DNA from: Halopenitus malekzadehii
GTDB taxonomy: Archaea; Halobacteriota; Halobacteria; Halobacteriales; Haloferacaceae
NCBI RefSeq assembly: GCF_900108505.1
Contig: NZ_FNWU01000005.1
Location: forward strand, 62,001 to 126,000
Direction of reading: 5' to 3'
DNA length: 64,000 nucleotides
The notes beneath the pieces were generated by a model. It was not told the DNA's origin and ran no database searches. It saw only the letters and a program-made list of their open reading frames with translations. The position numbers and the translations under genes are program-made. Positions 1 through 64,000 of the stretch are shown piece by piece; the stretch's first letter is position 1, and each line of letters starts with the position of its first letter.

Positions 1-8
1 AGCAGTGT

Positions 9-116
9 CACAGTCGGGCAGCCAGGCTCACAGCACGCCTATACCATACATATCCCGGGAATATCAGGCGTATTCACTAAGTGAGTGATTGTGGCGCGTT
101 TGTGGACGGCCTCGTA
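9..116. repeat. Copy A of a diverged duplicated segment
   Basis: This stretch aligns by eye with 2574-2690: both contain CACAGTCGG, a shared AGCCAG-CTCACA core and a TATTC-CTAAGTG block in the same order. It covers the 3' end of the 110-residue gene at 64-396 and the sequence just beyond it. Copy B has lost the rest of that gene. The similarity begins near the window edge and may extend further left. Confidence 0.75.
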
Positions 117-396
117 CCAACAGCTCATATTCCCCCATCGGCACTGGCAGTGCCCCCGTCCCAGATAGCTGAGAGAGTTTCACGGCGGTGAGCGGTTCTT
201 GGGCCAGTGCGTACCCTGTTGCCATACTCACCGGTGCGACAGCGATGATCGCCTCGTCAGGCGTTGCCTCAATCAGTTCTTCAGCATTCGCATTACGGAC
301 AACTGCATCGGTCGGGAGTGAAGAGACGGGAAACAGATCGGATGCCTCGTCGTATGGGATACTATCATAGACGAGGTATGGATGCTTGTCACGCAT
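64..396 (-). CDS. Hypothetical protein, 110 aa
   Basis: I do not recognise this family. The product is acidic in its first half (DEASD, NAEELIEATPDEA) and ends in a basic tail around RPQTRHNH, with no membrane segment. It starts with ATG at 396 and is divergent from the CBS-HEPN gene at 472, with about 75 bases of shared promoter space. A remnant of its C-terminus survives in the decayed copy near 2605-2690, where a related peptide containing RRNHPLSEYS can still be read. Protein-level similarity in the remnant suggests this was a real coding gene that was duplicated together with its CBS neighbour. Confidence 0.6.
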   Translation of the reverse strand: MRDKHPYLVYDSIPYDEASDLFPVSSLPTDAVVRNANAEELIEATPDEAIIAVAPVSMATGYALAQEPLTAVKLSQLSGTGALPVPMGEYELLVRGRPQTRHNHSLSEYA

Positions 397-471
397 CTAT
401 ACTGCCCTATTAATTTTTGAAAGTAATAAATCTAACGTCGGTATTACAGCACTCCCCTCACACGACAAACC

Positions 472-1251
472 ATGACCAACGGTTGCACCGCGGACGATAT
501 TGCTACCGCAAACCCAGAAATATGCCCGGCTGACGACGTTTCGACGGCGGCAGACTGGCTTACGGAACGCGACTACGACTCGGCACCGGTGTTCGAAGAT
601 GCTCGGCCAGTTGGCTACGTGACACGAGACGCCGCAGAAGGAGCCTCGCCAGACACGTCACTCGCAGAGATTACAGAACCGCTAACAGTCGATGTCCTCA
701 TTGCCAGCGACTCCCCACTCGATACAGTTCTCGAAGCACTCTATGACCGCCCGTTCTACTATCTCGCGGACCGAAACCAAGTTACCGGGATCCTCACCCG
801 TGCAGACCTCAACACCGAGCCAGTCTACCAACACCTCTACACCAAACTCTCACAGCTCGAACAAGCCTTCCGGAAGACAATCCAAGAACACGTGCCAGAT
901 TGGCGCGACACCACACCGCTTCATCCAGAGGTACTGGACGACATCGACGAACGCCTTGCTGATGCGAAAGACGCCGGCGTCGCACTCGATCCGATTCACT
1001 ACGCTCAGTTCTCAACACTCGTGACCATTATCGGAAACAGCGACGCTGCATCACAAGCACTCGACTTCGATGCCGGGCACCAAGCAAGCAGCCAACTCGA
1101 CCCAATCACAGATCTCCGGAACGATGTCGCCCACTCAACACCGGTCATACAGAACACAGACCGCGGCCTCACCGAATCTGGTCGAACAATCACTCATCTT
1201 CTTGAGCAGTACCGAATTATCGAGGAACTCCTTACCACCCAAGAGAATTGA
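472..1251 (+). CDS. CBS domain pair fused to a HEPN-like domain, 259 aa
   Basis: Residues 1-115 read as a pair of CBS motifs, with the pattern SAPVFEDARPVGYVTRD near 37-53 and YYLADRNQVTGILTRADL near 96-113. CBS pairs usually bind adenine nucleotides. The remaining ~140 residues are helical and carry R216-N217 followed by H221 (RNDVAH), the Rx4-6H signature of HEPN ribonucleases. The inference is a nucleotide-sensing HEPN protein, which could act as an RNase toxin or RNA-binding effector; no catalytic activity can be proved from sequence. The ATG at 472 follows a short divergent promoter region. A 52-bp fragment closely matching codons 50-66 is present at 3446-3497. An alternative is a purely regulatory CBS protein with a HEPN-like fold. 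Confidence 0.75.
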   Translation: MTNGCTADDIATANPEICPADDVSTAADWLTERDYDSAPVFEDARPVGYVTRDAAEGASPDTSLAEITEPLTVDVLIASDSPLDTVLEALYDRPFYYLADRNQVTGILTRADLNTEPVYQHLYTKLSQLEQAFRKTIQEHVPDWRDTTPLHPEVLDDIDERLADAKDAGVALDPIHYAQFSTLVTIIGNSDAASQALDFDAGHQASSQLDPITDLRNDVAHSTPVIQNTDRGLTESGRTITHLLEQYRIIEELLTTQEN

Positions 1252-1613
1252 TGTGACAGGGACGTAATCGGTCCGCATCGATGATTTTGTAATGGGTATC
1301 TCACGCCCACTCTCACAACTGTCTCACAAGGCGCTCTCACGCGGTATCCGGGATTCAGGTTACTTTGTCTCTCTGTCCGATCGCATTGAGATCCTCAACC
1401 ACCCTTCTTCCTACGTACTGTGTGAATCCACAGATCAAGATACTTCGGTATGGTCAGGATTGCCTCATGCCAATCGGTTCACAGAGAGATCCAACCTACT
1501 TTCTCCCGATCCTGCTCACGAGCATCTCTCACGACTAGTTTCACGAGTGAGCTCACGATACCCACTCATATGTATCGAGAAAGCGTATATATTACTTTCT
1601 CAGCAAGGTGAGT
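1252..1613. other. Intergenic stretch without a convincing gene
   Basis: A plus-strand frame from 1292 to 1633 is open but has no haloarchaeal composition and no recognisable motif, so it is not called. The DNA is rich in TCTCAC words (at least five between 1300 and 1540), has a GTGAGCTCAC palindrome near 1548, and a TATA-like GTATATATTA near 1579. These may be regulatory or the debris of old insertions. Confidence 0.5.
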
Positions 1614-1937
1614 TCAGTGAAGCGCATCATTAACTAGAGCGGACAAAGCCACCAACGCTAGCAGGTCATCGTAGTCCTCAATCATATTCAGGTATTTTTT
1701 GTAATGCCATGTGGGGCCACGTTCCGTGACGATCAGGAATTCAAATGCCAGATTCGGATTGCCAGATAATGTCTCATAGAATCCATCTCTTAACGCAGCG
1801 TCCCATAGATCTTCAGGCTGAACACGGTCGGTTTTCCAGTCACGTGCAGTGTTCAACATCTCCATCATCATTTGGTGATAGATCTCCGCTGGTTCCGGGG
1901 GCTCATTTCCTGCGGATGGGTTACGCTTTGGAGCCAT
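1614..1937 (-). CDS. Hypothetical protein, 107 aa
   Basis: The family is not recognised. The protein is soluble, moderately acidic and probably mostly helical, with LAFEFLIVTERGPTWHYKKYL in its centre and a hydrophobic LLALVALSALVNDALH end. The ATG at 1937 lies 11 bases after the stop of the upstream gene on the same strand; a TTG at 1949 is a weaker alternative. The tight spacing suggests co-transcription with the gene at 1946-2326, so the two may act together, but nothing shows how. Confidence 0.55.
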   Translation of the reverse strand: MAPKRNPSAGNEPPEPAEIYHQMMMEMLNTARDWKTDRVQPEDLWDAALRDGFYETLSGNPNLAFEFLIVTERGPTWHYKKYLNMIEDYDDLLALVALSALVNDALH

Positions 1938-1945
1938 ACACTGAA

Positions 1946-2326
1946 TCAAATCTCATTATACCGCTTTTCAACTTCTAACAGATCTTCCAGGAACTGCTCC
2001 GTCTGGTCATCTCCGGCGTAGACATCGTGAATGCATAACGAACGAATCGTTGCCTCACTCCGGTCATATGCCTCTGCTGTCTGCGTTAGGGCCCTATCCA
2101 ACCGACTCTCATCTTCACCACGGTACACTTCTCCCTCATCATCTCGCTTGACGGGTGCATCTTCCAGTTCAATAAACCGGCGGCAAACTGACACACGATA
2201 CCTTGATCCATTCCTATTGTCAGTTAGAGGCGGGAAGATCTCGCTACAAATCATCTGAAGCTTTTCGTCATCCGTGAGCTCTGCTTCCTGGGATCGTATT
2301 CTACCAAGTAACTCCTTGATTTCCAT
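1946..2326 (-). CDS. Hypothetical protein, 126 aa
   Basis: No known family could be assigned. It is highly charged, with a helical N-terminus (MEIKELLGRIRSQEAEL) and a helical acidic C-terminus (QFLEDLLEVEKRYNEI). Residues near 55-85 (RGEDESRLDRALTQTAEAYDRSEATIRSL) could form a small helix-turn-helix but this is weak. The ATG at 2326 is chosen over an upstream in-frame start at 2347 because the extra residues (MSVLSCS) do not look haloarchaeal. It is the first gene of a two-gene minus-strand unit with 1614-1937. Confidence 0.55.
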   Translation of the reverse strand: MEIKELLGRIRSQEAELTDDEKLQMICSEIFPPLTDNRNGSRYRVSVCRRFIELEDAPVKRDDEGEVYRGEDESRLDRALTQTAEAYDRSEATIRSLCIHDVYAGDDQTEQFLEDLLEVEKRYNEI

Positions 2327-2775
2327 GCTACAAGATAACACACTCATCCGTAATATACTACACGGAAATGCGTGTTCAGCGGCTATCCCGAGTAGACTAC
2401 GTTGAAAGTTTCTCGCAGACGGAGCTGTCTACTACACGAGCAACGCAAGTGCGGGGTTGTCGTCCATAGTGACGTACCGAGTGATAATGACACGTAACGA
2501 GCTATGAAGTGTGATTCTCAGGGGCGTTAGAACAGGAGCGAGTACGAGAGCTGGAAAGGGCCGATGACAGATTCACAGTCGGATAGCCAGACTCACAACA
2601 CGACTATACTACGCATAGCCTACGATCGTTGGGAGTATTCGCTAAGTGGATGATTGCGGCGTCTTCGCAGGCAGTCTCGTGTGAACTGCTCCTGAGTAGG
2701 TAACTAAAGAGAACCGAGCTGTAGGAGTATTTGTGTATATGTCTCGTGGACCTGTAGAAACGGCTGTAGAACCAG
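2327..2775. other. Gene-free region holding a decayed gene copy
   Basis: No intact gene is visible. The right part, 2574-2690, is a degraded copy of the first 120 bases of the window including the 3' end of the 110-aa gene. The left part (2390-2560) holds no recognisable signal. Confidence 0.6.
2574..2690. repeat. Copy B of the diverged duplicated segment
   Basis: This is the degraded partner of 9-116. Translating the minus strand still gives a peptide with RRNHPLSEYS that parallels the RHNHSLSEY tail of the 110-aa protein, but an upstream stop codon ends the frame. Together with the CBS fragment at 3446-3497 it marks a former second copy of the 64-1251 gene pair, now interrupted by the winged-helix gene. 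Confidence 0.7.
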
Positions 2776-3339
2776 CTATACAAATTGATTCGGCTGTACA
2801 ACTTGTTCACGATGGCCCACAGTAGCCGGGAAATTAAGAATGAGCTTCGTTTCCCGAACCTGTTCTAGTGCCTCAATATAATCTTGGAGTGCTTCATATG
2901 TTGCACTCCATTCCTGAAGCTCACGGACAGCCTCTTCACCCTGTTCTTCATGTACCTGCTCAATGCTGATCGTTGACGGGTGCTCTGTCTCAAATTCCTG
3001 CTTCCACGCTTGATGTTTGTTCCATCGATCAACGATCCCTGCTCGTAATTCCTCATCAGAGTGCGTCTGCGCAAGCTCATACCCTCGCCGGAACCGAAAG
3101 TACGCCTCGTTCTTGTCGTACTTCAGCGGGTTCTCTCCGGCTTTCTCGGCGATCCCCAGCTCTTCGAAGTCACTCAAAATGTTCCGCGCACCTTGGTCGG
3201 AACAGTCCGCCATCTCTGCGAGGACGCTGATCTTCGTCGGTTGTGACAGCGCGTGGATTGCCTCTAAGAGGCGCTCACGAGCGGTTTGCTCGGTGTCGTC
3301 ATCTCCCGTGGTGTGAGAGTCGTTCTCCGAGCTACTCAT
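2776..3339 (-). CDS. Winged-helix transcriptional regulator, 187 aa
   Basis: After an acidic Ser/Thr/Asp-rich tail, residues about 20-75 (ARERLLEAIHALSQPTKISVLAEMADCSDQGARNILSDFEELG, read in pieces) form a helix-turn-helix of the kind found in haloarchaeal ArsR/DUF7342-type proteins, followed by the typical N-P-x-x-Y-x-x-N-E-A-Y-F motif. The C-terminal half is helical and may dimerise. The ATG at 3339 is preferred to the TTG at 3348, because an 18-bp perfect palindrome lies 3343-3360 directly upstream. That position suggests autoregulation. Its targets are unknown; neighbouring HEPN genes are candidates by position only. Confidence 0.75.
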   Translation of the reverse strand: MSSSENDSHTTGDDDTEQTARERLLEAIHALSQPTKISVLAEMADCSDQGARNILSDFEELGIAEKAGENPLKYDKNEAYFRFRRGYELAQTHSDEELRAGIVDRWNKHQAWKQEFETEHPSTISIEQVHEEQGEEAVRELQEWSATYEALQDYIEALEQVRETKLILNFPATVGHREQVVQPNQFV

Positions 3340-3342
3340 ACT

Positions 3343-3360
3343 ATCCAATAATTATTGGAT
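3343..3360. promoter_or_regulatory. Perfect 18-bp palindromic operator
   Basis: The sequence ATCCAATAATTATTGGAT is its own reverse complement and sits just upstream of the ATG at 3339. An AT-rich dyad at the start of a winged-helix gene is the expected geometry for an autoregulatory binding site. Protein binding is inferred. Confidence 0.65.
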
Positions 3361-3409
3361 CGGAAAATAGTTATCGGAGCGATGGCTGTCCAACTTTCAC
3401 CCAGAACGA

Positions 3410-3445
3410 ATTGACATCCCCACCCGCCTGAGGGCGGGGTGACTA
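3410..3445 (+). mobile_element. Solo IS200/IS605-like end hairpin
   Basis: The sequence ATTGACATCCCCACCCGCC is followed by TGAGGGCGGGGTGAC, forming a CCCGCC/GGCGGG stem with a TGAG loop. Closely similar GC-rich hairpins follow TnpB genes at the right ends of haloarchaeal IS200/IS605 or IS1341-type elements and in palindrome-associated miniature elements. No transposase gene is left nearby. It could be a miniature element or the scar of a deleted one. Confidence 0.5.
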
Positions 3446-3497
3446 GTGACACGAGACCCCGCAGAGGCAGCCTCGCCGGACACATCACTCGCAAAGA
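3446..3497 (+). repeat. Fragment duplicated from the CBS-HEPN gene
   Basis: These 52 bases match 619-670 of the CBS-HEPN gene at 46 positions. The fragment begins directly after the IS605-like hairpin and ends shortly before the stop of the next gene. It encodes nothing on its own and is a relic of a second gene copy. Confidence 0.85.
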
Positions 3498-3509
3498 GTT
3501 CCTGTGGAG

Positions 3510-4241
3510 TTAGAGTTCGTTTGCGAACTTTTTGATGAACGGCTCGATGATGGCGGTGTGGTATTCAAAGATGTTATCCACCGGGTGAAGTGCCTCATCT
3601 GTATCGTCTTCGAATCGCAGGTACGTATCTGTGAAGGAATACGTCGCTGGCTTGTGTTGCGGGTCGTATCCTTGGAGAGCCTGGTCTTGGTCAAGCTGGG
3701 TTGGTTTAATCGAGATGAGTACTGTACCATTCGACGAGTCGTAGTCCAGTTTGAAGCCTTTGAGAGACGCATGAACAGCAGCGTTCCGTATCCCACGGAG
3801 ATAGGTGAACCGCGTCATCACATTATCACACGCCTGATTCCACGGTTGATTTCCGGTCTGTGAGGAGCTATCCCACCGAGATAATGCCGGACTCATCGGC
3901 GGATGGATGGAAATGTCAGTCGGATCTGTTTGTGCCGCGGTTGCTAGGCAGAATTTCATAACCTCAATCGTTCTGTAGATGGCAGACAGGTACCGCGAAA
4001 GAAGCATTTGGGCGTGGAACCGTGGATTCTTGGTTTGGCCTTGGGGGACTGTGTAGTAATAGTGGTCAGTCGGGGCGGCACTGATCTGCTTGAAATTTGC
4101 GGTTAGAATCCCGTATTCCTTGTGTAGAGTATAGATTGCGCCAAAGAATGCGTCTCGCCCACACCCTCTAAGCGAGTTATTCCGGTATGTGTCGTCAGTA
4201 TACTGATTATAGACCGCAGATACTGACGGGGTATATGTCAT
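3510..4241 (-). CDS. HEPN-like protein, 243 aa
   Basis: The family is not recognised by name. Residues 145-160 contain R152-N153 and H157 (RNAAVH), the Rx4-6H pattern of HEPN ribonuclease domains, preceded by a long helical region (about 75-105) that could provide the other helices of a HEPN bundle. The C-terminal third (YSFTDTYLRFEDDTDEALHPVDNIFEYHTAIIEPFIKKF) looks like a beta-alpha extension. It starts at ATG 4241 and its 3' end lies beside the relic CBS fragment. A role as an RNase toxin or RNA-binding defence protein is inferred from the motif and the setting. Confidence 0.65.
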   Translation of the reverse strand: MTYTPSVSAVYNQYTDDTYRNNSLRGCGRDAFFGAIYTLHKEYGILTANFKQISAAPTDHYYYTVPQGQTKNPRFHAQMLLSRYLSAIYRTIEVMKFCLATAAQTDPTDISIHPPMSPALSRWDSSSQTGNQPWNQACDNVMTRFTYLRGIRNAAVHASLKGFKLDYDSSNGTVLISIKPTQLDQDQALQGYDPQHKPATYSFTDTYLRFEDDTDEALHPVDNIFEYHTAIIEPFIKKFANEL

Positions 4242-4318
4242 TACTCACATACGCACGAGAAACGCTCAAAAGGATTTGGACTTCAGAAGACGGGGACAAA
4301 ACGGCAGATTAAACAGCG

Positions 4319-4450
4319 TTACTCGGATGCGAGAGCGCGTTCGAGTTCCTCACCGATCTGCTCGTAGAACTCCGTGGTGCCCATCTCCTCGTGAGCGCCT
4401 TCTGGGAGAGAACGAGTCTGGTTCCCATCCGACTCAAACTGCCGTTGCAT
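4319..4450 (-). CDS. Small acidic protein, 43 aa
   Basis: The frame begins at ATG 4450, preceded by GGACAGGT as a possible ribosome site and an AT-rich TTACTAAAG block as a possible TATA element. The peptide runs MQRQFESDG to EELERALASE and is strongly acidic and helical at its end, as expected for a haloarchaeal small protein. No family was recognised. It may be a small regulator or antitoxin for a neighbour, or a gene remnant. Confidence 0.4.
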   Translation of the reverse strand: MQRQFESDGNQTRSLPEGAHEEMGTTEFYEQIGEELERALASE

Positions 4451-4572
4451 ACCTGTCCGTAGACAGTATTCTTTAGTAAGTCTTTGGGTCATAGATAGGA
4501 AGCACGGTGAGTACCATCGACGGCCGGATCGATCTGGAGATAATTATCTATGAATCTCTACTCTTCAGGCAA

Positions 4573-5658
4573 TTACAGCTCTGCAGAGATTCGCTGTAAC
4601 GCCGTAATCGCCGTCTCCAACTGCTCTCGCAACTCCGTCCCATCCTCGCCCAACGTCGCCTCACCGTCCTCAACAGGGCTCTGCTCTGAAGGCTCTTCAG
4701 AGACTACGTGGTCAGGCTGACGAGCATCCTCAGTCTCGTCATCAACAGTATCCAGTTGCTGTTGTCCATCAGCATCAGCACTACTCGGGTCAGACTCCCT
4801 CTCGCCTGCTGTACTGCCCGCTGGGTGCTGCCCACCGTCACCACTACGACGGAACGCAGCTAACGGGAAATCGTACGCACGCGCTCGTTTCTGCTTATGA
4901 AACGTCGTTCGTCGGGAGATGTCAAGCACGTCCATCACTGTCTGCCGATTACATCCCCGTTCTAAGGCCCGTCTGACCTGTTCGTCTTCAACTCGCTGAA
5001 TCAACGCTTGCGGATCCGACGGGATGTGACCACGCGCAGAATGCTCGATTTGGCCTGTCAAGCCCCACGCACCCGTCTGGACATCCTGATCAACAATCTG
5101 GCGGTCACGCGTCTCAACCTGGTTGTCAAGCCCCATCAGGACTGCAAGGCGTTCACGGACCGTCGTTGGCGACAACTCCGCCGTTAACGAGTCCGCGATC
5201 TTCCCAGTCTGCGCTGGCCCCTCGTCAGCCAAGTACCGTAAGATCTCGATGTCCTGCGGAAGCAGCACACTGAGATCGGCTTCTGTGAGTGTTACTGGAG
5301 CATCTGCACGCGTCGATTGCTGGTGAATCCAACTGTGGCAGGACCGGCACAGCGTCGTTAGATTCTCCAGGCCGTTTTCAGCGACGCCGACAGGGTCACG
5401 CTCGATATGGTGGACGTGCAACGTCGCCAGCCCACCTCGCTCTGGACCCTCTCGCCCGCAGACTTGGCACCGGTGACCGTCTCGTGCCAATACCTCAGAG
5501 CGCGTCTCGGCAGTCACGGACTCATTCTCGCGGTCCTGATCGTACCCGTGACTCGCCGCTGAGTCAGACGTACGCGTCTCCGCGCCGTCTGGCTCACTCG
5601 TCGTCGTTTGTTCGTTCGATTCGTTGCTGAACTCGTGGTGTCCGTCAGCTCGTGTCAT
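4573..5658 (-). CDS. HNH endonuclease with helix-turn-helix region, 361 aa
   Basis: Residues 53-112 carry an HNH nuclease: C64xxC67, H81-V-H83-H84 and N99, then C104xxC107 and H112, so both zinc-binding cysteine pairs and the catalytic histidine pair are present. Residues about 130-175 (QDIEILRYLADEGPAQTGKIADSL) form a winged helix, and 215-245 a second HTH-like segment (RGCNRQTVMDVLDISRRTTF). The C-terminal 100 residues are a low-complexity acidic linker with a final coiled helix. It lies 133 bases downstream of the DnaQ-like gene on the same strand. HRAMP loci are reported to carry various nucleases, so it may be the DNA-cutting arm, but it could be an independent gene. Confidence 0.8.
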   Translation of the reverse strand: MTRADGHHEFSNESNEQTTTSEPDGAETRTSDSAASHGYDQDRENESVTAETRSEVLARDGHRCQVCGREGPERGGLATLHVHHIERDPVGVAENGLENLTTLCRSCHSWIHQQSTRADAPVTLTEADLSVLLPQDIEILRYLADEGPAQTGKIADSLTAELSPTTVRERLAVLMGLDNQVETRDRQIVDQDVQTGAWGLTGQIEHSARGHIPSDPQALIQRVEDEQVRRALERGCNRQTVMDVLDISRRTTFHKQKRARAYDFPLAAFRRSGDGGQHPAGSTAGERESDPSSADADGQQQLDTVDDETEDARQPDHVVSEEPSEQSPVEDGEATLGEDGTELREQLETAITALQRISAEL

Positions 5659-5791
5659 CAGTTTCTGTTAGCTTCGGTCGCTTGCTCGATTGGTTCGCGC
5701 GGTTCCGGCCAGCATATGGATGATCGCTTCAATCAGATCGACCGCTTCCATCGCTCCCCGTCAGACTCGGTGTTGCACAGTTACGCGAGCA

Positions 5792-6484
5792 TCACCTCTG
5801 CACCGTCGGTGACAGTGACTTCACCGAGAACTCTGATTTCGAGCAATACCACTGAGCAAGCCGTCCGAGATCACGGGTCCGAAGCACATCAGCGACGTTA
5901 TGAGCCACTAGGTCAGCGAACCGTCCCTCATTGAACGCTGTGACTGCTTCACCACTCTCGACGAACGGATCCACGTCGCTGTACCGGCCATCACACAGCA
6001 CGTCATAGACGCCTGCTAAGTCACTCTGATCATCAGACACGACATCACCGTCACCACCATCACAGGATGTGACGGTCGTATTGAATCGCCGCGTTAAGAC
6101 CGGCAGAAGATCCGCGTACGGGAGCTCACGGAACGGCCACTCAATCTCCAACCGTGCCAAGCGCGTCCGAAGGAACGGGAGATCGAACCCGCCCTTCCAT
6201 CGTTCTCCGTTGAACGCCACCAGCAACACGTCATCATCCTGGAGCCGGTCCGCAGTGAACGATCCCACTGCTTCAAACAGCGCTCGCTCCGTCGGATGCG
6301 TCGTTACCTGCACGTGTACAGGCACGCGATCACTAACACGTCTCTCCACACTGTCGGCATCCCGACTACCAGTCTGGACGAACACGCGGACGCCCATCGG
6401 CACCGCGAATCCGATTACAGTAACCTCGTCGTCGACACCGAACCCAGTCGTCTCAATATCGAACGCGACCAGTTCCAGCACCAC
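5792..6484 (-). CDS. DnaQ-like (DEDD) 3'-5' exonuclease of the HRAMP operon, 230 aa
   Basis: The protein opens with AFDIETTG (D9, E11), continues with a middle motif around FNGERWKGGFDLPFLRTRL, and closes with HNVADVLRTRDL, which supply the four acidic metal ligands of the RNase-H-like DEDD exonuclease fold. At the final motif a histidine stands four residues before the aspartate, where DEDDy enzymes have tyrosine. The GTG start at 6484 overlaps the stop of the Cas5-like gene by one base (TAGTG), indicating translational coupling. DnaQ-like nucleases are recurrent partners in HRAMP loci and are proposed to replace standard CRISPR nucleases. Confidence 0.85.
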   Translation of the reverse strand: MVLELVAFDIETTGFGVDDEVTVIGFAVPMGVRVFVQTGSRDADSVERRVSDRVPVHVQVTTHPTERALFEAVGSFTADRLQDDDVLLVAFNGERWKGGFDLPFLRTRLARLEIEWPFRELPYADLLPVLTRRFNTTVTSCDGGDGDVVSDDQSDLAGVYDVLCDGRYSDVDPFVESGEAVTAFNEGRFADLVAHNVADVLRTRDLGRLAQWYCSKSEFSVKSLSPTVQR

Positions 6485-7512
6485 TACGCTTCACCCCCTG
6501 AGACATCTGCCTTCTCAACGTCGTGTATCAGCTCGGCACGATCCGGGATGCGATCATCGCTCGCCGGGCGGACTCGAAGCTCACCGAATCCGAACCGCGA
6601 ATGTGTTCCAACCCGGGATACCCCGTTCTTCGCCGTCTTGACCGGGTCCGATCCGTCGTACCCGACAATCTGTCCGTGGTCAATCGTCGCTAGGTCATAC
6701 ACGTCTCCATCGTCGACGAGCCGTTCCGTCCGTCGCCGTAGCCCGGATCCTCTCGCCTCACTCACCTCACCCTCATTGTTACGGTCACAGTCAGCCGCAC
6801 TCGACGGCGCAGCTGGGCGGGACACATCCCACCACCACGGCACGGACTGATCATCAGCACCGGGGTAGTCGGTCGCTATGACGAACGGTGACACCAACTC
6901 AAGGGCGTGTTCGTCGGCTGCTGCGATCCGGTCGTAGTCCAACGCCTCAAGATCGATCAGTTGTGAATCGACGATCGACAACTGACCGAACCCGTAGTTT
7001 CGCGCTCCACCAACCTGTAGGCCATCCAGCGTCTCGTCCGCGACGGGAAGCACTGATTTCGAGTGCGAACCAGTCGTAGACAGGTAACACTGGACGAACC
7101 ACCGAACCGATCGTTTCGAGGTCTGCATCTCTGGCGGGCGACCAAACCACGCGACCGAATCGAACGCAAGCCGCCCACCGTGCGACTGGACAGGATGGGC
7201 GTTATGCGCGTCCCGCGGCCGCGACGACTTCAACCAGCGCTGCGCCGAATCCCGCAGCAAGAACAGATCATCATACGTCTCTACCGGGGGTAACGACAAT
7301 CCAACTTTCCCCAAGGACGACTGGGAGTGCCACGACGGCGGCGTTCCGTACTCTTTGGGTAAGAACACACCGTGACTGACGCACAACGCTCGCCGCATCC
7401 GTTCGCCGACACGCTGTGCTAGTGCCTGATAGAGCGCGTTCCCTGTCACGAAGTACGGGTGCCCCAGATACCCCGTCTCCAGCTCGAACAGCACCTGCTG
7501 GATACGCGTCAC
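6484..7512 (-). CDS. HRAMP Cas5-like RAMP protein, 342 aa
   Basis: Two glycine-rich loops typical of RAMP (RNA recognition motif fold) proteins are present: GGARNYGFG at 168-176 and VGTHSRFGFGEL at 301-312. The second is directly followed by a beta strand, as in Cas5 and related proteins. The N-terminal YLGHPYFVTGNALYQALAQRV resembles the first strand and helix of a RAMP. The start is GTG at 7512, in a GTGA context, after a 367-base non-coding gap. In class 1 effectors Cas5 caps the crRNA 5' handle; here the ligand RNA is unknown. It has diverged greatly from named Cas5 families, so the assignment rests on the glycine loops and the operon. Confidence 0.75.
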   Translation of the reverse strand: MTRIQQVLFELETGYLGHPYFVTGNALYQALAQRVGERMRRALCVSHGVFLPKEYGTPPSWHSQSSLGKVGLSLPPVETYDDLFLLRDSAQRWLKSSRPRDAHNAHPVQSHGGRLAFDSVAWFGRPPEMQTSKRSVRWFVQCYLSTTGSHSKSVLPVADETLDGLQVGGARNYGFGQLSIVDSQLIDLEALDYDRIAAADEHALELVSPFVIATDYPGADDQSVPWWWDVSRPAAPSSAADCDRNNEGEVSEARGSGLRRRTERLVDDGDVYDLATIDHGQIVGYDGSDPVKTAKNGVSRVGTHSRFGFGELRVRPASDDRIPDRAELIHDVEKADVSGGEA

Positions 7513-7540
7513 GCTAACTCACCCCCTACATTTCCACTCC

Positions 7541-7803
7541 AGACCCCGACCAGTGCCCGAGACCGAAGCACAGCGGACTGTAGTCCAGACACACCCTGTT
7601 TCCAGTGCCCTGACCCGTACAGCACCGTTACCGGCGCAATATAGGGGGTAAAGGGGATACGCATCGACCATCCGCCTCGAAGCGACACCGTATCTCGCCG
7701 CAGTGATACCGGCCTTCTGTCTCGACGACCACACACCCCGTTTCCAGTGTCTTCACAGGAACACTTACACCACGAGGCACACACCCCATTTCCAGTGCCC
7801 CGG
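7541..7803 (-). repeat. Degenerate short direct-repeat array inside the HRAMP operon
   Basis: On the minus strand a ~20-nt word, consensus GRCACTGGAAAYRGGGTGTG, is clear at about 7781-7800, 7733-7752 and 7591-7610. Degenerate versions occur near 7685-7706 (CACTG...GGTGT) and 7541-7559 (GGCACTGG then CGGGGTCT). The CACTG cores are spaced 48, 44, 98 and 52 nt, that is, one interval of two units. The whole gap between the Cas7-side gene and the Cas5-like gene is otherwise non-coding. An open frame crosses it, but the repeats fall in different frames, so selection is on DNA or RNA. The layout resembles a small, eroded CRISPR-like array; it could instead be a processed leader or protein-binding site. 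Confidence 0.6.
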
Positions 7804-7879
7804 GCAGGAGACCCGTCTATACCGTCGTATTCCGGCATCGACGCTGCCCTGCAACGAGGAGATTCGAAGCGCCCCATCG

Positions 7880-8740
7880 TTACGACCACCCCTGCTTTAC
7901 CTCGGCAGCACGAGGCATACTACGCCACGAAACGAACTCCGCGATGTACTGTAGCGCCGTCGACCAAGATCGGAGCCGTCGAAGCTGCGCATCCAACACC
8001 ATCCATTCTCGCGCCTCATCCACATCGAACGGTTCCTGCGACAACCGCGACCACACGTCCGCAAACGATCGGGCTGGTCCCGGCCCGAGCCTCGCCGCCG
8101 GCCGATCACCCGGGTCACTCGTCACAGCCAGCGTCACCAACGGCGACCACAAGACAGTTCGATACGGCGACACCACACCACTGTCTAACGCCGCTTCGAC
8201 ATCGGCATCAGCGGCCGTCGGCTCACCAGGCCATACTGCCAAGAACAATTCGTCGAAGCTCCGTCCTGCACGGTACTCAGACAACAGCGCCGCCGTCAAC
8301 AACACGTGGTACTTCAACGATGTGTACGGATAATACACGGATTCGTTGAACGCCGCCGCCACGTCGCTCGTCAGCCACGTTGCGTGTAGTCGAGGCGCAT
8401 CATCAGATACCACCAACGATCGGAACCCGCCATTCCCGGCCGCCTCGATCCGGTCCGGTTCCGTCGCAGACTCACCCGTTAGCAATGACAACCGATACGG
8501 AAACGAGTGATTTGCCACCGTCTGTTCCGGCTCGCCCGGCGGCCGACTCAACAACGCTGCATCACCATCCGCACCACGCGGTACGGCCTCGTTCACCGGC
8601 ACACCGTGGTACACCTCAGCACCCGACCCGTGCCGCCGACCATTCATTTTGTGCACATCGTGGCGATACACCGCCACCATCGGATCAGCAACCGTCTCAC
8701 CGACAGCATCAGCATCCACCAGGTCACGAGCGTCTCCCAT
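7880..8740 (-). CDS. Conserved uncharacterised HRAMP protein, 286 aa
   Basis: I see no known domain. The protein is soluble with an Arg/Gly-rich early part, then ESVYYPYTSLKYHVLLTAALLSEYRAGRSFDELF near 130-165, which looks helical, and an aromatic helical end (LRRLRSWSTALQYIAEFVSWRSM). Its ATG overlaps the stop of the Cas7-like gene by one base (TGATG). Published descriptions of HRAMP loci include one conserved protein of unknown function beside Cas5 and Cas7 homologues, and this gene occupies that slot. It might be a small or large effector subunit, but no activity can be read from it. Confidence 0.7.
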   Translation of the reverse strand: MGDARDLVDADAVGETVADPMVAVYRHDVHKMNGRRHGSGAEVYHGVPVNEAVPRGADGDAALLSRPPGEPEQTVANHSFPYRLSLLTGESATEPDRIEAAGNGGFRSLVVSDDAPRLHATWLTSDVAAAFNESVYYPYTSLKYHVLLTAALLSEYRAGRSFDELFLAVWPGEPTAADADVEAALDSGVVSPYRTVLWSPLVTLAVTSDPGDRPAARLGPGPARSFADVWSRLSQEPFDVDEAREWMVLDAQLRRLRSWSTALQYIAEFVSWRSMPRAAEVKQGWS

Positions 8741-9732
8741 CAGAGCTCACCTCGCTTTCTCTCGCCGGCGTCGTCTCGACGATCAATCGGTGTATCCAAC
8801 TCGCCGTCGGCATCGCTCACACGTGTTTGCAACGCCCGAACGAACTCCTCACGATACGTACGCCACTCATCGTCTTTCTCCTGCATCGCCGCCGTCGGCT
8901 TCCGCGCCCGGTTGTACACGCGGCGAATCTCCTGCTCGGAATACAGCGGATTCAGAACCTCAACATCCGCAATCCCTGCACCGAAATTCCGCGCCCCACC
9001 GAGCTGGAACTCGAACGAATCACTCTTCCCGTTAAGCAACGAAACCGCTTCCAGCAGCAGTCCGACGAACTCCGGCTTCAACGATCGAAGCGTCAGGAGC
9101 CACGTCCCCTCGACGTTCCCGACCACGTCCCGAGTCGCGTGCCGCAACGGCTGCCCACCGTCTTCATCGTTCCGCGACCGAACCTGCGTGTGCAGTTGCC
9201 GGTAATGCGCCTCGGCTTCACCACGGAGAACATCTACCTGGGAGCGAACCGGCGAGAACCGAATCGGCCGGCGCAACAGCTCGCCTGGCTTATCGCCAAA
9301 CCCACCGAACAACTCGTACACAACGCAGCCCTGCTCGTCGCTCCCCGCATCAACGCACTCGCCCTTCTCGTGGTAGCCCTGGCTCAGGTCTCGATCGTAC
9401 ACATCCGCGCGCATATAGTCCGCATTCGGTTCACCCGGATGGCACGCCGTCATCCCAGCAATCTGCAACACGCGTTCACAGCCGTGCCGTAACCAGCCCG
9501 ACAGCGTGAACGGCGAAATCTGCCCACGGATCTGATTCATCGCATCATCCGCCTCGTACCGATCCGCAGACGCATGATGCCGATCAGTCACGACACCGTC
9601 ACCCGGCGCAAGCAGATCCACCCCAAGGTCGAGGTAGAGATCCGGGAACGTCGACTCATCGACAGGTGGAAGCTCGAACTCACCGTCAAGGTGCCCCACC
9701 GAGAATGACGGGGACTCCGATCCCCCCGTCAT
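8740..9732 (-). CDS. HRAMP Cas7-like RAMP protein, 330 aa
   Basis: Residues 69-89 (RGQISPFTLSGWLRHGCERVL) match the Cas7/Csm3 pattern in which a short loop precedes a helix that starts with a small-residue-rich K/W-L-R segment. LFGGFGD at 141-147 recalls the conserved LFG stretch of Csm3/Cmr4 proteins. GGARNFGAG at 245-253 is the glycine-rich RAMP loop, followed by a strand. C97, C126 and C136 lie in an insertion and may bind zinc. Cas7 subunits form the RNA-binding backbone of class 1 effectors. It overlaps the upstream gene by 4 bases and the downstream gene by 1 base, so stoichiometry may be set by coupling. Confidence 0.8.
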   Translation of the reverse strand: MTGGSESPSFSVGHLDGEFELPPVDESTFPDLYLDLGVDLLAPGDGVVTDRHHASADRYEADDAMNQIRGQISPFTLSGWLRHGCERVLQIAGMTACHPGEPNADYMRADVYDRDLSQGYHEKGECVDAGSDEQGCVVYELFGGFGDKPGELLRRPIRFSPVRSQVDVLRGEAEAHYRQLHTQVRSRNDEDGGQPLRHATRDVVGNVEGTWLLTLRSLKPEFVGLLLEAVSLLNGKSDSFEFQLGGARNFGAGIADVEVLNPLYSEQEIRRVYNRARKPTAAMQEKDDEWRTYREEFVRALQTRVSDADGELDTPIDRRDDAGERKRGEL

Positions 9733-10247
9733 TGCGAACCACCACTGTCACACCACGACGACGGCTGCTCACGGCCAGATGACTCCGTCACCACACCCGA
9801 ATGAGTCACATCAACTCCGGCACCCTCACCATCGGCACCCGAGTCCGGAGCATCATCCAGCGTGTATGCCTCTATCGAGTTTACCGGACTGAAGACAACT
9901 GGCTCAGGGTCCAGTAAAACCGGCCACGTTGACTGCGTCGCAGTGTCCGACACAGTACCAACACGCCCCCGCACAACCAGCTCACGGAGCGACCGATCCC
10001 ACGAGCGATTATACTCATCTCTATGCCCTCGACAAAACACATCCTCAATCTTAAATTTCGGATCAGATTTCGATCGAAAAGCGGACACAGTAATGCGTCC
10101 GTCTTCACGAATTTGAGAGTCGCAGACTTGACAGGTAACGGCCCCTTCCGCCAAATCTGTTCGTTTCAGCTGATGGATGTCTTCAATAAATTCGCTGTCG
10201 ATGCCTTCTTGGTTTGGTAGTGTTGACTCTGTCATAGGTTCGCTCAC
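9729..10247 (-). CDS. Zinc-finger protein, first gene of the HRAMP operon, 172 aa
   Basis: Residues 39-75 contain C39xxC42 and C72xxH75, a treble-clef-like zinc site (CQVCDSQIREDGR and FCRGHRD). A strand-rich middle (STWPVLLDPEPVVFSPVNS) and a low-complexity acidic C-terminus follow. The start is ATG 10247, with ATG 10235 as an alternative. It overlaps the Cas7-like gene by 4 bases. The 5' leader is highly structured (10262-10316). Zinc fingers of this type often bind nucleic acid; a role in target or guide binding, or in autoregulation of the leader, is possible but unproven. Confidence 0.7.
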   Translation of the reverse strand: MSEPMTESTLPNQEGIDSEFIEDIHQLKRTDLAEGAVTCQVCDSQIREDGRITVSAFRSKSDPKFKIEDVFCRGHRDEYNRSWDRSLRELVVRGRVGTVSDTATQSTWPVLLDPEPVVFSPVNSIEAYTLDDAPDSGADGEGAGVDVTHSGVVTESSGREQPSSWCDSGGSQ

Positions 10248-10261
10248 ATCCGCTGGGGGAA

Positions 10262-10316
10262 CCTGGCCCGCGTGTTAGGCCACGCGGGTGTTCTACAACA
10301 CCCCGAAGTGACCAGG
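10262..10316 (-). promoter_or_regulatory. Structured 5' leader of the HRAMP mRNA
   Basis: Three nested stems can be drawn: CCCGCGTG/CACGCGGG (10267-10274 with 10281-10288, loop 6), GGGTGTT/AACACCC (10286-10292 with 10297-10303, loop CTAC), and an outer CCTGG/CCAGG (10262-10266 with 10312-10316). The two inner stems share GGG, so they may be alternative folds. The transcript predicted from the TATA box at 10347-10354 would begin close to the outer stem. Candidate roles are a riboswitch-like control element or a stable small RNA. Confidence 0.6.
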
Positions 10317-10346
10317 CCCTTACTGAATACTGTATACCGCTAACCA

Positions 10347-10354
10347 CTTATACC
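10347..10354 (-). promoter_or_regulatory. TATA box of the HRAMP operon
   Basis: GGTATAAG on the minus strand matches an archaeal TATA element. A start about 25 bases downstream, near 10325, would give an ~80-base leader. Two palindromes, GTATAC (10332-10337) and AGTATATACT (10366-10375), flank it and may be operators shared with the divergent small gene at 10424. Confidence 0.55.
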
Positions 10355-10423
10355 TTACTTAATATAGTATATACTAATATTGGTAATGAGCGTATGTGGA
10401 GCCGAGTACGTAGGTAACGTATT

Positions 10424-10660
10424 ATGTCCCTCGAAATTGAACTGGTGCGTATGAACGACGGACGCTCACTTCTCACTGACCGTGAACGGGAAATTCTCGC
10501 TGGTGATGCGGATGTATCGGACAACTACCGCTACAAAGTCCAGTCAGTAGCTCGTCAACGTGTGCGAGGTATAGCTGATGATGTAGATGTGCTTCGTGAA
10601 CACGAACCAGAGATATTTGATGAGCTTCAGCAGATCGTCTGTGAAGGTGACGACTTCTAA
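10424..10660 (+). CDS. Small acidic haloarchaeal protein, 78 aa
   Basis: The product contains LLTDREREILAGDADVSDNYRYKVQSVARQRVRG at residues 15-48, a charged helical segment that resembles the N-terminal part of helix-turn-helix or leucine-rich haloarchaeal small proteins seen beside defence genes. It has no membrane segment or cysteine pair. The ATG at 10424 lies behind an AT-rich promoter (TTAATATAGTATATAC). It is divergent from the HRAMP operon and shares its control region, so it is a plausible regulator or accessory factor. An internal ATG at 10451 is an alternative start. Confidence 0.65.
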   Translation: MSLEIELVRMNDGRSLLTDREREILAGDADVSDNYRYKVQSVARQRVRGIADDVDVLREHEPEIFDELQQIVCEGDDF

Positions 10661-11195
10661 TCCGAATATTGTCATCTCTTTGAATAGTGAATTGTTGGTC
10701 AACTCTCAGCAGCAGTTGGAATTCACACTAGGCAAGGGGGAACTGATCGCCTCACCCGACGAATGATTATGCTAATCGAGACGTTTGTTTCGGAGCATCA
10801 GCGAATCTGTGCCAGTAAATTTGCTGGCGCGACGGTGACTTCGCCGCATCGGGATCTGTCCAAAGACAAACTCACACCGTATCTTCGAACGTTCCATCTC
10901 CGCTGAGAAGTGTTCCCAAAACCGGGTGAAGGTGCGCTAAAAACCATCCTCAAAACTGCACTGTGATTGCCAACATCTCCGCCACAAGAGCGTATTCCAT
11001 TAGACACCCAAGAGTGACAAGAGTGTCTGTAGGGTTTCGCTCGCTCTGTGGTCAGGAAGTCAATCCCACAGTGGGGAATAAGGCTGTCCGTTTCGAGGCC
11101 AGTCGGGCTGGGATGTCTCTTCGCAATCAATAGAGAGGTCAGGTCTGGCAATCGAGGAATGGTTTTTATATCCCACACTACACCTCTATGTCATA
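10661..11195. other. Intergenic region before the McrBC-like operon
   Basis: Most of this region shows no gene. A short plus frame, 10763-10906, encodes a 47-residue peptide (from MIMLIETFVSEHQR to TFHLR) that could be a fragment of an old gene; I cannot name it. A TATA-like TTTTTATAT at 11163-11171 sits about 28 bases before the ATG of the McrB-like gene and is its likely promoter. Confidence 0.5.
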
Positions 11196-12425
11196 ATGAG
11201 TAGTTCGTCGGACGGCTATACTGTCGAAGAGGCAGAAGAGAATATTGGGATTCTCCGCCGTGTTACTGAGGATGTCGTCGAAGCGATCGAGAATGCAGAG
11301 AGCGAAGAGGTACTAGAGTACCTCATCGAAGATCAGGAGCTTGATCGACTACACGACGGTGAGCGTGGTCTTGGGCAAGTTCGTCGTGCTGTCCTCGAAT
11401 CGTCACTTGCGTCCGATCGTCTCAAACGTATTGTGAGTCTGCGGGGCGACGAAACCCCCGAAGAGATTCTGGTCCCTCGGGATGTTCAGCGAAACGCGAA
11501 GGTTGCATTAGAGGCTGGAAAGCCTGTCGTCCTCTACGGGCCGACCGGAACCGGGAAAACCACCTTCGCTAAGCAACTCGCCAGAGAGACGAGCATCGGC
11601 TACAGCCTCAACACTGCAACGCCGTCGTGGACTCCGTCCGACATCATTGGTGGCGTCAGTCCGGATTATACCGGCGAATCGCTAAGCTATCGAACAAAGC
11701 TTGGATGTGTCTCAGAAGCCGTAGAGCGCGCGCGTGACTTCGATGTCGAGTATGGAGTCATCTTGGACGAAATCACCCGAGCCGACATCTCGAAGATCTT
11801 TGGGCCTCTCTATACGGCTATCGAGAATCCCCATCAGACGATCTTCGAGACTGACGAGGGGAAGACGATCGAACTTGACGAGCGAGTGAACATCATCTGT
11901 ACGATGAATATGTCGGATCGTACGGTAAACGAACTCGACAACGCTATCACCCGCCGTTTTGCGATGATCGAACTCGACGAATACGAGGAAGACAAACGCC
12001 GGCAACTGTTCAAGGACTGGATCACCACGCACGTCACCAGCGAGACGGATCTTGACGAGAACGAGATTCTACGGCTCTTCGAGCGCGACTACGAAGGCAT
12101 CAACCATGGTAATGAAGCGACCTCACAGGGACCGATTATGCGGTTCGGTCCGATGCACTACCGCGACGTGGCGGTCTTCCTCGGCGTCGGGTGTCGTGAG
12201 GGCGGCGAATACGAGTACGACCAAACGGACGCAGTCGGTCAAGCGTTCCGTACCTACATTGTTCCTCGTCTGCTAAATGCCGCGGCATTCCCACAGATCG
12301 AACGAATCGCAGAACACTACCGAGCACTCAACGGCGAATTCGAGGACTACGATCTCTCACCTGCGGCTGAACTCGCAGAACGCGAACTCGAACAAGAGCG
12401 TCGCCAGATGGGTTCCTACGAGTAA
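11196..12425 (+). CDS. mcrB: McrB-like AAA+ ATPase, 409 aa
   Basis: Walker A is GPTGTGKTT at 115-123, Walker B is VILDEITRAD at 188-197, sensor 1 is TMNMSD at 236-241 and the arginine finger region is ITRRF at 251-255. The combination of D-E-I-x-R-A-D and T-M-N-x-x-D-R is typical of McrB and related MoxR-like motors. The N-terminal 90 residues are helical and do not resemble the E. coli McrB DNA-binding domain, so specificity may differ. Its stop overlaps the start of the McrC-like gene (TAATGA), supporting one complex in which this ATPase drives the nuclease partner. Confidence 0.85.
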   Translation: MSSSSDGYTVEEAEENIGILRRVTEDVVEAIENAESEEVLEYLIEDQELDRLHDGERGLGQVRRAVLESSLASDRLKRIVSLRGDETPEEILVPRDVQRNAKVALEAGKPVVLYGPTGTGKTTFAKQLARETSIGYSLNTATPSWTPSDIIGGVSPDYTGESLSYRTKLGCVSEAVERARDFDVEYGVILDEITRADISKIFGPLYTAIENPHQTIFETDEGKTIELDERVNIICTMNMSDRTVNELDNAITRRFAMIELDEYEEDKRRQLFKDWITTHVTSETDLDENEILRLFERDYEGINHGNEATSQGPIMRFGPMHYRDVAVFLGVGCREGGEYEYDQTDAVGQAFRTYIVPRLLNAAAFPQIERIAEHYRALNGEFEDYDLSPAAELAERELEQERRQMGSYE

Positions 12426-14191
12426 TGAGCACCGTCGACGAAGTCTACGAATACGGGCAAGATACCTTCAACATCCCCGAGCGGGGTGAAATCCGGATAG
12501 AAGGCTGTCCGTCATCCATAATGGACCAGCTTCGTCGCGCGTCATTCACCCAGGAGAGTCCCGGCGTTTTCACGAAGAGCCAGGAAGCACTCGATTCGGA
12601 CCAGGAATACGAGGTCGTGACCGTCACAGTAGACGGCGACGACAATGAGATACTCCACGTCGAAGCGACGGACATCGTCGGCGTCGTGAGTCTCACGCCA
12701 TCGTCGAAGGTACAGGTCGATCCAAAGATCGACTGGGAGCACATCTTCGATATGCTGTTGGCGGTTTACGACCAGAACCGGTCGATCGAGTATCACGGCA
12801 TCCCGCTCCAGGATTTCCTCTCCGACGACATCCATCTCGACGATGTGTTCGTCGTGCTGGCGATCAACTACCTCGACGGGTTGGAGAGGATCCAGCGGAA
12901 CGGATACATCCGCGACCTCGTCATCAGGAGAGTCAACAGTCTGGATGGCCGCGGCGACATCGATGTCGAGCAAACGCTGCTGAACCACGCTCGGGGAACG
13001 ATCGAACCACACTGGATCCGCAACGAGACCGAGTATAACAACGCTGCCAACTCGTTGCTCCATTACGCGGGGAAAACGCTCCTTCGACTCTTCCGGCAGA
13101 AATCCTCGGAGAACGACCACCCCGCCTATGATCGGATCTTCTCCGAAGTCCATCGAGAGGTGGAAAGACTGGAAAGTATGGGCGTCGATAGCGGCCTGGA
13201 TCGGATGGACGAGTACCGGGAAATTTCGCTTCACGACCTTCCAAAGCAACGTCGGTACTATCAGAAAGCGTTCGATGTTTCCAAGGCGGTGATGTCCTCG
13301 TCCCTCGGCCAACAACTGCGTGACGGGCCGCGAGAGTTGGTCGTGGACTACGTCCTAAATATGGAGTCGCTGTTCGAACAGTACTCTCAGGTCGTCATCG
13401 AACGGGAGCTCAATTACATCAAATCCTACGACCACCTCGGTGACCTGGATGACGTTACTCCGGTTCGGTCACCATCGGTTAAGCCGTTCGAGGGGGAAGG
13501 CCAGATCTACCACGAGCCCGACCACGCGCTCCAGGAAGGTGACGAAACCATCGCAGTACTGGACTCGAAGTACTACGCGGAAGGCCACGATCCGGTGAAA
13601 GAGTCACCATCCCGTTCCCGGTTGTTCAGCTACGCATACCTGCTCCACACCGAACGTCTCGCGTTCCTGTGTCCGCTGCTTGAGCCGCGACGACGACGTG
13701 TCGCTCAGACCGGTGCCGAGCTTCAGATCGTGTCACCGGCCGGTGAGTTTGCCCTGGACTCGTACGACGAAGTGATCCACGACTACCTTCACGGCGTCCT
13801 CGTAGAGAACAGCCCGGAGCTGGAAGCCTTCCGTGCTGTCGCGGAGAGCGACAACCACCTGTGTCTCGATGGAGTCGACGAAAGTGATCTGGCTCGTGCG
13901 ACGGATATGAGCGGCCCGTTCGCGTTCAAGGATGCGCGAGATTTCTCACTCCAAGTCATCAAAGCGGCTGCTGACGAGTACTCCTGGGAAGTTCGCAATC
14001 GATACGATCTGGAGCAAGACGGCGGCTGGACGCGAGAGCAAATTGAAACCCGGTGTGAACGACGGTACGAACATACGACGACGTGTGTGCCCGTCTTCCG
14101 TCGAGATGGGGGCCAGGAGTGGATTGATCTCTACTTTATTGAAAACGGCACTGGAGAAGTAGAGATGGAAGGGCCGCTAAAACTGTTATAG
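12425..14191 (+). CDS. mcrC: McrC-like nuclease subunit, 588 aa
   Basis: The region 100-320 matches McrC organisation: a strand-rich segment around VVSLTPSSKVQVDPKIDW, a GRGDIDVEQTL motif at 175-185, and MESLFEQY at 313-320. It is followed by a PD-(D/E)XK core: E364-P-D366 and D380-S-K382 (VLDSKYY). The C-terminal ~140 residues (after 450) are unusual in length and end with a region EYSWEVRNRYDLEQDGGWTREQIE that may be an added domain. McrBC enzymes cut DNA with modified cytosines; whether this variant recognises methylation cannot be told. It partners with the ATPase at 11196. Confidence 0.85.
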   Translation: MSTVDEVYEYGQDTFNIPERGEIRIEGCPSSIMDQLRRASFTQESPGVFTKSQEALDSDQEYEVVTVTVDGDDNEILHVEATDIVGVVSLTPSSKVQVDPKIDWEHIFDMLLAVYDQNRSIEYHGIPLQDFLSDDIHLDDVFVVLAINYLDGLERIQRNGYIRDLVIRRVNSLDGRGDIDVEQTLLNHARGTIEPHWIRNETEYNNAANSLLHYAGKTLLRLFRQKSSENDHPAYDRIFSEVHREVERLESMGVDSGLDRMDEYREISLHDLPKQRRYYQKAFDVSKAVMSSSLGQQLRDGPRELVVDYVLNMESLFEQYSQVVIERELNYIKSYDHLGDLDDVTPVRSPSVKPFEGEGQIYHEPDHALQEGDETIAVLDSKYYAEGHDPVKESPSRSRLFSYAYLLHTERLAFLCPLLEPRRRRVAQTGAELQIVSPAGEFALDSYDEVIHDYLHGVLVENSPELEAFRAVAESDNHLCLDGVDESDLARATDMSGPFAFKDARDFSLQVIKAAADEYSWEVRNRYDLEQDGGWTREQIETRCERRYEHTTTCVPVFRRDGGQEWIDLYFIENGTGEVEMEGPLKLL

Positions 14192-14211
14192 ATCGCTGTC
14201 TGAAGGTATAT

Positions 14212-15192
14212 ATGACTGACTCTGGGGACATCGACTCCGACGAATTGGCTGAGGAATTGACTGACGAGGTTCTAACCGAATTCTCACGCCTGCTTGGTCG
14301 GGATCTATCTGATGAAATCTCTGATTCTGGACTACAGACTGCCTACAAAGAAGCTGAACAGTTCATCGAGGAAGTAGACACAATACTAGAGCCGAATATG
14401 GATGAAGCCGAGCTTAGACAGTTTATGTTGGAAGAATATAATCAGATTTTAGCTCGTCTGCTTGGTCTTGATGATGTTGAAGTAGATTCTCTCGAAGGAC
14501 TACGGACTATTTTCGGGACTATCGACTCAGTAATGGAGAATATTCGGTTCCAGATAGAGACACTGGGACATCCCGAATATTATGATACAGTAGAGGAGTT
14601 GGTGGGTTTGGTTATTGAAGCAGAAAACAGCAACCAGCATCTTGAGGCAATAATTGGCTCTTTAGACGATGTCGGAGAAAGAAAACTACAGCGTATATTT
14701 GTCCGTCTTGATCAAGATATGGAGCTTATTCTTGAGAACCCAGATATAGAATCTGAGACGACTGCGACAGACTATCTGAGGATGTATGAGCGGTGCTGTG
14801 AACAATTCAAAACATTGTCTCCCTTTGTAATCTACTCTACAAACGTCATCACAGAAGAGTCGGGAGACATAGAGAACCGATTGAATGACAATCTTGATAC
14901 GCTGATAAATATGTGTTCTGCGCGACAACGACTTGAATTGTTTGCGAGACAATTCGACAACGATATTCGAAACGCAATAGCCCACGACGACTTTCTGGTA
15001 GACCCAGTCGACAAGAGTGTGGAATTCCCTACGGACGGCGAGACTGTAGTCTGGTCATACACCCAGATCCGCGAACAGGTAGTGGAAGCACGATGCGCCG
15101 TTTTGTCATTGTTTGTGTTCCCGTTCCTTCTTCAGCATCGGGAGAACGTGAGAGCACTGAATGAAATACTACAGGAACCAGGAGTAGATTAG
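14212..15192 (+). CDS. HEPN-like helical protein downstream of McrBC, 326 aa
   Basis: The protein is almost entirely helical and acidic. R253-N254 and H258 (DIRNAIAHDD) give the Rx4-6H motif of HEPN ribonucleases, followed by a strand and a last helix as in many HEPN domains. It starts 20 bases after the McrC-like stop and is probably co-transcribed. Its base composition is more AT-rich than that of the McrBC genes, suggesting it was added separately. The likely role is an RNA-targeting or abortive-infection effector linked to the restriction system. It converges with the gene at 15189 with a 4-base overlap. Confidence 0.7.
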   Translation: MTDSGDIDSDELAEELTDEVLTEFSRLLGRDLSDEISDSGLQTAYKEAEQFIEEVDTILEPNMDEAELRQFMLEEYNQILARLLGLDDVEVDSLEGLRTIFGTIDSVMENIRFQIETLGHPEYYDTVEELVGLVIEAENSNQHLEAIIGSLDDVGERKLQRIFVRLDQDMELILENPDIESETTATDYLRMYERCCEQFKTLSPFVIYSTNVITEESGDIENRLNDNLDTLINMCSARQRLELFARQFDNDIRNAIAHDDFLVDPVDKSVEFPTDGETVVWSYTQIREQVVEARCAVLSLFVFPFLLQHRENVRALNEILQEPGVD

Positions 15193-15572
15193 AACGGCGA
15201 CGTTATCCAATCACCCTGTTCTCGTCGTTCAAGTTGTGGACCAAAGATCTCCTGAAGGGAGTAGAGCTCACCGTCGTATCGTAGGTCGTACGTTTTCCCT
15301 TGGCGATGGAACGATCCCTCAACAACGATCTGAATAGTTGGACTTTGGTACTCCAGATCATCCGCTCGTTGGTCCATCTCACGGGCTAACTCGTTTATCA
15401 GCTCTTCGTCGGTGAACGCTTCTTCTAACCCGACAACACTAACCTCATCAGGTACACTGTCGTTCTTCAGTCGCTGGAGAAACTCTTCAACCGGCATCTG
15501 ATGATCGAATGTCTCGTACTCCCCAGCCACGATGATGTTGTACTGGTTGGGGATTCTTCCTGGTCCCGCCAT
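15189..15572 (-). CDS. Small partner of the DUF1156 methyltransferase, 127 aa
   Basis: The family was not recognised. The sequence alternates short strands and helices: NQYNIIVAGEYETFDH, a helical MPVEEFLQRLKN, and a C-terminal DLRYDGELYSLQEIF that looks like a small SH3-like or wedge fold. It starts two bases after the methyltransferase stop, so the two are almost certainly translated together. It may be a specificity or assembly factor for the methyltransferase. Confidence 0.65.
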   Translation of the reverse strand: MAGPGRIPNQYNIIVAGEYETFDHQMPVEEFLQRLKNDSVPDEVSVVGLEEAFTDEELINELAREMDQRADDLEYQSPTIQIVVEGSFHRQGKTYDLRYDGELYSLQEIFGPQLERREQGDWITSPF

Positions 15573-15574
15573 CG

Positions 15575-18223
15575 TTAGTAACTCGTAATGTCCCGATCAC
15601 CAAGTACTCGGGTGTAGGTGTCGTCGCCAGTGACATCTGCCAGACGGCCGGCAAGTTCACGCAGGTCGTCATCGACACCCCACTTGTCAACGTAGTTCTG
15701 GACGGCCTGTCCCTTCTCGTAGCGGTACCGAAGGAACTGCAGTTTATCGAGGTTCGAGAGGTGGTCGTCGCTATCGCCGTTGGTTCGCTCCTGGATGTAG
15801 GCCTGCCGTTTCTCGTTGTCCCACGTCCCGAGTTCGAAGCCGTCGTCCTGGTTGTAGAGGCAAATCTCTTTTAGCTCCTCGGGCGTGGCGTTTGTGCCCC
15901 GACAGAGCTTGTTCACGTCGTCGAAGGCTGGGTCGTCGCTGTCGAGGAGATCGACGAACACGTCCTCGACGCCAATGTCGCTGGCCTCTTGGATGATACC
16001 GTAAATCTCTTGCACGACTTCCTTGGCAGACATAATTTCGCCGTCGCGCTGTACTTTTCCGTGATGCTTGGAGTATTCGCGGAAACACGCACCCATCTCC
16101 ATCACGCCGATGTCACCCCGTGAGAGGTCACGGTTCTCTTCAAGTTGCTTGCGGGTGCGACGAGCTGTTCGGTAGATGTTACGGCGGAGCGAGTTCCACG
16201 ACGCTGGCTCTGTTTTGTCTATGGGACGGGCGACGACGACGATGTCGAAAGAGACGGATTCACCGGTAATGAACTTACTAATGTCTGCGGTGAGGGGATA
16301 TGTAGCCGTAACTTCGAAGCCGACGTTACAGAGTGATTCAAGAAGTTCTCCCCACGACTCCGAATCGCTGTGGTGGTAAGTGAAAGTGAGTGAGCCGTCG
16401 TCTTTGAGCGCCCTTTTGATTACGGTAAACGCTTGTTCGAGTTCAGACTCAAAGTCTTCCGCGGTCTTATCAAAGTAGGGATTCGTGACGATGGATTCTG
16501 CTCGTGGAGTTTTCTCTTTATCGAATCCAGGATACTCGTCCTCAAGAAGAATCTTCTGCCAAACATAAAAATAATCAGCCAACTCAGAGTAAATGATATT
16601 ATCGTAGTACGGTGGATCCGTAATAACTGCATCATACTCGTTTTCGGCTTTAATTGTCCTCATATCTCCCTGATGAATCTCAGTGTTTGAGCCGATTCCA
16701 TGATTGAATGGCTCTGTTTTTACAGTCTCTCCATTATACACATATCGTTCAGTCGGTGAATTTGCGTATTCAACGCCGCTTTTTACCATATCCCAGTTCG
16801 ACTGGAACGTACCACGTCCGAATTTTGCACCCCAAACGTTGTTTTCTACAGGATATGTGGGTGGATTGAATGAGTTTGTACGGAAAAAATCCCCAATCTT
16901 ATTATAAGGCATATCATAGGAGACCATCATTGTGTTCGTTCTAAGCGAGTCAGTAAACGCCAACAGAAGATACTCTTTTGTGTTTTGATTAGGGATCTCG
17001 GAGATGCGTTGAAGAAGCTTTGAGAAGCAGAGTAGTTGACGCTCGTTGAACATATCCGTCCACTGAATATAGTCGTGGTCAAAGAGTGGACGCCGGTTTA
17101 CTGTTTCATGACCTTCTGGAATACTCTCATCAGGAACAAATTTATGTAAATCTTCACTGGATTCCCACTCGCTTTTTGCTTCAGAGAATAGTTTAACATC
17201 CGCATCTTCAGCTTTTTTGTATCCTTTATGTTCACTTTTTGCTTTCCCTGACTGTTCACAACATTCACAATAATATTCAACAGCATATAGCCGTAGGTCA
17301 TATCCGCCTAATTCCTGAATCGCGTCCGTTATTGCATATTTTTGTCCACAATCTGGACAGTTGTACTTCCCACCGCGTGAGACATTCCCTTCTTTCGGAG
17401 CAAAGCCGTGTCCACAATCATCACAGACGCTCTCTGACTGCCAATCATCTACGAGCGTCACCGCACCACAATCCGGACAAAGGACGTTGTATTTGTCATC
17501 GTTCTCATAGCGTCCCTTCGCCACACGATAGTCCTTGAACAGCGGAACTGTGTGCCCACAGGAGACACAGTCCAATTCCTTCACCCAGAAGTTGTACATC
17601 ACGTCCGCTTTGTGATCGCCGTTCGGACACGGCGTCTTGTAGTACTGGAGAATCTCGTCAGCAACGTCCTCTTTGACTTGCTTGAACGCCGCCTCTAAAT
17701 CCATGACATTGGTCTCTCCAGCTTCAAGTTGCTTCTTCGTGACGAACCACGCGACCGGGTTCAGGTCGTTACCGACAACCTCAGCCCCGAACCGCGAGGC
17801 TTCGACGAGCGACGTTCCACCACCCATAAACGGATCGAGAATCTTTTTGTCTTTGACGCGAACATCCTTCGGATATAGTTCCCAGAGGCTCTCGGGGTCG
17901 CTCATATCAACGCGATTAATGAGCGATGCCACGTCTGTTTCTGTCTCGTCACCCCATCCGTCGAGGGTTTCGTTGTTCTTTCCGGGTTCGAAGACCTCGA
18001 CCTTCTCCGGATCGTCGAGAAGCGTGTACAGCGAGATTGCTCTGAAGACACAGCCGAGTCTCCGGGCCCACCACTTGTGCATCGTGTAGATCGGTCGGTA
18101 GTGCATCTTCGCCCGACCTTCCTTCTCTGCGATTTCGTTCACGCGCTCGATGGGGAATCCCCGTTCGATGGGGAGTTCCGTCCGCTCACGTTCGGTTGGT
18201 GGGGACCCAGATTGCTCAGACAT
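15575..18223 (-). CDS. DUF1156-type DNA methyltransferase, 882 aa
   Basis: The N-terminal PIERVNEIAEKEGRA (24-38) and HKWWARR (49-55) are the hallmark of DUF1156. The SAM-binding motif DPFMGGGTS lies at 130-138 and the catalytic DPPYYDN at 536-542, as in adenine-N6 or cytosine-N4 enzymes. Between 199 and 323 there are at least six CxxC or CxC pairs, a stacked zinc-ribbon block that probably reads DNA. The C-terminal 250 residues are helical. DUF1156 methylases occur with DUF499 ATPases and helicases in predicted anti-phage modules, and a DUF499 and an SNF2 gene follow at 21.8-26.9 kb. It is expected to mark host DNA. Confidence 0.88.
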   Translation of the reverse strand: MSEQSGSPPTERERTELPIERGFPIERVNEIAEKEGRAKMHYRPIYTMHKWWARRLGCVFRAISLYTLLDDPEKVEVFEPGKNNETLDGWGDETETDVASLINRVDMSDPESLWELYPKDVRVKDKKILDPFMGGGTSLVEASRFGAEVVGNDLNPVAWFVTKKQLEAGETNVMDLEAAFKQVKEDVADEILQYYKTPCPNGDHKADVMYNFWVKELDCVSCGHTVPLFKDYRVAKGRYENDDKYNVLCPDCGAVTLVDDWQSESVCDDCGHGFAPKEGNVSRGGKYNCPDCGQKYAITDAIQELGGYDLRLYAVEYYCECCEQSGKAKSEHKGYKKAEDADVKLFSEAKSEWESSEDLHKFVPDESIPEGHETVNRRPLFDHDYIQWTDMFNERQLLCFSKLLQRISEIPNQNTKEYLLLAFTDSLRTNTMMVSYDMPYNKIGDFFRTNSFNPPTYPVENNVWGAKFGRGTFQSNWDMVKSGVEYANSPTERYVYNGETVKTEPFNHGIGSNTEIHQGDMRTIKAENEYDAVITDPPYYDNIIYSELADYFYVWQKILLEDEYPGFDKEKTPRAESIVTNPYFDKTAEDFESELEQAFTVIKRALKDDGSLTFTYHHSDSESWGELLESLCNVGFEVTATYPLTADISKFITGESVSFDIVVVARPIDKTEPASWNSLRRNIYRTARRTRKQLEENRDLSRGDIGVMEMGACFREYSKHHGKVQRDGEIMSAKEVVQEIYGIIQEASDIGVEDVFVDLLDSDDPAFDDVNKLCRGTNATPEELKEICLYNQDDGFELGTWDNEKRQAYIQERTNGDSDDHLSNLDKLQFLRYRYEKGQAVQNYVDKWGVDDDLRELAGRLADVTGDDTYTRVLGDRDITSY

Positions 18224-18337
18224 AGTTCAGTATACAGTAGAGATTACGGACGAGCCTCATAAGTGTACAGTCTCCCAATCAGCTCTCTTGGCTCCCCTAC
18301 GTTTATCACCGATACGTCAGAACCGTAGTCTCATTAT

Positions 18338-19324
18338 ATGAGCGAAGACAGGGATATAGAACAGGATGAACGATTGCGCGATAAGATTCCGATTTGGACT
18401 GGTTACTCTCTAATTGCGCTCTTTACACTCTGGTTGATTCTTGAAATATTGGGAAAAGTGAACTGGGTTCGAATACAGCCGCCTCTGGGCGCATCTGATT
18501 TTGGGCCTATCGCTAGTGCAGTTGGAACGATTGTCCTCACTTTTGGTTTATTGCTTTTATATGATAAGCAGGCGCGTCTCCAAGGCATCCAAGCACAGAC
18601 CCAACGCAATCAAGAACAGTTGATGGAACAGCAGTTCCGGCCATTCTTGACTGGCGAAGTTGGGTTTATGAATGTCACATCAGTTCACTTCTCCATTCAG
18701 AATTCAGGGAACGGACCTGCGTTTGACGTGGTCGCAGAGTGGAGTGTCGCGGGACAGTCAAGATCTTGGGAGATCCCTAGACTGGCTGCTGGTGAAAATC
18801 ATAGCTTTCCTATTGTTGTTGAGGGTGATGACTGGTTGCTATCGACGGGAGAAATTGAAGAGTATCTAGACGAACACGATGCGGGGACAGAAATACAATA
18901 CTCCATAGAGTGTAAAGACAGATTTGACGAACCACTAGATTTCTCAGGTGCGGTTGATTTTGGCGTGCTGATTCAACGTTCAAACTCCGATGAGATATGG
19001 GATACAGATCCTCTAGAAGAGATGCAAAATGATCTAAGCAAAATCCAGCGGGACATTAGAAAAATGAGACAGTCGGAGAAAAAAGACGAACAAGCCGCAC
19101 GCTGGCAGAATCGTATAAGCCAAACAAACGAAATTGAGGCATTGGTCGAGAAACACGGAGAATTAACTGTGGATCAGCTTAACAGCCTGACCAATATCTC
19201 GGAGTCCAACATCAGATATAGACTACGAGCTCTTGACTCAGCAGGATCAATCCATTTTCTCAGAAATTCTGATAAAGCTACGTCTCGTCGGGACGGTCAT
19301 AATAAGAAATTAAGCGAGTTTTGA
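18338..19324 (+). CDS. Two-TM membrane protein with C-terminal helix-turn-helix, 328 aa
   Basis: Two hydrophobic helices (about 22-43 and 60-80) anchor the protein. A strand-rich middle follows (TSVHFSIQNSGNGPAFDVVAEW, read in parts; 110-210), which looks like an immunoglobulin-like sensor fold. A coiled coil comes next at 225-265, then a winged helix at 270-315 (LVEKHGELTVDQLNSLTNISESNIRYRLRAL). Membrane anchoring with a cytoplasmic HTH suggests a one-component sensor or a membrane-tethered DNA-binding effector. It is transcribed away from the methyltransferase and is followed after 3 bases by the zinc-protein gene. The family was not recognised. Confidence 0.65.
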   Translation: MSEDRDIEQDERLRDKIPIWTGYSLIALFTLWLILEILGKVNWVRIQPPLGASDFGPIASAVGTIVLTFGLLLLYDKQARLQGIQAQTQRNQEQLMEQQFRPFLTGEVGFMNVTSVHFSIQNSGNGPAFDVVAEWSVAGQSRSWEIPRLAAGENHSFPIVVEGDDWLLSTGEIEEYLDEHDAGTEIQYSIECKDRFDEPLDFSGAVDFGVLIQRSNSDEIWDTDPLEEMQNDLSKIQRDIRKMRQSEKKDEQAARWQNRISQTNEIEALVEKHGELTVDQLNSLTNISESNIRYRLRALDSAGSIHFLRNSDKATSRRDGHNKKLSEF

Positions 19325-19327
19325 CTT

Positions 19328-19786
19328 ATGCCACCGCTTCCCAACAACAGATTACTACACGCCGTCGGACTCTGCGCACTCTGTGATGAGGGAAATCCGG
19401 ATTATGATGTAATCGACCTAAAATTTGAACAGCCGGGTCGAATCGGAGTTTGTGAAGACTGTTTTGAAGGGTTAGTTGGTAATGGGAAAACACAGCGGTG
19501 TTCGCTCTGCTACCGTGGAGCAAGATTTGGGACTTGGCAACTCACAACCTATCGAACATTAAGTCAACCAACTCCACAGAAATTAAAACACGAAGCAGAT
19601 CATTTTTTATTCTGTGAGGAACATTTTCGTGAACTAGAGAAGAATTGTCGATCCCGTCTCCATCAAGCCAAAATTCGGGCATTCAAAAGCGATGAAGGTT
19701 ATCTAGGCTATCTAGACAATCAAGATCTGCTTCTCCCAATGCGAAGAAGCCTAAAGACAGACGAAATTGACAAGAACAGCAATTAA
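19328..19786 (+). CDS. Zinc-binding protein with two CxxC knuckle pairs, 152 aa
   Basis: C16xxC19 and C39xxC42 (LCALCDEG, VCEDCFEG) look like one zinc site, and C55xxC58 with CEEH near residue 98 may form a second. The C-terminus is basic and helical. It begins 3 bases after the membrane-HTH gene, so the two are one transcription unit. Possible roles are nucleic-acid binding or a regulatory partner for the membrane protein. No family name can be given. Confidence 0.6.
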   Translation: MPPLPNNRLLHAVGLCALCDEGNPDYDVIDLKFEQPGRIGVCEDCFEGLVGNGKTQRCSLCYRGARFGTWQLTTYRTLSQPTPQKLKHEADHFLFCEEHFRELEKNCRSRLHQAKIRAFKSDEGYLGYLDNQDLLLPMRRSLKTDEIDKNSN

Positions 19787-19889
19787 TTCCATCACTATTC
19801 GTAGAGGTGTATCTTATTATAGACTGTTGCTTAAAACCGTCTTATACTGTTCTAGACCACTAAGATCTGACTAGAACAGACTATATTAC

Positions 19890-20729
19890 TTATTCAGTAA
19901 GTACGAGAGAGTCATCCGACGCCCGTTCCACTGCGCCGATCCGTTCCAACCATTCGATCCCCGACGACGCAGTCTCATCACCCACTTGTCGCTGGATAGC
20001 CGACTCGGGAACGCCCTTGAACGGGTCGTTGTCCTCGTATTCGAATTCCAGAAGCAAACCGATAGCGTTGTAGACTGCCTGTCCATCCTGGACGCGGTCG
20101 TTGAGCAGATCGATTTCCTCGTGAATATTGAAGACGTACCCCTGTTCACGCAATCGGTCCAGTTTGTGTTTCATCGCTCCGATGAACTCGTCGCTTTCGA
20201 GTAATTCGAGTTGCGTGTGGATCTCCTCGACGATTACATCCTCGTCAATACCGGTTTGCACGATCCGAACCATATCATCGACATCGTCCTCTCGGTTGGC
20301 GACGGCTTTGAACAGGAAAATGTCGTTCAACGAGACCGCTCTGACGGTGAGATCATCCTCATCGAACAGGTGACGACTCCGATCAACCATCGGCTGTGTC
20401 AATCGAATGACGCCGGCAACCTGTTCGTGAAACACGTCAAACCGCCGGAGATCCTTTTGTAGAATGAACGCAGCCCCGAGTTCGTCGTATTCTTCTGGAA
20501 GTTCCTCTTGGGGTTCGTATCCCGCAGCCCTAAGTACGTGCCATAATCGCTTGAGTTCAGCTCGTTCTCTGACGATCAAATCGATGTCCTTTGTGGCGTT
20601 TTTGAGGTCATCCAGTGTGAGCGCACCGCCCCCGATGAGATAGACCGTTAACTCGTTTTCAAGCAGCCCCGCAAGCTCGCTGAACTGTCGCCGAATCGCG
20701 TCCGACCCGAATGTGGCTTCTCTAGTCAT
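19890..20729 (-). CDS. AbiEii/MenT-like nucleotidyltransferase, 279 aa
   Basis: The N-terminal half has the nucleotidyltransferase signature: GGGA at 33-36 followed by K47-D48-I-D50-L, giving the metal-binding aspartate pair. The rest is helical, with a C-terminal helical cap. ATG 20729 is chosen because it overlaps the stop of the HTH gene (ATGA); the frame extends 15 codons further but those residues are arginine-rich and unlike the protein. Enzymes of this group act as toxins of AbiE-type toxin-antitoxin pairs, often modifying tRNA or blocking translation. The target here is unknown. Confidence 0.78.
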   Translation of the reverse strand: MTREATFGSDAIRRQFSELAGLLENELTVYLIGGGALTLDDLKNATKDIDLIVRERAELKRLWHVLRAAGYEPQEELPEEYDELGAAFILQKDLRRFDVFHEQVAGVIRLTQPMVDRSRHLFDEDDLTVRAVSLNDIFLFKAVANREDDVDDMVRIVQTGIDEDVIVEEIHTQLELLESDEFIGAMKHKLDRLREQGYVFNIHEEIDLLNDRVQDGQAVYNAIGLLLEFEYEDNDPFKGVPESAIQRQVGDETASSGIEWLERIGAVERASDDSLVLTE

Positions 20730-21652
20730 AGTTCGACCCCGTACTCGTCGGCCAGCGTTTCGAACTCTTCCCACCGCGGCGTTGCTTCAGACACCTTCCC
20801 ACCTTCCGTCTTTAGGAACTCCACCAGTGGGTTGACGATCTCCGTAATTCCATACTCATCTGCAGCTGTTTTCAGGCGCTCCGGTGAGAGATCCGCCTTC
20901 ACAGCGAGCAAGAGCGCGTACTTCCGGTGGCGAGAGTCGTTTTCGATGAGGAGAAGATGGCAGAACAGATCTCCCGGCGTGAGCGAGTTACGATCCTCTG
21001 AATAGAAGTAGTACTGTTCAGATGTCGTGAAAAACTGGAGCCCATACTCGGCAAAGGCATCGAGCCCCGTCCGGTGATAATCAGGATGCTCGACTTCGGT
21101 ATCGGTGCGGACGAGAAACTCCTCGTGGGATTCCCACACGAGTGTTCCGCTTCCGATGTCCTGTTTGATCCGAACCCGGTGGATGTGGTGCTGAAGTTCG
21201 TGTGCGAAGGTATGGAGATCGTTGAACTCCTCGGTGAGCCGGTATTGACTGTGTTGTTTGATGACCATCGCACGGTTTGTGAGTGTCCTGAGTCCGCGAT
21301 AGATCGTCGCTCGTGCATGTCCTGTCTGTTCCGCCAGTTCAGTTGCTGTCCACGCGTCACCGCTGCTTAGATAGTACAGAATGTTCAGCATCGAAGGAGT
21401 GAGTACATCCGGAAAATCGACGTGTGGATTCGACTTCGTCAGTGATTGAAGTACCTCAACGCACCGTGCATCACTTGGCTTGGCGATGACTCTATTTCCC
21501 ACTCGTTCTTTGTGGATGAGGTCATACCGAGCCAGGCCAGTGAGTGCCTCAGAGACTGTGTCTTCTCGGTAATTTAGTTCGTCCGCTAGCTCCTGACGCC
21601 CCTTCGGTGAATCAAGGACAGAGAGAACGCGGAGTTCTCGCTCAGCGATCAT
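20726..21652 (-). CDS. AbiEi-like winged-helix antitoxin/regulator, 308 aa
   Basis: Two winged-helix segments are visible, at about 5-55 (RVLSVLDSPKGRQELADEL, REDTVSEALTGLARYDLI) and about 85-140 (LNILYYLSSGDAWTATELAEQTGHARATIYRGLR, in parts). A C-terminal domain of ~170 residues is typical of AbiEi-like antitoxins and haloarchaeal relatives. It precedes and overlaps the nucleotidyltransferase gene. Its promoter is flanked by a perfect 10-bp inverted repeat (21654-21706), so autorepression is likely. The ATG lies right at the predicted transcription start, suggesting a leaderless mRNA. Confidence 0.78.
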   Translation of the reverse strand: MIAERELRVLSVLDSPKGRQELADELNYREDTVSEALTGLARYDLIHKERVGNRVIAKPSDARCVEVLQSLTKSNPHVDFPDVLTPSMLNILYYLSSGDAWTATELAEQTGHARATIYRGLRTLTNRAMVIKQHSQYRLTEEFNDLHTFAHELQHHIHRVRIKQDIGSGTLVWESHEEFLVRTDTEVEHPDYHRTGLDAFAEYGLQFFTTSEQYYFYSEDRNSLTPGDLFCHLLLIENDSRHRKYALLLAVKADLSPERLKTAADEYGITEIVNPLVEFLKTEGGKVSEATPRWEEFETLADEYGVEL

Positions 21653-21653
21653 C

Positions 21654-21706
21654 TTGTCTCATAGATGGCCAGAGACTATTTAAACACCTTGGCAGATATG
21701 AGACAA
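21654..21706 (-). promoter_or_regulatory. Promoter with perfect 10-bp inverted-repeat operator
   Basis: TTGTCTCATA (21654-21663) and TATGAGACAA (21697-21706) are exact reverse complements separated by 33 bases, with TTTAAATA on the minus strand between them as the TATA box. One arm touches the start codon at 21652 and the other lies just upstream of the TATA box. This is classic operator geometry for the winged-helix antitoxin. Confidence 0.8.
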
Positions 21707-21791
21707 ACAGTCATATAATAAATAATTAGTGCGACTCTGGCTTCCGGTCGTTGGCTGTTATTGTTTAATACGTAATTCCGTACTTCGACAG

Positions 21792-24700
21792 CTACTTCTG
21801 GAAGCTAATTTCGACTTTGATGCTCGTCGCTTCGTCCGGCATTCGTTCGAACATGTCCTGTACCTTCGTGTAGTCCTGTTCAGACTGCAATGTCAGGCTT
21901 ATCTGGGTTCGTTCAACATCGGCAGTTCCCTGTAATGCACTGGGAATCCCCTCTCTATCTGGCAGCATAAAGGTGACATCGCCTACCTCGACCTCGCCCG
22001 TCTGATGCTCATCACGCCACTTTTTCCGCATCGCTGAAACATCGTCTCCGTTGTACTCGAAGCGCCACGTGTCTCCCCCTGTGTCGTACTTCCGGAATGG
22101 ATACCCCGGCACCCAGTCGGATGCCTTGTCCGACCCGGTCGTGTTGACGACGTATTCGGGCTCTACGTCCTTGCCGATGTTCTCAAGCAGGAACGTCCGT
22201 ACCATGTACTCAGTGACGCTATTGTCGAATCGGTCCGTCATCTTGTTCACGGTGAACTGCTCTCCCGGCTCAAGGTCCTCGATGTACTCCAGGATCTGCT
22301 CACCGATCCGGTCGGGAACCGTCGGAACGATCTTGACTGTCGTCGGGTCACGATCACCGAGCGACTCCAGGTATCGACCGCCGGCTTCGAGAACGCAATC
22401 GTCCACGAGGAAGTCGTTGACCGCCTCGCGTGCGACGGTCTCAGTTTCGTCCGGTGGTAGGAACACGCTCTCGTCGCTGCGGATCTCCCCGATAATCGTA
22501 TCGAGTTTCGCGTATCCGTCCGCTTCGATTGACGCTTCGATCCGATCAACCAGGTGGGACGCCCCGACGACCGTCGCGCTACCGACATCCCGGATCGTCG
22601 CGTCGGATTGCGGTTTATCGAGGATCTCGTTCCCCCGAACGATGACGTACTGATCCTCACGATTGAGCCGACCGACGGCTCGCATAATGATGTCGTGGCT
22701 GTCTCCGTCGATCCAGATCTCTCCGTCTTGGACGAGTTCGAGTTCGAAGTCTCCAATGTCGAGTGCCGTCGTGCCGCTCCCGAACCGCTGACGAAGTTCC
22801 TGCTCGACATCGTCCACTCCCCACACAGCAACGTCTCCCTTGTGGACTAGGACTGTATCCAGTGAACTTCCGGAGAGGTCACTACGGAAGCCACTCGAAT
22901 CCCGGGCGAGGATCGGCTTGTCGTCAAGTGCCTTGACGGTTCCATTGAGTATGTCGTTCGCGCTTCCGGGAATCGGCAACTCGGGATCTCGAAGGAACTG
23001 CTCGTAAATATCCTCGATCGAGATCTCACCCCGGCGATCGAGTAAGTCTTCGACGATGGACCAGACATGGGTCTGAAGGTCGAAGGGGTCGGCGGCTGCG
23101 GAGTCTGCGATGTTGGATGCGCTTAGTTCGGGTCCATCGATGACGTAGACATCGAGATCCATCGGCGCAGCGAGGTCGAACTCGTTGAGTAGGTCATCGC
23201 TATCGATAACCTCTCCATAGAGCAGTTGAAGCTCTTCTTTGAGTTCGCTCACTTCCTGCTCTTTCATGTTCTCGATGGACTCGCGGATCTCTTCGTCAAG
23301 CGATTCGTCCGCGAGAACCTGCCGGGCACCCTCGATGTAGCGGGCCTTGTCGATGTACCGCGTTCCGGACTCGATAGCCTTGTCTCCAGAGGGCTGGACG
23401 AACACGAGCGTATTACGCCACTCACGCCCTCGCCCGTCGTTCGTGATGACCTGTTCGACTTCTTCCTGCGTCCACTGGTCGTCCTTCACGACGACTTTGA
23501 TCTCACGATCATCCGGGATGTCACGGATGTCGTTTGTCCGGAACCCGATCGGATACGCGTTCGAGCCGAAGATGTCGGTGATGAAGTCCGCGATTTCGGC
23601 TTTGGCTGCTGTCTCTGAAACGTCGGTCGCAGCGTTCCGGATGAGCGCATTCGGGTTCTGCCGATCTCGAATTGCGTACTTCCCGTTGAGTTTGTGTAGA
23701 TGCCACGCAACCCCGTGGAGTCGTTCGAGGTCAAGTACGACATCGGCTACAAGATCTCCGGTCTGATACGCGCCCATCACGATCTCCGAGACATCGGCCC
23801 CTTCTCCCTCGCTGGGTTTCAGCGAGTACAGAAGAATCGTGTTCAGGACGCGGCGGCCGTGTGGTACATCGTCAGTGTCAACGCGGTTGTTGATGTCGCC
23901 CGTCGCCGCGTTCAACCGTTCGTAATTGATCTTCGCCAGCTCGTTTTCGAACTCGATCGCATCGATGTCACCGTGTGTGATCAGATCCGTCTGATCCTGC
24001 ATTTCGAGAAGAACCTTCGAGAACAGGTAGATCATCCCGCGGGTGTTCTGGTTTCCCTCGTCGGCGTAGTACCGCGTTTCGAGGGCATCAAGCAGGACAG
24101 GATGGAACGGGTAGAGATCGTGCATATCCGCGAGGAGATCATCGGGGAGCGTGACGTGGTCGGACTGGTCGTAGGCGTCGAAATAGCCATTGACGATCTC
24201 GCGGGCGGCGCTCTCGTCGATGTCGTCGATGAGGCGGTGGCGCAGGACTTCTCGCTTGTCCACCTGATTGTTCATATTGACTTCGACCGCTTGTTCCCGA
24301 TTCAGGATGTCGTGAACCTCAGAGCCCTCACGAAGAACAGAGACGATCGTGTAGAGGTCGAGGTCGGAGAGCGCGGTCGATTCAAGCAGTGATTGCAGAA
24401 ACGCCTTGTTTGAGCTCTTCCGGTCTCCCTGAAGCGTGTCGAACCAGTCTTCGAGCTCGTCGACGAAGAACGCGACAGTTTCGTCTCCAACCGCATCTTG
24501 AATCGTCTGCATATCGGGGTAGCCGCCGGATTCGAACGTCCCTGGGTCGTAGTCCAGTGCTTCGAAGAACGGCTCCCAGAGATACTCGTATTGTTCGTTC
24601 TGCATTGCGACTGTAATCGGAGTCGCGCTAGCAGGGAGCGCCGACTCGAACCCATCCACCGAGTCGCTGGCCCAATCAGCTGCCGCGGCGGGGGCGTCAA

Positions 24701-24998
24701 AGCAGTGATAGAGGGCAACCATCTGGTGGGACTTCCCACTGCCGTACGGGCCATAGAGAATATGCGTACCTCGTGGGTCGTCACCGGTAAGTGAATCACG
24801 GAGAATTGTGAGGGCTTCTCGAAGCCCTTGAGTCATCAGCGTCCTATCGAAGAAGAGTTCGGCGTCCGACTCGAATTCGTCGTCATCCTCGACGTTGTAG
24901 AGTTTTACTTGTCCGTCTATTTGTCCATCCTCTCGAAGCTCACGGCTCAGGGTAACCGTGTCATCGAGAGTTTTGGGCAAGGGCTCAGTCTCGGCCAT
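21792..24998 (-). CDS. DUF499/BrxC-like AAA ATPase, 1068 aa
   Basis: Counting from the GTG at 25031, Walker A GPYGSGKS lies at 94-101 and Walker B FFVDELEDW at 189-197. A long helical region and several strand-rich repeats follow up to the C-terminus. These features fit the DUF499 group, relatives of BrxC/PglY ATPases from BREX systems. ATG 24998 is preferred as start since GTG 25031 lies inside a palindrome (25021-25032). It is divergent from the SNF2 gene. In DUF499-DUF1156 modules this ATPase is thought to assemble on DNA with the methylase and helicase. The AbiE-like pair separates it from the methyltransferase. Confidence 0.8.
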   Translation of the reverse strand: MAETEPLPKTLDDTVTLSRELREDGQIDGQVKLYNVEDDDEFESDAELFFDRTLMTQGLREALTILRDSLTGDDPRGTHILYGPYGSGKSHQMVALYHCFDAPAAAADWASDSVDGFESALPASATPITVAMQNEQYEYLWEPFFEALDYDPGTFESGGYPDMQTIQDAVGDETVAFFVDELEDWFDTLQGDRKSSNKAFLQSLLESTALSDLDLYTIVSVLREGSEVHDILNREQAVEVNMNNQVDKREVLRHRLIDDIDESAAREIVNGYFDAYDQSDHVTLPDDLLADMHDLYPFHPVLLDALETRYYADEGNQNTRGMIYLFSKVLLEMQDQTDLITHGDIDAIEFENELAKINYERLNAATGDINNRVDTDDVPHGRRVLNTILLYSLKPSEGEGADVSEIVMGAYQTGDLVADVVLDLERLHGVAWHLHKLNGKYAIRDRQNPNALIRNAATDVSETAAKAEIADFITDIFGSNAYPIGFRTNDIRDIPDDREIKVVVKDDQWTQEEVEQVITNDGRGREWRNTLVFVQPSGDKAIESGTRYIDKARYIEGARQVLADESLDEEIRESIENMKEQEVSELKEELQLLYGEVIDSDDLLNEFDLAAPMDLDVYVIDGPELSASNIADSAAADPFDLQTHVWSIVEDLLDRRGEISIEDIYEQFLRDPELPIPGSANDILNGTVKALDDKPILARDSSGFRSDLSGSSLDTVLVHKGDVAVWGVDDVEQELRQRFGSGTTALDIGDFELELVQDGEIWIDGDSHDIIMRAVGRLNREDQYVIVRGNEILDKPQSDATIRDVGSATVVGASHLVDRIEASIEADGYAKLDTIIGEIRSDESVFLPPDETETVAREAVNDFLVDDCVLEAGGRYLESLGDRDPTTVKIVPTVPDRIGEQILEYIEDLEPGEQFTVNKMTDRFDNSVTEYMVRTFLLENIGKDVEPEYVVNTTGSDKASDWVPGYPFRKYDTGGDTWRFEYNGDDVSAMRKKWRDEHQTGEVEVGDVTFMLPDREGIPSALQGTADVERTQISLTLQSEQDYTKVQDMFERMPDEATSIKVEISFQK

Positions 24999-25020
24999 TC
25001 TTAGGTACTTAACTACTGCT

Positions 25021-25059
25021 TGTGTCGACACAATAAACGCTCGGGTGACAGTAGCTGTC
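25021..25059. promoter_or_regulatory. Divergent promoter region with two dyads
   Basis: TGTGTCGACACA (25021-25032) is a perfect 12-bp palindrome and GACAG-TAG-CTGTC (25047-25059) an imperfect-loop dyad. Both lie between the divergent DUF499 and SNF2 genes. They may coordinate expression of the two operons; the regulator is unknown. Confidence 0.5.
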
Positions 25060-25112
25060 GACTATTTGGATGTCACACAACGTATTTGCCTCTCACCTGA
25101 TTCTAACGTACT

Positions 25113-26867
25113 ATGGCAGACTTCGACCTCGTTGACACAGAGGTCACTCACGAATCTGCGACTGATCTTCTGGAGTCGATAGATGCGGACTCTCCTGAGA
25201 GGGACCACGTACAGACAATTCAAGCAGTTCGTCTCCAGGCTGGCCAACCGGACTCTGAACTCAGATCGCTAAAACAGCTGGACGTGGAGTCGGTCAAACT
25301 GCTGGAACATCAGGTTGACGCTGCTTACCGTGCCCTTTTCGAGATGGATGGGAAAGCGCTACTTGCTGACGAGGTGGGCTTGGGCAAGACGATTGAAGTC
25401 GGGATGATCCTCAAAGAAATGCACTTCCGCGAGACGGACGATTCTGTTCTCATTCTCACCCCGGCCCAACTCGCCAAGCAATGGCAAGGAGAACTGTTGG
25501 AGAAGTTCGGACTAGAGTACGTGTGCAACTATGACGACGAATTCCGCGGCTTTGACCAGCACGACCACATCATAGCAAGTATTGATACGGCGAAGAGTGA
25601 CCGCCACCAAGCAACTGTTCTCAACCGAGACTGGGACGTTCTTGTTCTTGACGAGGCTCACTACGTCAAAAACGAGGAAACGGACCGCTATGATCTGATT
25701 GACAACCTCTCCTACAACTACGGATTTTTCTTGACAGCCACGCCCATTCAAAACGAGCTAACTGACCTGTATAACGTTGTTTCCTTGCTTCGACCGGGAC
25801 TGTTCGGGACGCGTGATGTCTTCCATCACTATTTCGTAAACAGTAATCAGGAAACACTCGTCAACCGCGACGAACTACAGGATCGGCTGAACAAGGTGAT
25901 GATTCGGAATCGGCGCGCAGATACGGATATTGATTTCACGAACAGAAGCATCGATACACGAACCTTCGATCCATCTTCTGAAGAACGAGAGCTCTATCAG
26001 GCAGTCTCTGATTACGTCAGAGGTGCGTATAGCGAGGATCAGGGCCAAAAGCTGGTTCTAATGCTGCTTCAGAAAGAGGTCGTCAGCAGCCCTGCTGCGC
26101 TGAAAGCAACTATTGAAAAACGGCTCGATGGCCAGTCTGAACTCACCCACACGGATGAACTGGAGTCAATCCTCGATCTGATTGAGGGTATTGAGACGGT
26201 CACAAAGCAGGAGAATCTGCTAAGCATCGTTGAGGAAGCCCGTGACCACGTCGAGATGGGACGAGTCATCGTCTTCACCCAGTTTCGAGCGACTCAACGA
26301 GAAATCCTTGATCGGTTGACTGAGGAAGGATATACGGTCCATTCCTTCCATGGGGGGCACTCTAGCCAGGAAAAAGAGCAAATCGTCGAAAACTTCGAGG
26401 AAGAGGGTGGGGTGCTAGTCTCGACAGATTCTATGTCAGAAGGACGTAACTTACAATTTTGTAACATAATGGTAAATTACGACTTGCCTTGGAATCCCAT
26501 GCGCGTAGAGCAACGTATCGGACGGATTCATCGGATCGGGCAGAAACGCGACGTGTACGTATTCAATATGGCTCTAAAAGACACAGTCGAAGAATACGTC
26601 CTAGAACGACTGTACCACAAGATCGATCTGTTCCAGCAGTCGGTTGGTGAGTTGAGTTCCATTCTCACACGGTTAGAGGAATCCGGCAAGACGTTTGAGG
26701 ACGAAATCTTTGAACGACTGGTTAACGCTGATTCCGAGATTGATCTGGAGAACGATTTCGACGCGATGGCCGTTGACTTACAGGAACAGCGTGAGCTTGC
26801 AGAGAAGCTAGAGGAGTTCAACAGTGGCGTTTTCGAAGGCTTCGATCTGGGGGCAAGTGATGACTGA
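25113..26867 (+). CDS. SNF2/RapA-like DEAH-box helicase, 584 aa
   Basis: The helicase core is complete: DEVGLGKT (86-93, motif I), DEAH (180-183, motif II), TATP (208-211, motif III), VIVFTQFRATQ (motif IV), and MSEGRNLQ with RIGRIHRIGQ for motifs V and VI. The RIGQ ending is typical of RapA and DISARM DrmD-like translocases. The N-terminus is short and the C-terminus ends in a coiled coil. It probably translocates on DNA as part of the methylase-linked system. Its last codons overlap the next gene by 8 bases. Confidence 0.88.
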   Translation: MADFDLVDTEVTHESATDLLESIDADSPERDHVQTIQAVRLQAGQPDSELRSLKQLDVESVKLLEHQVDAAYRALFEMDGKALLADEVGLGKTIEVGMILKEMHFRETDDSVLILTPAQLAKQWQGELLEKFGLEYVCNYDDEFRGFDQHDHIIASIDTAKSDRHQATVLNRDWDVLVLDEAHYVKNEETDRYDLIDNLSYNYGFFLTATPIQNELTDLYNVVSLLRPGLFGTRDVFHHYFVNSNQETLVNRDELQDRLNKVMIRNRRADTDIDFTNRSIDTRTFDPSSEERELYQAVSDYVRGAYSEDQGQKLVLMLLQKEVVSSPAALKATIEKRLDGQSELTHTDELESILDLIEGIETVTKQENLLSIVEEARDHVEMGRVIVFTQFRATQREILDRLTEEGYTVHSFHGGHSSQEKEQIVENFEEEGGVLVSTDSMSEGRNLQFCNIMVNYDLPWNPMRVEQRIGRIHRIGQKRDVYVFNMALKDTVEEYVLERLYHKIDLFQQSVGELSSILTRLEESGKTFEDEIFERLVNADSEIDLENDFDAMAVDLQEQRELAEKLEEFNSGVFEGFDLGASDD

Positions 26868-28023
26868 CGCTGCGATTCCGATCACTCAATCAGCCGTCGA
26901 ACAATTCACCGAGCGGTATCTGACTTTCCTCGGATCCACGATAAAGAGAGAGGGAGATAGGTGGGAAGTTACCGTTCCAGGTGAAGCAGAAACAGAGATT
27001 CCGTCGGGTCAGTTGGTCTTATTCTGTGGCGATGCTGCCGCTGATTTGGGCGAGAACGAACGACAGCTTCACCCAGAGAGCTCCTTCTTTCAGGAGATCA
27101 TTGATGAAGCGAGTGAGAGGCAGCCTACAGGTAAAATTACCATCTCATCAAAGAATACTCAGATTGAGATTCCGCAGTGGCTTCAGGAGAACAACATCAA
27201 TGTGAACGACGCGACGTTCACGCCATACTACGATCGCTCCGCCATAGCTATCCACTACCGAATCAGCATCGAGACGGTCAGTGAGTACCAAACGGAGTTA
27301 CTCCGTGTGACTGCTATTGATATTCGGTCAATGGAGCGCCTTCCGAATCTCGAAGAGACGTTTCTCGAATCCACGCTACCTACTGAACCACAGATCGAGA
27401 GTCAACCCGTAGATGTTGAGAAATCTACAGCGGATGAATTGATCGCACAGACTCGTGAGCAGATTGTTGAACGTGTTCAGCCGAAGATTGACGAGATCCA
27501 TCAAGAGGCATCTAGATCAGCAGATGCTGAGATTGAAGAATACCGGCAGATGCAGCAGCAACGAATAGAGGAATTGGAAGAGAAGAAAACCCGACTCTCG
27601 GATCGGATCCAGGATTTAAGCGAGTCAATCCAACAGAGCAGCGATGAAGGAGACCGTGTAGAAGCGCTTCAGAAACGGAAAGAGCTTAATTCGGAATACG
27701 AGGATGTGGACTCAGAACTTGAGGAGCTCCACCATAGACGTGAGCAAGGATTTCCACGGAAACAGCGAGAAATCCGTGAAAGGCACGCTCTGGAAGTCAT
27801 TGTAAGCCCACTTACGATAACACAGATCGAATACGAACGGGGGGAACTCGTTCTTGAGTTAGAGGAAGGAACGGTGACCCGGTCACTGACACTCGGATAT
27901 GGGGATGGCGTCGGGATTACTGATGAACTGGATTGTGAGTTCTGCCATCAGACACTCGGAGAACACAATTCACTGCGGACTATCCAAGAAGGTCTGCAGT
28001 GCTCCCAGTGTTATTCGAACTAA
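26860..28023 (+). CDS. Coiled-coil, zinc-ribbon partner of the SNF2 helicase, 387 aa
   Basis: The N-terminal ~170 residues form an alpha-beta domain with strands (WEVTVPGEAETEIPSG, GKITISSKNTQIEIP). Residues about 195-300 are a long charged coiled coil (MQQQRIEELEEKKTRLSDRI). The protein ends in CEFCHQTLGEHN...CSQCYSN, a zinc ribbon. ATG 26860 overlaps the helicase stop. SNF2-type defence helicases often come with a helical companion that may clamp DNA or bridge to other subunits, and this looks like one. The family is not named. Confidence 0.7.
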   Translation: MTDAAIPITQSAVEQFTERYLTFLGSTIKREGDRWEVTVPGEAETEIPSGQLVLFCGDAAADLGENERQLHPESSFFQEIIDEASERQPTGKITISSKNTQIEIPQWLQENNINVNDATFTPYYDRSAIAIHYRISIETVSEYQTELLRVTAIDIRSMERLPNLEETFLESTLPTEPQIESQPVDVEKSTADELIAQTREQIVERVQPKIDEIHQEASRSADAEIEEYRQMQQQRIEELEEKKTRLSDRIQDLSESIQQSSDEGDRVEALQKRKELNSEYEDVDSELEELHHRREQGFPRKQREIRERHALEVIVSPLTITQIEYERGELVLELEEGTVTRSLTLGYGDGVGITDELDCEFCHQTLGEHNSLRTIQEGLQCSQCYSN

Positions 28024-28089
28024 TTCTGATAGAGAAATTAGCGCAGGTGGCTAAGTCAAGAGCTTCCTAGTCTGGGGCGTCAGTGAAGT

Positions 28090-28490
28090 GTACAATCGTG
28101 AGAGTGAGACGCACCATCACACATATATGACACCGTCCAAGACTATTCGTAGTGCGACGCTTTGGGGATCCTGAGTACTGGTCATTTACCGCATACCGCG
28201 ATGAGTTCCTTGTAGACTGCCCTACTATTGAGCAGCTGGCGATACTTGATGAAGAAATTGTCAACAGCGCGTTCGTTCGGGCCGGTCGGTAACCTAATCG
28301 GGATGTCAATGCAGAGACGGTCAATATCGTGACCGTCATCGTAGTCTTCCCACACGTCTTTGATTGAGTCGTACGTCGCTGGATGTGGTGCAGCAGAGTT
28401 GGGTCGGTGTTCGAGGCAGAGCCAGTGGTCACCGGCCCAGTCGACACCGAGTAAGACGCTCAGATTCTCAGGAATTGAACAATTGGTCAT
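28090..28490 (-). pseudogene. Decayed DUF429 (RNase-H-like) gene
   Basis: The first 75 codons read as a normal DUF429 start, with VLLGVDWAGDHWLCLEH and RLCIDIPIRLPTGPNERAVD. The frame then loses similarity and stops at 28182. A second piece of the family can be followed downstream in other frames (SPKRRTTNS, then LDGVIYV after a shift). The family is normally over 200 residues, so there is at least one large deletion and one frameshift. The ATG at 28490 overlaps the end of the STAND gene. Confidence 0.65.
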
Positions 28491-31400
28491 ATTCTTTGAT
28501 CTCCGAGTTCAACCATCGACGAACGAGAGGTGACTCCTCATCCCGCAACAGTTCCTGTAATTCTTGTTTCATAGTTTCTAACGAATCACCCCCCATCCTG
28601 CTTCCTGTCGGGACTGCACTTAGAGTGTGGAAGACTTCTTCATGTTCCCCATAGCGAACCAACATTCCACGAGTTATCTCCCACCACCGATCGTGTTTTT
28701 GTCTCGGAACGCATTCGGCCAGAATCGGAGCTCGATTTGCTGGATCAATATCCGTCCACTCCCACAACACATCAGGCGGGACCAAGAAAATTCCCGGTGT
28801 ATTATTCACATACCCCGTTCCAGCAAACCAGCGTTGTAATCGGATGCGGTTTGAGTAGTCCTCGAACCTGTCCGATACCAGATCCCAAGCTTCTGCAGGT
28901 CGTTCCTTGAATAACGGTCTAAGCACTGTGTCGGTGTTCTCCCGGATTCCAGCTAATCCACCTTTTTTGCTTTTGAATGACAAGATGGCGTTAGCAATTT
29001 GAAAACCACAATCAGTATTTTGCGTAATCACCTTCTTTGTGAGTTGCTCCCATTCATACCAGTGACCATCGATATTGATTGGCGAATCAGCTTTAACAAG
29101 CTCATTATGTGTTAATGCATCTACAATCATATCCTCGTGGAGAGATGGTGGATCATCCTGCCGGTAGTAATCGTATGCAAGGTTGACTAATACTCCTGCA
29201 GCTTGTCCTGAGTCCTCGTTTAGCAAATATTGGCCAATCTCTAAGAAGACATCCTCATCCAAATCGCCGTTTCGGGCAATAGTGCCAACTTGTTGGAGCG
29301 TGCCTATCGGGATTTCATCTTGTCTCACTGCTCTAAATATCATTTTCACCGCCCGAACCGTCGGATCAGCGCGGCGCACGAGAAACGGGAAAAAAGAAAT
29401 TAACTGTTCATCATTGCGTAATTTCGAAAATACATCACGTGGAGAATTACAACACTCATCAACGATCTCTCCGAGATACGCACCGAAGCATGCCAACTTC
29501 GCGTCTTCATTAACTTCTCGTAGCCCATCTAGAAATATTGGAATTAACCTTCCTTCAGGATCACGTTTTCCTAACTCTTCCCCAAAGGAAATTAAGTTTT
29601 CTGAGGAATCCTTATGTAACCACTCCAATTCTCCTCGTAATAATTCAGGGTTGTCAACAGCCTCTTCTGCCAAGACACCAATTTGCTGATCAGCGAGTTC
29701 AGCCCGATCTTCCTGTCTTGCTACAAACCCTTGTACACCAACAAATCGATGAAGCCGAGTATGAAAACTTCGATATGTGACTTCCTTTTCGAAAGTTACC
29801 CATTCGTCCCGCCAAGGACAATCGTCGTCAAAATCCTCAACGATACGACCAACTGCGGTCAATATCTCTCTTGTATCTACATCGTTCCGCTCTAGGAAGT
29901 GTGTGTACGTTTCGCGGACCACTGGTGAAATTATTTCCCATTTTGCCATCCGTCGTCCATTGGTCACTAGAATATCCACCGCCTTGTCAAAGTGCTCCTG
30001 ATCAAAATCATCAATATGTTCCTCGACCTTCTTCCAGATCGTAATAAGATATTCGGCAACATCATCGGAAGTGTCTGGTTCCCAGAAATCAGGCGCACGT
30101 TTCGCACCTTGCCGATGGGGGATCCCCCCACCACGACTACCACCGAACGAAAGAACGTGTTCGGCACACTCTAAGCATAGCCGATGTGCGTTTTTTGATT
30201 CAGAATCAAACAGCTCTAGCAGAATTGGTAATCGATCGCTCGGCGGAACTTCTGTTGGTGAGTGTGGGCCTAGTTGCGAAGTGAATAATTCTACGAATAT
30301 TCCGGTCGAGTTATTACTATATTGATAGTCGTTTTCTGCTAATGCAAGCCTTCTCAATAATTCAGCTGCCTGGAAAAAACAATTCTCCCAGACTGCTATT
30401 CGACGTAAACTCTCCAAAATCACCCGCCTATCTTCAATCCGTTCTAGATCTTCTTGATCTCGTGAACCCAAAAATTCCTGTAATGCAATTAATGCCTCAT
30501 TTGGCGTGATCTCAACTAATCCCCGAAATACCCATCCATACTGCCCACTGAGGCCCGTAGGCGTAAACCAATCAATTTCTCGGAGTAGTCTCTTTGACCA
30601 TTTTTGAACCTCTGGAACGGTGTTCGAATATGGAATTCGTTCAACAAACCCAGACTGTAATGACGCTGGCATTTCAACGAGTAATCGCTGAAGATGTGCT
30701 TGGTTATGCTGAATAGATTCCTTCATTAAGAAAGCAGCTAAAGGAATCAACCTAAGGGAGAGCGTTTCATCGCCCTGAAGAACACCACGATCCTTTTCAT
30801 ATTTAACAACTCGCTGGATTTCGCTGCGAGAATAATCCTCATCCAACTCGAATACTTCGATTAGCCATTCTTGTTGGGCTATATCTCGGGGATTGTTTTG
30901 ATGCCAGTGGACGCGGTTGAAAAATGCAAACGGCGTGATAATCCGCTTAGCATCCGTCACATTAGGGGCATTCGGTTCACTTCCAACGAGTAATCGCTCA
31001 AATATTATTGAATCAGTCACCTCTAATATGCTATCATCAATTTGGCGTTCGACAGAGTTACTCGCTAATAATAACGCCATTTCGGGAAATCCATCGGAGA
31101 TACGCGCAAACCGATCAGTCGTATGTCCTGGTAAATCTGGAAATTCCCCATTTAGAATCTGTTTTAATTCATCGGTTTTCATTCGACGAACCGTTTTCCG
31201 GAGATCTGCAGGAACTTCTCGGAAATCATCAGAAATCGTGATGAACGCTAAACGGTCGTATGATCTATACCGATTGTAGATTTCTCGGTGTTGCTCCCCT
31301 GAGCAATCATCAAGCACCACTATCGCTTGCCAGGAGTCGTCGTTCTCTAATCGTGCCGCCAATTCACTTCTGATGAATTGGTCTGCCTTAACGTAAATTA

Positions 31401-32175
31401 CGAGATTAGCAATCCGTTCATCGGAGACAGTCTCATATACTAATCGAGTTTTCCCTAGGCCAGATATTCCCTGTACTCTACAGACAACTGCTTCATTATG
31501 CTCGTTGAATTCTTCTCCCCGTTTATGAATCGCGTTCCGTAGATGGATTTTAATCTCTTCACGGGCCTCTGATTCAACGTAATCCTGAGGGAACCAAATC
31601 TCCCGGCGATCTGCCCATTTTTCGATTCCTTTGCCAACACCACCACTGGGTCCATAAGTGTGAATTAAGCTTGGAAAGTGATTGACTGCGCTAAGCAACT
31701 CCGAGAAGCTATATACGTCAACATTGATGTCCACAAATCCTTTCTCTTCAAAGACCGCTTGGATTGCTTCAATTCGCTTGGTACGGCCTTGGGGTTGGAG
31801 ATGGCCAAAGGTTACTAATACGTAATTTCCATCCTCTTCGATTATCTCAGCCAAATAGGGTTTGAGATTGCCGTTATCATCTAGGACAGCAGTACGACAT
31901 TCTGATTCGGTTAGTCGAGTAGATTTAATTTCGAATCCGGTTCGCCCGGTCGGGAGTAATCCGGTGTGTTCGAGATGGGAAATGTCAGCAGGCAGTTTTG
32001 CTTCAGCATCGATCCCACCGTCTGGTTCGTGAATATTTGCACTCAAGTGTGTATCTACCCGGTGATTTACGCCAGCGATAGCGGCTTCAAGTAAGTCCTT
32101 GAAAAATTTTTCAGCGTCACTCGGTCCAAATTCTGATAGGTCCGAGTCAATTAATTCAAGCCCGCGCCGTCTCAT
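28468..32175 (-). CDS. Avs-like STAND NTPase with N-terminal PD-(D/E)XK nuclease, 1235 aa
   Basis: Residues 1-170 contain a restriction-type nuclease: G-G-I-D56-A-E, then F-E82-I-K84-S, as in Mrr/Cap4-like effectors. Walker A GISGLGKTR lies at 236-244 and Walker B IVVLDDCS at 285-292, giving a STAND-type NTPase; the region to about 420 fits a winged-helix lid. The long C-terminal half is a helical repeat solenoid. This order (nuclease, STAND NTPase, repeat sensor) is that of antiviral Avs proteins, which recognise a phage protein and then cleave DNA. The trigger cannot be inferred. The gene is AT-rich for this genome, suggesting transfer. Confidence 0.8.
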   Translation of the reverse strand: MRRRGLELIDSDLSEFGPSDAEKFFKDLLEAAIAGVNHRVDTHLSANIHEPDGGIDAEAKLPADISHLEHTGLLPTGRTGFEIKSTRLTESECRTAVLDDNGNLKPYLAEIIEEDGNYVLVTFGHLQPQGRTKRIEAIQAVFEEKGFVDINVDVYSFSELLSAVNHFPSLIHTYGPSGGVGKGIEKWADRREIWFPQDYVESEAREEIKIHLRNAIHKRGEEFNEHNEAVVCRVQGISGLGKTRLVYETVSDERIANLVIYVKADQFIRSELAARLENDDSWQAIVVLDDCSGEQHREIYNRYRSYDRLAFITISDDFREVPADLRKTVRRMKTDELKQILNGEFPDLPGHTTDRFARISDGFPEMALLLASNSVERQIDDSILEVTDSIIFERLLVGSEPNAPNVTDAKRIITPFAFFNRVHWHQNNPRDIAQQEWLIEVFELDEDYSRSEIQRVVKYEKDRGVLQGDETLSLRLIPLAAFLMKESIQHNQAHLQRLLVEMPASLQSGFVERIPYSNTVPEVQKWSKRLLREIDWFTPTGLSGQYGWVFRGLVEITPNEALIALQEFLGSRDQEDLERIEDRRVILESLRRIAVWENCFFQAAELLRRLALAENDYQYSNNSTGIFVELFTSQLGPHSPTEVPPSDRLPILLELFDSESKNAHRLCLECAEHVLSFGGSRGGGIPHRQGAKRAPDFWEPDTSDDVAEYLITIWKKVEEHIDDFDQEHFDKAVDILVTNGRRMAKWEIISPVVRETYTHFLERNDVDTREILTAVGRIVEDFDDDCPWRDEWVTFEKEVTYRSFHTRLHRFVGVQGFVARQEDRAELADQQIGVLAEEAVDNPELLRGELEWLHKDSSENLISFGEELGKRDPEGRLIPIFLDGLREVNEDAKLACFGAYLGEIVDECCNSPRDVFSKLRNDEQLISFFPFLVRRADPTVRAVKMIFRAVRQDEIPIGTLQQVGTIARNGDLDEDVFLEIGQYLLNEDSGQAAGVLVNLAYDYYRQDDPPSLHEDMIVDALTHNELVKADSPINIDGHWYEWEQLTKKVITQNTDCGFQIANAILSFKSKKGGLAGIRENTDTVLRPLFKERPAEAWDLVSDRFEDYSNRIRLQRWFAGTGYVNNTPGIFLVPPDVLWEWTDIDPANRAPILAECVPRQKHDRWWEITRGMLVRYGEHEEVFHTLSAVPTGSRMGGDSLETMKQELQELLRDEESPLVRRWLNSEIKEYDQLFNS

Positions 32176-32425
32176 TCCCTGTCGTTTGACGCGGATAATG
32201 CTTAATAGTACTTACTTAGTGGGTAGCGGTGCTGTAGCGGTGATCTTTGATTTTGACTTCTTCAGTAGGACAGCAAAGCAGCTCCAGTATAGTGGTAACA
32301 TATGTGTAGACAATTAGATTGATTGGAATTATTGGGCTCAGGTCGGCGTTGAATTCACTCTTTTTCTGAATCGATCCGACTCGTCGACACTAAGAAGATA
32401 CTGGCCCATTTCTAAGAAGTAAGAT

Positions 32426-33388
32426 ATGGATAAGAGGATCGCAGAAATCGAAGAACACGAACTCCGATCGGTGTGGGAGAACGAGGAACGGGATTTCACT
32501 CGATGGCTGACCGAGAATATTGACTTGCTGAGTGCGGAACTCGGGATTGAAATCGAGGACGCGCGTGCTGAAGAAGCGATCGGGGATTTCTCAGCAGACA
32601 TCGTAGCTCGGGAGATGAACACTGGTGAGACTGTCGTCATCGAAAACCAGTATAGCAAAACGGATCACGACCATCTGGGCAAACTGTTGACGTACTCGGC
32701 CGGAAAGCGAGCTGGATTCACGATGTGGCTGGCTGAGGAATTCCGACCAGAACACCGGAGTGTACTGGAATGGCTCAACGAAAGCGGGCCGAAGGACGTG
32801 AAATTCTTCGCTATCAAACCTCGTGTGGTGAGTATTGAGGGTTCAGAGAAGCGAGGATTCGAATTCGAAGTGATCGTCGAGCCGAACGACTGGGAGCGAG
32901 AGTTGAGCGATGAGCAGTCACTCACAGAGACTGAAAAGGGCTACAAGGAATTCTTCGCTGACTTGGTTGAGGCATATGCTGAACGGCGGCCGAGTTGGTA
33001 CAAACTGACGCCCGGGCCGCGCGGGTATATGACGTTCAGTGCAGGGATTTCGGGGGTCAGTTTCGGCTGGGTTTTCCATCAAGGCCCCGAGTTCTCGATC
33101 GAGCTGTATATTTCGACTTCGGAGAAGGAGCGAAATGAGGCGATCTTTGAAACGCTGCAGGATGATCGTGAGGAGATCGAATCGAATCTGGATGTTGAAC
33201 TCGTGTGGCAGCAGTTGCCTGAAAAGCAGGCCTGTCGGATCAAATGGCCGAAACCGATCGAAGGGAAAATCACGGATCTAACCCCTGAACAACAGGCCGA
33301 GTTGATTGAATGGGGAGTGGATGCTATGGAGATATTCCAAGATGAATTCGAACAACGCGTTGCGAAGATACAGAGCCCGGGTTTGTGA
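32426..33388 (+). CDS. DUF4268 PD-(D/E)XK-like nuclease, 320 aa
   Basis: Residues 50-90 read GDFSADIVA (D54, D58) and then VVIENQYSKTDHDHLGKLLTY, the core of NucS/DUF4268-type nucleases, with E73-N-Q75 in place of the canonical E-x-K. The C-terminal domain around 155-300 (ETEKGYKEFFADLVEAYAERRPSWY..., WVFHQG, IELYIS) is the DUF4268 region. It stands alone between divergently and convergently arranged genes. Such proteins occur singly in defence islands; the ExQ variant is known to be active in some families, so activity is possible. Confidence 0.78.
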   Translation: MDKRIAEIEEHELRSVWENEERDFTRWLTENIDLLSAELGIEIEDARAEEAIGDFSADIVAREMNTGETVVIENQYSKTDHDHLGKLLTYSAGKRAGFTMWLAEEFRPEHRSVLEWLNESGPKDVKFFAIKPRVVSIEGSEKRGFEFEVIVEPNDWERELSDEQSLTETEKGYKEFFADLVEAYAERRPSWYKLTPGPRGYMTFSAGISGVSFGWVFHQGPEFSIELYISTSEKERNEAIFETLQDDREEIESNLDVELVWQQLPEKQACRIKWPKPIEGKITDLTPEQQAELIEWGVDAMEIFQDEFEQRVAKIQSPGL

Positions 33389-33496
33389 AGTACGTCTTGT
33401 TCTAATTAGATTACTGCCAGACCCTGTCTATTCAAGACTATGTCTTTCTCAACACTCGTTAGTCACCTTGTTTTCAAAGCTCATATCTTTCGGTTC

Positions 33497-33541
33497 TGTT
33501 GAAACCCTCAGAAGCCGACCCAAACAGATTGACGAATACAG
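33497..33541 (+). repeat. Dispersed TGTTGAA...TACAG element, copy 1
   Basis: This 45-base element starts TGTTGAAACCCTCAGAAG and ends GAATACAG. It is intergenic and matches the ends of four other copies in the window (40722, 43221, 46861, 58324). Confidence 0.55.
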
Positions 33542-33623
33542 AGTCATTTAGCAGAAGTCTATCAAATTATATTCCAGATCTATCTATACCTTATGGTGCG
33601 AGGAATTATATAATATCTGCAAT

Positions 33624-35000
33624 TCAGCGGTTATTAGGATTGTTTGCATCTCTTGACTTATATTGGTTTGTTATTTTGTGTAATAAGTAGAGTTCGCGAT
33701 GAATTCGCTTTCTATTCTTTTGAATCTCAGACACATCTCTTCCGGCATTATCCAGATAGAATTTGAAATCATCGATGTCCCAACTATTATAATTTATACA
33801 GTATAGATCAATTAATCCCTCTAGAAGTGTTTTGGCTAAATTTTTATTTTCTTTTGTTATCTCTTCTTCTTCTATATCATGCACGATACTGTTCCTCTTT
33901 TTAGCTATTCTGTCAACTCTTGCGTCAAATAGGGGCTGGTGCTCTGATCTGAACAACGATTTTGATCTTTTAGCGACTGCTTCCATTGTCTCCTGGCTAT
34001 TATTAGATAATGTTAAATTTTCCATTCCTCGCCAATAATTTAGAAATGCATCTTTATCATCTGGGTCTGTTATTCCTGCCTGAAATGCCCGGAATGCCTT
34101 CTTTAGTTCAGGTGCAATTTGAGTCATATTTTCATTAAATTTTGGGAGTTCATCAAAGACTTGTTTGTATCGTCTGCCTTTCCAACCAGAAATACGTAGT
34201 CTTTCCCGAGGTTTAATGTCAGTTTCATACCGAAGGTGGTCATATGATCCATTCTTGAACACAAGGTAAATGAAGGGCTTTGTAAGGTCGGACCATCCAG
34301 ATCGCCAAATTGATCTAGAGGATGACCAACCCTCAACCTTATTTTTATAAACGGAGTAATTAATTTGCCCTAATAATAAAGATAGTGACTCATCTAACAC
34401 TTCCATAGTATATTCAATATCATGTGCCTCGTGGGTGAACTTCCAAAAAGTCTGGCGAGTCCCCTTAATCTCGTTAGGTGATTCTTCTATAAATTCCTTG
34501 AATTCATCTGTTGATTCAGCTGCCTTTTGATAAGTGGTTTTCCAATTATTATAAGAGATTCTCTCAATGGTCGTTCTCGCTATCTTGTACTCATTTGGTG
34601 GCCCGTATTTTTGCTGAAAGGTTAGGTGCAGTGGAAAGACAACAGTATACGTCTCTAGCTGTTTCATATTCCACTTCGATTTGAGCATACCAACTCCTCT
34701 TTTGAAATCATCTACAGGATCTTCACTGAATTTTAAAAAATTAAGTAGATTCTTGAGTTCGTCTTTTATTTTATAATCTGATATAGAATATTCCTCATTA
34801 TCTATACCTAGTTCGTCAACAATAATTGAAAGGATAGAATTGAGTCTGGTTATATCGTGTCCAGATGTTCTAAATCCAGTTGTCTCTTTACTGATACAAT
34901 CAACTGCCGAAATGACATAGTCATCCAAGTCAGGCACCATATTCTGATAGATGATATTCTTTTGTTGACCATTTATAAAATTGGGTAATACGACCCACAT
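33624..35000 (-). CDS. HEPN-like protein in an AT-rich insert, 458 aa
   Basis: R370-N371 and H375 (KKRNSIVHDIEEE; numbered from the GTG at 35003) match the Rx4-6H HEPN motif inside a helical C-terminal region that starts with a preceding helix (AFLNYWRGMENLTLS). This arrangement is like ApeA/HEPN_Apea-type defence proteins. The N-terminal 300 residues are a mixed fold of unknown family. The gene and its flanks are markedly AT-rich compared with neighbours and use different codons, a sign of recent acquisition. ATG 35000 is preferred over the GTG at 35003. It may be an abortive-infection RNase. Confidence 0.68.
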   Translation of the reverse strand: MWVVLPNFINGQQKNIIYQNMVPDLDDYVISAVDCISKETTGFRTSGHDITRLNSILSIIVDELGIDNEEYSISDYKIKDELKNLLNFLKFSEDPVDDFKRGVGMLKSKWNMKQLETYTVVFPLHLTFQQKYGPPNEYKIARTTIERISYNNWKTTYQKAAESTDEFKEFIEESPNEIKGTRQTFWKFTHEAHDIEYTMEVLDESLSLLLGQINYSVYKNKVEGWSSSRSIWRSGWSDLTKPFIYLVFKNGSYDHLRYETDIKPRERLRISGWKGRRYKQVFDELPKFNENMTQIAPELKKAFRAFQAGITDPDDKDAFLNYWRGMENLTLSNNSQETMEAVAKRSKSLFRSEHQPLFDARVDRIAKKRNSIVHDIEEEEITKENKNLAKTLLEGLIDLYCINYNSWDIDDFKFYLDNAGRDVSEIQKNRKRIHRELYLLHKITNQYKSRDANNPNNR

Positions 35001-35157
35001 CACACAGTCACCGCTACATCGTCACAGTAACTCTCCCGCAATAGGGATTGGAAGAGGGTTGGTTCATTACCAATCAAACCAACAGCGGTGAACTCAGCCC
35101 CTGTTTGTCAGCAGACCACTCCAGAAATACCACTTCGATGATAATAGAGCCATTGAT

Positions 35158-38100
35158 TCAGAGATCGATTGATTCGTCGCTATCCTGGACGTAGATGATG
35201 AGTCCGTCGTGGCCGTAACCTTGGACCCGAAAGCTGTTGACTAATTCAGGGAGTCCGTCAAGCTCACTGGTCAGGTCCACAGCTTGTCGTCCGGATTGAA
35301 CACCCAACAGCCGCCACGAGCCCTGATACAGGGTTTGCTCTGTATCGTCGGTCTCAGATGAGTGCAAGACTTTGCGATAGACCCGGAGCTGGTTTTGGGT
35401 CAAGTGTACCTTGTATGGGCCTTCATCGCCCAAGCTCTTGATTTCGTATCGAACGGGCTCGATCTCGTCACTGGTGCGTTCCAGCCCGAGCATATCGTAC
35501 CCTGCACCATCCCACACGCTTGAGATGTGGAGACCGGATTCGAGGGCTTCATCGCTACCTGTTTCGTGCCATTCTCGAAGGCCGCGTTCCAGATTTTCTG
35601 CAGTCCGGCCCGAGGATGGAATCACTGATAGAAGGCTCTCCAGAGCCTCATCAAACTCTCCTCGTGTCTTCGCATCTTCGAGAAGTTCTACAGTCTGCGT
35701 GGTAATCCACGATGCGGCCGCTCGCTCAGCTTCGTCACCAACTGATTTCGTATTCTTCCATTCAGATTCGAGGTCTTCGATCTCTACGATTCCGTTTTCA
35801 GTTTCGTTCGGATCACCTTCGGACAGCCTTGGTCGACCCCAGCCAAGATCCTTTGTGGTTGCCACGTTCTCGACGGGTTCGTACTGCGGTGAGAACTCAA
35901 TTAGCCGATCTTCGACTTCTTCGGGGGCTGGTATCGCCGCTTCAGGGAGTGATCCGCCGAATGGGTCCCCTCGTAGCCATTCGATGACGGCCCGTGTCGG
36001 GTCGAAGGCGACTCGTCGAGACGCATCTTCAGTGATGTATTCCTGCAAGCGAGCTTCGAGTTCATCGTCAGAGAACGCTACCTCGATGTGCTCGTCTATG
36101 AGGTGCTCCAAGAACGGAATAAGTTGTTCCCACTTCGTGAACCACGCGTCCCATTCCGCTCGGTGTGTCTGGCCACAGGAGAACTGTGGCCGGAACGGCT
36201 CCTGAGCGTCTGTCAAGTCTATCGATCGTAACGCAGCATTCACGTCAGCAGCGGTAAGGGACCATGAAACCGCGGTCACATCCACATCATCAGGATCGAT
36301 ATGAGAAAGACGGTTCCACGAGTCACGAACCTGAATATCGAGTTCAGATAGCGTCGTCCGTACCCGGCGACGTAGCTCCTCGTGTTCTTCATCATCGAGT
36401 TGGCGGAGATGTCGCTCGTAGGCGTCAACCAAGGAGATTGCGTCGCGTTTCTCCAAGAGTCGTTCGACACGGCTGACATCATCTGACTCGTAGCCGCTGA
36501 GGGCCTGACCGAAGAGTGGGCCGACGCCAGTAGCGGAATCCTCAAGCAGCAGTTTAGCTAACGGCTCACCGAATTCATCAAGCGGTGGTGAACCTGTGGT
36601 TCCGTCTGGCGTATCAAAGATAATCGTCGGTGGGTCCGGTTGCAGATAGAGCGCGTGATTGTGAGTGTTCTTGTACCGCGTTGCAGTCAGTGACTCTTCC
36701 CCGCCGAGAGTTGCTTGGAATTCGATCCATGCGTTCTCAACGGAACGAATCGTGCTGCTTCGCCATCGATCAGCCGCCGTCGCCGGGTCAATATCAACTT
36801 GGTTTGTCGTACTGGCGAGGGCAAGCAGATGCGCGATGATTGGTCGAAGTTGCTCTTCGAGGTTCTGAACGACTTCCACTTCTTCGCTGCCCCGGTGGGC
36901 TGGGTACACCTGACGTGAAATATCAATCTCGCGTGCGGCCAGTGGCTCATATCCTCGAAGAGTCTCAGTCCCGACCGTCGCTGCAGCCAGCGGCACCGCT
37001 GGGAAGAACCGGCGCATTTGATCTCGGGCGGTGTTTGTCGTTGGAATCCACACATCTTCGTCCGGTTCATACCACGCTAATCCTCGTTCAGCAAGCGCTC
37101 GTGGTTCGTCGACGGGTCGATACCCGAGGATGGGGATCTCCCGGTCGTCTCCTTCAGGGTCGTGTTCTCGGCAGATCGTGTTGAGAAGACGGTCGAACAA
37201 CCGAGTCAAGGCCTGCCGTGCACGTGGGTTTTCTTCGATCTCGTCTAACCGATCCGCTGTTAGTGAATGTACCTGAGTCAGTAGTCTGAAAGCTGGTTCT
37301 GCAGCGTCTCGTCCGAGACTATCCATATCGGTCCCGCTGACCGAATCAAGGGCGATCAACAACTCCTGTGAGAGTGGAGCTTCCTTCGACACACTCCAGA
37401 GTACGGACGGGAACTGGCGCTGTTGTCGGGAGACAAGCGTGAGCTCTGCCGGTGCAATCCGATCTGGTGGGCCTTCAACGAGGAGCGGTGGTTCTGCTTC
37501 CCCTTCAGCGTCACCGACTGGGAACCAGGCTTGATTCCGAAGTGCCGGAAGGATCTTGATTGGCCGTCGCCCTTGCTTTTCCTCGTCTAATTCGTTCCGT
37601 TCAGCTTCAATGATGTCTGCAAGCCACGAGTCCCAAGCTGCATCAAGCGATGTTAGCCACGCAGCCGGATCAACCGAGTCTGAAGTCGCAGGTTCTGTTC
37701 CGAGACGGAGTGGGTTCCACTCCGTCCCTGCTGCAACTAACACCGGGGGTGCGTCGCGGGGCGCAACCGTTCCGTCCTCACCCCCTTCGACTAACGTGAG
37801 TCGAACCCCATCGTCTGGACCGGGCGGTTCCGGCGTTACTCCAATGAACGCGAGGAATGAATCCAGATCTGCATTTTCGGGGAGTGAGGGGAGTTTTTCG
37901 GCGGCAACACGATCTCGTGTGAGTTGACGTGCTGGTTCCCACTGTCCATCTATCGTCGGGAGAAACAGCGTTGCGATCGCACGGCCGGCGGACCGCGCAT
38001 TATCGCTATAGACATCGTCTCTAATTGCTCGCCATCCTGGTCCATACGTATCCGTTTCTGCCGGGGGAGCTACACTGCCTTGCGAGTTGAGTGCGAAGAG

Positions 38101-40092
38101 ATCCATCGTGAACTGAATCAGTTCAGACTGTAATCGCTCCGCACGGTCCGGATCAGCATCTAATGGCTTGTACTCCCAGTCAGTCAGAGCGTTCGGGAGT
38201 TGCCGGAGCTCTGCGAGGACATCCCACCGATTGAATTGATTCGCTCCAAGGGGGTGTGGTGGCTCTCGGTCGAAACCGGACTGGAACTCGTATGAAGTCA
38301 CAGCACGCCCGGCCTCACGGAGCGCAAGCGGGAGATCAAGCTGTGTTGTCTCTGACCGACGGATGAAAAGCCGATGTGTGTGTCGATCAGTCTGAATCTG
38401 CCCGCCAGCTGTCCCTCGTTCGGGGAGTTGTACAGCGGGTGTGTCGCTCGTCCGGTCCTCATCTCGCGTCGCGGTGATGGGCGCAACACGAGTGCCCGAA
38501 TCTCGTATCGCGTCACACATCGCTATCGCACGTCGCCGCCAGGTTTTCGTTCTGCGAGAGGATTTGCACGTCCGGTCAAGCCAGTTACCTGCTGCTTTCC
38601 AGAAGTCATCATACGTCGAAAGGGGCCACTGGTCTTGCTGCTCGAAAAATGCATCAGCCAGCGCCGCCCACCGTCGATACCGGTCTGGATCCTTTACGCC
38701 ATCATCGGAGAACAGTAGATTCTCTATGTGGTCGACGACGATCTTGGCAGCGTCTGAGCTCCGTGACCCTGGGTTGAGGAACTGCCAAAAATCATCCCGA
38801 GGCGTCCCACCCGAAGTGATCTGTGGGACAGTAGTAACTGCTTCAGGGTCGATCCACGTGTACTCAAAGTCATCATCCGGAATACCGAGATGATTGGAGA
38901 TTGCGTGGAGATGCAGTTCCGCAGCTGCTCTAAGTAGGGCTCTGTTGTATCGACCAATCGTCTCGTCATCAAGTCGAAGGGCTGTTCTATCCGTTCGTAA
39001 CTGGAAATCACCCTGGAGATCGATACCGAAGGGAGTCTCGATCAGCGTGGGCAGGTAACCGTACAGTCCGGGGATTGAGTCATCCGAGCTGGTTTCCAGC
39101 CGTGGCCAAGCGATGGCTGCACCGGGCGTGGAAACATCGTGTTCAGCCTCTTCAGCGAGCGATCGCAGTTCTGAGGATGCCCAGTAAACGATCGACCGTT
39201 TCGCTTCCTCGGGGTTCGTCGATGGCCAAGTAGACTTCTGGAATCTGTTCCCCCACGCATCGAAGGAGACGGTCAGTTTCCGGCGGTCATCAAATAGCCC
39301 GATGAAGTTGAGATGCCGTTGTTGAAACGTTTCAACGGACTCACGTAGCTCATCCTCTTTCCCAGGAGTAATCGGGACTACCACGACCGTGCTAAAGTCG
39401 GAAACATCGTCGGGTGTCGGTGGTGCGTCCGCACATAACGGGAGTGGGAAATGGAAGCTCGCGCGTTGTTCGTCATTATCCAAAGGGCTCTCCGTCGAAT
39501 CAAGGAAGTCGGCGTGGCCTCTCTGTACCTCTGGGAATTCGAGTCGCTGCTGCCACGTGTCGTGATCCAGTGGGAGATGCATCTCCATCCCCCACCACCC
39601 AGGACTTTCAGAAAATCGACTCCAGACACGGGCAAAATCGCCTAACCAAAAGACAGACCGAAATCCGACGCCCTTGTTCCCGACGCTCTCTTCGGGGCGC
39701 TTATTCGATACGTGTAGCGTACAGAGGGCATTAAAATCCGGTCGACGCCGTCCCTGAACATCCGGTGGGTTCGAATAATCGTATTCTGGATCTACTCGGA
39801 TGGGTGCTCCGTCGTTCGCAACAACAAGTGCCTGCTCAGTCGGCCCCCAATCGACATCGCGGATTTCGACCGCGACGTTGGATTCAGCCCGATCGAGTGC
39901 ATTCTGTAAGAGTTCAAAAAGAACACGAGCAGTATACTGCCGACGAATCGATTCCTCAGCCTGCAAATCCCGGTATGCATCGTCACCGCTCATTCCGGCT
40001 GAGTTCTCGTAATGCCGCTGAAAGACCGCTTGAAGATCGCTTGGCTCGGGAACGTATCCCGGTTCTGAGTGAGTAGCGTACTGTTCACTCAT
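35158..40092 (-). CDS. Giant GHKL (sacsin-like) ATPase with C-terminal DUF3883, 1644 aa
   Basis: The N-terminus has the Bergerat fold signatures: ELLQNALD at 60-67, VANDGAPI at 91-98 and GNKGVGFRSVFWL at 138-150. This is the ATP-binding domain of sacsin/HSP90-like proteins. The final ~130 residues (from about 1510) carry the DUF3883 pattern (ERTSDEIEPVRYEIKSL, KVHLTQNQLRVY), a nuclease-like fold. The ~1300 residues between have helical and strand-rich segments and no named domain. Such large GHKL-DUF3883 proteins are common in archaeal and bacterial defence islands; function is inferred from that. Confidence 0.82.
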   Translation of the reverse strand: MSEQYATHSEPGYVPEPSDLQAVFQRHYENSAGMSGDDAYRDLQAEESIRRQYTARVLFELLQNALDRAESNVAVEIRDVDWGPTEQALVVANDGAPIRVDPEYDYSNPPDVQGRRRPDFNALCTLHVSNKRPEESVGNKGVGFRSVFWLGDFARVWSRFSESPGWWGMEMHLPLDHDTWQQRLEFPEVQRGHADFLDSTESPLDNDEQRASFHFPLPLCADAPPTPDDVSDFSTVVVVPITPGKEDELRESVETFQQRHLNFIGLFDDRRKLTVSFDAWGNRFQKSTWPSTNPEEAKRSIVYWASSELRSLAEEAEHDVSTPGAAIAWPRLETSSDDSIPGLYGYLPTLIETPFGIDLQGDFQLRTDRTALRLDDETIGRYNRALLRAAAELHLHAISNHLGIPDDDFEYTWIDPEAVTTVPQITSGGTPRDDFWQFLNPGSRSSDAAKIVVDHIENLLFSDDGVKDPDRYRRWAALADAFFEQQDQWPLSTYDDFWKAAGNWLDRTCKSSRRTKTWRRRAIAMCDAIRDSGTRVAPITATRDEDRTSDTPAVQLPERGTAGGQIQTDRHTHRLFIRRSETTQLDLPLALREAGRAVTSYEFQSGFDREPPHPLGANQFNRWDVLAELRQLPNALTDWEYKPLDADPDRAERLQSELIQFTMDLFALNSQGSVAPPAETDTYGPGWRAIRDDVYSDNARSAGRAIATLFLPTIDGQWEPARQLTRDRVAAEKLPSLPENADLDSFLAFIGVTPEPPGPDDGVRLTLVEGGEDGTVAPRDAPPVLVAAGTEWNPLRLGTEPATSDSVDPAAWLTSLDAAWDSWLADIIEAERNELDEEKQGRRPIKILPALRNQAWFPVGDAEGEAEPPLLVEGPPDRIAPAELTLVSRQQRQFPSVLWSVSKEAPLSQELLIALDSVSGTDMDSLGRDAAEPAFRLLTQVHSLTADRLDEIEENPRARQALTRLFDRLLNTICREHDPEGDDREIPILGYRPVDEPRALAERGLAWYEPDEDVWIPTTNTARDQMRRFFPAVPLAAATVGTETLRGYEPLAAREIDISRQVYPAHRGSEEVEVVQNLEEQLRPIIAHLLALASTTNQVDIDPATAADRWRSSTIRSVENAWIEFQATLGGEESLTATRYKNTHNHALYLQPDPPTIIFDTPDGTTGSPPLDEFGEPLAKLLLEDSATGVGPLFGQALSGYESDDVSRVERLLEKRDAISLVDAYERHLRQLDDEEHEELRRRVRTTLSELDIQVRDSWNRLSHIDPDDVDVTAVSWSLTAADVNAALRSIDLTDAQEPFRPQFSCGQTHRAEWDAWFTKWEQLIPFLEHLIDEHIEVAFSDDELEARLQEYITEDASRRVAFDPTRAVIEWLRGDPFGGSLPEAAIPAPEEVEDRLIEFSPQYEPVENVATTKDLGWGRPRLSEGDPNETENGIVEIEDLESEWKNTKSVGDEAERAAASWITTQTVELLEDAKTRGEFDEALESLLSVIPSSGRTAENLERGLREWHETGSDEALESGLHISSVWDGAGYDMLGLERTSDEIEPVRYEIKSLGDEGPYKVHLTQNQLRVYRKVLHSSETDDTEQTLYQGSWRLLGVQSGRQAVDLTSELDGLPELVNSFRVQGYGHDGLIIYVQDSDESIDL

Positions 40093-40299
40093 CCGTCATA
40101 GCACCTTGAAAACAAGAAGAGACGACTGCCATAGCAAGTGAATGAGAAGCAGACCGTATGAAAGTTCGGCTAAAACGTCTCGTGGTCTTCAGTGAGAGTA
40201 GATTTCTTCGAGGCTGTCGAGCCTATGTGATTCTGGGTACCAGTGGCACTGAGAACGTAGTTGAACGCTTATCATTATGTGGGTGCGTTATCCCGGTAG

Positions 40300-40692
40300 A
40301 TGTCAGCGATTCCAACGGAGTGGGGTGAGCCGGATTCTCGCCTAGGCGTCTACTACGAACTCCTCTGGATAGGGCTGGCGGTTGTCGTACTCGCTGCGCT
40401 CGCGTACTGGGAGCCGTTCTCAATCACCGTATCGATTACACCACAACGACTTGCCGGCGCGACAATCCTCGGTGTGGTTCTCGGCATTGCTGTGATGTAT
40501 GTCTCGTTCGTGAACGAACGGTTCCAACGACTCTGGGCAGATTTCCGCATCCGGTTCATCAGTCTCTTTGTACTCATTATGGGCGGTCAACTCGGACTTG
40601 CCGTCGCTCCCACGTGGACGGTGCTCACGATGCTAGCGACATTTCTCACACTCATCCCACTTCGTCTCGCCATCTACCTTCGTACACGGTAA
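40300..40692 (+). CDS. Four-helix membrane protein, 130 aa
   Basis: Four hydrophobic segments are visible (about 20-38, 50-68, 85-103, 105-125), with no signal peptide and charged loops between, so it is an integral membrane protein. No family was recognised. It is divergent from the GHKL ATPase. It may be a defence-linked membrane effector or an unrelated small transporter. Confidence 0.6.
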   Translation: MSAIPTEWGEPDSRLGVYYELLWIGLAVVVLAALAYWEPFSITVSITPQRLAGATILGVVLGIAVMYVSFVNERFQRLWADFRIRFISLFVLIMGGQLGLAVAPTWTVLTMLATFLTLIPLRLAIYLRTR

Positions 40693-41030
40693 GAAGTATA
40701 GTTGACCGGCGAGTAGTTCGGCTGTATTCACCGATTATCACCACATCTGCCCTAGCTTGAGGATTTCAACAAAGCCCTAGAGTTGTACCCCCTCGATGTT
40801 GCTGGCTGTGAGCCTGAGTTTTCCTGCTCGTGCGGGGCGGAACTCCGTCGGTAGGTCGATGTCCTATATCACCTCGAAGAAATTGTGAATAGTCAGGGAA
40901 GTTCTGGCAAGTAGAGAGGGCCCAACGAACTGGAGATTCCTAGCGATCAAGCTACTCTCAACGATAGTTGAGAATTGAAGTTCTGCGCCAAAACGCATAA
41001 GTCATTATCGTAGTAATCATTATTCAAAGT
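40693..41030. other. Intergenic region with a dispersed repeat copy
   Basis: No gene is seen. The left half holds copy 2 of the TGTTGAA element in inverse orientation (40722-40771). The right end has an AT-rich stretch (about 41000-41028) likely to be the promoter of the ATPase gene at 41031. Confidence 0.5.
40722..40771 (-). repeat. Dispersed TGTTGAA...TACAG element, copy 2
   Basis: Read on the minus strand this 50-base element begins TGTTGAAATCCTCAAGCT and ends GAATACAG. It is in opposite orientation to copy 1 and is also intergenic. Confidence 0.55.
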
Positions 41031-42422
41031 ATGACATTCTATGACCGGGGAGAGGAGCTGGATGCGCTTTCGTCTGCGTTTGAGTCGCCCGGATCGGACG
41101 TATTCGTCGTCTACGGGCGTCGGCGTGCCGGAAAGACGGAGTTGTTGAAGGAGTTCTGTACCGATCGGCCGCATATTTACTTTCTCGCGGCGCAGGAAGC
41201 CGAGCACCGACAGCGCGCGAAGTTCATTGACCAGGTTGCAGCGTTCTTCGACGATCGCACCCCACGGATCGACGGGTGGGACGAGGCCTTCGACTACCTC
41301 GGGGAGAAACTCCAGTCCGAGGCGGTCGTGGTCGTGATCGACGAGTTCCCGTATCTCGTCGCGGAGAATGACTCGGTTCCATCGTACGTGCAGGGATTCG
41401 TCGATGAACAGCTCCAAGAGACCGATTCGATGCTGGTTCTCTGTGGGTCAAGCGTGAGTACGATGGAATCAGAGGTACTCGGCCACGAGAGCCCATTGTA
41501 CGGTCGTCGCACGGGACAACTCGACGTGCAGCCGTTCTCATTTCAGCAGGCCCGTGAGGTCATCGACTACGAGATGGCAGACGCGATTCGATCCTACGCG
41601 ATCACCGGTGGGACGCCGATGTATCTCACGCTGTTCGATTACGGGCGCTCGCTCGCGGACAACATCCGGTCACAGGTGTTATCGCCGTCAGCAGTACTGT
41701 ACAACGAGCCGGAGTTCTTGCTTCGCACGGAGTTCCGGAATCCAGCGCGGTATCTGAGTATTCTCGAAGCGGTTGCGCTGGGACACACGACACCGAACGA
41801 GATCTCGGGGGCGACAGGGATCGATGCCGGTCCGCTATCGAAGTATTTGCAGACGTTGCGGCAGCTCCGACTGATCGATCGGGAAGTCCCTGTGACAGCA
41901 TCTGCGAAGAAGTCGAAGCGATCGCGGTACCGCGTTGCGGACGAGTTCCTTCGGTTCTGGTTCCGGTACGTTGAGCCGAACCGCTCCAGTATCGAAGAAG
42001 CCCCGGACATCGTGTACGACGGAACAATCGCCCCAGATCTCCCGATGCACGTTGCCACCGCGTTCGAGGACGTGTGTCAGGAAGCCGTGTGGGAAGGGAT
42101 TCGACGCGGTGAGTTTGAGCCGTACTCAGAGGTTGGCCGCTGGTGGTACGGGGAAGACGAGATCGATATTGTCGGTCTCGCACCAAGCGACGACCGAATC
42201 CTATTCGCCGAGTGCAAGTGGACATCGGATCCAGTCGGGACCGCGCTCGTCGAGGACCTGCAGGCAAAAGCAGGGAACGTTAGATGGGGGCCAGATGAGC
42301 GGAAGGAGCGCTTCGCGCTGTTCTCAAAGAGCGGGTTCGTTGAGGGACTCGAAGACCATCTCGACGAACACTGGTCGTTGTGGAATCTTGCAAAGATGGA
42401 TAATCTTCTCACGCCGTCCTGA
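41031..42422 (+). CDS. Archaeal STAND ATPase with DUF234 nuclease-like domain, 463 aa
   Basis: Walker A is GRRRAGKTE at 29-37 and Walker B is VVVIDEFPYL at 98-107, typical of archaeal ATPases with the YGRRRxGKT signature. A winged helix (TPNEISGATGIDAGPLSKYL) follows near 245-275, and a C-terminal DUF234 PD-(D/E)XK-like domain has EIDIVGL and FAECKW (E-x-K) near 380-400. This family is widespread in archaea, and its biological role is not settled; mobile-element and toxin-like roles have been proposed. It stands as a single gene. Confidence 0.85.
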   Translation: MTFYDRGEELDALSSAFESPGSDVFVVYGRRRAGKTELLKEFCTDRPHIYFLAAQEAEHRQRAKFIDQVAAFFDDRTPRIDGWDEAFDYLGEKLQSEAVVVVIDEFPYLVAENDSVPSYVQGFVDEQLQETDSMLVLCGSSVSTMESEVLGHESPLYGRRTGQLDVQPFSFQQAREVIDYEMADAIRSYAITGGTPMYLTLFDYGRSLADNIRSQVLSPSAVLYNEPEFLLRTEFRNPARYLSILEAVALGHTTPNEISGATGIDAGPLSKYLQTLRQLRLIDREVPVTASAKKSKRSRYRVADEFLRFWFRYVEPNRSSIEEAPDIVYDGTIAPDLPMHVATAFEDVCQEAVWEGIRRGEFEPYSEVGRWWYGEDEIDIVGLAPSDDRILFAECKWTSDPVGTALVEDLQAKAGNVRWGPDERKERFALFSKSGFVEGLEDHLDEHWSLWNLAKMDNLLTPS

Positions 42423-42756
42423 GGGGCGTACTCGTCAGGTTGAGGGAACGTATATACGACGGAAAAAACAGGTATACTCGATGCCAGCCTTAGATAATTT
42501 CTCTCTGTGGGATTCCCTGCAGAGATCTCTCCGTAGATCGCTACGCTATTCGTGAGTCTCGTCGCCACCACCAACCCGAACAACAATTAAATTATATGTT
42601 TTAAATAATATGTATCTGGTTTTTATAGGATCCTTCGACCTTGTTGGAAACCAGATTTGCGTCCAGTGGGGGAGAATAGTGTGATGAGTTCCGAAACCTG
42701 AACGTAGTCTCCCCCGTACAAACCTGATTGTCGAAGGGTATTCGTTGAGTAGGTCC
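42423..42756. other. Intergenic, gene-free
   Basis: The region contains an AT-rich core (about 42582-42630, with AAATTATATGTTTTAAATA) and a possible promoter, but no gene or repeat that I can support. It marks the change from the defence island to the lipoprotein and membrane-protein region. Confidence 0.4.
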
Positions 42757-43173
42757 TCAACAGCGGACATCGGAGCTTTGCAGGATCGTCGGATCGCTGT
42801 CGGTGTTGTACCGGAAGATCATACGAGGGCAGATCTCAGTACGGTCAGTTCCATTAATATCGAGTACCTCACCTCGTGTCGTCTGCTCGTCGACAACACC
42901 ATGAATCACCACGGAGTCGTAATCCACGCCTGGTTCTCTTTCAACGAGTTCGCGCGTTTCTGGCGGGATCTCACGCGAGATCCACTGTCCGAGTCCATCG
43001 GTCGTTTCAATGGCGATATGGAATACGTGGGCGTTCTCCGTGGCATTCTCAAGTGCTATTTCGAGTGTCGAAATCGTGGGCGTGTCAGCGTTCCATCCAG
43101 CACAGCCGGCCAGTAGCGCGGTTCCCCCGAGAGTGCTCGTCTGCACCAGAAATTGGCGTCGTGTGGGGGGCAC
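42757..43173 (-). CDS. Tat-exported lipoprotein, 138 aa
   Basis: The start has twin arginines (MPPTRRQFLVQ) followed by a hydrophobic run and LLAGCAG, a lipobox with Cys23. The mature part is a strand-rich domain of ~110 residues with ATENAHVFHIAIETTDG, like an immunoglobulin-type beta sandwich seen in small haloarchaeal surface proteins. It is expected to be anchored outside the membrane. The function is unknown. Confidence 0.75.
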   Translation of the reverse strand: MPPTRRQFLVQTSTLGGTALLAGCAGWNADTPTISTLEIALENATENAHVFHIAIETTDGLGQWISREIPPETRELVEREPGVDYDSVVIHGVVDEQTTRGEVLDINGTDRTEICPRMIFRYNTDSDPTILQSSDVRC

Positions 43174-43220
43174 GTCATACAGATACTAGTAACAACCGTA
43201 TGAATATTGTCGTACGATTC

Positions 43221-43270
43221 TGTTGAAATCCTATTCTCTAAGTAGATTCTCGCCTGGAACAGGCAGTCGA
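43221..43270 (+). repeat. Dispersed TGTTGAA element, copy 3 (partial)
   Basis: TGTTGAAATCCT at 43221 agrees with the left end of the family, but the TACAG end is unclear, so this copy is likely partial or decayed. Confidence 0.35.
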
Positions 43271-43369
43271 TGAGGTCTACAACTCTAATGTTCGTATAGA
43301 GAAACCCTTGTACGGCGAATTAGCACGAGAACCAACAAAGGTTTACAACAACTTTGATACTGTGTGGAT

Positions 43370-43732
43370 ATGGATAGAAATCTCCCGCTTGCTGTTCTCT
43401 GTGGTCTGTTGGTGGGACTCAGCATATACTGGTTTCTCTCCCCTGACTGGTTCATTGCAATGGGAATAGCGGCGGTTTACGCAGGAGCTGGGTACTTCTA
43501 TTTGGCATTTGATATTCCACTCCTTGGAAGTGCTATCCAATTTGACGACCGGATAGACCGGTTCGGCTACGCTATTGGCCTGTTCGGTCTATCTGTGAGT
43601 CCCATCGCATTCGCGCAGTACTACGGCCAACAAGGTGCTACGACGCTCCCATTCGTGATTTTATTTATAGGTGTAATCGCGTTTCTACTTTTCACTTCAA
43701 AAGCCCGGCAACAGTCAGAACACATTCACTGA
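43370..43732 (+). CDS. Four-TM membrane protein, 120 aa
   Basis: About four hydrophobic segments are visible: at 5-21, 28-50, 63-80 and 90-107. The ATG at 43370 is preferred to the GTG two codons upstream. No family recognised. It faces no obvious operon partner. Confidence 0.6.
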   Translation: MDRNLPLAVLCGLLVGLSIYWFLSPDWFIAMGIAAVYAGAGYFYLAFDIPLLGSAIQFDDRIDRFGYAIGLFGLSVSPIAFAQYYGQQGATTLPFVILFIGVIAFLLFTSKARQQSEHIH

Positions 43733-44138
43733 TACGCGCTATCAAGCACGAACAGGGCGTCTGAAGACCCTGTGATATGACGCTGGCGGGTGACGTACAA
43801 GGAAATGCTGTTAAGTGCTTCACCTGTACTGAACGGTTCGTGAGCTCTCTGTATTAACCACAGTCGATCAGAAAATGCCACTGACAGAGAATTTGAACAA
43901 GGTCGATTATCGCCTTCGATTCCATTTCTGATCTTCACAGCCAAACGATGAGCGCCCGAAGATGGCGCTCGTCGCTAACATTGAGTTCGGACGATGAACA
44001 CGTTCTTCCGAGGGTTTGTACTCGGCAACAACGGGCTGCTTCATACGATTTTGTTTGAATAATAGGGCTTCAACGGAGCCGTGAAAGAATGATATGAAGG
44101 ATCGATACTGTTTCAAGACTTGAACATAAATCTTAAGT
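43733..44138. other. Intergenic, no gene seen
   Basis: Small open frames here are short and not haloarchaeal in composition. The end holds a likely promoter for the PadR gene (AACATAAATCTTAAG just before the ATG). Confidence 0.45.
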
Positions 44139-44420
44139 ATGTACGATTTGACAGGCTTTCAGCGGGATCTGTTGTACGTAGTCGCTGGGCTTGACGCGCC
44201 TCACGGACTCGCAATCAAAGACGAACTCGAAGATTATTATGAAAAAGAGATCCACCATGGGCGGCTCTATCCCAATCTGGATACACTCATTGAGAAAGGT
44301 CTCCTCGAAAAGAGTCAGAAGGATCGACGAACGAATGAATACTCGATAACCCGCCGCGGAATGAGAGAAATCGAAGCCCGAACCGAGTGGGAGACACAAT
44401 ACATCAACCACGCGAACTAA
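44139..44420 (+). CDS. PadR-family transcriptional regulator, 93 aa
   Basis: The protein is a single winged helix with the PadR signature: LTGFQRDLLYVVAGLDAPHGLAIKDEL at the start and HHGRLYPNLDTLIEKGLLEKS, where the GxLYPxLxxLxxxGL motif is clear. Haloarchaeal PadR proteins of this size usually lack the long C-terminal helix and act as small repressors. The DNA target is unknown. It is not in an operon with the downstream lipoprotein, which starts 150 bases later. Confidence 0.88.
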   Translation: MYDLTGFQRDLLYVVAGLDAPHGLAIKDELEDYYEKEIHHGRLYPNLDTLIEKGLLEKSQKDRRTNEYSITRRGMREIEARTEWETQYINHAN

Positions 44421-44569
44421 CCTGGTCTCACCTACCGCCTAGCTCAGAGCAATCGAGACCTGTATCAGGTACTAACCTTTTCAACAGAGCTCTATTTGTC
44501 AAATCGGGAGACTACAAGGTGATTTTAACACAGCCGTAATACTATACATACGTTGGTCTACATTCAGAT

Positions 44570-45781
44570 GTGAATCGAAGGAAGTTCTTGGCGGCAGCGA
44601 GTGTCGCCGCGAGTGGACTTCTCTCGGGATGTCTGTCGATGCTCCCGTTGCTGGATTCAGACACGCCCTTGCCAGACGATCCGACAGGCGCGTGGACACA
44701 GTATGGAGCCAACGGGGCGAATACGTTCGCAGCAAACGTCTCCGCTCCGCCGCAGGGGAACCTGGCATGGACATCGGACGTTTTCACGCGGTGGCGGCCT
44801 GCAGTTTCCGATGGGATGGTATACACGACGAACTTCGACCCCAGTAACGACGGGAGTGCGATCGCCCTCGATGCACAGGATGGCACTGAACAATGGCGGA
44901 CTACCCTCGACGCCAGCGGAGACAACGTCCTTGTCGTTGTCGACGATCGTTGTGTCGTGGCGTACGACAAGGAGCTCGTTGCGCTTGATTCCCAAACCGG
45001 CGAGCAGATCTGGACGGAATCGATAAACGAGGTTGAACAGCTCGTCGCAGACGAGGCCACTGGGGCGGTGCTGGTTGCTTCCGATAGGGGTATTGAGGTG
45101 TTCCGGGCAGCGGACGGGGAGAGACGCTGGGAAACTAACACAGTACGTCAACTCGTCCATGCGCCTGCAGTATACGACGGACGCGTGTTCGCTGTCGGGG
45201 ACGTGGATGGATCACCGTCACTCGCTGCCTTTTCGGTAGAGGATGGCTCAGATCGCTGGCAAAGTGAGCTCACGGCCACACCCGAATCTGCCGCGCCCGT
45301 TGCGACGCAGGATGGAGTGTTCGTTGCCGACGACCGAACGCTCGTCGTCCACGACAGGGAAACCGGTGACCAGCGCCGCGAACTCGGCTCGTTCGGTGAG
45401 GACGACGATGTCGTTCCTCATACGATGGCTGTTGACGACGGGACTGTATTCGTTACCAGTTCATACGGTGCCATCGCAGTCGACAGCGAAACCGGAACGG
45501 TACGATGGCACCGCGACACTCCAGTATACAAACCGGGGATTTGCCTCGGAACGGATACGATCATCTTCCCAGTCAGTACCCCCGAATTTGCCCCTGAGAA
45601 GAAGACAATCAGTGCGTTCGATCGCGGATCAGGAGAGATGCGGTGGTACTATGGGTTCGATCCAGGGTTCCACCACGAGGTGACTTCACCACCGGTATTG
45701 GTCGATGGAGCTGTATTCTTCACAGCAACCGACATCGACGGTCTCGGTGCCTTAGGCGACGTTCCCAAACGGAATGATTAG
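44570..45781 (+). CDS. PQQ-like beta-propeller Tat lipoprotein, 403 aa
   Basis: The GTG start at 44570 leads to MNRRKFLAAASVAASGLLSGCLS, a twin-arginine signal with the lipobox LSGC (Cys21). The rest repeats the W-x-[T/R]-x-L and A-L-D-x-x-x-G-x-x-x-W pattern (SAIALDAQDGTEQWR, ELVALDSQTGEQIWT, AIAVDSETGTVRWH), about seven blades of a BamB/PQQ-type propeller. It is likely an extracytoplasmic binding or scaffold protein. A TATA-like ACTATACATA lies about 25 bases upstream of the GTG, supporting a leaderless transcript. Confidence 0.88.
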   Translation: MNRRKFLAAASVAASGLLSGCLSMLPLLDSDTPLPDDPTGAWTQYGANGANTFAANVSAPPQGNLAWTSDVFTRWRPAVSDGMVYTTNFDPSNDGSAIALDAQDGTEQWRTTLDASGDNVLVVVDDRCVVAYDKELVALDSQTGEQIWTESINEVEQLVADEATGAVLVASDRGIEVFRAADGERRWETNTVRQLVHAPAVYDGRVFAVGDVDGSPSLAAFSVEDGSDRWQSELTATPESAAPVATQDGVFVADDRTLVVHDRETGDQRRELGSFGEDDDVVPHTMAVDDGTVFVTSSYGAIAVDSETGTVRWHRDTPVYKPGICLGTDTIIFPVSTPEFAPEKKTISAFDRGSGEMRWYYGFDPGFHHEVTSPPVLVDGAVFFTATDIDGLGALGDVPKRND

Positions 45782-45894
45782 TCTTAGTGCTATCATCTAT
45801 TTCTGATCAAGTCGTTGTCTTTGGCATCTGATCGCAGAAGGCTGCGCATCGGTCACGCGGGCCCGTCCACAGAGAAGGGGATTAATGCTTCAAA

Positions 45895-46305
45895 TTACTC
45901 GTAGTAACTTACGCGCTCGACAACTTCCGCGAAGGCGACATTCTCGCGCACATCGGTTATCTCGATAGTGACTCGTTCGCTCTGTTTAGTGTCGGGAACA
46001 ATTACGACGAACCCGCGTTCAACACGCGTGATACCGTCGCCTTGGTCGCCAATATCTTCGATCTCGACGGTGCGTTGTTCGCCTTCTTCGACAGGCGGCG
46101 TCTGTGGCGCTTGCTCGGGCTGTGGATCGGCGTCAGTGTTGTTGGCATCGTTCGCTGATAGCGGCAGAACAGCCACACGATACGTCTCGTCTGCCTGTAG
46201 CCCGCCAAGTCGGATCTCTTGCTCCGGTACCTCAACCACATATGACCCATTACGTTCATCGACTGTGCCCGAGAACAGACACTGAAGTTGCTCTGAGATC
46301 TCCAT
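45895..46305 (-). CDS. TRAM-domain protein, 136 aa
   Basis: The C-terminal half (about 78-132) reads VEIEDIGDQGDGITRV, GFVVIVPDTKQSERVTIEITDVRENVAFAEVV, the TRAM beta-barrel pattern used for RNA binding. The N-terminal half is a strand-rich unit (FSGTVDERNGSYVVEVPEQEIRL) and a Pro/Gln-rich linker separates them. Haloarchaea carry several small TRAM proteins with RNA-chaperone-like roles. It starts at ATG 46305. Confidence 0.85.
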   Translation of the reverse strand: MEISEQLQCLFSGTVDERNGSYVVEVPEQEIRLGGLQADETYRVAVLPLSANDANNTDADPQPEQAPQTPPVEEGEQRTVEIEDIGDQGDGITRVERGFVVIVPDTKQSERVTIEITDVRENVAFAEVVERVSYYE

Positions 46306-46359
46306 TTATAGACCTTACACTAGAGACGGGATGATGAACACTTTACTCTGCTGTCTCCA

Positions 46360-46512
46360 CTACTCCGGCGCTACAACGTTCTCGCACACTGGACACTCGG
46401 CCCACACGCCCTCGGTGCCGTCGTCCTTCTCGTACTCAACAAGAATCCATGCTTCCGATATGTCCTCACCACATTCCGGGCAACGACCGAGAGACGATTC
46501 ATCAACGTTCAT
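46360..46512 (-). CDS. Small zinc-binding protein, 50 aa
   Basis: The frame is ATG 46512 to a TAG at 46360. It has RCPECGE (CxxC) and AECPVCENVVAPE (CxxC), the two knuckles of a zinc ribbon common among haloarchaeal microproteins. The length and the ending VVAPE are characteristic. The role is not known; nucleic-acid or protein binding is likely. Confidence 0.85.
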   Translation of the reverse strand: MNVDESSLGRCPECGEDISEAWILVEYEKDDGTEGVWAECPVCENVVAPE

Positions 46513-46672
46513 GGAGCGGGGTGGAAGGAGCGTGTGACAGTGTTCCTTCCAAACGGATTTTAACCGGCCTTGAAGGTAAGTCTTCGGCGGCTTTGTGGGT
46601 CGAGTCCGCCGACTCCCGGTGGATACAAACCACCAGTAGCATTAACTCACAGCCACCAAACCATCTGGCCCA

Positions 46673-46828
46673 ATGAGTGTCCGCACAGTACTTACCCAGC
46701 TACTGCTTGGTGAAGAAAGAGAAGTAGTCGTGGAGTGCCGCCAGTGCGGTGAGACTCTTGCCTCAGGCACAAATACGTGTCCCCAGTGTGGGTCAGATGA
46801 GATCGAGCGATTCGAGATCTCGGAGTAG
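46673..46828 (+). CDS. Small zinc-ribbon protein, 51 aa
   Basis: The reading frame starts at ATG 46673 and ends in a TAG at 46826-46828. It carries ECRQCGETL (CxxC) and TCPQCGSDEIERFEI (CxxC), a compact zinc ribbon. It is divergent from the 50-aa zinc protein, with about 160 bases between them. Haloarchaea encode many such proteins of unknown function. Confidence 0.85.
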   Translation: MSVRTVLTQLLLGEEREVVVECRQCGETLASGTNTCPQCGSDEIERFEISE

Positions 46829-46860
46829 ACTGCCGTGTTCGAGAGACACCGGAGAGGCGT

Positions 46861-46911
46861 TGTTGAAGTCCTTAGTAGGTGATACGTTCTGAACCAGTCC
46901 GGTCAGTACAG
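46861..46911 (+). repeat. Dispersed TGTTGAA...TACAG element, copy 4
   Basis: This 51-base copy begins TGTTGAAGTCCTTAG and ends GTACAG. It aligns well with copy 5 at 58324-58375, sharing also the GTGATA/CTGATA and GGTC blocks in the middle. Confidence 0.6.
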
Positions 46912-46931
46912 CCAGAAAAGGAATCAGAGGC

Positions 46932-47135
46932 TCACGTAGAAAGGTCTGCGTAGAGTTGGGTCAATCCACACTCGGGACAGAGGAATGCGTCAAGGGAAGT
47001 ATTATCGCCGATACCGAGTCGCTTGAGAACCCCTTTTTCTCGTTTGGTTTTAACATAGAGATCTCCAACTCCCTCTGCGGTTACAGTCGTCTCTTCCATC
47101 GTAACGTCACAATGGGGACAGTAGTGGTCGCTCAT
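46932..47135 (-). CDS. Zinc-ribbon protein, 67 aa
   Basis: YCPHCDV (CxxC) near residue 6 and FLCPECGLTQLY (CxxC) near residue 53 make one zinc ribbon with a loop of about 40 residues. ATG 47135 is the only credible start. It forms a local cluster with the zinc proteins at 46360 and 46673. No function can be assigned. Confidence 0.8.
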   Translation of the reverse strand: MSDHYCPHCDVTMEETTVTAEGVGDLYVKTKREKGVLKRLGIGDNTSLDAFLCPECGLTQLYADLST

Positions 47136-47272
47136 AGGGAGTTCTCACGGGTGATACAGGTATAGTTGTATCCTATGAACGATGACAATATGCTACCGTA
47201 CTCACTTCGCACCGTCTACTTATCGTTTGATAGTCCCTCAGAAAACAGATGAATGCGGTGCTGACAGGGCAC

Positions 47273-47446
47273 TCACAGTGAACGCGCCTCGCGTGCGGTC
47301 TGAAGACCATACACGACAGCCGTACCGCCGAGCACCACTAGCAATCCCTGCTGCCAAAGCTCACCGACATAGAGCACCGCAGCGAGACAAAACACGCCGA
47401 ACATAATGTCCCAGCCCGCCCTGGATAGCGGCGATTTCCCAGGCAT
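47273..47446 (-). CDS. Small membrane protein, 57 aa
   Basis: Two hydrophobic segments (about 10-24 and 28-46) with a short charged tail (QTAREARSL). ATG 47446 was chosen; an upstream in-frame start adds residues with no support. It is divergent from the membrane protein at 47563. Confidence 0.55.
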   Translation of the reverse strand: MPGKSPLSRAGWDIMFGVFCLAAVLYVGELWQQGLLVVLGGTAVVYGLQTAREARSL

Positions 47447-47562
47447 ATTCACTATTTGGATCCCTCGCCTATTCAAATTCAGGGGTACTACCGGCGTACT
47501 GCGCTTGAATAGCAGTAATTGCTGATATGATTTCTTTATACTGGGATACGCACAGAGATGTG

Positions 47563-48426
47563 ATGCCCCCCATCCGATCCATTCTAGTCAGCCTTCTCGT
47601 TGGACTCGTCCACGCGGGAACACTCATCGCTGTAGCACTGTCACTCGGATATTCAATTGGTCCATCCGAGTACACGATCCTCGGGATGGGGTGGCGCTAT
47701 GGTGGTCTTGTCGTCGTGGCTGCAGTTCCAGTATGGCTTGTGTTCCGGTATCGAATAATCGCTCCACTAATCGCCCTCATACTGACTAGTGGCTACGTGT
47801 TCGGGATGGAACTCACGCCACCGGGGCCGACCTTTCGTGATGTCGCAGAGGTCGAACGGCTTGCTGAGCCGACCGGAATCATCGTCGTCGAGAACGGGTT
47901 GTATATCGCTCGGTATATGCTGAACGCCTCTGTCTGGACGGTTGGATTTCTGTTTCTCGGTCTGATCGAATACACCGTTCGAACAGGATGGAAGCGGCTT
48001 CCAGCAGTACCATCACCGAGCCCGCTGATTTCGATCCCCGCGTCACGGGGACAGGCGCTACGCATTGCTACCGTCGGTGGCGTACTTCACGCGATCGTGA
48101 TGCTGTGGTTTGCACTTCGACTCGGTCTCACCGTCTCGGGTGAATTCGGCTGGCTGCTGTACGTCAGTAGTACCCTTGGGATGTGGATCCTCGCTGCCGT
48201 TCCACTGTATCTCTTAGTTCGCCATCTCGTGGTTGCGCCAGCGACGGTACTCACGGCATTTATTCTGCTTGACGTGCAGGCGGAGTTCACAGCCAGTCCC
48301 GACGACCCACACGCACTGTACTTCGGCGCATGGTTTCTCTACCTCGGCCTTCTCCTTATTGTGGCAGGAATCGAGGTTGGTCTTCGCCAGCTACAGATAG
48401 CACAACGATTGCGCGTGATGTCGTAG
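47563..48426 (+). CDS. Polytopic membrane protein, 287 aa
   Basis: About seven or eight transmembrane helices are visible over the whole length (for example ILVSLLVGLVHAGTLIAVAL and LLYVSSTLGMWILAAVPLYL). No conserved catalytic or transport motif was recognised. The ATG at 47563 precedes PPIRSIL; the more upstream ATG at 47527 adds non-membrane residues. Unknown function. Confidence 0.65.
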   Translation: MPPIRSILVSLLVGLVHAGTLIAVALSLGYSIGPSEYTILGMGWRYGGLVVVAAVPVWLVFRYRIIAPLIALILTSGYVFGMELTPPGPTFRDVAEVERLAEPTGIIVVENGLYIARYMLNASVWTVGFLFLGLIEYTVRTGWKRLPAVPSPSPLISIPASRGQALRIATVGGVLHAIVMLWFALRLGLTVSGEFGWLLYVSSTLGMWILAAVPLYLLVRHLVVAPATVLTAFILLDVQAEFTASPDDPHALYFGAWFLYLGLLLIVAGIEVGLRQLQIAQRLRVMS

Positions 48427-48463
48427 TCACGCTTCAGAAACAATAGTCGGAAACGAGACTAAC

Positions 48464-49519
48464 CTACGGTTCGGTATCAAGTGGGTCTTCGAGTTGTCCC
48501 ATCACGGCTTCCAGTGTATCCGTCGCGGTAAGCAGTCCAACCACTTCGCCATCCTGAATGATGAGCGCTAATTCTTGCCCCTGGGCCTGAAATTGGTCGA
48601 AGGCATCGCTCACAGTCGTATCCGCTGACAGTGTCATCGGCGGGGCTGCAACTTCCTCAAAGGTTACGGTGCCTTCTCGGAGCCCATCGATGTTATTGAT
48701 GATCGACGGCGCGTATACGATGCCCTGAACGTCAGTTAGATTATCGCCAACGAGCGGAAATCGCGTGTGGGGCGTGTGTTGGATACGGTCGAAGTTCTCT
48801 TCAATCGATACCGTCGTTGAGAGCGCAACGACATCCTCACTAGGAACCATAATCTCCTCGATAGAGATGTCATCAATATCAAGAGCGTTGAGTACCTCAT
48901 CACGCCGTTCTTCCGGGACCTCAACCTCTTCAAGCATATCATTCAGCCGATTTCGAAGCTGCGCCCGGGTTTCCAGGACTTCCTCTTCGGTTTCGAGCCA
49001 CGCCCCGGTCATCTCGACACCGAATAGTTTGAGTGTGCCTTTTGCGACCCAGTCACCGAATTTGATTAGTGGAGAAATCAGCCATGCGAACCAGTATAGC
49101 GGGCCAGCCCCGTAACGCGCAACCTGCTTCGACCGCTCAACACCGAGGTACGTCGGTGTTTGTTCGCCGTGAGTCAGATGGAGCATATTGATCAGGAAGA
49201 AGCCGAGGAACGACCCAGCACCAACTGACGCGAGGAACGTATTCTCGAAAAGCGGCTCGAAGAGTGCAGCCAAGCCTGGTTCAGCGACGATCCCTAATGC
49301 AATGCTGGTCCCTGAGATCCAGATTTGACAGGTGGTGAGGTACAGTTCGAGATCGTTCGTCATCTCCCACGCTCGACGAAGGCCTGGTGTATCGAACTCT
49401 GATTCCGGGAATTGCCGCACGCGTGTCAACGCGAACTCAATGGCAACGAAATACGCATTGATGAGAATCAAAAACAACCCGGCTGCGATACGGAGAGAGA
49501 TCTCAAGCGGGGTCATCAC
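48464..49519 (-). CDS. CNNM/DUF21 protein with CBS domain pair, 351 aa
   Basis: The N-terminal ~165 residues form the DUF21 (CNNM) domain with three or four membrane helices (RIAAGLFLILINAYFVAIEFALTRV; IALGIVAEPGLAALF; HLTHGEQTPTYLGV). A cytoplasmic pair of CBS motifs follows (IDDISIEEIMVPSEDVVALST, then DVQGIVYAP and ALIIQDGEVVGLLTATDTLEAVMG). CNNM proteins are linked to magnesium or other metal efflux and adenine nucleotide sensing. The CorC-type transport domain is absent. ATG 49516 is an equally valid start. Confidence 0.9.
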   Translation of the reverse strand: MMTPLEISLRIAAGLFLILINAYFVAIEFALTRVRQFPESEFDTPGLRRAWEMTNDLELYLTTCQIWISGTSIALGIVAEPGLAALFEPLFENTFLASVGAGSFLGFFLINMLHLTHGEQTPTYLGVERSKQVARYGAGPLYWFAWLISPLIKFGDWVAKGTLKLFGVEMTGAWLETEEEVLETRAQLRNRLNDMLEEVEVPEERRDEVLNALDIDDISIEEIMVPSEDVVALSTTVSIEENFDRIQHTPHTRFPLVGDNLTDVQGIVYAPSIINNIDGLREGTVTFEEVAAPPMTLSADTTVSDAFDQFQAQGQELALIIQDGEVVGLLTATDTLEAVMGQLEDPLDTEP

Positions 49520-49736
49520 TCCCGTGCTACTGACTCACTCACTAAATAAATACAGGAAATATACTAGGCAACGCACGTCCACCGTTTCTCTTGAGATTCA
49601 GTAGTCAAAGATTTTTCATACTCTAATTTATCAGCACAGGGTTTCGGACCGATTAGCAGAGAGTGTTGACAGAACAGAGGTCAACCAATAATCCGACCCC
49701 AACGACCTTATGATATACCCGATGGGATCGGTAGAT

Positions 49737-49925
49737 ATGCGCTGGTTCGTTCGAGGTCTCATATCCGTCATTCCTGGATTTTTCGTCGGGTTTTCTGTCG
49801 CGTTCGGCGTCACCCCCGACCCGACTGGCCTTTTCCCGATCGTTGTTGGATTGATTCTAACAGTCGCGTTGACCACGGTATTCTACGTTGGTATTGATAA
49901 GGTAACTCCCACCGAACCGGAGTAG
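49737..49925 (+). CDS. Small two-TM membrane protein, 62 aa
   Basis: Two hydrophobic stretches (FVRGLISVIPGFFVGFSVAF and LFPIVVGLILTVALTTVFYV) separated by a PDPTG turn. ATG 49737 fits a leaderless transcript from the TATA-like TATGATATA upstream, and ATG 49722 is an alternative. The function is unknown. Confidence 0.55.
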   Translation: MRWFVRGLISVIPGFFVGFSVAFGVTPDPTGLFPIVVGLILTVALTTVFYVGIDKVTPTEPE

Positions 49926-50194
49926 CCGTCGTTGTGTTCGTACGTCCTAGCGACCAATGGTTCAGCTTATTTTGTGTCTGAAAATGCGGGTTTCAATACA
50001 GTCTGTGGATACGTGAATCGGGACTTCCCACTCAGCAACCGCTTGTACGCCGACCACAGCTTCGACTGAACCCTACTCTCACGATATGTCGTACAACCAC
50101 TCTGGCGACTGCTCGGGCACCGCTCTCGAAGCAAGAATAACACTGGCTACCGCTGAGCAGTAACTAATTTACTGATTGTCTATCTTCTCCAAAT

Positions 50195-51058
50195 ATGAAC
50201 GGTCGGCACACCGCTACTGCTCTCCTAAATATAGCCCGACTCGAATTCCGCCGACACCGTCGCTCGCGCGGCACGGTCGGAACACTCGCTGGTCTCACAC
50301 TGTTCTGTACGTTCTGGAGCGTCCACAACCTCTCTATCTCGGCGTACCCCCCGGACGCGTCGCTGAGAAACGACGGCGTGTTTTCGGTCGTCGCTCCTAG
50401 CCAGAACGTCCTGCTCCTTGATGCTGCCACCTCGGTCTTTGTTGGCCCGCTATTGCTCTGTGCCGGTGTTCTCCTCGGCGTGGGTACTGTCACGACGCCC
50501 CGTGCCGAGGGGACACTACGGACGATTCAGACATTCCCGTACAGCCGGCGGAGTGTGTTCGTTGGTCTGGTCCTTTCTAGGGTCGTGGTCATCGCAGTCG
50601 TCGTCACTGTTCTCACGATCTGTACCGTCATCGCTGCATCTCTCGCTGGGGTTCATTTATCTTGGGCGGTGGTGTTCGGATTCGCCGTTCTCCTAACGTT
50701 CCATGCAGCAGGCGGTGTCGCGGTTGGCGCGATGGTCTCGACGCTTCGGACCGAGCCCATCGCGGTGTATCTACTCGGTGTCGTCGCTGCCGTCGGCCTG
50801 TTAGTTCTCGGCGGGGTCCTCTCTTCGCAGTTCATACAGGCCGGCGTGTTCGCGCCTCGGACCGCCTTCCACGTCGCGCTGGCCGGCCTGCATGAGGACT
50901 GGATGACGCTCTTCCAGCAGGCGCTGGCGGACTCGACGGGCGACGTTCGACCGCTGTTCGGCTCTATGGTGGCTAGAATCCTTGTTTTGTGTGTATGGGT
51001 GGTGGTGCCGACACTGCTCGGGGCCGTCGGCTACGAACGGGGGGACCTTGACCGATGA
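50195..51058 (+). CDS. ABC-2 type permease, first of a three-gene exporter, 287 aa
   Basis: The protein begins with ARLEFRRHRRSRGTV, a cytoplasmic basic stretch, followed by about six transmembrane helices. A charged cytoplasmic loop contains the TPRAEGTLRTIQTFPYSRRSVF segment, a coupling-helix-like motif common in haloarchaeal ABC-2 permeases. It overlaps the ATPase gene by 4 bases (ATGA). Together with the third gene it forms a transporter with two different permeases. The substrate is unknown; similar sets are related to NosDFY-type or peptide exporters. Confidence 0.85.
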   Translation: MNGRHTATALLNIARLEFRRHRRSRGTVGTLAGLTLFCTFWSVHNLSISAYPPDASLRNDGVFSVVAPSQNVLLLDAATSVFVGPLLLCAGVLLGVGTVTTPRAEGTLRTIQTFPYSRRSVFVGLVLSRVVVIAVVVTVLTICTVIAASLAGVHLSWAVVFGFAVLLTFHAAGGVAVGAMVSTLRTEPIAVYLLGVVAAVGLLVLGGVLSSQFIQAGVFAPRTAFHVALAGLHEDWMTLFQQALADSTGDVRPLFGSMVARILVLCVWVVVPTLLGAVGYERGDLDR

Positions 51059-51987
51059 CAAACGCATCCAACGATTGTACACCTGCAGTCATAACAGACG
51101 GTTTCACCAAACGGTTCGGCTCTATCACAGCCGTTGAAGGGCTTGAGATGACGGTTCCGGCCGAATCAGTATACGGACTGCTTGGCCCGAACGGGGCAGG
51201 GAAATCGACCACTATCGACGCTCTGATCGGGCTCGTCCACGCTACCGAGGGGACGGTACGTATTCTCGGAATGGACGTTCGCACCTCGCCGGTCGAGATC
51301 CGCCGGCGAACCGGTATCTTGCCGGACGGGTTCACGCCGTACGAGCGCCTGACCGGCCGGGAACATCTTGACGCCGCCGCCCGCGCCAATGGCGTGACGA
51401 TCGATACTGACGAGGCGCTAGCGCGGGTCGGACTCGCTGACGCCGCCGACCGCACCGCAGGCGGGTACTCGCAGGGAATGAGCCAGCGGCTGGGACTAGC
51501 GATGGCACTCGTCGGCGCACCCGACCTGATCATTCTCGACGAACCGGCGGCCGGACTCGACCCCCACGGAATCGAGATGTTGAGACGCATCGTCCGAGAG
51601 GAGCACGCTCGTGGCGCGACCGTCCTACTCTCGACACACCAACTCGCTCAGGTCGAAGCGGTATGTGATACGGTCGGCATCATCGATGATGGCCGGCTTG
51701 TCGCAGAGGATTCTGCGGAGTCTCTCCGGCGCACCGTCGGGACCGAGGCGACGCTCCGCGTCAGGCTTACTGGATCGATCGACCGTGCCCGCAATCTCCT
51801 TGGAGAGCTTAACGGCGTGACTGGAGTGACTAAGGATGGGGACGTACTTGTCGTGCGGTGTGAGGCCGAGCAGGGAACCGCCGGTGTCATCGCCGCACTC
51901 GAACGCTCGGACGTGGGACTTGAATCGTATGAAAAATCGCTTCCTGGTCTCGAACAGGTGTTTGAGGCCTACACAGACGAGCAGTGA
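51055..51987 (+). CDS. ABC transporter ATPase, 310 aa
   Basis: Walker A is GPNGAGKST at 44-52, the ABC signature is YSQGMSQR near 141-148, and Walker B with the catalytic glutamate is LIILDEPAAGLDPHG near 161-175. The H-loop is STHQLAQVEAVCD. The C-terminal ~90 residues form a regulatory domain. This is a complete nucleotide-binding subunit, flanked by and overlapping two ABC-2 permease genes, so the functional transporter is permease-ATPase-permease. Confidence 0.95.
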   Translation: MTNASNDCTPAVITDGFTKRFGSITAVEGLEMTVPAESVYGLLGPNGAGKSTTIDALIGLVHATEGTVRILGMDVRTSPVEIRRRTGILPDGFTPYERLTGREHLDAAARANGVTIDTDEALARVGLADAADRTAGGYSQGMSQRLGLAMALVGAPDLIILDEPAAGLDPHGIEMLRRIVREEHARGATVLLSTHQLAQVEAVCDTVGIIDDGRLVAEDSAESLRRTVGTEATLRVRLTGSIDRARNLLGELNGVTGVTKDGDVLVVRCEAEQGTAGVIAALERSDVGLESYEKSLPGLEQVFEAYTDEQ

Positions 51988-52847
51988 TCGACCGTTCGTC
52001 GGCTCGTCGACTGGCGGCACAGGTGGGTCACGTTGCACGACATGAATTCTTGTGGCTCCGGCGTGGCTGGACGGTCCCAACCGTTGCCGTCCTGTTCGTT
52101 CTCTCGATTGTAAGCGTCGTTCGGCAGGCTGATCCGCCTGGAGCAGGGGGACAACCGCTCACGGTCCTCGCACTGGTCCCCAACGGCGACCCCCTCTCAT
52201 CGACCGCGGTCGTTCTATTCACGCTCGGTCGCGTGCTGACACTTCTGCTCCCGCTCGTCGTTGTCGTACTCACAGCCGGAACGCTCGCCGGCGACACTCA
52301 GGCGGGTCGGCTCCGGACACTCCAGACGTTCCCGGTCTCGCGTTATGCTGTCGTTGGTGGGAAGCTCCTCGCCCGGTCGGCCGTTGTGGGAAGCGTCGTG
52401 GTACTCGGTCTGATCGCGGGCGCGCTAACGTCGTGGTTTCAGTTCGGAGTCACCGATCCGGTTAGCTACAGCTTGTTCCTTCTCGTCTCGGTGGGGTTTG
52501 CACTGTCGTTGACCGGAACAACGGTGGCCGTCTCGACACTGGTCGCGGCGCGGTCTCAGGCGATCGCTCTCTCGCTAGGTCCTTTTCTCGTCTTCGCGTT
52601 CCTCGGAGTCGACCCGGGTGTCCCGTCGGTACTCCGAACGGGATTTCTCGTCCAACCCTACCAACTCTTGGTCGCGGGCACCCACAATCAGCTCGTCGCT
52701 ATCCCGCGGGTGATGGCAACTGCTCGCCCGCAGGCTCCGCTCGGTGGGCTTGTCCTCTCCGACGGAGTTTCGTTCTGCGCGCTATTCGCGTGGCCCATCA
52801 CGCTCATTATACTCGCAGTGGGTCGATACTGTCAGCGGGACTTGTAG
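51984..52847 (+). CDS. ABC-2 type permease, third gene of the exporter, 287 aa
   Basis: The GTG start at 51984 overlaps the ATPase stop by 4 bases. After the cytoplasmic start (ARHEFLWLRRGW) there are about six helices and the TQAGRLRTLQTFPVSRYAVV loop that parallels the TLRTIQTFPYSRRSVF loop of the first permease. The two permeases have the same length and similar layout, suggesting an old gene duplication and a heterodimer. Confidence 0.87.
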   Translation: MIDRSSARRLAAQVGHVARHEFLWLRRGWTVPTVAVLFVLSIVSVVRQADPPGAGGQPLTVLALVPNGDPLSSTAVVLFTLGRVLTLLLPLVVVVLTAGTLAGDTQAGRLRTLQTFPVSRYAVVGGKLLARSAVVGSVVVLGLIAGALTSWFQFGVTDPVSYSLFLLVSVGFALSLTGTTVAVSTLVAARSQAIALSLGPFLVFAFLGVDPGVPSVLRTGFLVQPYQLLVAGTHNQLVAIPRVMATARPQAPLGGLVLSDGVSFCALFAWPITLIILAVGRYCQRDL

Positions 52848-53070
52848 ATTTTCTAGTCTGACTCGACGTATGAGATACGACTTACCGTCGTCTCACTTAT
52901 ATTTGGTATGTACTGACCGATCAATCCGTTGTGTATGCGTCGCTCCGTGACGAGCACGACGGGACGACCAGTCAGTAAAATTCCGAATTCATGATGATAG
53001 CGTATCCACTATACCCGCGTTATCTTCTGACCCTGCCGGATGTCTGAAGGTATGTGAGGTGACCGGGTCA

Positions 53071-53400
53071 TTAGTTCCTGTCGAGCTCTGCGGTGACTAG
53101 TACCATCCCAAAGACGAATAGTCCGTAGCCTGCGATTCCCGCCGCGAACGACTGCTGGAACAGGCCGGCCGTACTTCCCGCACCAATCCCCCCGCCAAGC
53201 ATCCCAATCTTCCGTGATGTTCCCTCGCCAAACATCGTTCGAATCGTCTCTACGTTGTTGAGCGCGAATGTCGTCGTCGTCCCGTATAGGAGTGGAATCA
53301 TCACCACGAGACCGAGATGACCGTTGTCGACGACAAACGTCAGTGCCATCACTCCGATCCCGACAGCAGCCGAAAGGGTGTACCGAATGGACCGTCGCAT
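53071..53400 (-). CDS. Small membrane protein, 109 aa
   Basis: Three or four hydrophobic segments (SAAVGIGVMALTFVV, LGLVVMIPLLYGTTTTFAL, glycine-rich GMLGGGIGAGSTAGLF, AGIAGYGLFVFGMVLVT). ATG 53400 is used, since the residues before it look non-haloarchaeal. No family recognised. Confidence 0.55.
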   Translation of the reverse strand: MRRSIRYTLSAAVGIGVMALTFVVDNGHLGLVVMIPLLYGTTTTFALNNVETIRTMFGEGTSRKIGMLGGGIGAGSTAGLFQQSFAAGIAGYGLFVFGMVLVTAELDRN

Positions 53401-53571
53401 AGTGGGGTTTCGTCTATGCCTTTCTTTACTGCTCTGTTGATTAGCAGTGCTGATCAAGAGTGGTCGGAAGTTGAGTCGGTTTATGAGTGGCTACCGCTAC
53501 TGGTCTCCAGATTGGTCTCAATTCACAGCGGTTCAGAAGCCGCTATTCAACACAGCATTCTTTACGCGGTG

Positions 53572-53922
53572 TCAGATTAGCTGAGGGACTATCGGATATT
53601 GCCACGCTCGGCCTTGATACGCTTTTATACATGCTATTACCGCAAAGCAGATTGTTGCCGTCGCTATGAGTAGTGCCATTGCTACACCGGCGAGTTCACT
53701 TACTCCGAGACCAATTATAACGACCAAGATCGCTACCAAAGAGATCGGGATATGCCAATTTAATGCATTAGCTGCGTTCGATTTCGTGAACTCATTATCG
53801 GACGCTAAATATACAAGAGCAAGAGCAAAAAAGCCAAACAAAAGGCCAGCAATATGAACCAACGCTGCAATAGTGGTATTTTGATTGCTATGACTCTTCC
53901 TTCCAGTAACGTTCGCTGTCAT
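53572..53922 (-). CDS. DUF4870-like membrane protein, 116 aa
   Basis: Three hydrophobic helices surround the motif FTKSNAANALNWHI, which corresponds to the DUF4870 pattern of a charged loop with x-x-x-N-A-x-N-W. ATG 53922 gives a normal family length; the longer frame from 54033 adds a different hydrophobic segment. Its role is unknown but the family often sits beside cell-envelope genes. Confidence 0.68.
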   Translation of the reverse strand: MTANVTGRKSHSNQNTTIAALVHIAGLLFGFFALALVYLASDNEFTKSNAANALNWHIPISLVAILVVIIGLGVSELAGVAMALLIATATICFAVIACIKAYQGRAWQYPIVPQLI

Positions 53923-54070
53923 GAGTACACTGTTTATATTTACTAAGACGAAAAGAAGGGTCAGGCACGGTTCCAAGTTATCGAACTGTGAATCACCGCT
54001 TATTATCTGTCCCAATGTGGGTCTGAATGACAATAGCGAGTAGAATGCGCCTAATAAACATATAGAGACA

Positions 54071-54418
54071 ATGACCGATGAGGAGTTGAGTGATGTCTTG
54101 AAGATCCTAGGTGACGAACATTCGAGAAAAATTCTACAAGAAACAATGAAACGGCCAATGTCAGCTGATGAATTGAGTGATGTGTGTGATATATCACCAC
54201 AGTCGGTCTATCGTCGGACAGACAAACTCTCGTCTTATGGACTTTTAGATACAGAAATGGAATATGACGAAGACGGCCACCATTTCCAGACTTATACCGC
54301 CGATCCAACTCAGATTGTGATTGGTATCTCTGAAGAGAATGCTGATGTGACTATCAGTAAACGGGAAAAGATGACCGACCGTTTTAGCGAATTTATTAAC
54401 CAAGTGAGAGATCAATGA
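54071..54418 (+). CDS. ArsR-type winged-helix regulator, 115 aa
   Basis: The winged helix spans about 6-75 (LKILGDEHSRKILQETMKRPMSADELSDV, ISPQSVYRRTDKLSSYGLL). The GDEHSRKIL motif is typical of haloarchaeal ArsR-like proteins. It overlaps the membrane-protein gene at 54415 by 4 bases, as in the recurrent haloarchaeal pair of a HTH protein with a small DUF7521-like membrane protein. Confidence 0.85.
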   Translation: MTDEELSDVLKILGDEHSRKILQETMKRPMSADELSDVCDISPQSVYRRTDKLSSYGLLDTEMEYDEDGHHFQTYTADPTQIVIGISEENADVTISKREKMTDRFSEFINQVRDQ

Positions 54419-54735
54419 TAGAGGCTGATTTATCACACCCAGTTGCAGTTGTTGGGTTGGCCTTTTCTATCGTAGCCCTTGTACTCGGTATCAGTACTGC
54501 GTATCTTGCTGTACGTGGCTATCTTCGGAATGGTCAACGACCGATGTTATTCATTGCTGCTGGGTTTGTTTTGGTACTCTTGACACCATTCCTGTTATTA
54601 TTCGTAATCATAATCCCAATAGCAGACGAAGTTACGTTTTATGCAGTTAGTGCTATCAATCAGACTATCGGGCTATGTTTGATATTATATGGTCTCTGGA
54701 CACCACGTACTTCCAGTATATCTAAAAAAGCATAG
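54415..54735 (+). CDS. DUF7521-like membrane protein, 106 aa
   Basis: Three transmembrane helices (VVGLAFSIVALVLGISTAYLAV, PMLFIAAGFVLVLLTPFLLLFVII, INQTIGLCLILYGLW) with a conserved-looking GYLRNGQRPM loop. The operon with the HTH protein at 54071 suggests that the regulator and the membrane protein act in one response, possibly sensing the membrane state. Confidence 0.75.
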   Translation: MIEADLSHPVAVVGLAFSIVALVLGISTAYLAVRGYLRNGQRPMLFIAAGFVLVLLTPFLLLFVIIIPIADEVTFYAVSAINQTIGLCLILYGLWTPRTSSISKKA

Positions 54736-54779
54736 TTGAGTCTATTCAAGGGAATTGAATCTCTGGCATAAGCCTCGGC

Positions 54780-55685
54780 TCACGATACGATGCCTTGGAC
54801 GTAGATGTGCGCGTAGGCGCTTGCCCACACGATTGAGAGTAGTTCACTGACACTCGATGAGATGAGGCTCAAAACGGGGTTCAACGAGGCCAGACTCATC
54901 CCCATCTCGGGGAGATATGTTGGGAGAAAGAGACTAGCTGCACTTCCAATAGCGATCACCCCGATAAGCATGAATTTCCCTCGGTAGTTCGTCGTGATGC
55001 GCCAACTCACGCGGAATGATTTGAGCGGGCCATACTGGCCGATGACACACGCTTCAAGTGCGAACCAGACCTTGTACAGGAGAAACAGAAACGGCACGGC
55101 AAAGGTGATTCCACCGACCGCTGCAACGACGGGGAAACTGATCATATCTACCGGCGTGACCGGGAGCACACCGACAATAAGGAAGAGTGGTAGTGCTACG
55201 AAGAACGGAACTGTCATCACCAAAACCACGGTGAGAATGACGACTCCGACTAGTGATGGCGTCCGAGCGAGACTTCGATGTAATCCCTCACGTCTCGTGA
55301 CGGGCTCACCGGTCAGTTCGCCGGCGACTATCGTTCCCACGTAGGCACGGATCAAGATGATGAACGCAAACGCCGTCAGGACCTCAACCACGCCGATTAC
55401 AGGCATCGGAAGCACGTTGATACTGTCCGTTTCGAGCAGCCGTCTGGCCAAAATGACCACACCCGCGAAAACGACGATTGACGGATAGGATCGAAACAGG
55501 CGAACGGACCAGACTAACGCATCGAGAACGCTTCGACGAGTTGCGGGTATCTCGATGTTGCGGCATTCGAGACAGCCACAGCCATCGACATCGTCTCGGG
55601 CCTTGATCGTCGGTGCCACGTCACCCGTGGTTGTGTCGCCGGCAGTAGAAGTTCTTTGGACCGGTGTGTCGGTATGTTCGCTCAT
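54780..55685 (-). CDS. DUF7847-like membrane protein with Cys-rich N-terminus, 301 aa
   Basis: The N-terminal 45 residues are hydrophilic and contain CGCLEC, a possible metal site. Five or six helices follow (SIVVFAGVVILARRLL; EVLTAFAFIILIRAYVGTIV; LVGVVILTVVLVMTVPFFVALPLFLIVG; and others). An amphipathic WRITTNYRGKFMLIG motif lies before the last helices. It is the second gene after the HTH protein at 55682 with a 4-base overlap. It resembles the other membrane protein at 56222. Confidence 0.7.
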   Translation of the reverse strand: MSEHTDTPVQRTSTAGDTTTGDVAPTIKARDDVDGCGCLECRNIEIPATRRSVLDALVWSVRLFRSYPSIVVFAGVVILARRLLETDSINVLPMPVIGVVEVLTAFAFIILIRAYVGTIVAGELTGEPVTRREGLHRSLARTPSLVGVVILTVVLVMTVPFFVALPLFLIVGVLPVTPVDMISFPVVAAVGGITFAVPFLFLLYKVWFALEACVIGQYGPLKSFRVSWRITTNYRGKFMLIGVIAIGSAASLFLPTYLPEMGMSLASLNPVLSLISSSVSELLSIVWASAYAHIYVQGIVS

Positions 55686-56134
55686 TCGGCAGTAACGAAC
55701 TGGGAGATAGATTCACCGGCGGCAAGCAGGATCGACGGTGGGCCAAGCAGTGAGGCGAAGGATTTGAACGCACGTTTGAGACTCGGCCGATCGTCCTCGG
55801 TGCCGAGAAAGAGCAGTGTCGGATCTTCAGATACGACGTAGACGCTCATCTCCCGACCTTTCTCCGAATAGCAGGTGTCTGTAACTTCGATCACGCCGGC
55901 CGATTCGAGATTCTCCAAGTGGTAATGGACGTTCTGCACGCTCTGATTGAGCTGATCAGCGATCCGTGACGGCGTTGCCGGCGTTTCGTTGAGCAGTCGA
56001 AAGATCTCGTAGGCAGTCTCGGAAGACAATACTTCGATCACGTCTCGCGTCCCGTCGTCGTCGAGACTCAGGACGGCTGGAGTATCGCTTCGTTCAACAG
56101 TAGCGTCAGTTTGTGTCGGAAGGATTCGTGACAT
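55682..56134 (-). CDS. ArsR-type winged-helix regulator, 150 aa
   Basis: A winged helix at about 28-90 (VIEVLSSETAYEIFRLLNETPATPSRIADQLNQSVQNVHYHLENLESAGVI, in pieces) is followed by a dimerisation helix and a hydrophobic C-terminus. It overlaps the membrane gene by 4 bases (ATGA) and may regulate the two DUF7847-like membrane genes. Confidence 0.87.
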   Translation of the reverse strand: MSRILPTQTDATVERSDTPAVLSLDDDGTRDVIEVLSSETAYEIFRLLNETPATPSRIADQLNQSVQNVHYHLENLESAGVIEVTDTCYSEKGREMSVYVVSEDPTLLFLGTEDDRPSLKRAFKSFASLLGPPSILLAAGESISQFVTAE

Positions 56135-56221
56135 AGGGTTGGGCTAGTTTCGGTGGGCGGCAATCGCGGGGATCTGTTCGATGGCTGTTCGAAACTATCG
56201 TACGTAATTGTTGGTGGATGG

Positions 56222-57031
56222 TCATACTGAGTCCTGACTATCAGTTGAGGCAGCGATTAATCGCATATAGTAGGCCGTGTACACCGTGTAGAAGTACGCG
56301 AAGCCGACCGTGGAAAGAGCGATCCCGATCGGGAGCAGAACAGCGATCGGAATCCCGAGATCGATCGGTAATACGTCAGCCGGGCCAGCGTCCGTCATCG
56401 TCAACTGGAACAGGTATTCGGGAATGAAGAAGACGTTCAGCAGGACGAGCCACGCCACGGAGAATCCAGTGACGCTTTTCAGATTCGAGCGAACGAGTCC
56501 AACGCTTCTCCGGAACGCATCAGTAACGCTCTTGTTTTCGATGACAATCGCCGTGTCGTAAAACTGCACGAACATAATGACAACGAGGATCGACACGAGC
56601 CAGATAAGCACAGAGATGACGCCTGCGACGAATGCAGCCATCTCGTGAATCACGGTGAGCGCCATCGATCCGATACCGAGGATAAACCCGAGGAGCCCAA
56701 ATCCGATCGCGGTTCCAAACACGAGTAGCACGAACACCACCGTTGCAAGGAGAAGCCGAAGGTAATGAGTCCGGGCTACAGTGAAAAAGTGGGTGAGCGA
56801 TGCGTCTGTGCCGTCGATCGCGGCTCGGGCAGTGCCGATGAATCCGCCGATAACGAACGGAAAGACGATCAGCCAGGCGAGCGACACGCCTGCCGAGAGA
56901 TATGGCGACTCGATAAGGTGATCGACGTATTGCAGCTGGCTGCCTGCCCCGACGAGCAGGCCAGCGATGAGCAGGATCGGATTCGCGCGGAGTGCGGTGA
57001 ATCCATCTTTAAATGCGGAGACGATGACCAT
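56222..57031 (-). CDS. DUF7847-like membrane protein, 269 aa
   Basis: About six transmembrane helices, with the family traits VSAFKDGFTALRANPILLIAGLLVG at the start and the inner segment DAFRRSVGLVRSNLKSVTGFSVAW. ATG 57031 is chosen; the longer frame from 57190 adds an unrelated polar stretch. It lies on the same strand as the 55682 regulator, 87 bases upstream of its start. Confidence 0.68.
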   Translation of the reverse strand: MVIVSAFKDGFTALRANPILLIAGLLVGAGSQLQYVDHLIESPYLSAGVSLAWLIVFPFVIGGFIGTARAAIDGTDASLTHFFTVARTHYLRLLLATVVFVLLVFGTAIGFGLLGFILGIGSMALTVIHEMAAFVAGVISVLIWLVSILVVIMFVQFYDTAIVIENKSVTDAFRRSVGLVRSNLKSVTGFSVAWLVLLNVFFIPEYLFQLTMTDAGPADVLPIDLGIPIAVLLPIGIALSTVGFAYFYTVYTAYYMRLIAASTDSQDSV

Positions 57032-57289
57032 CGTATCTACGGGGTTACCACTGTCATATATTAGGTCAAACGTAGTATCAAAACCAGATTTAACTATTTG
57101 AGCCCTTCTACCGCCTGTTTCGCGGACACGACGCAAAGCACAGTTTCGATTTGAGCTATCGGGGTTTTGAAGAATTCCGCCCAGCGACAACTGGCTACTC
57201 GTGATACTACGTCAGTATCGTCTATTGTTCGACCAGTTCTGTGAGACAGAACCGTTTCGAACCCCACCGATGAGTAGTAGATGTGGTAC

Positions 57290-58306
57290 ATGAGTGATCA
57301 CTATACTCGACGGACATTGTTGACGGCACTCGGGGCAGCGGGAGTCACAAGTGTTGCTGGCTGTCTCTCGTCAGGTGATAGTCGTTTTCGATTGAGTGCG
57401 TATCCAACAGAGGATCCGTACGAGGCGTTCCTACTGACAGATCCAGCGGGACACCGAGCCCAGTTCGCTATCGATTACCCTGACGAGTACAAACGTGCAG
57501 TCTACGACGAACTGCTTGCGAGTGGCTCGGTTACGGTGCTGAACTACCAGTTGGCCTACGAGTACGAGTTCGGCTCCGAGCCACGGGAACGCCCCCAGTT
57601 CGCTACGGACGGCGATCGGTACTACCGGATCCATGTCGAGACGATTCGTACTGTCAAACGAGACTGGTGGGAGTTCTACCTCGACTTACAGGATGCGGAA
57701 CAGCCCGACAGTACTGATCCGGTAACAGTACCGGTCACGTCACTGTCCGATCGTGACCAGCAGATACTCCAGCAGGCGATGGAAGCCGCAGCGGCGGATC
57801 GAGATCCGGCGATCGATGTCAGTGATCAGAAGCCAGGTTCACGCGGCGTCACGTATCACTCCCACCTCGATACCGAAGCAAGCGACCTCGTCCCGTCGCC
57901 GCCGTTCGAGTATCTGCAACACAACGACCATCTATTCCAGGCACGAGCCGAGCAGACTGCCATCCCTGTGAGCGAACGGACGTTCACAGCCGAGCAGATT
58001 GGGAGATCCCGATCGGAATACGAGCAACACGTCCGCGACACCGTTCTCGAAGTCGACTTTTCGACGGGTTCGCTCTCAAGTGAGGCGATAGAGATACTCG
58101 ACACGGCAACGGACGGGCGACCAGTCTCGGGGTTCTATGAAGAGTCACCACCAATGTCGGACGGACTCGACACAGTTCTCACGCAGCTCAACGCCGCCGA
58201 CCACGTACAGGAACACAGCGAGTATACAGAGTATACGACGTTTCCGAATATGTACGCGGTCTACGACGGGAGTTGGTACGAATTCGAGTTAGCTGTCTAT
58301 CCCTGA
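57290..58306 (+). CDS. Tat-exported lipoprotein, 338 aa
   Basis: The signal reads MSDHYTRRTLLTALGAAGV then VAGCLSS: twin arginine, hydrophobic core and lipobox with Cys25. The mature protein is acidic, with many Asp/Glu and Tyr residues (RYYRIHVETIRTVKRDWWEFYLDL). No domain was recognised. It is expected on the outer face of the membrane, and nothing upstream or downstream suggests a partner. Confidence 0.75.
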   Translation: MSDHYTRRTLLTALGAAGVTSVAGCLSSGDSRFRLSAYPTEDPYEAFLLTDPAGHRAQFAIDYPDEYKRAVYDELLASGSVTVLNYQLAYEYEFGSEPRERPQFATDGDRYYRIHVETIRTVKRDWWEFYLDLQDAEQPDSTDPVTVPVTSLSDRDQQILQQAMEAAAADRDPAIDVSDQKPGSRGVTYHSHLDTEASDLVPSPPFEYLQHNDHLFQARAEQTAIPVSERTFTAEQIGRSRSEYEQHVRDTVLEVDFSTGSLSSEAIEILDTATDGRPVSGFYEESPPMSDGLDTVLTQLNAADHVQEHSEYTEYTTFPNMYAVYDGSWYEFELAVYP

Positions 58307-58323
58307 GCGAAAATTCGACGACT

Positions 58324-58375
58324 TGTTGAAGTCCTCACCAGCTGATAGCTTTTGGTCTGGTTGCGGTCTGTACAG
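58324..58375 (+). repeat. Dispersed TGTTGAA...TACAG element, copy 5
   Basis: This 52-base copy begins TGTTGAAGTCCTCACCAG and ends GTACAG. It lies just after the lipoprotein gene, as copy 4 lies just after a zinc-protein gene. Confidence 0.6.
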
Positions 58376-58438
58376 GTGACTTACGTACCGTTCAATTATG
58401 ATCACAAACGTCTCATACGATCAAGACGAAAAACGGGT

Positions 58439-58846
58439 ATGGCAACCGCCGAACGAGGATTGGGTTCGTGGCTATCCGCGACCCTTGACCTTCTCCTCTC
58501 TGTTCTCGGGTTTATCCTCGTCTGGTACCCGATGGTCTCGCTCGGCAATGCGGTCCTCGGATTCCCGGTTTCAACCTCGACGAGTAATCTGCTTGTCGGT
58601 GTGTTGGCACTTGGCGGCTCATACCCTATCGTTGCGGGTGATTGGTCACTTGGACAGTTGGGTGAGTATATCTTCGTCCTTATCGCCTCTGCAATCGGGT
58701 GGGGACTCATCGGGATGATAGCTATTCTTGCGTCGGGAGTGTCTTTCTCGGGTAGTAACCCCGCGCCACAAGCGGCAGTTTGGGTCGCGGCCTATCTGAC
58801 TGCCTATATCGTTGTCTGCAAAAGCCAGCGGTCGGTTTTTCGCTAA
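58439..58846 (+). CDS. Membrane protein, 135 aa
   Basis: Four hydrophobic helices (LLLSVLGFILVWYPMVSLG, TSNLLVGVLALGGSYPIV, YIFVLIASAIGWGLIGMIAIL, AVWVAAYLTAYIVVC). ATG 58439 follows non-haloarchaeal upstream residues in the longer frame. The family is unknown. Confidence 0.6.
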   Translation: MATAERGLGSWLSATLDLLLSVLGFILVWYPMVSLGNAVLGFPVSTSTSNLLVGVLALGGSYPIVAGDWSLGQLGEYIFVLIASAIGWGLIGMIAILASGVSFSGSNPAPQAAVWVAAYLTAYIVVCKSQRSVFR

Positions 58847-58966
58847 GACCGGAGTTAATAAACCAGTTCCAACAACCGAATCAGCAATGGGCGATATGCA
58901 CTCTTCAGCGACCAGCTGTTTCGGATGAAATATGCCTGAAGGATAAGAGTTCAACAGCAATCGGAT

Positions 58967-59680
58967 TTAGCTTCGATCGCCAAGTGCCGCTGTCAGCGCC
59001 CGGATTTGTCCCCACCCATTGGATCGAAGCGCTGCAGGCAAGCGGTGACGCGCTCCATCAAGGGCCGTCCTCAAAGCTGGCGAGGCGTTCTCAAAGATTC
59101 CCTGGCCGTGTCCGACGAGGATTTGTTGTGGAGACAGCCCCTCGAACACGGCCCGTGGTGGTGCGAACCGACACAAGAGATACATTCCGAGCCGCTCTTC
59201 ACCCACGGTGAACAGCGATGAAGTCCCGAGTACGTCGGGAACGTAGAGTGTCTCGTCGAATCCGCGATAGGCAATCGCTTCAGACCAGCCCGGAAACGGA
59301 CGGCAACGACGGAGTTCGAATCCGGACGTACCGACGGTACTGGTTTCCGGTTCGATCGGAGCATCGAGTTGAGATATCGCCCGAGAGAGCCACGGGGGAC
59401 AGTACACTGGTACGTCGTGACGTGCTGCGAACACGTCCGCGTCACGGACGTGGTAGTTCGAACAGACGATCACGCCGTGTACGTCCCCAAGCGTCGAAAG
59501 CTCTTCATCAATTCGTGGCGCGTCGATCGGATCGATGAGCCACACGCCGCCGTTCTCTCCAACGACGGCATGACTCGTCCGGCAACCGGTTTCGTTCGGA
59601 TGTGCGATCCACCCGATCCCGTCGTCCCATCGATCGACGACCTCGTACTCCGAAGCAGGACCCCGGTCGTAGATCGGCAT
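58967..59680 (-). CDS. Degenerate metallo-beta-lactamase-like protein, 237 aa
   Basis: The fold is suggested by CRTSHAVVGENGGVWLIDPIDAPRIDEEL, VHGVIVCSNYHVRDADVFA and the later FPGWSEAIAYRG and VLVGHGQGIFENA segments, matching the order of the metallo-beta-lactamase superfamily. The zinc-binding HxHxDH motif is replaced by SNYHVRDAD, so the first histidine is lost. This may abolish or alter metal binding. The start is ATG 59680, directly after the DUF6159 gene. It may be a non-enzymatic or altered hydrolase. Confidence 0.7.
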   Translation of the reverse strand: MPIYDRGPASEYEVVDRWDDGIGWIAHPNETGCRTSHAVVGENGGVWLIDPIDAPRIDEELSTLGDVHGVIVCSNYHVRDADVFAARHDVPVYCPPWLSRAISQLDAPIEPETSTVGTSGFELRRCRPFPGWSEAIAYRGFDETLYVPDVLGTSSLFTVGEERLGMYLLCRFAPPRAVFEGLSPQQILVGHGQGIFENASPALRTALDGARHRLPAALRSNGWGQIRALTAALGDRS

Positions 59681-59682
59681 CG

Positions 59683-60510
59683 TCAGCTCTCGGGGAAGAC
59701 CGTGTCCGGATCCCGAGCCTCGAACGGGCCGACCCCTTCACCCGTCGTCGCGTATCGATACAGCGCGGTCCGGACGATTGCAGATGCCGTCTGCGAGCCA
59801 ACGATGGCAGCGACGATGATCACGCCACCACCGACGAGCGCCCCGGTAGCGAGTATGCCATCGAGCACGAAGAACCCCACCGCACCCAGTGCGACGCCGG
59901 GCAACGCAACGAGCAGGAAAACGAAACTCACGCCGAGCGTAGCGGAGACGCTTTCACCCCACGTGTCTCGAAAAAGCGATCCACTTCGCCGGAGCTGGCG
60001 GCGCAGACTCCGTCGCTCGTCAAGGACGATGACTGGCACGATGAAGAACGTCAGCAGCGCCCACGCGAGATTGAAGACAGCTCGCGTCAGGCTTCCGACC
60101 ACGCCGAACTTCTCATCGAGGATGTACAGGACCGTCCCGAGCGTCGCAGCGACGACGGCCCACACAGCGATCTGACGGCGGGCACGCCACGCTGCGGCGA
60201 GCCCATCTCGAACGGATGTCGAGTTGCCATCAAAGAGTTGGGCCGCACAGTGTACCACAGCGGCGTTGAAAAACGTCGCAAGGCTCGATTAGATCGCAAT
60301 CGCACAAAACAACGCCCCGTACTGGTAGAGCTCGTTGGTGACGAGCGACTCAATGAGTCCCTGCTGGAAGACGACCACTGCGAGAACAGCGAAGGCACTC
60401 CCAATGGCGAGAAGACTCAACACCGGCAGGAGTACCAGACTCGGTTCTCGGGTGAACACGCGCAGGCTATCACGGGTAATGTCGAAGCCGCGTCGGTATT
60501 TCGAAGCCAT
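59683..60510 (-). pseudogene. DUF6159-like membrane protein gene split by an in-frame TAA
   Basis: The N-terminal part (60510 down to 60289) codes for 73 residues with a membrane helix and a DSLRVFTREPSLVLLPVLSLL pattern. The C-terminal part resumes in the same frame right after a TAA at 60289-60291 (SLATFFNAAVVHCAAQLF) and continues with five or so helices to 59683. No frameshift separates them: a single nonsense codon interrupts what was one protein of about 275 residues. Readthrough, a sequencing error or a recent mutation are all possible. The pieces might still be expressed separately. Confidence 0.72.
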
Positions 60511-60526
60511 ATTGAATCACACCAAG

Positions 60527-60913
60527 TTAGGGCGGCGTTGCAACGACAAAGCCGATTTCGTCCGTGGAGACACCGACGGATAATGCGTTCTCTGGATCGG
60601 TTTCTTCCCATCGGTACGTGTTCTCCAATCCGGTTTCCGTGCGGATCGTCACGTCGAGTGGCTCATTGGATGCGAGACCAGTGTATCCGTGATCGCCGTT
60701 TGCCGGAACGGATGCCGTGTCGTCGACGAGAACCTCGCTATCACCAACGGTGCGTATGACCGTTGTGATGTCCAGTTCGCGCTTCGTTTGATTGTTCACG
60801 ATCAGATGCGGTGCGTTCTTCTGTGTCGTATGTGCGACAGCACCGCCGATTGCGGTGAGGGCAACGCATCCTGTGAACAGGCCAATCGTCCTTCGTCGCG
60901 TGATAGAGGGCAT
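60527..60913 (-). CDS. Secreted Tat-type protein, 128 aa
   Basis: The start MPSITRRRTIGLFTGCVALTAIG has an RRR signal followed by a hydrophobic segment, and AVAHT is a possible cleavage site. The mature part is a strand-rich 100-residue domain (LIVNNQTKRELDITTVIR, LDVTIRTETGLENTYRW) like an immunoglobulin fold. ATG 60913 is preferred over the longer frame from 60961. The function is unknown. Confidence 0.6.
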   Translation of the reverse strand: MPSITRRRTIGLFTGCVALTAIGGAVAHTTQKNAPHLIVNNQTKRELDITTVIRTVGDSEVLVDDTASVPANGDHGYTGLASNEPLDVTIRTETGLENTYRWEETDPENALSVGVSTDEIGFVVATPP

Positions 60914-61004
60914 ATGTGGAACGATCCACCAATAGCACGTATAAAAACTTGGAAGGGTCAAAATCAGCTTGAATGGGAACGAAAAGTGAAACAGATGGTG
61001 CCGG

Positions 61005-61526
61005 TCACGCCTGTGCGAAGTCGCTCAACGACTCGCCAACGATAAAGCCGATCGCGTCATCGACCTCTTCCATACCGAACGCGATGGCAAGCATCTCCTC
61101 GGACGTGTTATCAATGGAGATTGACTCTGATGCAGTGGATTCTCCTTGAACTTCGGACTCACTATCCAATTCGACACTGGCTTCATAGGTGCCAGGCTCA
61201 GTCCACACGTCTTCGTAGGCGGTTACACCGTCTTCGTCGTTGTTCTCGTCAGTATCGTCATCGTCCGATTCCGGTGGTAACTCAAATGATTCTGATAGGA
61301 CAGACTCATCTCCCGGACCGGTGATAGTCACAGTACCGGTAAGGACATCCTCAGTTTCGTTGAAGAGATTGACATCGCCCAACGCGAGATCGGCAAGGCT
61401 GTCCACGATCGTCGTACAGCCAGCTGTGCTGCCGAAGAGTCCAACGCCACACGCGGCGAGGTATCGGCGTCTGCTGGTGCTGTTTGAGCACTGACCTAGT
61501 GTCTGGTAGAGGGTCATATACGGCAT
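61005..61526 (-). CDS. Probable Tat lipoprotein with acidic domain, 173 aa
   Basis: The segment SRRRYLAACGVGLFGSTAGCTT, starting near residue 18, is a twin-arginine signal with the lipobox STAGC. The mature part includes an Asp/Glu-rich linker (ESDDDDTDENNDEDG) and a repeated beta pattern (LFNETEDVLTGTVTITGPG; YEASVELDSESEV), typical of haloarchaeal surface lipoproteins. ATG 61526 or 61517 could be the start. The function is unknown. Confidence 0.65.
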   Translation of the reverse strand: MPYMTLYQTLGQCSNSTSRRRYLAACGVGLFGSTAGCTTIVDSLADLALGDVNLFNETEDVLTGTVTITGPGDESVLSESFELPPESDDDDTDENNDEDGVTAYEDVWTEPGTYEASVELDSESEVQGESTASESISIDNTSEEMLAIAFGMEEVDDAIGFIVGESLSDFAQA

Positions 61527-61637
61527 TGAAGAGCAGACGGTGTCAATCTCCGGAACGTTCAAAATCTGTTTTGAGAAACGGCTATCGTTTCCTATCAATC
61601 GCAGTGATTTTAGTGAGTGTTTCAGGAAGACACCAGT

Positions 61638-62750
61638 ATGGCTGCCCTCCAAGCCACGCCACCCTCGATTAGTGCCGCGATCGCCGCATTTGTTGGACTT
61701 ACGCTCATCGGCGGCCTCATCGGACTCGTCGGTACCGTCGTAGTTCGTCGGCTCCGAAACCCCGTCGGAAAGTACAGGTTGCTGTATGGAGCCGTGCTAT
61801 TCCCGTACGCATTACTCTCGTACGGCCTGTTAGCCCTCACTGGATCTGGGGCCGCGTTCCTCACGGCGCTCCCCGCTAGTCCGGAACCGCTGGGCGGAGT
61901 GCTCTCGCAGTTCGTCACGTTCCTCGCGGCCGGCTGTATCTGGCTCGTTTCGTATCTCCCGACGGTACGTGGTGTCCGCGAAGTACGTGATCTAGAACTT
62001 TCCACTAGCACCGCGATCAGCAAGATGGTACGGTACATCGTTGGACTTAGCGTCCTTCTCACGGTCATACTCACACCGTTGCAAGTGTTCTCGCTTGAAT
62101 CCTCACTACTTGCCCCAGCTCTCACACTCATCGTTCTCATACTTGGTTTGCTGTACGCGTCCCCATGGGTAATCCCGCTACTTCGTTCGACGACGACACC
62201 AACTGGAGAATGTGCCGACAGACTGGAACAACTCCGTTCACGGGCCGGTCTCAGCGTTCGAGACGCCCGAATCCTCGATACTGAAAACGAAGAAACGGCG
62301 AGTACAATCGTTCGCGGGCCACCAAACTACCGACGCCTCTTCGTCACAAGTACATTTCTCGATGTATTCGACGATGAGACAGCCACTGCGCTGCTTGCAA
62401 TCGAGGCAGGGAAACTCCGGACCCATGTTTTCGAGATCAGGCTTGGTACTGTCCTCGTTGCGAGTATCGCACTCATCGCGTCCGTCATCGGTATCGGACC
62501 ACAGTGGCCGTTACTCGGACTCTCACTTGGAGTGGTTCTTATCGGGTTTTGGCTTGCCCGTCGACGAATCCGGGCAGCTGACGAGTACGCTGCCGAACAG
62601 GCCGGGCGGACAATCGTCGCTGATGCGCTCATCGAATACGCCGACGTACACGCCTTAGAACCAACACGAAGGCGAGTCCCGAATCCGCTCTCTATCAAGG
62701 TGGCGCTCGGGGATCGAATCGATCGGCTTCGCACAGCCAGCGATCGATAA
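61638..62750 (+). CDS. M48-like membrane protein lacking the HEXXH motif, 370 aa
   Basis: The layout matches haloarchaeal M48 (Ste24/HtpX) peptidases: several membrane helices, a cytoplasmic strand-rich segment (AGLSVRDARILDTENEETASTIVRGPPNYRRLFVTSTFLDV), two helices, and a DEYAAEQAG end motif. At the place of HEXXH the sequence is LLAIEAGKLRTHVF, so both zinc histidines and the catalytic glutamate context are altered, and the protein is likely a pseudo-peptidase. ATG 61638 was chosen as start. Confidence 0.75.
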   Translation: MAALQATPPSISAAIAAFVGLTLIGGLIGLVGTVVVRRLRNPVGKYRLLYGAVLFPYALLSYGLLALTGSGAAFLTALPASPEPLGGVLSQFVTFLAAGCIWLVSYLPTVRGVREVRDLELSTSTAISKMVRYIVGLSVLLTVILTPLQVFSLESSLLAPALTLIVLILGLLYASPWVIPLLRSTTTPTGECADRLEQLRSRAGLSVRDARILDTENEETASTIVRGPPNYRRLFVTSTFLDVFDDETATALLAIEAGKLRTHVFEIRLGTVLVASIALIASVIGIGPQWPLLGLSLGVVLIGFWLARRRIRAADEYAAEQAGRTIVADALIEYADVHALEPTRRRVPNPLSIKVALGDRIDRLRTASDR

Positions 62751-62797
62751 CTGATGTGCTACGTAGAACACATAATCCAGAAAACAGGGTTCTAAGT

Positions 62798-63082
62798 ATG
62801 CCTTCCAAGCGTGACCTACTCAAAATGGATACACCATATGATGGACCAAACTGGTCCGAGTTTCAGTGGGATCGGATCTTAGCCTTCATTGGTGGAGTCG
62901 TGATGGCTGTACTCTACCTCTTGACGGATCCATTCCAGTATTCTCCAGATTGGACTGCGGCGGCGCTCGGATCAGTCCCCGTTGGATTCCTCTTCTACAG
63001 TTTCAGCTCGCAGTCTTGGCAAACCTGTGCGAAAATCGCCGCCGGTACTGCAATCGGGCTGAGTCTTGGAACCTATTTTTGA
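62798..63082 (+). CDS. Small membrane protein, 94 aa
   Basis: Three hydrophobic segments (ILAFIGGVVMAVLYLLT, AALGSVPVGFLFYSF, AKIAAGTAIGLSLGTYF). ATG 62798 begins MPSKRDLLKMD, a hydrophilic cytoplasmic start. The family is unknown. Confidence 0.6.
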   Translation: MPSKRDLLKMDTPYDGPNWSEFQWDRILAFIGGVVMAVLYLLTDPFQYSPDWTAAALGSVPVGFLFYSFSSQSWQTCAKIAAGTAIGLSLGTYF

Positions 63083-63086
63083 GATC

Positions 63087-63515
63087 TTACCCACTGATCT
63101 CGGGATTGGTTTTCTTAGCGACCCATCCGCCGAAGAAACCGCCAAATACGCCGATTAGTGTCCCCAACATCCCCGTGGCAAGAATAAGAAAACACAGAAG
63201 CACGACCGCAAATATCTGTCCACCCTCGGAAGCCGACGTGATAAACCAGCCTCGTAGAAAGTCAGACGACCACGCAAAGGCGGGAACCGTTCCGAGGATA
63301 CCGGCACCCATACCCGCTCTTTTGAAATGCCCCGATCCGTTCGCGGCGAGAAATCCGGCGAAACCACTGCCGACAATCACTCCAGAGAGGTGATAATACG
63401 ATTCTGACCCGATAAACAGATTATGTACTGTCACCGCCAGAATACCGACCACGCCGCCGAAAAGCGCATACACATACGTTGGCAGATCCTCGTCGAACAA
63501 CCAATCGAGATCCAT
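63087..63515 (-). CDS. Membrane protein, 142 aa
   Basis: Four hydrophobic segments, including VYALFGGVVGILAVTVHNLF, GVIVGSGFAGFLAANG and AVVLLCFLILATGMLGTLIGVFGGFFGG with glycine-rich helices. It converges with the gene at 62798, only 4 bases apart. No family was recognised. Confidence 0.6.
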   Translation of the reverse strand: MDLDWLFDEDLPTYVYALFGGVVGILAVTVHNLFIGSESYYHLSGVIVGSGFAGFLAANGSGHFKRAGMGAGILGTVPAFAWSSDFLRGWFITSASEGGQIFAVVLLCFLILATGMLGTLIGVFGGFFGGWVAKKTNPEISG

Positions 63516-63627
63516 ACTGCCTAATTCAAAAAAGAAGCATATATTCGCTCCGCTGACTCAAACTGATCTCGAAGCTATCCATTCGAATCTGGGAGTAGAT
63601 AGTAGCTTCAATTCTTGCTCACTATGT

Positions 63628-63810
63628 CTACGATGTAATCGCGTCTGTGTAGCCTTCAAAAAAGAATTTCAGTATCCACAGTAATGCGATGACGACACCA
63701 ACGAACACGATAAGTGCCTGCGCGATGCCTTCAACAGCCTGAGCCGCAGAAAGCGTTATCCCAAGGACGATAAGGATGCCAACTGAATCTTGGAGAGACC
63801 AGCCGTTCAT
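63628..63810 (-). CDS. Small membrane protein, 60 aa
   Basis: Two hydrophobic helices (SVGILIVLGITLSAAQAV and ALIVFVGVVIALLWILKFFF). ATG 63810 is the likely start, since the longer frame overlaps the next gene and adds an unrelated part. Confidence 0.6.
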   Translation of the reverse strand: MNGWSLQDSVGILIVLGITLSAAQAVEGIAQALIVFVGVVIALLWILKFFFEGYTDAITS

Positions 63811-63880
63811 AATTTCCGGTACTGCTGTTTCCGTAATCGGTCTTTTGTTACTGAAGGTCGTTCCGAGGCGGCCAAGACTA

Positions 63881-64000
63881 TTATCGAGATACACCCCACA
63901 GATACAACCCGACACTCGCAAACACGACGGTTGTCAGCCAGACTGCTTCGAGTTCAGACGCGAATGATGCAACGAGATGAACAGTAAAGAGATACCCAAC
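63881..64000 (-). CDS. C-terminal end of a membrane protein, cut by the window edge
   Basis: The last 39 residues and the TAA at 63881 are visible, ending in a hydrophobic segment (VWLTTVVFASVGLYLWGV). The rest of the gene lies beyond 64000. It is on the same strand as the small membrane gene at 63628, about 70 bases upstream of its start. Confidence 0.55.
   Translation of the reverse strand, partial: VGYLFTVHLVASFASELEAVWLTTVVFASVGLYLWGVSR

Follow-up and report, generated by a model that had tools for sequence, protein, structure and literature searches.

The stretch of DNA analysed here, referred to as the window, comprises 64,000 nucleotides of Halopenitus malekzadehii (contig NZ_FNWU01000005.1, positions 62,001 to 126,000) and carries, on its minus strand, an HRAMP operon with genes for A172, a Cas7-like protein, a 286-aa protein, a Cmr3/Cas5-like protein, an RNase H-like protein and an HNH protein. 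The first gene (9729-10235; alignment A3) encodes A172, a protein of 168 residues with a conserved CxxC...C zinc-ribbon-like core. It has no Pfam match, and its predicted model (pLDDT 77) gave no Foldseek match at E ≤ 0.001 and VIA-align Z values never above 4.3. Since several relatives present in-frame stops just 5' of GAACCC-ATG, the likely A172 start codon is the ATG at 10235 rather than the GTG at 10247. Downstream of A172 are found the Cas7/Csm3-like gene (8740-9732; Csm3 profile, E 4e-4), the gene for the 286-aa protein (7880-8740) and the Cmr3/Cas5-like gene (6484-7512). The gap between the last two (7512-7880, minus strand) contains an internal repeat, CACTGGAAACgGGGTGTG, also present in other HRAMP loci (47 copies in the 45 loci whose gap measures at least 40 nt, 16 of these loci having two or more copies). 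Because most distances between copies are divisible by 3 (mode 48 nt) and the window gap is open in one frame, the gap may hold a repetitive small ORF, encoding a TGNGVC peptide, and not a CRISPR-like array. The operon adjoins an McrB-like AAA ATPase and McrC-like gene pair (11196-14191, plus strand), beyond which lies a DUF1156 DNA methylase (15575-18223, minus strand), and the neighbourhood is a defence-rich region.

A preliminary description of this locus had placed ahead of A172, at 10262-10316, a compact structure in which a CCTGG/CCAGG outer stem encloses hairpins of 8 and 7 bp with three shared residues, and this arrangement was confirmed. The sense strand of the HRAMP operon is the minus strand. 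Read on it, as part of the HRAMP mRNA 5' leader, the 55 nt fold with -29.8 kcal/mol (z = -3.86, with 1 of 200 shuffles doing as well), while the plus strand folds less distinctly (z = -1.85). In the minus-strand RNA, the outer stem (P1) pairs CCUGGUC (10310-10316) with GGCCAGG (10262-10268), and the first hairpin (P2) pairs GGGUGUU (10297-10303) with AACACCC (10286-10292), both helices being defined by folding and by covariation. The second hairpin (P3), defined by covariation, pairs GCGUG (10281-10285) with CACGC (10270-10274). The three residues common to both hairpins, GGG on the plus strand, are CCC in the RNA. The functional unit exceeds the span first described, as it runs from about 10325 through the ATG at 10233-10235, and it includes the strands of an alternative helix (P4) on the minus strand: AGGUUC (10259-10264), which overlaps the outer part of the P1 3' strand, and GAACCU (10236-10241; GAACCC in the family consensus), immediately 5' of the start codon. 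ARAGORN found no tRNA or tmRNA gene between 9500 and 11200, and Rfam 15 gave no significant match in the window or in 26 other loci; a match to the Rotavirus CRE (E 0.73), outside the leader, was disregarded.

The TATA box of the HRAMP promoter, GGTATAAG, lies at 10347-10354 on the minus strand, and in HRAMP and non-HRAMP copies alike an AT-rich TATA peak is found at about -33 to -28 relative to the P1 foot. With the TATA box at such a fixed distance, initiation is expected immediately 5' of P1, which in the window corresponds to a predicted start near 10325, about 25 nt downstream of the box. The claim that transcripts begin at the structure is thus supported, as a prediction, by both the window and its relatives. 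Given this predicted start, and with the ATG directly following in the copies read, the leader would represent a same-strand 5' UTR. Scans for sigma-70 promoters and intrinsic terminators carry no information for archaea. Upstream of 10325, the TATA box is flanked in most copies by inverted repeats (mean arm 6.4, versus 2.2 after shuffling), whose arms vary in sequence and often lie near -55 and -13 from the P1 foot; these are likely the operators of diverging regulators.

The conservation of the structure was evaluated on HRAMP leaders gathered by protein homology (the Cas7-like protein and then the first gene, A172), that is, independently of structure. Of the 391 genomes of the class that were searched, 103 were found to encode the HRAMP Cas7-like protein; 60 HRAMP loci were fetched, and the sequences 5' of A172 were taken; 42 non-redundant leaders were then folded and aligned with MAFFT (alignment A1), which revealed a common outer stem P1 and the hairpins P2 and P3. 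RNAalifold on A1 yielded 17 pairs, 14 of them with double compensatory changes. For P1-P3, 90.7% of the cells were paired, compared to 79.7% after shuffling, and the double-change cells amounted to 121 versus 38.4, relatedness of the copies being ignored in the shuffle and permutation statistics throughout this work. Sliding the pairs by a single column lowered the paired cells to less than 48%. P3 was paired in 99% of the cells and showed double changes in all five of its pairs, and so did 7 of the 10 pairs of P1. A structure-free covariation scan also ranked pairs of P3, P1 and P2 as the strongest, the top two belonging to P3, and gave no clear signal for an extra helix joining the leader with the early codons that are conserved. 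Among 29 non-redundant non-HRAMP copies, 92.5% of the P1-P3 cells were paired and double-change cells numbered 68 versus 20.6 in shuffles, counts that are biased towards the model because these copies had been picked by structure or by the P1/P3 pattern, and that therefore serve as confirmation, not as independent discovery. The leader is, in consequence, a conserved structured RNA element, with compensatory changes in excess of what column composition yields. The covariation analysis across HRAMP leaders suggested in the preliminary description thus found the stems kept in relatives, with abundant compensatory changes. As for the strand, G-U pairs outnumbered A-C mismatches 73:28 in the 42 HRAMP leaders and 21:5 in a second alignment, an excess which indicates that the functional RNA is that of the minus strand. 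An RNA from the plus strand was discarded, given its weaker fold and its exclusively weak covariance-model matches.

A covariance model built from A1 (R1, with rough E-values) matched 53 of the 54 close-clade HRAMP loci, including one outside the training set (L071), and only one of the six distant-clade loci fetched (L087, at an approximate E of 3.6e-19). Across the class, R1 found the element in 236 of 391 genomes, which represent 72 of 86 genera, with up to 10 copies per genome. The RNA coincided with Cas7 in 86 genomes, occurred without a detected HRAMP Cas7 in 150, and was missing from 17 with Cas7 only (odds ratio 4.7 for the association at the genome level). The element is not, then, an HRAMP component occurring with HRAMP genes only. 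When 295 genomes from across the phylum were sampled, the 24 matches all fell in one order, that of the haloarchaeal copies, and the leader was not found outside haloarchaea. A search of named genomes with a DNA pattern gave 33 haloarchaeal matches (in Halorubrum, Natrinema, Haloarcula, Halorientalis, Halorhabdus and others); six matches in bacteria, devoid of the remaining parts of the element, were regarded as chance. No copy was found in viral contigs with the DNA pattern, a weak evidence of absence considering how narrow the pattern is, nor in phage records by blastn.

The 40 non-HRAMP copies that were read almost all end in ...CC(A)ATG and open an ORF. These ORFs form at least eight unrelated groups, among them SWIM zinc fingers, C2HC-type proteins, LG(T/V)DxxG proteins, HNH proteins, TAT-signal-like proteins, short peptides and A172 remnants, so that one RNA architecture is kept ahead of unrelated proteins. 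At four loci (L102, L104, L112 and L117) the leader precedes A172-like ORFs, some of them shortened or fused, away from an HRAMP cas7; in L117 the ORF is fused to an HNH and HTH protein. These are possibly decayed or rearranged HRAMP loci. It was also observed that codons 9-13 of A172 (CAAGAAGGCATCGAC, 10197-10211, minus strand) are conserved, and that similar bases, like CARGANNNNYCG, occur at the same distance, about 25 nt past the ATG, in unrelated leader ORFs, either as an RNA motif or as a shared N-terminal peptide.

A key element for interpreting the leader is the relationship between P1 and the start codon. The consensus of the P1 3' strand, GGGUUC, is the complement of the hexamer immediately 5' of the AUG (consensus GAACCC). 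In nearly all copies these six bases are GAACCC or a variant of it, and the outer half of the P1 3' strand is complementary to them. The resulting helix, P4, tracks sequence changes between copies, as illustrated by AGGUUC/GAACCU in the window, GGUCUUC/GAAGACC in L123 and GGCUUCUC/GAGAAGCC in L141. When the length of the Watson-Crick helix formed by cognate strands was compared with that formed by swapped ones in 70 non-redundant copies, the values were 5.59 versus 4.66 for non-HRAMP copies (0 of 2000 permutations) and 5.39 versus 4.88 for HRAMP copies (1 of 2000), kinship being ignored in both cases; a control segment gave 909 of 1000. On fixed columns of the 42 HRAMP leaders the effect was modest (88.0% paired versus 84.1% in shuffles), a mismatch is present in P4 of some members, and in the structure-free scan a P4 pair (93-112) appeared at rank 14. 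As P1 and P4 make use of one common strand, their full formation is mutually exclusive, and the leader is accordingly predicted to adopt two exclusive structures, with P4 abutting the start codon. Calculated with standard RNA parameters at 37 °C, and not for haloarchaeal salt, the probability in the window is 0.72 for P1 and 0.10 for P4 (1.7 kcal/mol apart), and P1 is usually favoured among the copies by a median of 3.7 kcal/mol. The early suggestion of a riboregulator thus finds support in the conserved stems, with their compensatory changes, and in a conserved alternative helix. Conversely, the exchange initially proposed, between P2 and P3 through the shared CCC, does not hold, as the extension of P3 into the CCC of P2 covaries no better than shuffles (97 of 500).

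These observations could be integrated in a model, to which we assign a probability of about 0.62, in which the leader acts as a class-wide cis-acting RNA that controls translation by swapping P1 for the start-codon helix P4. Transcription, judging from the TATA box, would start at the foot of P1. P1, enclosing P2 and P3 and usually the more stable state, would form first during transcription, leaving the bases 5' of the AUG free and allowing translation to start, presumably as the default. A putative trigger, such as a bound protein or metabolite, cleavage, or a change in salt or temperature, would open P1, so that P4 could form against the AUG and shut down initiation. Alternatively, the exchange may run in the opposite direction. 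Archaeal termination is not known to rely on hairpins of this kind, and no U-run follows the leader in the window sequence, which makes translational control more likely than attenuation. On the best reading, the leader is a previously undescribed RNA (no description of it was found in the open-licence papers searched) that precedes unrelated genes, HRAMP being one of many gene sets. A tentative extension, which may be right but which we would not favour, is that the switch senses one shared signal (infection, stress or a metal) across the class, co-ordinating HRAMP with small zinc-finger and mobile-element genes, and that it is coupled to the operator-flanked promoter in one portable cassette.

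A different explanation is that the protein encoded downstream (A172 or other zinc-finger proteins) binds the leader and represses its own mRNA, P4 being a by-product or the repressed state. The conserved CxxC...C core of A172, and the SWIM or C2HC zinc-finger-like nature of several other leader ORFs, fit this notion. However, many leader ORFs lack a zinc motif or span only 28-50 aa, and the RNA architecture stays constant while the proteins are unrelated, making self-repression an unlikely account. It could also be considered that operator, TATA box and leader constitute a mobile promoter cassette spread by transfer, with regulation mainly at the transcriptional level, as the inverted repeats flanking the TATA box and the existence of copies on plasmids, near a transposase and near prophage genes would suggest; this leaves unexplained the compensatory changes, the G-U bias and the P1/P4 covariation, and we deem it quite improbable as a full explanation, although operator control can coexist with an RNA switch. 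Finally, the preliminary proposal of a stable RNA bound by Cas5/Cas7 proteins, extended here to a reading in which P1-P2-P3 would be excised as a guide or scaffold and its position on the mRNA would be incidental, agrees with the almost universal presence of the leader in the close HRAMP clade, with the genome-level association with Cas7 and with the description of HRAMP as devoid of a CRISPR array (PMC8730458, PMC12669027), but it is left unsupported, and is very unlikely, because 150 of the 236 RNA-bearing genomes have no detected HRAMP Cas7, copies precede unrelated genes, five of the six distant-clade HRAMP loci fetched lack the leader, and conservation extends to the bases 5' of the AUG with no variable guide segment.

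Compared with known systems, the P1/P4 leader resembles a translational switch, by analogy with translational riboswitches: it is a 5' leader found ahead of many genes, with a conserved folded domain and an exclusive helix by the start codon. In contrast to these, P4 would block the bases directly 5' of the AUG and not a Shine-Dalgarno sequence, no Rfam riboswitch family matches, and the downstream genes share no common metabolic theme. We do not class it as a riboswitch, a term that implies direct binding of a small ligand. According to PMC8241225, the fluoride riboswitch of Thermococcus kodakarensis is the sole natural one demonstrated by experiment in archaea. The S15 ribosomal leader of Halobacteria, located before rpsO (PMC7247131), is likewise a structured 5' leader with a multi-stem junction, yet the ORFs read behind the present RNA are non-ribosomal and do not include rpsO, a distinction made on gene context. 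With CRISPR repeats and crRNAs the leader shares its location on an operon of Cas5/Cas7-like genes, but it is present in one copy per transcript, without a repeat-spacer array, ends at the start codon and is widespread without HRAMP Cas7. The string CACT..CGGGGTGT, noted earlier as recalling the core of the internal repeat, does exist at about 10298-10310, although among 126 leaders it appears only in that of the window, and the likeness looks like chance.

Hardly any natural RNA switches are known from archaea, and haloarchaeal mRNAs frequently lack a leader. With its clear design of competing helices, a leader present in about 60% of the haloarchaeal genomes sampled, and frequently multicopy, would provide a defined system for RNA-based translational control, as well as a first entry point to the regulation of HRAMP, a CRISPR derivative that has no array. 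A copy 96.5% identical to a consensus-like query was found on plasmids of Halobacterium salinarum, which makes the leader testable in a genetically tractable species.
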